NCBI GenBank assembly: GCA_003388555.1
Contig: QQVD01000018.1
Location: 65,274 to 99,644 of the forward strand
From: Acidobacteriota bacterium
GTDB lineage: Bacteria; Acidobacteriota; Thermoanaerobaculia; Multivoradales; Multivoraceae
Direction: 5' to 3'
Length of the DNA stretch: 34,371 bases
A program made the position numbers and the translations under genes. Of this stretch, positions 1 through 34,371 are shown piece after piece (the first letter of the stretch is position 1; each line of letters starts with the position of its first letter). The notes under the pieces are model-generated. The model saw only the letters and a program-made list of their open reading frames with translations, was not told the DNA's origin and did no database searches.

Positions 1-1453
1 GATCGACGAAGGACGCCTGGACCTCGATCCGCGGCCGCGAACCCCTGATCGAGATGTAGCCGCTGCGCAGCTCGGCGTCCTGCTCCAGCAGCGGCACGGC
101 GAGGCGGGCGATGCGGGCGCTGCCCAGACGCATCTCGCTGCGGCTGGAGGGATTCGAGCCGCCCAGCGAGTAGCGGGGGAACTCCCCGGGGTCGACCTGC
201 GCCACCACACCCCCGTCGACCGTGACGTCGACGAAGTTGAACCGGACCTGGCCGACCCCGGTCGGCCCGCCTCGATTCGCCAGCGCCACACGCAGGCGGG
301 AACCTCCGCCCTCCACCTCCAGCTCGAGTCGAGGCGGGCGTGGGCCGGAGACGAGAACGTCGAGCGCCTCCTCGAGGCCGATGCCGACGGCGCTCTGCGC
401 ATCGACGAAGCCGGCCAGGATCGGAGCCACTCTGGAGCCGACGCTGTCGCCACCGCCGGCGTCCTCACCGGCATCGAGCTCCGCCAGTGAGCGCAGCGCA
501 CGCCCGACGTGTTGGGCCGTCGGTCGGGAGATGCGCAGCGCGCTCCCCGCTCGCGGCGACGGCGACTCGCCCGGCTCGAAGCCGCTCGGGAAGGTGAAGG
601 AGAACACCTGGCGGTCGTAGCCCTCGAAGCGAAAGGCGCCATCCACCGACCCGGCGGCGGCGCGCAACGCCGCCCTCTCGACGGCCAGATCGAGGACGGT
701 GCCATTGGACGCGGCGACCAGACGACCAGAGCACCGCACCACCGCGCGCAGCGGCACCCCGAGACCGACCAGCTCGCGCAGCCGCGGCAGCGCCCGGCTC
801 AACTCCCACCGGATCGGCATGTCGGCCTGGTCGGGCGGCTGGCCGTAGAGCTCGACCACCGCGTAGTCGAACGACTTCCCGGTCTGTCTGGCCACCTCGC
901 TGGCCGCGACGTCGTCCGGGGCGAGGACGCCGAGTGCCAGGTCGTCCTCCAGCTCCCGCCGCAGCCGACGCAGCGCCGCGACCTGTGCTTCGCCGAGCTC
1001 CAGATCCTCGATCCAGAGCAGGACTCCGGCGAGATCGTCGCCACGGTTCCCGAGGTCGAGCCTGAGCCCGCGGAGCGACGTCGCCAGAGTCTCCCCCCAC
1101 TCCTCCGGCGTCGAGGCGAGCAGACGTGAGCGCACCACCAGGTGCACCGGCAACTGCACCGAGCGTCGTCCGGCTCGGGCCAGCTCATCGGCTGGGATCA
1201 GGGTACCGTCGAGCTGCGTGCTGGCGGCATCGAGGAACTGCGCCGCGATACCCGACCGGCGCAGCCTGCCGGCCTCGAGTCGCTGGGTCGTCCACTCCGT
1301 GCGCTCCTCCGGAGTCCACCACACCGCGGCGCCGACCGTCGCCTCGCGCCCTCGTCCATCGTCGCCGCAGGCAGCCGCCAGCCACGCTGCCAGGACCATC
1401 GGCAGGAGGCTCAGCGCGCCGCGGCGGGCACTGCTACGAAGGCTCGGGGTCAT
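1..1453 (-). CDS. Putative lipoprotein, C-terminus cut by window edge
   Basis: The frame opens at the ATG at 1453 and stays open for 484 codons to the left edge, so the gene is partial. The N-terminus is a lipoprotein signal: a basic start, a hydrophobic stretch (about residues 12-28) and a lipobox LAAAC with Cys29, followed by G-D-D. Gly at +2 fits release to the outer membrane under the E. coli rule. The mature part has no motif I recognise with confidence. Alternating hydrophobic strands and helices around residues 130-240, including a DYAVVELYG segment, faintly recall TIM-barrel DUF3142-like proteins, but this is only a guess. The last 100 residues look beta-rich. The start lies 15 nt after the histidine-kinase stop codon, so the two are very likely co-transcribed, and the lipoprotein may be a periplasmic or outer-membrane partner of that kinase. 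Confidence 0.75.
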   Translation of the reverse strand, partial: MTPSLRSSARRGALSLLPMVLAAWLAAACGDDGRGREATVGAAVWWTPEERTEWTTQRLEAGRLRRSGIAAQFLDAASTQLDGTLIPADELARAGRRSVQLPVHLVVRSRLLASTPEEWGETLATSLRGLRLDLGNRGDDLAGVLLWIEDLELGEAQVAALRRLRRELEDDLALGVLAPDDVAASEVARQTGKSFDYAVVELYGQPPDQADMPIRWELSRALPRLRELVGLGVPLRAVVRCSGRLVAASNGTVLDLAVERAALRAAAGSVDGAFRFEGYDRQVFSFTFPSGFEPGESPSPRAGSALRISRPTAQHVGRALRSLAELDAGEDAGGGDSVGSRVAPILAGFVDAQSAVGIGLEEALDVLVSGPRPPRLELEVEGGGSRLRVALANRGGPTGVGQVRFNFVDVTVDGGVVAQVDPGEFPRYSLGGSNPSSRSEMRLGSARIARLAVPLLEQDAELRSGYISIRGSRPRIEVQASFVD

Positions 1454-1468
1454 CGGCACGCGCGGAGT

Positions 1469-4400
1469 CTAAGGGAGCCCGTCGACCTCGGCGGCAGAAG
1501 TCGATCCGGCGTCGCCCGCCCCGCTCTCCCGGCTCTCGTCCGACGCCGCCTCTCCGACGCTCTCCGTCGCCGCCGCCACTTCGCCCCGCGAGTTGCCCGG
1601 GGTAGGCGTGCCTGTCGACACGAGAGGCAGTCGCAGCACCGTGCGCAGGCCCCGTCCTTCGTTGCGGAAGGCCCGCAGCGTGCCGCCGTGCTGCTCCGCG
1701 ATGCGGCGGGAGATGGCCAGCCCGAGGCCTGTTCCACCGCTCTTGGTCGAGAAGTTGGGCTCGAAGATCCGCTCGACTTCTCCGTCGCCCTCCGGCACGC
1801 CCACGCCGTCGTCCACCACCTCCACCACCGCCCAGCCGCCGTGGCGACGGCAGCCGACCTCGACGTGCCCGTCGCGACCTCCGCGCTGGCACGCGGCGAT
1901 CGAGTTCTCGATCAGGTTCCGCACGATGCGGGCCACCTGCCGCTCGTCGTGCAACACCACCAGGGGCCGTGGGTCTGCGGACTCGTTGCCCTGCCACGAC
2001 ACCTCGACCGAATCGGCGTGACGGTAGCCGTCGACCACTCCGCGCACCGTCTTCTCGAGATCGACCGGCCGCCGGTCGAGGTTGGGGACGCGGTAGAAGG
2101 ACGAGAACTCCGCCGCGGTCTTCTGCAGCTCCTCGACCTGTTCGAGGATGTTCGCGACGCAGGGCTCGAAGACCTCGTCGAAACGCTCCGGCCGCTCGCG
2201 CCGCACCCGGCGCAGGTGTTCCGCCGACAGACGGATCGGGGTCAGCGGATTCTTGATCTCGTGCGCGATCATGCGCGTCATCTGCGCCCAGGCGGCGAGA
2301 CGCTGGCCGCGCAGGACCTCGGTGACGTCCTCTCCGATCAGGAGCCCCCGCAACTCCTCGGAGTGAGGCGTAGGCACCCAGACCACCGCCAGCTCGCGCA
2401 GCGCCGCATCGTCCGACGACTGCGCTGCCTCGACGCCGAAGCTGGTGCGCCGCACCTCGAGCGGATGGAAGAAGTCGTCGGGAAGCAGAGCGAGTCCGCG
2501 ACTTCCCGCCAGGCGAGCCTGCAGCGAGTCGCCCGATCGCACCGCGAACAGCTCGCCGGCACTGGGATTGGCGACGGCGATGCCACCCTCGCGATCGACC
2601 GCGATCACCGCGGAGGTGATGTTGGCGAGCACCGTCTCGAGCAACGTCTTCTCGTTGACCAGCTCGGCACGCGCCGAGGCGACCCTCCGCGCCATCACGT
2701 CGACCGCCCGCACCAGCGCCGCGAGCTCGGGCTCGCGTGGATCCAGGTTCAATCGACTGGCGCCTTCCGAGATCTGCACGGTGCCGGCGACGATCTCCTC
2801 GATCGGACGCGAGAAGTTGCGCGCCAGCCGCCGCCCCACGGCGAGCAGCACCATCAACAGCGCCACGTTGAGGAGCAGCGACTGCTGGGCGAGGCCCTCG
2901 AACTGCGCCGCCGAATCCCGCCCTTGCGCGAGCAGCGGAATCGAGAGCACCAGTCCGCTCTGCGCCTCGCCGCTGCCCTCGAGGTCGAAGGAGAGTGCCT
3001 TGTAGATCTCGAAGTGGGTCGCGGCGTCGGCGTGCCGTTCGCGCACCGCCACCTGGGTCGGCTCACGCGACAGGCGACGTTGCACTTCGCTGGGGATCAC
3101 CAGCGGGACCAGACCCGCGGTGATCAGCTCCGGGCGACTGCTGGTGGCGATCTCCCCGCGCCAGTAGAGGTTGAGCTCGCTGCCGACGACGACGGGCAGC
3201 CAGTCGAGCAGCCCGTCCTCGAAGATCGCGGTCAGGCTGTACCCCGGGCGCACTGTCGGCAGGTACTCGGCGACCAGGCGCTCGGAGGCTCGCAGCCCGG
3301 TCTCCCCCGCCTTGCGCTGATCAGCGGTGGAGCGCTGCTCGGCACTGCGGAAGAGGAAGACGTTGAACAGCGCCAGCGGAACCACCGCGAGACCGACGAC
3401 GACCATCAGCAGCTTGCGCGAATAGCTCAGCAGTGCCCGCCTCGCCGCCAGCCTGAGCGCCGGAGAGACGAGCAGCAGCAGCGACGCCACGACGGCGATC
3501 ACCGCGGCCGAGGCGGCGATCACCGAGGCCGCCGGCATCGCCGCCTGCAGGGCGCGCTCCGCTACGCCGCGCGGCGGAACGACCAGGGTGGCGATGGCGT
3601 CCAGCTCGGGCAGCCGTCGCGCCAGGACCCAACCGCCTCCGGCTCCGCGCCGCCAGCGAAGCGGCGCCTGCTCACCGACGTCCGGCGACGCGCCGGGGCC
3701 GGCAGGCTCGGCAGGTGCGGCGGGCGCCGCGCCGAGCGACACCTCGTTCCACTGGCCGACCCCGATACGTCGACGCGGAGTCGGCCGGTCGGGCTGGGAA
3801 GTGGTCACCACCAGCGCTGCTGCCTCGGGCAGGCTCCAGGTCTCGAGCTGAGACTCCAGCAGCAGGTCGGTCGCCACGGCGCCCCCCTCGGCCTGCCAGT
3901 CGGCCCGCCCGGGACGGAGCAGGGGAATTGTCCAGGCCCGGATGGTGCCCCAGCGCCGGCCGTCGACGAAGATCTCGCGGTCGATGCGGACCACGGCGTT
4001 GTTCCACCACTCGTCGAAGCCACCGTCCGGCCAGCGCCTCGAGCCGAGGTCGAGCGAGGTGCCGCCGCGGGCCAGGGGCAACCCGTAGGAGAACGAGGCC
4101 ACCGCGAGACCTTCCGGGTCCTCCACCGCCACGGCAGACAGCCCGACGACCTCGGCCAGCGGCGAAGCCTCCCACAGCGCCAGGGCGAGGTCGTCGGCAC
4201 GGCTCAACGAATCGGGGTGGCCGACCGCGAGATCGGTGATCGCGAGCTCCTGCCAGCTCCGGTCCACGTCTCGGGCGAAGCTCTCGGCACTGTCGGCGTC
4301 GAGGATGCGCTCCTCGCCGAGAGCGATCCGCGCCATCGCTTCCCGGCTGGCGGCGCGTTGACACGTCACGGCGAGACCGAGGGCGAGTGCGCTGCAGCCG

Positions 4401-5932
4401 GCGAAGGCCAACCATCGTTCGACCCAGCTGTTCGCTCCCGCTCCGGCCGCCGCCAGAGCCGCCAGCGACACTCCGGCGACCAGGGTGGCGGTCACCGTGC
4501 GCCCGGCCTCCACCGAGAGCGAGCCGACCAGCACCGCGATCGCAAGCGTCACCAGCAGGGTCGGCAGGAGCGGCGTCGAGCTACGTCGCAGCAGCACGCC
4601 GATCGCCACCGCGGCGCCCCAGGCGAAGAGGGCCAGGCCGATCCGAAGGGCCCAGGCATCGGCACCGGCGAAGATCGAATCTCCCAGTCTGGGACCCGAG
4701 CCGAGGTCGATCCAGGCGAAGAAGCTCCGCATCGCGAGCGCCGCCGCAGCGCCGGCCCCCGCGGCGACAGGCCAGCGCCACACACCGAGACGCGGTCGCC
4801 AGGCGCGGGTGACGGCGACGGTCCCGATCAGCGCCGCTCCCGCCAAGGCCGGCAGCAGCAGCCTCGGGTCGTCTCCACCGGCGGCGAGCCACCAGAGACC
4901 TCCAGCCACCAGCAGCGCCGCAACGGCGACCGCAAACCGCTGCCCCGCTTCGAGCGGCAGGTCCTCCGAGCTGGGGAGTGTCAGCAGGAAGAGGTCACGA
5001 GTCGCCCAGATCGCCAGCGCCGCCAGGGTCGCGATCACCAGCCAGGAGACCCAGGTCGGTGCCGAGCGGTGGCTCGCGGCGTCCCTGCGGACCCGCAGCA
5101 CGTAGTCCTCGCGCACCGTACGCTCCTGCCAGAGGTCGAGGAGCGAGTCGGGCTCGACGCCCGCCCAGCGGCGCAGCGACCAGACGCGTTGCCGCCTCTC
5201 CGCCGGCCGGTCCGCATGGGCGGTCAGTGGCAGCCGTGAGGTCGAATCGCTGCGCGCGACCACCACTCGCCGGCCGCTGCCGTCCTGCACATCGGCGGCA
5301 GCGAAACGAGTCACAGCGGTGACCGAGGAGACGGCGGCGAAGCCTGCCCGGTCGAGCTCGTCCCACGGAACCGGATGACGCAGGTCCGGCCCCGACCACG
5401 CCTCCGCCCGGCGCCGCTCGGCATCACTGAGCAGCAACGTCAGGTGAGGCGTGGCGCGGGCCGCGGCCTGCAACCTGTCGCCGGCGGAGCTGGAGACTCC
5501 TTCCCACTCAGGCGTCGCGCCCGAATCCGGCGGCGGGGCCGCGTGGCCCGAACTGCCAAGCGCTATCTCGCGGCCCAGCCGTTCCGCCTCCTCCACCATA
5601 CGATCGCAGTCGAGGGCGATCTGTTCGGCCAGCGCCCGCACCCGGTCGGCCTGGGGCCGCAGGTTCCATCGCGCGCTGGGAAGCGTCGCCGCGGCCAGCG
5701 TGACGCAGAGCCCGACCAGCAACAGGTCGAGCAGCCGGCCGCGGCCGCTGCCGTTCGCCGCCCGCGCATCGAGGAGGCGACCTCGATGGGACACCCACAC
5801 ACCGAGGCCGAGCAGCAGTGCCGCGACGGAGAACGCCGCGCTCGCCGCAGCCGGACTGCGGTCGAGGACCAGCCCGCCGATCCCGAGCAGCGCGACCAGC
5901 CCGTACGGCGTCCAGGCCAGCGAGCGCCTCAT
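1469..5932 (-). CDS. NtrY-like sensor histidine kinase, 1487 aa, 14 predicted TM helices
   Basis: This is a very large membrane sensor kinase. Predicted TM helices lie near residues 8-24, 30-48, 67-85, eight more between 293 and 524, then 800-824, 840-860 and 1017-1035. Three soluble segments (about 86-290, 525-795 and 861-1015) then all fall outside the membrane, and helix parity agrees with this. A HAMP region (1036-1088), a PAS-like domain (about 1092-1200), HisKA and HATPase_c follow. The H-box is IAHEIKNPLTPIRLSAEHL with His1224 (codon 2261-2263), the NtrY-type signature. The N-box is RNLIENS, the D-box DDGVG and the G2 box GTGLGL. The last 50 residues look disordered. ATG 5932 was chosen because no start codon lies between it and the upstream stop at 5976, although the Shine-Dalgarno is poor. 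It should autophosphorylate on His1224, but its partner is uncertain because the adjacent regulator has no receiver domain. NtrY proteins are usually half this size. Confidence 0.93.
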   Translation of the reverse strand: MRRSLAWTPYGLVALLGIGGLVLDRSPAAASAAFSVAALLLGLGVWVSHRGRLLDARAANGSGRGRLLDLLLVGLCVTLAAATLPSARWNLRPQADRVRALAEQIALDCDRMVEEAERLGREIALGSSGHAAPPPDSGATPEWEGVSSSAGDRLQAAARATPHLTLLLSDAERRRAEAWSGPDLRHPVPWDELDRAGFAAVSSVTAVTRFAAADVQDGSGRRVVVARSDSTSRLPLTAHADRPAERRQRVWSLRRWAGVEPDSLLDLWQERTVREDYVLRVRRDAASHRSAPTWVSWLVIATLAALAIWATRDLFLLTLPSSEDLPLEAGQRFAVAVAALLVAGGLWWLAAGGDDPRLLLPALAGAALIGTVAVTRAWRPRLGVWRWPVAAGAGAAAALAMRSFFAWIDLGSGPRLGDSIFAGADAWALRIGLALFAWGAAVAIGVLLRRSSTPLLPTLLVTLAIAVLVGSLSVEAGRTVTATLVAGVSLAALAAAGAGANSWVERWLAFAGCSALALGLAVTCQRAASREAMARIALGEERILDADSAESFARDVDRSWQELAITDLAVGHPDSLSRADDLALALWEASPLAEVVGLSAVAVEDPEGLAVASFSYGLPLARGGTSLDLGSRRWPDGGFDEWWNNAVVRIDREIFVDGRRWGTIRAWTIPLLRPGRADWQAEGGAVATDLLLESQLETWSLPEAAALVVTTSQPDRPTPRRRIGVGQWNEVSLGAAPAAPAEPAGPGASPDVGEQAPLRWRRGAGGGWVLARRLPELDAIATLVVPPRGVAERALQAAMPAASVIAASAAVIAVVASLLLLVSPALRLAARRALLSYSRKLLMVVVGLAVVPLALFNVFLFRSAEQRSTADQRKAGETGLRASERLVAEYLPTVRPGYSLTAIFEDGLLDWLPVVVGSELNLYWRGEIATSSRPELITAGLVPLVIPSEVQRRLSREPTQVAVRERHADAATHFEIYKALSFDLEGSGEAQSGLVLSIPLLAQGRDSAAQFEGLAQQSLLLNVALLMVLLAVGRRLARNFSRPIEEIVAGTVQISEGASRLNLDPREPELAALVRAVDVMARRVASARAELVNEKTLLETVLANITSAVIAVDREGGIAVANPSAGELFAVRSGDSLQARLAGSRGLALLPDDFFHPLEVRRTSFGVEAAQSSDDAALRELAVVWVPTPHSEELRGLLIGEDVTEVLRGQRLAAWAQMTRMIAHEIKNPLTPIRLSAEHLRRVRRERPERFDEVFEPCVANILEQVEELQKTAAEFSSFYRVPNLDRRPVDLEKTVRGVVDGYRHADSVEVSWQGNESADPRPLVVLHDERQVARIVRNLIENSIAACQRGGRDGHVEVGCRRHGGWAVVEVVDDGVGVPEGDGEVERIFEPNFSTKSGGTGLGLAISRRIAEQHGGTLRAFRNEGRGLRTVLRLPLVSTGTPTPGNSRGEVAAATESVGEAASDESRESGAGDAGSTSAAEVDGLP

Positions 5933-5975
5933 GCGCAGCGAGCCGCCGCCGCGCGCGCCGCGGCCGCCGCCACCC

Positions 5976-7865
5976 TCACTCGTTGGCGTCCAGTCCGTGC
6001 CGGGACATCTTCTGGGCCAGGCCGTTCCTCGACAGGCCGAGGAGGCGAGCCGCCTGCGACTTGTTGCCCTGGCTCTGGCGCAGTGCCTCACGGATCGCGT
6101 GGCGCTCGACCCGGCCGACCACGTCGGTGAGCCTCAGCTCGCTGCCCGAGATCTCACTCGGATCGGCGCGCTGACCCGGCGCCGGCGTTCGGATCTGCAC
6201 CGGCAGGCAGTCGACGTCCATCGGCGTCTCCGGCTGCGCCAGGTAGACCATGTGTCGGACGACGTTCTCGAGCTCTCTCAGGTTGCCCGGAAACCGGTAG
6301 GCAGTCAGCAGGGAAAGGGCGCGCACGGTGATGCCACGGACCCGCTTCCCTGTCTCGTGGCTGAACCGGTTCACCAGGCTCTGCAGCAGCAGCGGCAGGT
6401 CGTCACGGCGCTCGTGCAGCGCCGGTACCAGGACGGTGAGCTGGGCGAGGCGGTGCAGCAGATCGCGGCGGAAACGACCCCGCTCGCAAAGCTCCTCGAG
6501 GTCCTCGTGGCTCGAAGCGATCAGGCGCGCCGAGAAGGGGGACACCTCGAGCTCGCCGGGGCCGTGCAGCTCCGCCGAGCGGAGGATGCGGACGAGCTCG
6601 CCCTGCGCGTCGAGCGGCAGTGCCTCGACCCGGCGCAGGAAGACGGTGCCGCGGCCCGCCGCGCGCAGCTTCCCCTCTCGCCGCACCGGACCCGTCCTGC
6701 CTTCGATCTCGGCCCCGAACAGCTCGCTGCGCAGGCGCTTGGCATTGGGCTCTTCGCAGTCCACCACCAGGAAGGGCTCGTCGACCGTGGGCCCGGAGAG
6801 ATGGAGCGAGCGAGCGACCAGCTCGTGACCGCTGCCCGCCTCGCCCTGCAGCACGACATGGGCGCCACGGGAGGCGCTGCGGATCGCCTCGCCGAGCAGA
6901 CTCGAGGCATGGGAAGGGCCGAGCACCAGGCCGGGCGCCAGGCGCAGCGAACCCGCCGGCTCCCGCCCCGGGAGGATGGGCTCGTAGCGGCCGACGTGGT
7001 GCACCAGGCCGAGCACCAGGAGATCGGCCAGGGTGGCGAAGCCGAGAACCGGGGTCCAACCCCCGCGCTCGAACGGTGGTGCGTCGACCAGCAGGATGGC
7101 CACCGTGTAGTCACGCTCGAGGGCGCTCAACCGACGAAAGAACAGGCGGAACTCGTCGTCACCGAGCTCGATCGCCTGCTCTCCGAAGGAGTGCACCGCG
7201 TCGGGCTTGACCCCGTCGCAGAGCATGTGGAGCACCGGTTCGGCCTTGCCGACCAGGGCCGGGTCGCTCGCCGCCGCGAACTTGACGCCACAGTTGGGCT
7301 CGAGCGGCCCCTCGAAGAGGAAGCAGGCGCCGCCGCCGAAGTCGTGGAGGACCTGAACCACGATCGACTCGACGCTCACCGCGCTTGCGCTGTCTCCCGC
7401 CACCCACTCGCTGAGCCGCGAGAGGTGCTCGAGCAGCCGGGCTGGGAGGTTCTGGCCGCTGAGGGCGCCACCGCCGTTCGACGGCTCCCCCGGGGCCTGA
7501 ACGGTATGGCTGGAGTCGGCCGCGGCCCTGCCGTCGAGCCTCAGCGAGGGCAGGACGAGCTCCTGGCTGCGTGCGTTCGAGTCCTCGACCAGCAGGGTGA
7601 CGCGGCCGATCTTGATCTCGTCGAGCGTCGCCAGATCGGCCTCGAGACACGAGTGGCCGTTGACCTCCACCGGAAGACCACCGTCCGGCACCGACAGCCG
7701 GACCCGATCCGAACCACGTTCCCGCTCGAGCACCGCCTCGCGATCTCCAGCGGCGTCGCGCTCGAGCACTACATCGCACGAGTCGCTGCCGCCGATCCGT
7801 AGCGGTCCCGACACCATCGGGACGTGGCGGACGCCGGAAGGCGAGAAGACGACGAGCCTCAGCAT
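5976..7865 (-). CDS. FHA-like/GAF-like/degenerate sigma-54-activator-type AAA+/Fis-HTH regulator
   Basis: The 629-residue protein has the layout of an enhancer-binding protein. Residues 1-95 are FHA-like, about 140-295 may be a GAF-like sensor, 312-545 are AAA+ and 585-626 a Fis-type HTH (NKSQAARLLGLSRNGLAQKM). Key residues are missing. Walker A reads GEAGSGHE (Lys replaced by His347), Walker B reads VFLRRV (Asp-Glu replaced by Arg411-Arg412), the switch Asn is Asp369, and GAFTGA is replaced by EGRTGP (388-393). The arginine-finger segment FRRDLLHRL (465-473) and FPGNLRELENV (525-535) remain. The FHA-like part also lacks the GR and SxxH phosphothreonine contacts (IGGS and GDREA instead). I infer a DNA-binding regulator that does not hydrolyse ATP or contact sigma-54 normally. 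It starts 10 nt after a TATCAT box and lies 43 nt upstream of the kinase gene. There is no receiver domain. Confidence 0.9.
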   Translation of the reverse strand: MLRLVVFSPSGVRHVPMVSGPLRIGGSDSCDVVLERDAAGDREAVLERERGSDRVRLSVPDGGLPVEVNGHSCLEADLATLDEIKIGRVTLLVEDSNARSQELVLPSLRLDGRAAADSSHTVQAPGEPSNGGGALSGQNLPARLLEHLSRLSEWVAGDSASAVSVESIVVQVLHDFGGGACFLFEGPLEPNCGVKFAAASDPALVGKAEPVLHMLCDGVKPDAVHSFGEQAIELGDDEFRLFFRRLSALERDYTVAILLVDAPPFERGGWTPVLGFATLADLLVLGLVHHVGRYEPILPGREPAGSLRLAPGLVLGPSHASSLLGEAIRSASRGAHVVLQGEAGSGHELVARSLHLSGPTVDEPFLVVDCEEPNAKRLRSELFGAEIEGRTGPVRREGKLRAAGRGTVFLRRVEALPLDAQGELVRILRSAELHGPGELEVSPFSARLIASSHEDLEELCERGRFRRDLLHRLAQLTVLVPALHERRDDLPLLLQSLVNRFSHETGKRVRGITVRALSLLTAYRFPGNLRELENVVRHMVYLAQPETPMDVDCLPVQIRTPAPGQRADPSEISGSELRLTDVVGRVERHAIREALRQSQGNKSQAARLLGLSRNGLAQKMSRHGLDANE

Positions 7866-7875
7866 CGCGGTCTCG

Positions 7876-7881
7876 ATGATA
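7876..7881 (-). promoter_or_regulatory. Candidate -10 box for the FHA-regulator/kinase/lipoprotein unit
   Basis: The minus strand reads TATCAT (5 of 6 matches to TATAAT), followed by 10 nt and the ATG at 7865. There is no Shine-Dalgarno in those 10 nt and no clear -35. A start site 7 nt after the box would give an mRNA with about a 3-nt leader. The box lies in the 49-nt gap after cmk, so the signalling genes may have their own transcript. Confidence 0.45.
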
Positions 7882-7914
7882 TCCGCCGCGCCGACCGTTT
7901 CCGCCGCGGCGGGC

Positions 7915-8697
7915 TCAGTCCTCGGAAGTCGCAGGACCGACTGCGGTCGGCGCCCCGCTCGCCGACGGGCCGGCGGTCCGACGCGAGATCACCCGCACCA
8001 GTTGCACCAGCCGCTCGACCACCTCGTCCTCGTCGAGGTCGCCGGTGTCGACCACCTCGTAGCTGGGATCGCGGCGCAGCGGAGCCGTCTCGCGCTGGCT
8101 GTCCTGGGAGTCGCGGCGCTGCAGCTCCCGGCGCAGGCGGTCGGTGTCGACGTCTGCGCCGCTGGCGCGCTGCTGGCGCGCCCGGCGCTCGGCTCGCACG
8201 CCGACGTCGGCGTCGAGGAAGAACTTGTACGGCGTGTCGGGGAAGACCACGGTCCCGATGTCGCGTCCCTCCAGAACCCCTCCGTGTCGGCGACCGAAGT
8301 CGCGCTGCAGCTCGAGCAGATGCGTGCGCACCGCCGGCAGACGCGCCACCTCCGAGGTCGCCATCGAGACCTCTTCGGTGCGGATCTCGTCGCCGACCGG
8401 GCGACCGGCCAGCTCGAGTCGGGTCTCGCCCGCGGAGGAGACCGCGAGACGCAGCGGCAGACGACGCGCCACCTCGCCGACTCGGGCCTCGTCGTCACGG
8501 TCGACGCCGTCGCGCAGGCACGCCCACGCGACGCAGCGGTACATCGCGCCGGTGTCGACGAAGGGCAGGCCGAGGCGCTTTGCCAGTCGCCTGGCGACGC
8601 TGCTCTTCCCCACTCCCGCCGGACCGTCGATGGCCACGACGATCGGCGCCGCGACCGCGTCGCGCTGCCCCACCCGGCTGCCCCCGCCGCGGCTCAC
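7915..8697 (-). CDS. cmk: Cytidylate kinase
   Basis: Cytidylate kinase transfers the gamma-phosphate of ATP to CMP or dCMP in the cytoplasm and recycles pyrimidine nucleotides from RNA turnover. The P-loop GPAGVGKS is at residues 25-32. The CMP-site segments follow: VDTGAMYR, then EGRDIGTVVFPD, and then the basic lid and R-rich region (RAERRARQQR). At 260 residues it is slightly longer than the usual 220-230 because of a 15-residue N-terminal lead and an Ala/Ser/Gly-rich C-terminal tail. The start is GTG at 8697, overlapping the TGA of the upstream rRNA pseudouridine synthase in a GTGA arrangement, so translation is probably coupled. A pseudouridine synthase beside cmk is a common bacterial neighbourhood. 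Confidence 0.96.
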   Translation of the reverse strand: MSRGGGSRVGQRDAVAAPIVVAIDGPAGVGKSSVARRLAKRLGLPFVDTGAMYRCVAWACLRDGVDRDDEARVGEVARRLPLRLAVSSAGETRLELAGRPVGDEIRTEEVSMATSEVARLPAVRTHLLELQRDFGRRHGGVLEGRDIGTVVFPDTPYKFFLDADVGVRAERRARQQRASGADVDTDRLRRELQRRDSQDSQRETAPLRRDPSYEVVDTGDLDEDEVVERLVQLVRVISRRTAGPSASGAPTAVGPATSED

Positions 8698-9722
8698 TTG
8701 CGCCGGCCCCTCGGCTTCGGCTTGGGCTTGGGTTTGGGCTTGGACCTCGGCTTGGAGCTCGGATTGGGCTTCGGCCTCCTGCCGCCGCCGGAGCCCCCGG
8801 GCCCCGGCCCCTTCGGCTTCGATCCGCCGCCGCGGCGGCTGCCAACGCGTCCGCGCCGGCCTTCCTCGTCGCCCGCGCCGGCGTCGGCCCTGCTCCTTCG
8901 ACCCGGCCTGGCGACGGCGCTCGTCGCCTGCCCGCGACCCGACCGCGGCGCCGAACCGACCTGGAGCGTGCGCTCGAGCGCCGCGATCTCCTCAGGCCCG
9001 AGCTCGCGCAGCCCACCGAGCGGCAGACCGTGGAGCTTGATCGGCCCGATCTGGGTGCGCCGCAGGCGCTGCACGGGGTGACCGATGCGCTGGAACATCT
9101 CGCGGATCTGGCGGGTCTTGCCCTCGGCCAGGCGCACCCGCCACCAGGTGTTGCTCACCTCCCGATCCGCGCGCTTGGGCCCCGGCGGGATGCGCCGCTC
9201 GATCTCGACCGGAGCCAGTTGACGTCCGTGCAGGCGGAAACCCGAGCGCAGCCGGTCGAGCGCCGCTTCGGCGGGATGTCCCTTGACCTTGACCTCGTAG
9301 AGCTTGCGGCAGCCGTAGCGCGGGTGCCCGACACGTTGGGCGAGGTCGCCGTCCGTGGTGAGCAGGAGCAACCCCTCGGTGGCGAAGTCGAGACGCCCGA
9401 TCGGGAAGAGCCCCTTGCGCAGTCGCGGCGGCACCAGGTCGAGCACGGTGCGCCGTCCCTCGGGGTCCGAGAGAGTCGTGACCACCCCGGTCGGCTTGTT
9501 GAGCGCCAGAGTCCGGTACGTGGAGGGCAGCTGCAGCAGCTTGCCATCCACCTTGACTGCGTCGTGGCGGAGGTCGGCGCGTTGCCCGAGCTCGGCGACC
9601 TGCCCGTTCACCGTCACGCGGCCGGCTTGGATCATCGTCTCGGCGGCTCGTCGCGAGGCGATCCCGGCGCGCGAGATGAGCTTCTGCAGCCGCTCGCCGT
9701 CGTGGTCGGTACCGCCGCTCAT
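8694..9722 (-). CDS. rluB: 23S rRNA pseudouridine synthase, RluB type, with basic Lys-Pro tail
   Basis: Members of this RsuA/RluB family isomerise a uridine in rRNA, for RluB position 2605 (E. coli numbering) of 23S rRNA. An S4 RNA-binding domain lies at residues 8-60 (RLQKLISRAGIASRR). The catalytic motif GRLDFATEGLLLLT has Asp112, and the family motif KTRQIREMF lies further on. The catalytic fold ends near residue 250. A low-complexity tail of about 90 residues follows, rich in Arg, Gly and Pro and ending in repeated Lys-Pro pairs, which may strengthen rRNA binding. The ATG overlaps the scpB stop by 4 nt (ATGA), and its own stop overlaps the cmk start. RsuA/RluE-type specificity cannot be excluded, but the scpB linkage favours RluB. 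Confidence 0.93.
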   Translation of the reverse strand: MSGGTDHDGERLQKLISRAGIASRRAAETMIQAGRVTVNGQVAELGQRADLRHDAVKVDGKLLQLPSTYRTLALNKPTGVVTTLSDPEGRRTVLDLVPPRLRKGLFPIGRLDFATEGLLLLTTDGDLAQRVGHPRYGCRKLYEVKVKGHPAEAALDRLRSGFRLHGRQLAPVEIERRIPPGPKRADREVSNTWWRVRLAEGKTRQIREMFQRIGHPVQRLRRTQIGPIKLHGLPLGGLRELGPEEIAALERTLQVGSAPRSGRGQATSAVARPGRRSRADAGAGDEEGRRGRVGSRRGGGSKPKGPGPGGSGGGRRPKPNPSSKPRSKPKPKPKPKPRGRRK

Positions 9723-10576
9723 CGCTCCTCCTCCTGCCCTTCACCCGTGCCCTCGGGGCCGTGACCGTCGGCTGGCGCGTCGGCCTCGCCGAAGGCTGCC
9801 GCATCTCGCCCTGCGAACCCCGAAACGCCGACTACCCGCCGGCCCGGCCCGGGCCAGGTCTCGTCGCCCGAGTCGCGCGAGTCGCCCGAGTCGCCGTCAG
9901 GCGCCCCGGCCTCCTCGTCGTCGCTCTCGCCCGCATCAGCCTCCCGCTCCTCCAGCAGTGCCAGCTGACGCAGCACCTCCTCCTCGCGATCGGCCGGCTT
10001 CTCGACGCCGTCGCCGGCGAAGTCCCCGTCGCCAAGGAACGCCTCCTCGAACTCCTCGAGCGGCGGCAGGTCGTCGAGCGAATGCAGACCGAAGTGCAGC
10101 AGGAAATCACGGGTCGTGGCATAGAGGAAGGGCTTGCCGACCACGTCCTTGCGTCCGGAGATGCGGATCAGGCGCTTCTCGAGCAGGGTCTTGAGCACCC
10201 CGGCGCTGTTCTTTCCGCGCACCTCCTGGATCTCCGGCGCGGTGATCGGCTGCCGGTAGGCCACGGTGGCGAGGGTCTCGAGCGCCGCCATCGACAGACG
10301 GTTCGACTGGTTGGCATCGAAGAACTTGCGCAGGTACGGATTGAGCTCCGGCCGGGTGACCAGCCGGTAGCCACCGCCCGCCTCGTCCAGCATCACACCG
10401 CGGCCGCGATCCGACTGGCCGTCGCGGTAGCGCTGGATCACGGCCGCCAGCCCGCGCCGCGCGGTCTCCCTGTCGGGCTCTTCGAACAGCTCGAGCAGTC
10501 GCGACTCGGGCACCGGCTCCGAGGCGACGAAGAGCACCGCCTCCACCACCGCCTCGATCTCGTGCTGCTCGCTCAC
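9719..10576 (-). CDS. scpB: Segregation and condensation protein B
   Basis: ScpB is a kleisin-associated winged-helix protein that forms the SMC-ScpA-ScpB condensin, which compacts and separates sister chromosomes on the nucleoid. Two winged-helix domains cover about residues 1-165. Family landmarks are VEAVLFVASEPV at the N-terminus and TLATVAYRQPITAPEIQEVRG, followed by GRKDVVGKPFLYATT. The final 110 residues are an acidic, probably disordered extension with a short Asp-Ser-Gly/Arg repeat (9-nt DNA repeat near 9870-9895); typical ScpB proteins are about 190 residues. The start is GTG at 10576, overlapping the scpA stop (GTGA). It ends in a 4-nt overlap with the pseudouridine synthase, as in a coupled operon. 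Confidence 0.95.
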   Translation of the reverse strand: MSEQHEIEAVVEAVLFVASEPVPESRLLELFEEPDRETARRGLAAVIQRYRDGQSDRGRGVMLDEAGGGYRLVTRPELNPYLRKFFDANQSNRLSMAALETLATVAYRQPITAPEIQEVRGKNSAGVLKTLLEKRLIRISGRKDVVGKPFLYATTRDFLLHFGLHSLDDLPPLEEFEEAFLGDGDFAGDGVEKPADREEEVLRQLALLEEREADAGESDDEEAGAPDGDSGDSRDSGDETWPGPGRRVVGVSGFAGRDAAAFGEADAPADGHGPEGTGEGQEEER

Positions 10577-11631
10577 GACGAGACCGCCTCCAGCTCGAGT
10601 GCGGTGACCTCGCGCTCGGTGCGCACCAGACCGATGCCACCTCCGGGGAGGATCGTCAGGTCGATCAGCTGCAGCTTGCCCATTTCGAGCACCGCGAGGA
10701 AGGCTGCGATCGCCTCGGCGCGACAGGAGAGCGCCAGCAGATCGTCGACGAGGTCGAGCGGGCGCGCCCGATCGAGCAGGCCGAGCAGGCGCTCGATCTG
10801 GTCACGCACCGAGAACGACTCGCCGCGTAGCGACAGGGGGGCCGGGTGCTCGCGCTCGTAGCGCTCGAGCACGCCGCGGAAGACCTTCAGCAGGTCGAAC
10901 AGGCTGACGTTGCCGATGTCGATCTCCCCGACCTCGGCCTCGTCGAACCCGAGGTCGAGCGGCTGCCTGGCCCGCGTCCACAGCCCCGAACGCACGCTCG
11001 AAACCTCCGCCAGGCTCTCGGCGACCTCGCGGATGCGACGGTACTCGAGCAGCCTCTGGACCAGCTCCTGACGCGGGTCCTCCGGTTCGGGCTCCCCCGG
11101 TTCGACCTTGGGCTGCGGCAGCAGCAGGCGCGACTTGAGCTGGATCAACACGGCCGCTTCGTAGATGTACTCGCCGGCGACGTCGAGGTCGAGCTCCTCC
11201 ATCAGGTCGAGATACTCGTGGTACTGGTCGCAGATCAGCGCCACGGGGATGTCCGTGATCTCGACCTCGTTGATGCGGATCAGGTGCAGCAGGAGATCGA
11301 GGGGACCTTCGAAGACCGGCACCCGCACCCGCCACGATTCGGGTAGCAGGCCCTTGTGGCGCTGGCGGTGCCTGTCGTAGACGGTGGCGAAGCGTGGGCT
11401 CACTCCCGCCTGCTCGACCTCCGATCCGCCGTCGGGCTCCCCGTCGGGAAGCGGATCGACGAGCGCTCCCTCGTCGTCGACGGAGGGAGCGCCGGAACCT
11501 CCGCGGCGGGAGTCGGTCTCGCGGTCGTCCTGCGGTTGCACGGCTCGGCTCTCGGAGTTGGGGGCGGATGGCGGTCGGCGACGGATTCGGCGGCGCGAGT
11601 CGGTGCCGACCGGCCGGCTCGCGTGCTGCAA
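10573..11631 (-). CDS. scpA: Segregation and condensation protein A (kleisin)
   Basis: ScpA is the kleisin that bridges the two SMC heads and binds ScpB. The conserved start of the fold is VPVFEGPLDLLLHLIRINEVEI (split here only by rough position, residues about 104-125). IPVALICDQY and AAVLIQLKSRLLLP follow in the ScpB-binding region, and a C-terminal winged helix has the LEMGKLQLIDL segment. About 75 N-terminal residues ahead of the fold are Asp/Gly/Ser-rich and look disordered. The longest reading starts at TTG 11631. In-frame GTG codons further in, including one before SPRFATVYD preceded by GGAGG and GGCGGGA, are credible alternatives that would remove most of this extension. It is the first gene of the overlapping scpA-scpB-rluB-cmk set. 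Confidence 0.93.
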   Translation of the reverse strand: MQHASRPVGTDSRRRIRRRPPSAPNSESRAVQPQDDRETDSRRGGSGAPSVDDEGALVDPLPDGEPDGGSEVEQAGVSPRFATVYDRHRQRHKGLLPESWRVRVPVFEGPLDLLLHLIRINEVEITDIPVALICDQYHEYLDLMEELDLDVAGEYIYEAAVLIQLKSRLLLPQPKVEPGEPEPEDPRQELVQRLLEYRRIREVAESLAEVSSVRSGLWTRARQPLDLGFDEAEVGEIDIGNVSLFDLLKVFRGVLERYEREHPAPLSLRGESFSVRDQIERLLGLLDRARPLDLVDDLLALSCRAEAIAAFLAVLEMGKLQLIDLTILPGGGIGLVRTEREVTALELEAVSS

Positions 11632-11743
11632 CGCTATCCGACGACCTCGCTCGAGCGGCGGCGGAGCCTACACCAGGCCTTGCTCGCCGGCGCCACCGTG
11701 GAACTGCACTCGGCCCGCTCCGGCGACCGCGGCGCCGCCACGA

Positions 11744-12157
11744 TCAGCGGTCGTCGCCGCCGAACCACTGCCCGCGGCGGCGCAGGAACCAGGACCAGGT
11801 GGCGATCGCAGTCGCCAGGGCGATCCAGCCGAGCAGCCGATGGCCAGCCACCCGGTCGAGCTCCTCCCAGGCGAGGAATCCCCAGGCCGACGCCGCGATC
11901 AACACGGCGCAGGAGAGGAGCCCGAGGAGGAGGTCGAGGCGACCCGCCCTCCAGCCGTTGGCTAGGACGCTGAAGAAGCCGAACCACGAAGCGGTCAGCA
12001 GCACCGCCCAGGCGGCGAGCGAGCCCGTGGCCATGTGCAGCAGCGGCAGCCCGCTGCTGCGGTCGACGAGGTGACCGGTCCACAGGGCCAGCACCACGAC
12101 CACGAGCGCCGAGCAGCCCAGCCACCAGACGATGGCGATGCGTGTGGAGTGCTTCAT
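11744..12157 (-). CDS. Four-helix integral membrane protein of unknown function
   Basis: This 137-residue protein has four clear hydrophobic helices at about 8-31, 38-66, 74-97 and 105-127, a short N-terminus and an Arg-rich C-terminal end (RRRGQW). I do not recognise a family. His29, His41 and His106 lie at or near helix ends in contexts such as TGHL and LLHMATG, which loosely resemble b-type heme proteins of the DUF4405/cytochrome b561 kind, but this is weak. It lies between a glycosyltransferase gene (99 nt upstream) and scpA (112 nt downstream), both on the same strand. Neither gap contains a convincing promoter or terminator. The ATG at 12157 is the first start and has no good Shine-Dalgarno. 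Confidence 0.75.
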   Translation of the reverse strand: MKHSTRIAIVWWLGCSALVVVVLALWTGHLVDRSSGLPLLHMATGSLAAWAVLLTASWFGFFSVLANGWRAGRLDLLLGLLSCAVLIAASAWGFLAWEELDRVAGHRLLGWIALATAIATWSWFLRRRGQWFGGDDR

Positions 12158-12256
12158 CTTTGGCTGGGCGTGCGCCGGGACCGGGGAGGTCTGCTGGCGT
12201 TCTGCGCCGACCTCGCGACCGCGCGAACCCAGGCCCCCCGGGGATCCCGGAGCTCC

Positions 12257-13489
12257 TCAGTCCCGTGGCGGGTCGGCGAGAGCGGCGAGCCAGCAGTCTA
12301 CAGCCGCCTGCGGCCGGAAGCGGTCGTCGAGCCGGGACCTGCCGGCACGCCCCCTGCGCTCCGCCTCGACCGGGTCGGCGAGCACCGCACGCAGCGCCGC
12401 CGCCAGCTGCGACGGACTCTCCGGGGCGACCAGCCAGCCGGTCTCACCGTCGACGACCACCTCCGGTATGCCGCTGACGCTCGAAGCGACCACTGGACGA
12501 GCGCACTCCATCGCCTCGAGCACCACCAGCGGCATGCCCTCGTAGGTCGACGGCACCACCACGGCGATCGCCTCGGCGAGTCGCTGGTGGACCTCATCGG
12601 CGGAGCCGCGGCCGAGCAGGCGGACACGCTCGGTCAGCCCGAGGCGTTCAATCCTGGTCGCGATCTCGCGACGGCGTTCGCCGTCGCCGAGCACGTCGAG
12701 GCGCGCCTCGGGGACTTCGTTCAGCGCCGCCAGCAACACCTCGACGCCCTTGCGGATGCGCAGGCGCCCGACGAAGAGGAAGCGACCCGCTGAGCTCTCT
12801 CGGTCTTCCCGGCTCTCTCGGCCCTCTCGGCTGCTGCCGCGCCGCAGGGCCGCCGCCGCGTCTCGAACCGCCTGCGGCGCGCGCGTGTTGGGCACCACGT
12901 GCACGTTGCGCGCGCCGTAGTCTCTGCGCACTTCGCGGGCGGTCTGCTGCGACGGCACCAGCACCCGATCGGCGCAGCGGGCGGTGATCCAGCCGAGCAC
13001 CGTCAGCAGCGGTGCCCGCAGCCACCGGAAGGCCCGCTCGGCGCCGGTGGGTCGCGCCAGCACCGCGCCGGAGTCGCCGTCCCGCAGCGTCCTCACGGCA
13101 CGGAACTCCTCGACGTAGGTCACCTGCTGCAGCGCCACCAGCCAGACGGGCCACCTGGCGCCACGGCCGGTCCTCCGCGCCAGGCCGCGCAGCAGGCGGA
13201 CGGCGAGGATCAGCAGGCCACCGTCGCTCTCGTGTACCTGCAGGACGTCGAAGGTGCCGCCGCGAAGCAGTCTCAGTGCCGGCCACACCACGGTGAGCGG
13301 GAAGAGCAGCTTGGGGCCGCGGGCGCCGCCGGCTCCGCGCCCCAGCATCTCCACCCGCAGCCCGCGCGAGCGCAGCCCGGAAGCCAGCTGGACCACCTGC
13401 TCGCCCGCGCCGGACAGGTCGAAGGGCGGCAGGGTGTTGCTGACCATGAGTACCGCGGAGGGCGGCGGGCGCACAGGGGGCTCCGACAC
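12257..13489 (-). CDS. GT4-family glycosyltransferase (GT-B fold)
   Basis: This is a retaining nucleotide-sugar glycosyltransferase of 410 residues. The N-terminal Rossmann half opens with LMVSNTLPPFDLSGAGEQV, whose glycine-rich loop is typical of GT4. The C-terminal half contains FVGRLRIRKGVEVLLAAL and the E-x7-E motif in STYEGMPLVVLEAME (Glu317 and Glu325), then GIPEVVVDGETGWLV, which contacts the donor sugar nucleotide. The acceptor is unknown; a surface polysaccharide or glycolipid is likely. The start is GTG at 13489, 4 nt after the recG stop, with GGGAG 9 nt upstream inside recG. The reading frame extends further upstream but only as an overlap of recG. A short Arg-Glu-Ser repeat near residue 225 links the two halves. 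The gene belongs to no visible polysaccharide cluster. Confidence 0.9.
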   Translation of the reverse strand: MSEPPVRPPPSAVLMVSNTLPPFDLSGAGEQVVQLASGLRSRGLRVEMLGRGAGGARGPKLLFPLTVVWPALRLLRGGTFDVLQVHESDGGLLILAVRLLRGLARRTGRGARWPVWLVALQQVTYVEEFRAVRTLRDGDSGAVLARPTGAERAFRWLRAPLLTVLGWITARCADRVLVPSQQTAREVRRDYGARNVHVVPNTRAPQAVRDAAAALRRGSSREGRESREDRESSAGRFLFVGRLRIRKGVEVLLAALNEVPEARLDVLGDGERRREIATRIERLGLTERVRLLGRGSADEVHQRLAEAIAVVVPSTYEGMPLVVLEAMECARPVVASSVSGIPEVVVDGETGWLVAPESPSQLAAALRAVLADPVEAERRGRAGRSRLDDRFRPQAAVDCWLAALADPPRD

Positions 13490-13493
13490 CGGC

Positions 13494-15704
13494 CTAGGCT
13501 CCCTGCCCGAAGCCGATGGCGTCGGCGTCGACGCCGAACGCGGCCAGCAGCTCCGCCCTCGCTGCGGCATCGCGGCCGTTCCACAGCTGCTCGGCGACCT
13601 CGCGCGCGACGGTGAGCAGCTGCGCATCCCGCAGCGAGCCGAGCAGCCGCGCGTCCGCCGATCCCGACTGACGCGCCCCGAGCAGCTCGCCCGGTCCACG
13701 CAGGCGCAGGTCGAGCTCGGCGAGGGCGAACCCGTCGGCATGGTCGCGGAAGGCAGCCAGGCGGTGTGTGGCGAGCTCGGTCGACGGCGCCGCCAGTACC
13801 AGACAGCGCGAAGGCCGGCTGCCGCGACCGACCCGCCCGCGCAGCTGATGCAGCTGGGCCAGACCGAAACGCTCACCTCCCTCGATGACGAGGATCGAGG
13901 CGTTGGGCACGTCGACTCCGACCTCGATCACCGTGGTCGCCAGCAGGCAGTCGATCTCGCCGTTGCGGAAGCGGTCGAGGGTCGACTGGCGCTCGGCGCT
14001 CGCCGTTTCGCCGGTGACCACCGCGCACCGGTGCGGCGAGAGCCGCTGACGGTAGAGCTCTGCCAGGGACTCCAGGGACGGCATCGGCCCTCCGGCAGGC
14101 GCCGCGACGCCGTCGTGCTCGCCGGTCTCCTCCGTCTCGGACCGGTCACGGATCCGCGGGAAGACCACGTAGCCCTGACCTCCCGCGGCGAGCTCCTCGC
14201 ACAGGGTGGCGATCGCCCGCCCGCGCTGCTTCGGCCCGAGCAGGTCGGTCCGCACCGGCCGCCGCCCGCTGGGCAGCTCGTCGATGACGCTGAGGTCGAG
14301 GTCGCCGTAGAGGAGGAGCGCCAGCGACCTCGGGATCGGCGTCGCGGTGAGGATCAGCACATCGGGACGCTCGCCGCGAGCCACCATGCGCTCGCGCTGC
14401 TCGACGCCGAAGCGGTGCTGCTCGTCGATCACCACGAGGGCCGGCCGGTGCAGCCGCACCGACTCGCTGAGCAGTGCATGGGTGCCGACCACCACGCGCG
14501 GAGAGCTCGCCAGCGACAGGTCGCGGTCGACGTCACCGGACTCGGAGGTCACCAGAGCGACCCGTTGCCGTCCGGCGAAGAGCCGACGCAGCTCCGAGGC
14601 GTGCTGCTCGGCGAGCAGCTCGGTCGGGGCCAGGAAGACGGTCTGGTGGCCCGATTCGGCAGCGATCAGCGCCGCCAGCGCCGCCACCACCGTCTTGCCG
14701 CAGCCGACGTCGCCCTGCACCAGGCGCATCATCGGATGCGGCGAGGTCATGTCGTCGGCGATCTCCCGCACCACCCTCTTCTGCGCCGCCGTGAGCTCGA
14801 AGTCGAGCATCTCCCGGGCGCGTTGGCGCACGTCGCCGTCGATGCGGTAGCGAAGGCCCCGTGGCGCCGCCCGGTCGCGGACCGCGCGCCGGGCGGCGAT
14901 TCCCAGCTGCAGGCCGACGAGCTGATCGAGCGCGATCCGCCGGTGTGCCGGCGATCGGCCTTCGTCGAGGGCGGCGATGCACTCGCTCGTCGCATCGACG
15001 GGAGGGCGGTGCAGCTGCAGCAGCGCCTGCAGGCGCGACGGCAGCCGGTGTCGGTCGCGGATGCTGCGCGGGATCGGATCCGATGCCTCGAGGTCCGCTC
15101 CGCCCGAGGTCGCTTCGACCAGACCATCGACCGCCGCCTGGGCGAGACGCCGCAGTGCCGACGGCGCCAGCTCGCCGCGGCGCGGGTACTCGAGGAGGAC
15201 GTTGGTCGCCCCGGCCTCCGCACGCCCGACGCGGCGGCCCGCTGCCGCGCCGGATCCGACGGCTGGCGTCGTGCCGGCGGGGGCGGATTTCCTCTCCAGG
15301 AACGTGGAGTTCTCCAGTCGCAGCGCGCCGCGGCGCTCGACCACGCTGCCGTGCAGCAGCACCGTCTGGCCGTCGCGCAGACTCCTCGCCAGATAGGGCT
15401 GGTTGAACCAGACGCACGCGAGCCGGCCTTCGGGACCGCGCAGCTCGGCCCGCACGATGCGCAGAGACCGCCTGCGGGTCGGAACCCGGGAGATGCCGTG
15501 CAGGGTGCCGCGCACCGTCACCTCTTCGCCGACCAGCTCGCCGACGCGATCGAGCGGCGTCGTGTCGGAGACGTCGACGTAGCGCCGCGGCAGGATCTGG
15601 AGCAAGTCCACGATCCTCCGCACGCCGATCTCCGCCAACCTCTCAGCGGTCTTCGGTCCCACGCCGCGCAGTCGCAGGACCGACGTCGCCAGCCCGCCGC
15701 TCAC
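13494..15704 (-). CDS. recG: ATP-dependent DNA helicase RecG
   Basis: RecG is a double-stranded DNA translocase that remodels stalled replication forks and branched recombination intermediates. The 736-residue protein has the N-terminal helix-hairpin and wedge (OB-fold) region (VGPKTAERLAEIGV, then residues about 60-135 for the wedge), a variable linker and the helicase core. Walker A is GDVGCGKT (331-338), the DEAD-like box is IDEQHRFG, and motif III is LTATPIPRSLAL. ATTVIEVGVDVPNA and QLHQLRGRVGRG in the second RecA lobe follow. The TRG-like C-terminal segment is ADGFALAELDLRLRGPGELLG. The start is GTG at 15704. A strong Shine-Dalgarno lies too far upstream for it but fits a six-codon ORF that overlaps the start (see findings). 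Confidence 0.97.
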   Translation of the reverse strand: MSGGLATSVLRLRGVGPKTAERLAEIGVRRIVDLLQILPRRYVDVSDTTPLDRVGELVGEEVTVRGTLHGISRVPTRRRSLRIVRAELRGPEGRLACVWFNQPYLARSLRDGQTVLLHGSVVERRGALRLENSTFLERKSAPAGTTPAVGSGAAAGRRVGRAEAGATNVLLEYPRRGELAPSALRRLAQAAVDGLVEATSGGADLEASDPIPRSIRDRHRLPSRLQALLQLHRPPVDATSECIAALDEGRSPAHRRIALDQLVGLQLGIAARRAVRDRAAPRGLRYRIDGDVRQRAREMLDFELTAAQKRVVREIADDMTSPHPMMRLVQGDVGCGKTVVAALAALIAAESGHQTVFLAPTELLAEQHASELRRLFAGRQRVALVTSESGDVDRDLSLASSPRVVVGTHALLSESVRLHRPALVVIDEQHRFGVEQRERMVARGERPDVLILTATPIPRSLALLLYGDLDLSVIDELPSGRRPVRTDLLGPKQRGRAIATLCEELAAGGQGYVVFPRIRDRSETEETGEHDGVAAPAGGPMPSLESLAELYRQRLSPHRCAVVTGETASAERQSTLDRFRNGEIDCLLATTVIEVGVDVPNASILVIEGGERFGLAQLHQLRGRVGRGSRPSRCLVLAAPSTELATHRLAAFRDHADGFALAELDLRLRGPGELLGARQSGSADARLLGSLRDAQLLTVAREVAEQLWNGRDAAARAELLAAFGVDADAIGFGQGA

Positions 15705-15721
15705 GCTCGCGCGCTCACCAT
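15701..15721 (-). other. Possible six-codon upstream ORF coupled to recG
   Basis: ATG at 15721 opens a reading frame MVSARA whose TGA overlaps the recG GTG (GTGA). GGAGG lies 8 nt upstream of this ATG, whereas it is 25 nt from the recG start. Reinitiation from this mini-ORF is one explanation of how recG is translated. Confidence 0.3.
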
Positions 15722-15774
15722 CCGGCGCGCCTCCTACGCCACCTGTCCGAGTGCATCGTCCGGAGCCGCCGCGC

Positions 15775-16563
15775 CTACTCGCCGAAGCGCATACGCACCA
15801 GTCCGAACTGCAGCTCGTCGCCGAGTGCGAACTCGAACGGCACTCCGGTCTCCAGTTTGGAACCGTTGACGAAGGTGCCGTTGGTGGTGCCGATCTCCTC
15901 GGTGAGGAAGTACTTCGCGCCGCGGCGGTAGATCTTGGCGTGGCGCCGCGAGGTCGAGCGTTGGGTGTCGACCTCGCTGAGATCGATGTCGGGGTGGATT
16001 CCGGTCACCGGGTCGTGGCGCCCGATGGTGCTCTCCGAGCCGGCCGAGAGGTGGAACTCGATCCCGGTGTCCTCGTGCACCAGCTTCTGGCGCGCCGTCT
16101 TGCGCGCGTCGACCTGCGGCAGCGATCCGACCAGCTCGAGCGGTCGATCGTCCTGGACGCCGTGCATCGTCTGCAGGAGATCGTCGGTCTCGCGCAGGCG
16201 ACGCGAGAGCTTGCGCATCATGCGCACCGCGATCTCGGGGTTGTTGCGCAGCATCTGATCGAACGTCGAACCGTTGATCTGGATGCAGCGGCTCTCGGTC
16301 AGCGCTCGCGCCGAAGCGGTACGCGGCAGGTCCTCGAGCAGAGCCATCTCGCCGAAGAAGTCACCCTTCTCGAACACCGCGAGCTGGGTCTCCTGTCCAT
16401 CGAGGACCTTGAGGACCTCGATCTGCCCCTCCTGCAGGATGTACATCTCGGTGCCGAGATCGCCCTCGCGAAAGAGGAACTCTCCGGCCGCGAACTCGAC
16501 CGTGAACTGCTCGGTGGAGTGAGATCTCGCGTTCGAGTTGCCGGTCTTGAAGACGGTCTTCAT
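15775..16563 (-). CDS. Cyclic-nucleotide-binding domain plus FHA domain protein
   Basis: This 262-residue soluble protein joins two sensor domains and lacks the HTH of CRP-type regulators. Residues about 18-135 form a cNMP-binding beta-barrel (AGEFLFREGDLGTEMYILQEG, then the phosphate-cassette-like FGEMALLEDLPRTASARA, where the Arg sits in its usual place). Residues about 178-260 form an intact FHA domain with IGRHDP, STSRRHAKI and NGTFVNGSKL, so phosphothreonine binding is expected. It may pass a cyclic-nucleotide signal to a Thr-phosphorylated partner; no Ser/Thr kinase gene lies in this window. The ATG at 16563 is 6 nt after the ldcA-like stop, so co-transcription with the peptidase is likely. 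Proteins of this type are frequent in Acidobacteriota, Myxococcota and Cyanobacteria. Confidence 0.9.
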   Translation of the reverse strand: MKTVFKTGNSNARSHSTEQFTVEFAAGEFLFREGDLGTEMYILQEGQIEVLKVLDGQETQLAVFEKGDFFGEMALLEDLPRTASARALTESRCIQINGSTFDQMLRNNPEIAVRMMRKLSRRLRETDDLLQTMHGVQDDRPLELVGSLPQVDARKTARQKLVHEDTGIEFHLSAGSESTIGRHDPVTGIHPDIDLSEVDTQRSTSRRHAKIYRRGAKYFLTEEIGTTNGTFVNGSKLETGVPFEFALGDELQFGLVRMRFGE

Positions 16564-16569
16564 CGTCCG

Positions 16570-17505
16570 TCACCGGCCGTCTCGCCGTACGCCGACGACC
16601 AGCCGCCCATCCTCGGTCAGGCGGCTCGCGGCGCCCAGCGGCAGGGTGAGGTTCGGCACTCCGTGACCCGCTGCGAGTCCCGTCGCGATCGCTGTCGATG
16701 TCTGATCGCTCACTTGGCGCAAGACCTCGTTCCAGCTGGCATCTCCGCCCTCCACGGCGGGCTCGAAGTGCCCGAAAATCACGGCGCGTGCGCCGTTCAG
16801 CGTACCCGAGAGCCTCAGGTGGGTCAACATTCGGTCCCGCCGGTACACCGGCTCGTCGACGTCCTCGAGGAACACCAGGCCGCCCCCAAGACGTGGCGCG
16901 AAGGCGGTGCCCAACGTTGCCGCGAGGAGCGACAGACAACCGCCCAACAGCCGACCCTCCACGGTCTCCGGCGGCCCCGGAGGCGGCGGCTCGCGGCGCT
17001 CCACGACGTGCTCCGCGGCGTGCTCGCCTGCCAGGTTGCGCAGCCACGACTCCGACTCCTGCGACGTCAGTCCGCGGGCCAGATCGACCGCCACCATCGG
17101 TCCGTGCAGGGTCGGCACGCCGAACCGGTGCGTCACCTCGAGCAGCAGCGGCGTCAGGTCCGAGTAACCGCAGAGCCGCAGCCCGGAACGAACCCGGCGC
17201 CCGATCAGCCCCCAGTCCAGGCGCGGCAGCAGGCGCAGGACCCCGTGGCCCCCACGAGCGAAGACCACGGCATCGAGACCGGCATCGGCGAGGAGCTCGT
17301 GGAACCCATCCAGCCGCTCGTCGTCGCCGCCGGCGAACAGGCCGCTGGCATCGCAGCCGGCGGCGACGTTGCGCGCCAGCACCGGCTCGAGCCCGTGGTG
17401 GCGCATCGCCTGCAGCCCGGCTTCGAGACGGTCCGGATCGCACGGCCCGCTGAGCGCGGCGACGCCGACCCGGCGCACCGGGTTCGCGGTGTTCGCCGCG
17501 TTCAC
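16570..17505 (-). CDS. S66-family LD-carboxypeptidase
   Basis: S66 peptidases cut the terminal D-alanine from the tetrapeptide of recycled murein in the cytoplasm; related MccF proteins hydrolyse microcin C-type adducts. The catalytic Ser-Glu-His triad is visible: Ser115 in CGYSDLT, Glu214 in VFLEDVDEP and His281 in GLAAGHGVPN. These positions match the family numbering closely. The protein has 311 residues and no signal peptide, as expected for LdcA. The GTG at 17505 has GAGG 7 nt upstream. The gene is just downstream of RNase P RNA (48 nt) and 6 nt upstream of the CNB-FHA gene. Cell-wall recycling fits with the PBP1A gene elsewhere in the window. An MccF-like detoxifying role is possible but less likely. 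Confidence 0.9.
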   Translation of the reverse strand: MNAANTANPVRRVGVAALSGPCDPDRLEAGLQAMRHHGLEPVLARNVAAGCDASGLFAGGDDERLDGFHELLADAGLDAVVFARGGHGVLRLLPRLDWGLIGRRVRSGLRLCGYSDLTPLLLEVTHRFGVPTLHGPMVAVDLARGLTSQESESWLRNLAGEHAAEHVVERREPPPPGPPETVEGRLLGGCLSLLAATLGTAFAPRLGGGLVFLEDVDEPVYRRDRMLTHLRLSGTLNGARAVIFGHFEPAVEGGDASWNEVLRQVSDQTSTAIATGLAAGHGVPNLTLPLGAASRLTEDGRLVVGVRRDGR

Positions 17506-17553
17506 CCCTCGACCTCGCGACCGGTTACCGGCTCGCGAGCCTCGGCCGGAGGC

Positions 17554-17952
<399 letters not shown>

Positions 17953-17959
17953 GGGATAG

Positions 17960-17965
17960 ATCCTA
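17960..17965 (-). promoter_or_regulatory. Candidate -10 box of rnpB
   Basis: The minus strand reads TAGGAT, then 7 nt, then G17952, the first base of the P1 helix. The spacing therefore agrees with a transcription start exactly at the mature 5' end. No good -35 is visible, and the -35 position lies close to the end of the upstream coding region. Confidence 0.45.
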
Positions 17966-17993
17966 CCGCGGCGCAGGTGGCGAGCGGTGGAGC

Positions 17994-19517
17994 TCACTGA
18001 CTGCCGAAGAGTCCCTTCAGACGACCGAGGAAGCTCTGGTCGGAGTGCGCCGCCACCTCACCGAGTCGCGACAGTCCCTCGAGCGCCTCGCCCTCCCCCG
18101 GCGCCTTCTGCAGGGCGGCGCGGTACTGCAGCTTGGCGTGGTTCGCCTGGCCCGCCTTCTCCAGCAGCTTGCCGAGCGCCACCCGGTACTCGGCGTTCTC
18201 GGGCTCGCGCTTGATCGCCTGCCGGTAGCTCTCCGTGGCCTGCCCCACCCACTTCGGGTTGCGACTCTGGATGTCACCGAGCAGCGCGTAGTACTCGGCC
18301 CTGGGCTCGACCCGCAGCGCCTGGCGCACCATCTCGAGGGCGAAGTGCAGCTCTTCGTGCTCGAGTAGGTTGCGTGCCTTGCGGTAGTTCTCCCGCGCCA
18401 GCATCCTCTGTTCATCACCGATCAGCGCCTTGCCGCCGTGCATGAGGCCGTCGATCCCCGCCTGCTGGTTGTACTGTGCCCGTCGCTCGGGATCGTTGAG
18501 CGTCAGGTAGGCGGCGGTGGCTCGCTCGAAGACGAGGCGTAGCGCGGCGCCGCGTCCGCGGATCCCGAGGCGCTCGGCATGCTCCGGATGCACCAGCAAC
18601 GCGAGGTCCTCGTACGCCGAGTGGATGCTCGCCTCGTCGGCGTGCAGATCGACGCCGAGCAGCTCATAGAAGTTCATCGAGCCGAGCTGGGAGATCAGCC
18701 GGATCACCTTCTGCTTGTGCTCCGCCGCGGGCAGCTCGATCGGCCTCTCCTGCAGCCGCGCCGACATCCGGGCGAGGAAGCGGTCCACCAGCGACTCGAG
18801 GATGCGTTCCGGGTCGCTGCTCCTGCCGTCGTCCGGCTGCACGTCGTACGGCAGCAGCAGATCGATAGAGCGCAGCCGCGCCATCATCCGCAACACCTGA
18901 TCGCGGGATCCCGGCACCTGACGCAGCAGCTCACCGAGGGCGATCGGATGCTCGGCACGGGAGATGATGAACATCTCGCCGGGATCGATGCCCTGCAGCT
19001 GGGTCAGCAGCGCCGAGGAGGAGTCGGCGATCAGGATCGCGTCCTCGCCACCAAGCCTCAGCACCAGCTCCTCGGACTCGGCGCCCCGCACCGAAGCCTC
19101 CATCACCAGGTAGGCGGTCGGCAGCGGTCCGATGAAGTCGGCCCGATTGTGCTCCAGGTCGTGGAAGACGAAGTCGCCGTCCGCCCACTCGAGCAGCACG
19201 TCGACGATGCGGTTGACGATGTGCTGCAGGCGATCGCGGGCGGCCGACGTCGTCTCCTGGCCAGAGGTGCCCTCGCCGCCGCGCCGCGGCGCCAGACCGA
19301 GGAAGACGGCGGCGTCGCTGTCGAGGAGCTGGCCAAGGTGGCGCGCCAACGCATGACCGCCGGGGAGGTGGAGCTCACCCTCGAAGAAGACGAAGCGCCG
19401 ACGGGCAGGACCCCGCTGGATGAGCAGCGAGCCGCTGGCCCGACTCAGCAGGATCGAGCGCATGACGTCGACGATCGGCGTCTTCGACAGCTCGCCGGAC
19501 AAGTGCAGTTCGCCCAT
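17994..19517 (-). CDS. DUF4388 (PATAN-like) / J-like / TPR protein
   Basis: This is a 507-residue cytoplasmic protein. The N-terminus (MGELHLSGELSKTPIVDVMRSI, then ASGSLLIQRGPARRRFVFFEG) is a DUF4388 domain, found in bacterial signalling scaffolds. Residues about 285-350 look like a J domain (MNFYELLGVDLHADEASIHSAY, later ATAAYLTLNDPERRAQY), but the invariant HPD is HPE (His310-Pro-Glu312). Residues about 385-490 hold TPR-like helices (EYYALLGDIQSRNP; AEYRVALGKLLEKAGQ). Related proteins occur in Myxococcota and Acidobacteriota and are often linked to motility or polarity, but the role here is unknown. ATG 19517 has no Shine-Dalgarno; a TATACT box ends 10 nt upstream. The gene precedes rnpB. 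Confidence 0.88.
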   Translation of the reverse strand: MGELHLSGELSKTPIVDVMRSILLSRASGSLLIQRGPARRRFVFFEGELHLPGGHALARHLGQLLDSDAAVFLGLAPRRGGEGTSGQETTSAARDRLQHIVNRIVDVLLEWADGDFVFHDLEHNRADFIGPLPTAYLVMEASVRGAESEELVLRLGGEDAILIADSSSALLTQLQGIDPGEMFIISRAEHPIALGELLRQVPGSRDQVLRMMARLRSIDLLLPYDVQPDDGRSSDPERILESLVDRFLARMSARLQERPIELPAAEHKQKVIRLISQLGSMNFYELLGVDLHADEASIHSAYEDLALLVHPEHAERLGIRGRGAALRLVFERATAAYLTLNDPERRAQYNQQAGIDGLMHGGKALIGDEQRMLARENYRKARNLLEHEELHFALEMVRQALRVEPRAEYYALLGDIQSRNPKWVGQATESYRQAIKREPENAEYRVALGKLLEKAGQANHAKLQYRAALQKAPGEGEALEGLSRLGEVAAHSDQSFLGRLKGLFGSQ

Positions 19518-19527
19518 GGACTTGCGA

Positions 19528-19533
19528 AGTATA
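19528..19533 (-). promoter_or_regulatory. Candidate -10 box (TATACT) for the DUF4388 gene
   Basis: TATACT on the minus strand is followed by 10 nt and ATG 19517, with no Shine-Dalgarno between. It directly follows the hairpin at 19534-19555, so it could instead serve as the U-containing tail of a uvrC terminator. Confidence 0.45.
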
Positions 19534-19555
19534 GCCGCGCCAGGGCTGGCGCGGC
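19534..19555 (-). terminator. Hairpin downstream of uvrC
   Basis: GCCGCGCCAG and CTGGCGCGGC are perfect inverted repeats separated by 2 nt, giving at least 9 bp with a 4-nt loop. The RNA then reads UAUACUU. It lies 36 nt after the uvrC stop and is a plausible terminator of the uvrB-uvrC unit. Confidence 0.55.
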
Positions 19556-19591
19556 GCCGCCCGATCCGGCTCAGGAACCGTGCCTCGAAGG

Positions 19592-21424
19592 CTACGTCTC
19601 ACCGGATGTCTCCGCGCCCTCGGCCGCCGCGGCTCCACCGTGGATCTGATCGTGCACCCGGCGCGCCAGCTTGGCTCCGAGCACCTCCTCGAGGGCTTCG
19701 ATCTCGGCCGCAGCGACGCCCCGGTAGCTGCCGAACCGCCGCACCAGGGCCTTGCGCCGCACCTCGCCGATGCCCTGCAGGTCGTCGAAGCGGCTCTTGA
19801 GGCTCGCCTTGGCGCGCCGCCGCCGGTGCCGTGAGACGGCGAACCGGTGCGCCTCGTCACGGATCTGCTGCAGCAGCTTCAGGCCGGGATCGCGGCGTTC
19901 GAGGCGCAGGGTGGCGCGCTGGCCGGGGATCACGATCTCCTCTTCACGTTTGGCCAGTCCGACCAGGGGCTGATCCTCGACACCGAGCGCCTCGAACGCC
20001 CGCAGCGCCGCCGTCACCTGCCCGTGTCCGCCGTCGACCAGCACCAGATCGGGCATCTCGCCGGTCTCCTCGAGCACCCGCGCGTAGCGGCGCTCGAGCA
20101 CCTGCTGCATCGCCGCGAAGTCGTCGGGCCCGCTGAGGTCGCGGATGTTGAAGGAGCGGTAGGCCCGTCGCGCCATCCTGCCCTCCTCCCACACCACCAT
20201 CGAGGCCACCGTCTGGCGGCCCTGGAAGGTCGAGATGTCGAAGCCCTCGATGCGCGCCGGCACCTCGCCGAGGCCGAGCAGGTCCTTGAGCACCAGCGCC
20301 CCCGGATCGACGTCGCGACCGAGCCGGAACCGACGCTTGAACGCCATGCGCGCGTTGTCGTCGGCGGTGGCGACCCGGTGCGCCTTGACCCCCCGCTCGG
20401 GCACGTGCACCGTCACCTTGTTGCCGCGCCGCTCGCCGAGCCAGAGCTCCAGCGCCTCGCTCCCTTCGATCGCCACCGGCAGGTGGATCTCCTTGGGCAC
20501 GAAGGTGGTGTGCTGGTAGATCTGCGGCAGCAGGTCGTCGAGCAGCTCGGAGGCGCCGATGGCACCGGCCTCCTCGAAGAAGAGCTCGCGACGGTCGAGC
20601 ACCTGGCCGTCGCGCATGACCAGCACCGTGACCGCCGCCTTGCCGTCGGCGATGCAGGCGCCGTAGATGTCGACGTCCTCGCTGCGGCCGCTGCCCAGCT
20701 GACGGCGCTGCTGCACGGCCTCGATCTCGGCGATGACGTCGCGCAGCTGAGCCGCCTGTTCGTACTCGAGTCTCTCCGAGGCGTCGAGCATCTCGGAGCG
20801 CAGCGAGGCGACCAGATCGTCCGTCTTGCCGGCGAGGAAGAGACGGGCACGGTCCACCGCGACGGCGTACTCGTCCCGGCTCGTCAGCCCGGCGACGCAC
20901 GGCCCGAGGCAGCGTTTCATGTCGTAGTAGAGGCAGGGCCGTGGCAGCTTGCCGTCGATCTCGATCCGGCAGACCCGCACCTCGAACAGGCGCTGCACCA
21001 GCTTGATGGCGCGCCGCGCCAGCCCTCCGGGCAGGAACGGACCGTAGTACTCGGACCCGTCGTCGACCATGCGGCGGGTGAACGCGACGCGCGGGTAGTC
21101 GTCGCCGAGGGTGAGCTTCAGGTAGGGGTAGGTCTTGTCGTCGCGCAGCCGGATGTTGTACCGCGGCTGGCGGTTCTTGATCAGGTTGTTCTCGAGCAGC
21201 AGGGCGTCGGCCTCGCTGTCGGTGACCACGAAGTCGAGTTGGTGCGCCTCGCGAACCATCGCGCCGAGCCGCGGGTCGGAGTCGACCTTGGTGTAGGCGA
21301 CGACCCGCTTCTGCAGCGACTTCGCCTTGCCGACGTAGAGCGCCTCGCCTCCCGCGTCGAGGAAGAGGTAGACGCCCGCACGGTCGGGCAGCGCGCGGAT
21401 GCGGTCCTCGAGCTCGCGGCGCAC
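19592..21424 (-). CDS. uvrC: Excinuclease ABC subunit C
   Basis: UvrC makes the dual incisions on either side of a DNA lesion held by UvrB. The 610-residue protein has the GIY-YIG nuclease at residues about 12-95 (GVYLFLDAGGEALYVGKAK). A four-cysteine cluster of the iron-sulfur type follows (RVCRIEI, then PRPCLYYDMKRCLGPC). A UVR motif lies near residue 215, and the RNase H-like nuclease has acidic positions in EGFDISTFQG and VLVDGGHGQV and a His in RDEAHRFA. A helix-hairpin-helix end closes the protein (LQGIGEVRRKALVRRFGS). The start is GTG at 21424, 22 nt after the uvrB stop, so the two subunits are almost surely co-expressed. Confidence 0.98.
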   Translation of the reverse strand: MRRELEDRIRALPDRAGVYLFLDAGGEALYVGKAKSLQKRVVAYTKVDSDPRLGAMVREAHQLDFVVTDSEADALLLENNLIKNRQPRYNIRLRDDKTYPYLKLTLGDDYPRVAFTRRMVDDGSEYYGPFLPGGLARRAIKLVQRLFEVRVCRIEIDGKLPRPCLYYDMKRCLGPCVAGLTSRDEYAVAVDRARLFLAGKTDDLVASLRSEMLDASERLEYEQAAQLRDVIAEIEAVQQRRQLGSGRSEDVDIYGACIADGKAAVTVLVMRDGQVLDRRELFFEEAGAIGASELLDDLLPQIYQHTTFVPKEIHLPVAIEGSEALELWLGERRGNKVTVHVPERGVKAHRVATADDNARMAFKRRFRLGRDVDPGALVLKDLLGLGEVPARIEGFDISTFQGRQTVASMVVWEEGRMARRAYRSFNIRDLSGPDDFAAMQQVLERRYARVLEETGEMPDLVLVDGGHGQVTAALRAFEALGVEDQPLVGLAKREEEIVIPGQRATLRLERRDPGLKLLQQIRDEAHRFAVSRHRRRRAKASLKSRFDDLQGIGEVRRKALVRRFGSYRGVAAAEIEALEEVLGAKLARRVHDQIHGGAAAAEGAETSGET

Positions 21425-21446
21425 GTGCGACTCCCGCCCAGCCCCT

Positions 21447-23461
<2,015 letters not shown>

Positions 23462-23465
<4 letters not shown>

Positions 23466-23959
23466 GCCAGCACCTCGCCGTTGTCGCGGGCAGGCGCCGG
23501 CCCGCCGTCGGAGGGCGCCGTCTCGAGCCGCTCCAGCCGTTCGATGAGCGGCAGGATCTGCGGCCAGGTCAAGGCTGCGCCACCGGACTGCCGCAGCATC
23601 GAGGTCCAGATCCGATTGATCTCGGTGGCCGTCGACCAGTCCACCGAACCGTGCTCTAGCGCTCGGCGCAGGCCGTCGAAGGCGCCCTGCACCCGGTTGC
23701 GTTGTGCATCGTTCAGATTGTCCTCGGTCAGCTCGACCAGGGTGCTCTGCCACCAGCCGACCGTCCAGTCCATGATCGCCGCGCTCTGCCACTGGGCGAC
23801 CGCGAGCAGGCCGACGAGGACGAAGGCGAGGCAGCCACAACCGGCGAGGAAGGGGCGGGCGCAGCCGATCCGGGGGGCGCTCCCGGCCGGACGCCAGGGC
23901 CGGGGGAGCGGCGGGAGGTCTTCGGCGGCGGGGCGCGGTGCATCGTGCATCGTCGCCAT
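23462..23959 (-). CDS. Small single-pass membrane protein of unknown function
   Basis: The 165-residue product has a Pro-rich cytoplasmic start, one strong TM helix at about 37-58 ([21 protein letters not shown]) and a C-terminal domain of helices rich in Trp, Leu and charged residues. I recognise no family. The start ATG 23959 is supported by a -10-like box 9 nt upstream; ATG 23950 is an in-frame alternative. Its TGA overlaps the uvrB TTG by 4 nt, so uvrB translation may depend on it. It is divergent from the PBP1A gene, with only 23 nt between the two start codons. Confidence 0.75.
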
Positions 23960-23967
23960 CTGGGGAG

Positions 23968-23976
23968 CATAATATC
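23968..23976. promoter_or_regulatory. Shared symmetric -10 element for divergent PBP1A and uvrB-side genes
   Basis: The AT-rich island CATAATATC stands out in the GC-rich context. On the plus strand CATAAT (23968-23973) matches TATAAT at 5 of 6 positions, and GTG 23983 follows after 9 nt. On the minus strand TATTAT (23974-23969) also matches at 5 of 6, and ATG 23959 follows after 9 nt. One near-palindrome may thus drive both genes with very short leaders. -35 elements are weak on both sides. Confidence 0.5.
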
Positions 23977-23982
23977 GGTGGC

Positions 23983-26610
23983 GTGAGCAGCTCTTCCGAT
24001 CCCGCCGCGTCCCCACAAGCGCCACCGGCGGACGACCTCGGCGCGCGGCGATCCCCGGCGTCCGGCAGCCGGGGCGGCTCCAGTTGGCGGCGCGCTGCCC
24101 GCTGGGTCATCCCGGCACTGGTCGCCATCGGCCTCGGGCTCGCCTTCGGCGCCGGGTTCGCCGCCACCATCGACGTGCCGGAGGTCGAGTCGATCATCGA
24201 CTTCTCGCCCGGCCTGGTGACCGAGCTCGAGGCAGTCGACGGCCGGGTCTTCCAGACCTACTTCCGGCAGCGCCGGGTGATGCTGGGACCGGACGAGATC
24301 CCCGAGCTGCTGCGCGACGCGCTGCTGGCCGCCGAGGACAGCAACTTCTTCCAGCACGGAGGGGTCGACCTGATGGGCATCCTGTCCACCGTGGTCGACA
24401 ACATGCTGCGCTCGGACCGCCGTCGCGGGGCCTCGACGCTGACCATGCAGCTCGCCGGATCGCTCTACCTCGATCGCACCCAGCGGACCTGGGAGCGCAA
24501 GATCCGCGAGGCGTTCTACGCCGTCGAGCTCGAGAAGACGCTGAGCAAGCAGCAGATCCTCACCCTCTACTGCAACTGGGTCAATCTCGGCCACGGCAAC
24601 TACGGTTTCGAGGCCGCGGCCAACTACTACTTCGACCTCGGCGTCGACCAGCTGGACGCGGCGCAGATGGCGACCCTGGTGGCGATCGTGCCGCGACCTT
24701 CCGACTGGTCGCCGATCCGGCGGCCCGACTTCATGCGCCACCGCCGCGACCTGGTGCTGGCGCGCATGGTCGACGAGGGTGCCCTGGAGCCGGCAGAGTA
24801 CGAGGCAGCGGTCGAGCAGCCGCTCGACGTCGTCGAGCGCACGACACGGCCGGACTCCGGCGCCTACTTCGCCGAGGCGGTGCGCCGCGAGCTCTACGAC
24901 ACCTACGGCGAGAAGGGCCTCTACGAGCGTGGCCTGCGCGTGCACACGACCTTCGAGCCGCGGATCCAGGCAGCGGTCGACGAGGCGCTGCGCGACGGCC
25001 TGGTGCGCATCGACCGCGAGACTCGAGGTTGGCAGGGGGCCCACCTCCAGCTCGGTGCCGAGGAGATGCAGAGCCGCGAGCTGCCCTCCTGGAGCAGCCT
25101 CCTGTGGGAGGACGGAGCCTGGGTGGAGGGCATCGTCGTGGCACGCGACGCGGCCTCGGCGACGGTGCGGGTGGCGGACCAATTCTCCACCCTCGAACGC
25201 TCGGGAATCGGCTGGACACGCAAGGGCAGGATCGACGCCGTGCTCGACGTCGGCGACGTCGCCTGGTTCGCGCTGCGGCTCTCCGAGGAGGCGAAGCAGC
25301 GACTGGCGGCGAACGCCGCGGCAGAGGGAGATGAGACGGAAGAGGGCGAGACGGTTCCGAGGGTCTCGGCCGCAACCGAGGCAACACCGGAGACCGGTGA
25401 GGTTGGCGATGCGGCGCAGGTCGACGAGCCGCCGCCGATCGACGACTTCGAGCTCGAGCTGATGCAGGAGCCCGAGATCGAAGGCGCCGTGGTGGTGCTC
25501 GACAACGCCAGCGGTGCGGTGCGCGCCCTCGGTGGCGGCTGGAGCTTCGCCCGCAACGAGTTCAATCGCGCCCTGCAGGCGCGGCGGCAGCCCGGCTCGG
25601 CGTTCAAGCCCCTGGTCTTCGGCGCCGCCTACGAGGCGGGCTTCACTCCCGCCGACACGCTCTTCGATGCACCGGTGGTCTTCCCCGCCGGCGACGGCTC
25701 GCCGACCTACAGCCCGCGCAACTTCTACCGCAACTACGAGGGGATCATCACCCTGCGACGGGCGCTCGAGAAGAGCATCAACGTCACCGCCGTGAAGCTG
25801 CAGAACCTGGTCGGCGTGCAGAGGGTCATCGAGTTCGCGCGTCGCTGCGGAATCCAGTCGCCCCTGCCGCCCTACCCCAGTCTCGCTCTCGGTAGCGCCG
25901 AGCTGACGCCGCTCGAGCTGGCGTCCGCGTACGCCGCGATCGCCAACGAGGGGACGTACCTCGAGCCGTACCTGATCGAGCGCGTCGAGACCCCCGACGG
26001 CCGCACCCTGCAGAGCCATCAACCGAGCGCAGCTCGCGCCATGGACCCGGCCGTCGCCTACCTGCTGGTCCACACCATGCGAGGCGTCGTCGACCGCGGC
26101 ACTGCCGCGGCGGCCCGCTCCCTCGGTCTCGCCGCGGCGGGGAAGACCGGCACCACCGACGGCTTCACCGACGCCTGGTTCGCCGGCTTCAATCCCGACC
26201 TCACGGTGGTCGTCTGGGTCGGCTACGACCGCAAGCGCCGCATCGGCCGCAACATGACCGGCGCCCACGCCGCGCTGCCGATCTGGATGCAGATCCTCCG
26301 TCGGGGGCTCGACGAGGGCTGGGTCCTCCCCGCCGAGCGACGCGACTTCCAGGTGCCGCCGGGAATCATCTTCAGGGCGGTCGAACCGGAGTCGGGTCGA
26401 CTCGCCGGGGCGGCCGCGCCGCGCTCGCTCCAGGAGGCGTTCCTGGTGGGCACCGAGCCGGTGCAGGAGTACACGCAGAAGTGGGGGCGGGTGCTCGACC
26501 TGCCGTGGTACCAGCAGCGTCGCTTCTACGGCAAGCCGAAGGATGGCGAGCGGATGCCGGAGGAGATCGAGGACTGGGACGCGGTGCTGACGCGGCGCGC
26601 CGCCCAGTAG
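23983..26610 (+). CDS. mrcA: Class A penicillin-binding protein (PBP1A-type)
   Basis: This bifunctional peptidoglycan synthase polymerises glycan strands from lipid II and cross-links the peptides in the periplasm. A cytoplasmic lead of about 38 residues is followed by one TM anchor ([19 protein letters not shown]). The GT51 domain has catalytic Glu118 in AAEDSNFF, then [15 protein letters not shown] and [13 protein letters not shown]. The transpeptidase has Ser539-x-x-Lys542 in PGSAFKPL, Ser598-Ile-Asn600 and Lys721-Thr-Gly-Thr. Between the two domains is an OB-like region and an acidic, Glu/Thr/Pro-rich stretch (about residues 447-490) that is probably flexible. The start is GTG 23983, nine nt after a -10-like box; upstream in-frame ATG 23938 would lie inside the opposing gene. 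The protein has 875 residues and is the only clear plus-strand gene. Confidence 0.96.
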
Positions 26611-26621
26611 CATCCAGAGTC

Positions 26622-26643
26622 GGGCGAAGGCCGCACCTCGCCC
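26622..26643. terminator. Hairpin between convergent PBP1A and methyltransferase genes
   Basis: GGGCGA and TCGCCC form a 6-bp stem, extendable by two G-C pairs past a bulged A, in the 47-nt gap between convergent stop codons. It could end transcription from both sides, but neither strand has a T-run after it, so this is a weak call. Confidence 0.35.
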
Positions 26644-26657
26644 CTCGTCGACCGTCG

Positions 26658-27878
26658 TCAGCCCGGCTTGCTCGCGCGCAGGGTGTAGTCCTGGTCGCCG
26701 AACAGCAGCGAATCGAGCTCGTCGCGCAGGCGGGCGACCCGGCTCCAGACCGCCTCGAGAGCTTCGCCCGGCGGGCCATCACTCGTCACTGGCGGCTCCA
26801 ATGGCGGCAGTCTCTCGAGCTCAGCGAACGGGTGGCAGGTCTCGAAGCCGATGTCGGCGAATCCGGCCGCCTCGCACTCGGCGACGAGCTGCTCCGGATG
26901 CACCGGGCGGAGATGGGTCGAGTCGACCCAGAAGTTGCGCGAACCGGCGACCAGCGACAGCGGGCTCGGGGTCTCGACGAGCAGCAGGCCGCCGGGGCGC
27001 AGGACTGCGAGCGCCTCGCGCAGCATGGTCCGCAGCACCTCGAGGGGCAGATGCTCGACGACGTGCAGGCAGGTCACCGCCCCGAGACTGCCCGGCGGAC
27101 TCAGGCGCAGCTCCTCGACCAGGTCGCGATGCCGAACCTCCAGACCGTGGTCCTCGCGGCAACGTCGGACCATGGCGCGGTTGCCGTCCACTCCGCGGCT
27201 CTCGACGCCGGCATCGCGCAGCAGGCGAAGCAGCTCGCCGCGGCCACAGCCGAGATCGAGCACCGGCGCATGCTCCGCCAGCTCGCCGACGTAGCCGGCG
27301 AGCCTGTCGCGGATCTCCTCCTCGCTGCCGCGATGGCGCCGCTCGAACTCGAGGTAGGCGTGCTCGAGCAGCTCGGGCCCGCCCTGCTGACCGTCCTCCT
27401 CCGTTCGCCGTTCGCGCAGCGCCGAGGCCAGATCACGCTGGAGCAGGCGGCAGCGGTCGAGGGCGCGCTCGAGCTTCAGATCGACGCGGCTGTAGAGCGC
27501 GTCGTTGTAGCGGGCGACCTCACGCAGTCCTTCCGAGAGACACGCCTCGAGGCTGCTCACGCGCCGTTCCAGCGCATCGAGATCGACGCGTAGGTCCTCG
27601 ATCCGACGTAGCCGCTCGATGACGATCAGATCGAAGACGCGCTGGCGGTCCCACAGGTCCTGTTGGGGGGTCTTCACCAGCGGCCGGAGCAGCCGCTTGA
27701 AGGCCACCACGAGCCGACCGATCAGGCCGCCGCGATGGCTGCCGATCGGCAGCGCCACGTCCTCCGACCACAGCCAGTGCCAGTCGTCGAGATCGCGCGT
27801 CGGCTCGCCACCAACGAAACGAGCGAGGCGGGTGTCCCCGTCCTCGCTCGTGCCGCGGGAGTGGTTTCGGTCGCTCAC
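26658..27878 (-). CDS. Coiled-coil SAM-dependent methyltransferase
   Basis: This 406-residue protein has a long N-terminal part rich in Arg, Glu and Leu (about 72-165) that should form coiled coil or long helices. A class I methyltransferase domain follows. Motif I is VLDLGCGRGE (206-215), the acidic residue binding the ribose is at GVDGN (229-233), and TCLHVVEHL (269-277) and LRPGGLLLVETPSP follow. DSTHLRPVHPEQL (319-331) is typical of Methyltransf_23-like enzymes found near polysaccharide genes, some of which cap O-antigen chains. The substrate here is unknown. The start is GTG 27878, 32 nt after the rplI stop on the same strand, so it may be the last gene of the ribosomal operon. There is no signal peptide, though an amphipathic segment at 53-68 could touch membrane. 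Confidence 0.88.
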   Translation of the reverse strand: MSDRNHSRGTSEDGDTRLARFVGGEPTRDLDDWHWLWSEDVALPIGSHRGGLIGRLVVAFKRLLRPLVKTPQQDLWDRQRVFDLIVIERLRRIEDLRVDLDALERRVSSLEACLSEGLREVARYNDALYSRVDLKLERALDRCRLLQRDLASALRERRTEEDGQQGGPELLEHAYLEFERRHRGSEEEIRDRLAGYVGELAEHAPVLDLGCGRGELLRLLRDAGVESRGVDGNRAMVRRCREDHGLEVRHRDLVEELRLSPPGSLGAVTCLHVVEHLPLEVLRTMLREALAVLRPGGLLLVETPSPLSLVAGSRNFWVDSTHLRPVHPEQLVAECEAAGFADIGFETCHPFAELERLPPLEPPVTSDGPPGEALEAVWSRVARLRDELDSLLFGDQDYTLRASKPG

Positions 27879-27910
27879 CGTTCCCGCCCGGGGTTGACCG
27901 CGGGCGACGT

Positions 27911-28363
27911 CTACGCAGTCGCCTCGGCCGCCACCGCCACCGTGATCTGGGCGACGACGTCCGGGTGCAGATCGATGCGGACCTCATGCTCACCGAGCGT
28001 CTTGATGCCGCCGGCGAGGTCGATCATCCGGCGGTCGATCTCGAATCCCTTGGCGTCGAGCGCCTCCTGGATGTCGATCGGAGTCACCGATCCGTAGAGG
28101 GTCTGGTTCTCCGAGGCGCGCTTGACGAGCTCGATCCGCAGACCTTCGAGTTTGGCGCCGATCTCGGCCGCCGCCTGGCGCTCTTCGTTGAGTCGGGCCT
28201 CGATCTTGGCGCGCTGCTGCTCGAACTGTGCGACGTTGCCCGCCGTCGCCGGCGCGGCGAGCTGGCGCGGGAACAGGTAGTTGCGAGCGTAGCCGGGCTT
28301 CACGTCGACGACTTCACCGCGCCGCCCGGTGTGGCGCAGGTCGCTCAGCATGATCACTTGCAT
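27911..28363 (-). CDS. rplI: Large-subunit ribosomal protein bL9
   Basis: bL9 binds 23S rRNA near the L1 stalk and reaches along the ribosome; it helps limit frameshifting. The N-terminal RNA-binding domain carries MQVIMLSDLRHTGRRGEVV and the signature GYARNYLFPRQLA. A long connecting helix (about residues 42-75) and the C-terminal domain (SVTPIDIQEALDAKGFEIDRR) follow. The length of 150 residues is normal. ATG 28363 has GAGGA at proper spacing. It lies 11 nt after rpsR in a conserved gene order; the ssb and DUF2232 genes often found between these ribosomal genes are absent. Confidence 0.98.
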   Translation of the reverse strand: MQVIMLSDLRHTGRRGEVVDVKPGYARNYLFPRQLAAPATAGNVAQFEQQRAKIEARLNEERQAAAEIGAKLEGLRIELVKRASENQTLYGSVTPIDIQEALDAKGFEIDRRMIDLAGGIKTLGEHEVRIDLHPDVVAQITVAVAAEATA

Positions 28364-28374
28364 GGACGCCGTCC

Positions 28375-28605
28375 TCAGTCCGTGGTGTACGGCAGCAGGG
28401 CCAGGTAGCGCGCCCGCTTGATCGCCTTCTGCAGCATGCGCTGGTGGCGAGCCGAGTTGCCGGAGATGCGGCGCGGCAGGATCTTCGCGCGCTCGGGCAC
28501 GAACTGGCGCAGCAGGTTGATGTCCTTGAAGTCGATGTACTCGACTCCGTCGGCGGTGAATTTGCAGGTCTTGCGACGGCGGAAGAAGACTCTTCGACGG
28601 GCCAT
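28375..28605 (-). CDS. rpsR: Small-subunit ribosomal protein bS18
   Basis: bS18 pairs with bS6 on the platform of the 30S subunit. The 76-residue protein is basic and contains the family core [22 protein letters not shown], ending in [28 protein letters not shown]. The single Cys of the N-terminus (RRKTCKF) is retained. ATG 28605 gives the conserved MARRR start; the open frame continues upstream but only through rpsF. It starts 17 nt after the rpsF stop. Confidence 0.98.
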
Positions 28606-28622
28606 GACGGTTCCTCGCGAGC

Positions 28623-28979
28623 TCAGGCGCTGGCGGTCGCCGTCTCGGGCTTCTTCTTGCCCTTCGACGCCGCGCGCTTGAGATCCAGGTCGGTACGCAC
28701 CGTGAGGAAGCGGAGCACGCGGTCGTGCTGCCGCATCCGCTGCTCCACCTCGGGCAGGGTGCTCTTGGGGTCGGCCTCGACGTAGTACACGTGGTACCGA
28801 CCCTCGTTGAACTTCTCGATCGGGTAGGCCATCTTGCGCTTGCCCCAGCTCTCCTCGCGCGTGACCTCGGTCGTGCCGTCTGCCTGCAGCATGTCGCGGA
28901 ACTCGTCGGTCAGCGCCACGCTCTCCTCGTCCGAAAGCCGGGGATCGGCGATCAGCACCAGTTCGTAGGTTCGTTTCAA
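28623..28979 (-). CDS. rpsF: Small-subunit ribosomal protein bS6
   Basis: bS6 binds bS18 and the central domain of 16S rRNA. The 118-residue protein starts [19 protein letters not shown] and carries [26 protein letters not shown], the usual bS6 core, and ends with a Lys/Ala-rich tail. The start codon is TTG at 28979, with AGGAGT 8 nt upstream; no other start fits the conserved N-terminus. A weak start with a strong Shine-Dalgarno could serve translational feedback. It is the first gene of rpsF-rpsR-rplI, behind its own promoter and a leader of about 180 nt. Confidence 0.97.
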
Positions 28980-29163
28980 GACGAAAGACTCCTGTATCCA
29001 GAATCGGTTGCGGCCACAGGGCTATACCGCGCAACGTGTTCGCTGCGGGGTGCGCTGCCTGTGGGCGAATCGGGCGCAGCCGAGACCGCTCCCTTCGGCG
29101 AGAGCGCTCGCGCTCCGGCACCAGCACTCGGACGGTGAGGCGCGAGCGGTCACCACACGCCGA
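28980..29163 (-). promoter_or_regulatory. rpsF leader with two mutually exclusive stems
   Basis: From the predicted start near 29163 the leader runs about 184 nt to the TTG. Stem A pairs CGCTCGCGC (29148-29140) with GCGCGAGCG (29113-29105), 9 bp. Stem B pairs GACCGCTC (29151-29144) with GAGCGGTC (29091-29084), 8 bp. They share 29144-29148, so only one can form at a time. bS6:bS18 is known to repress its own mRNA in several bacteria; I could not identify the bound motif here with certainty. Confidence 0.4.
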
Positions 29164-29169
29164 GCGACG

Positions 29170-29197
29170 AGTCTAGCGAAAGTGCCGGAAAAGGCAA
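29170..29197 (-). promoter_or_regulatory. Sigma-70-type promoter of rpsF-rpsR-rplI
   Basis: The minus strand has TTGCCT (29197-29192), a 16-nt spacer and TAGACT (29175-29170). Both boxes are near consensus, and the position downstream of the hppA hairpin fits an independent promoter. Confidence 0.6.
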
Positions 29198-29219
29198 GGG
29201 TAACGCGGCGCGCTACCCT
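29197..29219 (-). promoter_or_regulatory. Inverted repeat abutting the rpsF -35 box
   Basis: AGGGTA and TACCCT flank an 11-nt centre that itself contains the complementary triplets CGC and GCG. The repeat shares its last base with the -35 hexamer, a usual place for an operator. The regulator is unknown. Confidence 0.4.
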
Positions 29220-29264
29220 CACCTGCCGGCACCGCCCCCGGCACGATGTCCAAGAGGCGGTGAC

Positions 29265-29289
29265 CGGAGCGGACGCCGGGTCCGCTCCG
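29265..29289 (-). terminator. Strong hairpin downstream of hppA
   Basis: A perfect 10-bp stem, CGGAGCGGAC with GTCCGCTCCG, has a 5-nt loop and lies 29 nt after the hppA stop. There is no U-run, so termination may need Rho or the hairpin may protect the mRNA end. It separates hppA from the rpsF promoter. A second, smaller stem (TGCCGG/CCGGCA, 29224-29243) follows. Confidence 0.55.
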
Positions 29290-29318
29290 CCGCGAGCACG
29301 GTCGTGGCGCCGCCGCCG

Positions 29319-31391
<2,073 letters not shown>

Positions 31392-31644
31392 GTCTTCTCC
31401 TCCTCTTATCCTCGGATGGGGATCTGAATCTGTATGTGATCGGAGCGGAGTCGGTTCGGATCTTCGCTGGCTCGGAACCCGGTCTCTCGCCGCCGGGTCT
31501 GTGGGTGCGGCGGCGCCGGGAGTCGGCCCGCGAGCGTGGGGGCTCGGCATGCCCCGGATCCACGTCGGCTTCGTTCGCGCGCCGGCCGGCACCGGTAGCC
31601 GAGAGCTCCCGACCGCGACTCGGCGGACCGTGGGGGCTTCGGCC
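31392..31644 (-). promoter_or_regulatory. Upstream region of hppA, no clear promoter seen
   Basis: The 253-nt gap holds the hppA Shine-Dalgarno (GGAGGAG) and an inverted repeat ACCCGG/CCGGGT with a 10-nt loop (31477-31498). I see no convincing -35/-10 pair and no coding potential beyond shadow frames. Confidence 0.3.
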
Positions 31645-32298
31645 TCAGTCCGGCGGCGCTCCGTTGAACCGGTTCATCGCCTCGCCGTGCCCCTCATCGA
31701 TCCAGCAGGTGACGCATTCGGCGGCTCTTTCGACCATCCTCTGCGCGGCCACCTGCTCTGACGCCTCGAAGCGCGTCAGGACGAACTCGGAGAGGTCCTC
31801 CCCTTCCGGTGGAGAGCCGACGCCGAGACGCAGGCGTGCGATATCGGAACTGCGCAGATTGTAGACGACCGACTCCATTCCGCGATGCCCGCCGGGGCTG
31901 CCCTTGGGGCGCAGCCGCAGCTCACCCAGCGGCAGGGCCACCTCGTCGTAGACCACCAGCACCTGCGCCGCCGAGAGGCCGATCTCCTCGACCAGGCACC
32001 GCACCGAGAAACCGGATCGGTTCATGTAAGTCTGCGGCTTCGCCAGGGCCACCGTGCGTACGGGACCCTCGCCCGCGGTTCCGGCCTCGGCAGCTGGCGG
32101 CCACGGCACCACCGCTATCTCGGCGCGACAGAGACCGCCGTAGCTCCCCTGACGCTCCGCGACCAGGCGGTCGACGACGTCGAACCCCACGTTGTGGCGG
32201 GTACCGAGGTACTCCGATCCCGGATTGCCGAGACCGACCACGAGCCGCTCGCAGTGAGCTTCGGAGAGAGGTTCGGGGAGCAAATCGGCACCTGCCAT
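31645..32298 (-). CDS. pth: Peptidyl-tRNA hydrolase
   Basis: Pth releases tRNA from peptidyl-tRNA that has dropped off ribosomes. Family residues are visible: [19 protein letters not shown] with the catalytic His in RHNVGF, then [10 protein letters not shown] (Asn) and [19 protein letters not shown] (Asp), followed by GGHRGMESV. The product is 217 residues from ATG 32298, which gives the normal family length plus a lead of about 16 residues. A GTG at 32361 in the same frame would add 21 residues of no conserved sequence. A gap of 99 nt separates the start from the bL25 stop. Its linkage to prs and bL25 is widespread in bacteria. Confidence 0.96.
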
Positions 32299-32397
32299 CG
32301 ACTGAGGTTCCGCCTGCCGGCGCCTCGGAACCGTCCCGAGGCGCCCCGGCGACGCTCGCACGGCGAGCGTCCGCGGTCCAGCTTCGCGGCGACGGGA

Positions 32398-33051
32398 CTA
32401 GTCGTCGTCCTCGCCCTGCTCCTCGTCCCGCTCCCCGATGACCTCGGGCTCGGCGGCCTCCTCGGCCTCCTCGTCGGCAGCAGGCTCCTCGATGCGAGGC
32501 ATGCTGACGCTGACGATCACGCGGGTCGGCTCGTCGGTCAGCACGACCCCGTCGCCGAGCTGGAGCGCCGACGCCTCGATGTGATCGCCGATCGTCATCG
32601 CGGAGACGTCCACGGTGATGCTCGAGGGAATCGCGGTGGGCAGACACTCCACCTCGACCTCGCGGGTCGGGAAGTCGATCATCCCGCCATCGCGACGCAC
32701 TCCGATCGGAGTGCCCGAGAGCTCGATGGGCACGTTGACCCGGACCACCTCGTCCATCGCGACCCGGTAGAAGTCGATGTGCACCAGCTTGCCGTTGCGC
32801 GGGTCGACCTGGAGGTCGCGGATCATCGCGTGGCGCTGCTCCGAGCTGCCGTCGAGCTGGAGCAGGAAGATGGCGTTCTCGCCGCCGCTGCGCAGGTGCG
32901 CCTGCATCTGGCGGTCGGATACGGACACCGGCACGGTCTCGACGTCTCCGCCGTAGACCACTGCCGGCACCTCGCCGGCGGCCCGCAGCCGCCGGTTCAC
33001 GTTCTTGCCGAAGTCGTCTCGGCGCTGCACTTTCAGTTTGTACTCACTCAT
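32398..33051 (-). CDS. rplY: Ribosomal protein bL25, long CTC form
   Basis: This is the 5S rRNA-binding protein of the general-stress (CTC) type. Residues about 1-90 form the L25 domain (FGKNVNRRLRAAGEVPAVVYGG, ending with DPRNGKLVHIDFYRV). Residues 95-190 form the TL5-type C-terminal beta domain. The last 25 residues are strongly acidic. The length of 217 residues is usual for the long form. ATG 33051 has GAGAGG upstream, and the gene follows prs after 107 nt. Confidence 0.97.
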   Translation of the reverse strand: MSEYKLKVQRRDDFGKNVNRRLRAAGEVPAVVYGGDVETVPVSVSDRQMQAHLRSGGENAIFLLQLDGSSEQRHAMIRDLQVDPRNGKLVHIDFYRVAMDEVVRVNVPIELSGTPIGVRRDGGMIDFPTREVEVECLPTAIPSSITVDVSAMTIGDHIEASALQLGDGVVLTDEPTRVIVSVSMPRIEEPAADEEAEEAAEPEVIGERDEEQGEDDD

Positions 33052-33075
33052 CGGAGCGGACCTCTCATGGATCGT

Positions 33076-33092
33076 CGCATGCCGTGCATGCG
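33076..33092 (-). other. Hairpin in the prs-rplY gap
   Basis: CGCATGC and GCATGCG form a perfect 7-bp stem around a 3-nt loop, 24 nt before the bL25 start codon and just upstream of its Shine-Dalgarno. It may affect RNA processing or translation. No U-run follows, so it is not an ordinary terminator. Confidence 0.35.
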
Positions 33093-33158
33093 GAAGAAGG
33101 GGAATGCCCGTCGGCCATCCCCCGCTGCAGCCCCCTTGCTCTCGGGATCCGAGGTGGA

Positions 33159-34100
33159 TCAGACGAAGAGGGAGGAGACCGAGCTGTTGTCGTGAATCCT
33201 GCGGATCGCCTCGCCGAGCAGGCCGGCGACGGAGAGCGGGCGTAGCTTGGCGCAGGCCTTGAGCTTTTCCTCGAGCGGCGTTGTGTTGGTCACGAAGACT
33301 GCTTCGAGGGCCGAGTTGCTCAGCCGCTCGAGCGCCGGGCCGGACAGGATCCCGTGGATCCCGATCGCGTAGACCTTCGCCGCTCCGTTGGAGAGTATCG
33401 CATCGACCGACTTCACCAAGGTACCCCCGGTGTCGATGATGTCGTCGAGAATCAGGGCGGTGCGGCCGTCGACGTCACCGATGACGTTCATCACCTCGGC
33501 GACGTTGGCGGCGACACGGCGCTTGTCGATGATCGCGAGGTCGCAGTCGAGGCGCTTGGCGATCGCCCGCGCCCGCGCCACACCGCCGGCGTCGGGGGCG
33601 ACGATCATCAGATCCGGCTCGTTGAGAGCCTTGATCTGCTCGAGCAGGACCGGCGCCGCGAAGAGATGGTCCACCGGTATGTCGAAGTACCCCGAGATCT
33701 GGGCCGCGTGAACGTCCATGGTCAGCAGCCGGTCGGCACCGGCGGCGGCCAGCAGATCGGCCACCAGCTTGGCGGTGATCGGCACCCGTGGCTTGTCCTT
33801 CTTGTCCTGCCGCGCGTAGCCGTAGTAGGGCATCACCGCGGTCACCCGCGAAGCCGAAGAGCGCTTGAACGAGTCGAGCAGGATCAACAGCTCGACCAGG
33901 TTGTCGTTCACCGGTGGACAGGTCGGCTGCACGATGAAGACGTCGGAGCCGCGGACGTTCTCCTCGATCTGGCAGAAGATCTCGCCGTCGGAGAAGTTGA
34001 AGGAGGTGACCTCCCCGGTGGGGATCTCCAGATAGGCGCAGATCTCCTCCGTCAGGGCGCGGTGGGCGCGACCGCCGAAGACCTTGAGCTCGCTGTACAT
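33159..34100 (-). CDS. prs: Ribose-phosphate pyrophosphokinase (PRPP synthetase)
   Basis: The enzyme makes PRPP from ribose 5-phosphate and ATP for nucleotide, His and Trp synthesis. The 313-residue class I protein has the N-terminal ELKVFGGRAH and SDGEIFCQIEENVRG segments and the flexible-loop region MPYYGYARQDKKDKPRVPITAKLVADL. DVHAAQISGYFDIPVDHL, which binds divalent metal, and the PRPP loop LILDDIIDTGGTL are also clear. ATG 34100 gives the family start. It has no Shine-Dalgarno and directly follows a TAG of an uncertain upstream frame. bL25 and pth follow it, a common gene order. Confidence 0.98.
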   Translation of the reverse strand: MYSELKVFGGRAHRALTEEICAYLEIPTGEVTSFNFSDGEIFCQIEENVRGSDVFIVQPTCPPVNDNLVELLILLDSFKRSSASRVTAVMPYYGYARQDKKDKPRVPITAKLVADLLAAAGADRLLTMDVHAAQISGYFDIPVDHLFAAPVLLEQIKALNEPDLMIVAPDAGGVARARAIAKRLDCDLAIIDKRRVAANVAEVMNVIGDVDGRTALILDDIIDTGGTLVKSVDAILSNGAAKVYAIGIHGILSGPALERLSNSALEAVFVTNTTPLEEKLKACAKLRPLSVAGLLGEAIRRIHDNSSVSSLFV

Positions 34101-34305
34101 CTAGGGAAGTGCCGTGGGCTGATCTACGGGGTCGAAGACGCTACGGTGACCCCGAGCGCCGGGCCACCGGGAGGGTTCAGGTGGGCCGGCAGCGTCGAGG
34201 GCGCCGGGTCGGGCCGGACCGCAGGCGGAGCGGAACCCCACCGCCAGCGCGGCACGCGGCACGGCTCGAGGGCGCATCGTCTGCTGCGGCAAAGGAGAAG
34301 CGGGG

Positions 34306-34371
34306 ATGAACGCTGTCGCGAGGTTGGCTTGGAGGGACGAGGAGGAGCCGATCTCTCGGCACTCGACGCAG
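34306..34371 (+). CDS. Possible start of a divergent gene, cut by window edge
   Basis: A strong Shine-Dalgarno (AAAGGAG) lies 8 nt before ATG 34306. The frame stays open for 22 codons to the window edge with GC-rich third positions (MNAVARLAWRDEEEPISRHS...). This is too short to identify. If real, 34101-34305 is a divergent intergenic region with prs. Confidence 0.25.
   Translation, partial: MNAVARLAWRDEEEPISRHSTQ

Follow-up and report, generated by a model that had tools for sequence, protein, structure and literature searches.

Bacterial enhancer-binding proteins (bEBPs) are ATP-driven activators, and the locus described here raises the question of what such a protein can do once the residues of its nucleotide site and of its sigma-54 contact have been replaced. 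The gene lies in a stretch of 34,371 nt (hereafter the window) of Acidobacteriota bacterium GCA_003388555.1 (GTDB lineage Acidobacteriota; Thermoanaerobaculia; Multivoradales; Multivoraceae), i.e., positions 65,274–99,644 of the forward strand of contig QQVD01000018.1. The reading that we favor is that it probably encodes a DNA-binding transcription regulator that descends from sigma-54 activators, works independently of sigma-54 and does not hydrolyze ATP.

The window protein and its motifs

The reading frame begins with ATG, has no internal stops and keeps a third-position GC of 0.80–0.93 per 60-codon block (the last block being shorter), which is the pattern of a coding gene throughout. Pfam placed Sigma54_activat (PF00158) at residues 324–478 with 109.4 bits (cut-off 20.2), AAA_lid_14 at residues 485–566 and HTH_8 at residues 585–622 (5.6e-13), and the best profile match in the PDB was ZraR (1ojl). 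The N-terminus gave a weak FHA-like match at residues 15–94 (Yop-YscD_cpl, 21 bits, below the cut-off), and no Pfam match was found for the middle domain. In a single-sequence AlphaFold model the pLDDT was 36, and only about 40 residues, at the HTH end, exceeded 70.

The original prediction had described an intact 629-codon frame with Walker A, Walker B, the switch Asn and GAFTGA all replaced, and every one of these motif readings was correct (Table 1). The protein is like the sigma-54-dependent bEBPs (NtrC, PspF, ZraR) in its AAA+ fold, lid, Fis HTH and both Arg fingers, but unlike them it has no GAFTGA, no switch Asn, no Walker A Lys and no Walker B acids. The window genome (6.8 Mb) contains 27 PF00158 matches and one sigma-54 gene, so that the motif losses do not merely follow from the absence of this factor. 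Motifs were read in the best eight of these 27 matches (L001–L008) in addition to the window gene, and all eight have Walker A and B intact together with GAFTGA or GSFTGA. Since the eight best EBPs of the same genome are intact and independent genomes show the losses again, chance can be excluded.

Table 1. Features of the regulator gene and its downstream neighbors, in window coordinates.
Feature	Position	Strand	Basis
c2, uncharacterised, 505 aa, cut by the window end	2..1453	-	full length at L062:9910-11427
Large histidine kinase, 1487 aa, HAMP/HisKA/HATPase; HEIKNP, NLIENS, DDGVGV and GGTGLGL present	1469..5932	-	Pfam, motifs
Putative pseudo-ATPase bEBP-like regulator, 629 aa	5976..7865	-	ORF; Pfam Sigma54_activat, AAA_lid_14, HTH_8; orthologues
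N-terminal FHA-type domain, residues 1-98, degenerate in the window protein	7572..7865	-	Pfam and low identity
Middle domain, residues 141-300, ending in the conserved linker LGLVHHVGxYEPILPG	6966..7445	-	alignment, Pfam scan
Former Walker A GEAGSGHE, residues 341-348, Lys to His347	6822..6845	-	sequence, alignment
Former switch Asn, now Asp369	6759..6761	-	alignment
Rebuilt L1 loop EGRTGP, residues 388-393, at the GAFTGA position	6687..6704	-	sequence, alignment
Former Walker B FLRRV, residues 409-413, Asp-Glu to Arg411-Arg412	6627..6641	-	sequence, alignment
Arg-finger segment RRDLLHRL from residue 466, with R466 (invariant in the family) and R472 (variable)	6450..6470	-	alignment
Sensor II segment PGNLREL, residues 526-532	6270..6290	-	sequence, alignment
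Fis-type HTH, residues 577-625	5991..6137	-	Pfam HTH_8; conservation

The orthologue family and the order of its losses

A protein search of 72 genomes of the order recovered full- or part-length orthologues in 21 of them, the window's own included; the 22nd match, L029, falls in the next group. The identical 21 were returned by a profile search over 148 genomes of the class, where all scored at least 585.9 bits and the next best match 330.8. Among 396 genomes sampled from the phylum the family was present in six, all of the same order, and a scan of genome contigs gave one distant EBP, in a Myxococcales MAG, with GAFTGA intact. For the alignment, the tree and the counts that follow we used 20 of the 21 orthologues, leaving out L028 (unread bases); L081 and L083, which repeat L030 and L029, were dropped. 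The window protein is row L009 and belongs to family f1, with members L009, L010 and L024.

Aligning the AAA+ motifs of the orthologues, as the original prediction had proposed, we found that the losses recur across the 20 members. None of them has GAFTGA or the switch Asn (14/16 canonical rows have this Asn), a result that supports, at the level of motifs, the suggested independence from sigma-54. The nucleotide site has been lost to different degrees. Walker A Lys is present in 13 members, seven of which have Ser for the preceding Gly, and is replaced by His, Arg or Leu in the other seven, the window protein among them. Walker B retains its Asp in 6/20 and its Glu in 3/20, with the full Asp-Glu pair in three, while the P-loop glycines 341 and 344 are found in 20/20. 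In L012 and L015 the Walker A and B motifs are still intact; the contrary case foreseen for the window protein, i.e., intact orthologues together with a sequencing error, holds in this first part only, since an intact frame and losses common to orthologues rule out a sequencing error or frameshift. The Arg fingers said to be kept are indeed both present in the window protein, but only the first, R466, is invariant, and R472 occurs in 14/20. Similarly, FPGNLRELENV is there as described (from residue 525), but its Arg, the sensor II residue, is absent from 18/20 members, the window protein being one of the two that have it.

At the former sigma-54 loop the family has a motif of its own, FGAExxG[KR] in 20/20, with the majority consensus GKxGPVRREGK over the L1 region and PVRR in 12/20. 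Pfam FHA matched 16 of the 20 members, two of the 20 having no N-terminus; L009 and L010 of f1 gave no FHA match and only the related Yop-YscD_cpl. No response-regulator or ACT domain was matched by Pfam in any of the 20.

The nearest relatives, distributed across the class, carry GVATGV or a variant at the GAFTGA position. We fetched 29 such rows, a part of a larger set (L076–L080, L082, L084–L103 and L029–L031). Like the family they have AAA+, lid and HTH (29/29), mostly preceded by a Pfam FHA domain (28/29), and a shortened L1 loop: the span from FG to R396 is 14 in 20/20 family members and in 28/29 GVATGV rows (13 in the other row), against 15 in 16/16 canonical rows. The recognition-helix core SRNGL is also common to 20/20 family members and 13/29 GVATGV rows, against 0/16 canonical ones. 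Unlike the family, the GVATGV proteins retain nearly all ATPase motifs (Walker A Lys 29/29, Walker B Asp 29/29 and Glu 27/29, switch Asn 27/29, sensor II Arg 29/29). One further GVATGV protein, L125, comes from outside the class.

In a tree of 65 rows, built with the motif columns removed, the 20 family rows form a single clade (support 100/100) that groups with the GVATGV rows at 97/93, leaving the 16 canonical EBPs outside. The tree does not distinguish a family nested among the GVATGV rows from one placed next to them, and L029 and L039 sit on long branches in it; the f1 clade also has long branches, and the branch order within the family is poorly resolved. Over all 65 rows the tree requires three changes at Walker A Lys, four at Walker B Asp, five at its Glu, five at the switch Asn and three at the sensor II Arg. 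Because the GVATGV relatives have an altered loop and yet nearly all the ATPase motifs, and given these change counts, the sequences are most simply read as a sigma-54 loop that was altered first and an ATPase site that was lost later and piecemeal. The coordinated losses of the original prediction would accordingly be replaced by a stepwise history.

Selection on the regulator and its gene neighborhood

The strongest sign that the altered proteins still matter comes from the pair L011 and L013, in which Walker A Lys has become Leu and the Walker B acids Gln-Gly. Their dN/dS of 0.051 for AAA+ plus lid (0.070 overall) is hard to reconcile with decay and is, as far as sequence comparison can tell, the best evidence that a dead AAA+ domain matters. 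Closer to the window the picture is less clear. The nearest relative of the window protein is L024, with 58% identity over its available part, and between the two dN/dS is 0.40 for AAA+, 0.18 for the lid and 0.19 for the HTH, although here dS is saturated and inflates the ratio. Against the non-f1 members the mean identity of the window protein rises from the FHA domain (0.340) through AAA+ (0.446) and lid (0.515) to the HTH (0.682), and reaches 0.836 in the recognition region (residues 600–622), which together with the HTH_8 match bears out the good Fis HTH that had been noted. Selection appears to have preserved the part that reads DNA as well as the AAA+ scaffold.

The mean identity of f1 to the rest of the family over AAA+ and lid is 0.485, compared to 0.655 within the rest. 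The catalytic domain of the neighboring histidine kinase behaves in a similar way (0.476 and 0.604), so that much of the fast f1 branch is lineage-wide, the drop in the regulator being somewhat larger. The window copy is less constrained than its relatives and, with the gene also missing from a sister genus (see below), some relaxation in its own lineage is real. The proposal that the protein has been repurposed rather than decayed stands for the family, on the order-wide distribution, the L011/L013 ratio and the conserved recognition residues, and has to be tempered for f1 by this relaxation. A pseudogene of a canonical EBP was rejected for the family by dN/dS, and for the window's own branch it stays among the rival explanations weighed below.

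In the window the regulator gene starts 49 nt after cmk and ends 43 nt ahead of the histidine kinase, which is probably located in the membrane as it has 12 hydrophobic segments. The kinase follows on the same strand in 16 of the 21 orthologue loci, in 11 directly and in five with hutU between (one of these five carries an extra call on the opposite strand); of the remaining five, three are close to a contig end, and in the other two the surrounding sequence contains no kinase. Its H-box is kept in 17/17 members read. However, the N-terminal part of the kinase was matched in 64 of the 72 genomes of the order, compared to 21 for the regulator. The kinase is therefore independent of the regulator, and their linkage is unspecific and their co-occurrence uninformative. 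Downstream of the kinase, c2 has a lipoprotein-like start and no Pfam or NCBIfam match; it is present in 22/72 genomes of the order, and its cluster comes after the kinase in 12 loci.

The sister genus g2, of the same family, gave no match to the regulator at 1e-60 in any of its 21 genomes. In the three g2 loci that we read (L105, L106 and L107) scpA, scpB, rluB, cmk and the kinase are ordered as in the window, but there is no regulator gene, and the call for cmk runs 4 nt into that for the kinase. As a separate observation, among 20 loci fetched around the kinase there are 13 (L108–L115, L117, L119–L121 and L123) in which it immediately follows hutU (urocanate hydratase), 12 of the 13 being from genomes without the regulator, a stable pairing for which the reason is not obvious.

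Possible modes of action

The existence of sigma-54-independent descendants of bEBPs is not new. According to PMC3162934 and PMC10274813, small deletions or substitutions have removed the loop that contacts sigma-54 from the bEBPs without GAFTGA; in the first of these papers, TyrR, DhaR and HupR have been shown to act with sigma-70 and VpsR is judged sigma-54-independent. The protein described here resembles this group (which also includes R. capsulatus and Caulobacter NtrC) in having a bEBP scaffold and HTH and no GAFTGA. It differs from the TyrR/HupR/NtrC group in that its family associates with FHA-EBPs and has no response-regulator or ACT domain match. In PMC10274813, ATP binding is said to be needed by R. 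capsulatus NtrC and the residues of Walker A and B by Caulobacter NtrC, whereas VpsR is described as needing no ATP; the window protein, having lost the nucleotide-site residues as well, goes beyond both NtrC proteins in the residues lost. The variant described here, an FHA-EBP lineage with a graded loss of the active site, did not appear among the matches listed from the open-licence literature, and neither did FHA-bearing bEBPs that lack GAFTGA or the Walker motifs.

For PspF and NtrC1, a power stroke that acts on sigma-54 RNA polymerase has been described (PMC7175178). Without the Walker residues, the switch Asn and GAFTGA, the window protein would be incapable of it. The AAA+ domain may instead serve as an oligomerisation scaffold that sets out pairs of HTH domains, and the regulator would bind operators and repress or activate sigma-70-type promoters, in the manner of TyrR, HupR, VpsR and the NtrC proteins lacking GAFTGA. 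In most orthologues the switch would be phosphothreonine-dependent binding to the FHA domain; in the window protein, where this domain has degenerated too, the input may come through the middle domain, or there may be none. To judge from gene order only, we would guess that it most likely acts on its own operon (regulator, histidine kinase and c2) and on the neighbors. A pattern scan of the window for the -24/-12 sites of sigma-54, which the original prediction had proposed to look for near binding sites, gave four sites with at most one mismatch when 4.53 were expected, i.e., chance level. In the upstream regions of 19 orthologues no shared operator palindrome was detected, as the best of 30 shuffles had dyads that were shared at least as widely. 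Some upstream words of 8 or 9 bases did exceed the shuffles (9/19 against at most 7, and 8 against at most 4), and were discarded as operator candidates: of six traced, most copies lay inside the called upstream gene (318–350 aa, hemE cluster).

This reading, a regulator independent of both sigma-54 and ATP hydrolysis, has to be weighed against others. In f1 the gene could be on its way out, with constraint slackened after the ATPase and the sigma-54 contact were lost, the FHA domain degenerated and one genus having dropped the gene altogether. The window protein and L010, which have lost the Walker A, Walker B and switch residues and the recognizable FHA domain, would be expected under such a process, as would the long f1 branches, the AAA+ dN/dS between L009 and L024 and the g2 genomes, where cmk adjoins the kinase. 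We nevertheless consider it unlikely: the frame is open in all three f1 members (in L024 over its available part), the divergence of the kinase makes the fast branch largely lineage-wide, the saturated dS inflates the one high ratio, and the recognition region of L009 is as conserved as elsewhere.

It also seems improbable that the site still binds a nucleotide, or a nucleotide second messenger, without hydrolysis and acts as a ligand-gated switch. There are precedents in R. capsulatus NtrC, with its need for ATP binding only, and in FleQ, which binds c-di-GMP at Walker A according to the title of a reference cited in PMC10723142, and the invariant P-loop glycines and R466, with the Lys kept in most members, would suit such a role. 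Against it, the Lys has been replaced in seven members including the window protein, the switch Asn is lost throughout and the sensor II Arg nearly so, though the window protein keeps the latter. We give very little credence to the idea that the protein interferes with ATP-competent FHA-EBP paralogues, either as a dead subunit that poisons mixed rings or as a competitor for the sites of these paralogues. The SRNGL core shared with part of the GVATGV rows is what such a competitor might have, but 13 of the 21 genomes (that of the window is one of them) have no second match past 1e-80, as seen with eight candidates scored per genome and within the limit set by this threshold.

Returning to the favored regulator, we tentatively extend it to the whole order, as a bEBP lineage in which the AAA+ ring might have been kept by selection after nucleotide chemistry and sigma-54 contact were lost, with L1 rebuilt as a conserved basic motif that makes a new contact to DNA or RNA polymerase. 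If true, bEBP descendants would have a further working mode, in which a scaffold free of nucleotide is read out through FHA signalling. Several stages are found here side by side, from canonical EBPs through FHA-EBPs with an altered loop to orthologues that retain some of the active-site residues and others in which the site is fully dead. This makes the order of loss visible and provides natural variants with which to ask what role an AAA+ ring plays in a transcription factor that burns no ATP. Annotation by the sigma-54 interaction-domain match would present these proteins as sigma-54-dependent activators, very probably in error. The GVATGV FHA-EBPs, with their largely intact ATPase motifs, may or may not still work with sigma-54.

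Two other genes with FHA domains were noticed. Near the locus, the window encodes at 15775–16563 (minus strand) a protein in which an FHA domain comes after one that binds cyclic nucleotides. In another locus (L053:10866–12539, minus strand) the regulator gene has immediately upstream of it a gene for an FHA-GAF-SpoIIE phosphatase, the cluster of which occurs in five orthologue loci and is a possible partner in FHA signalling.
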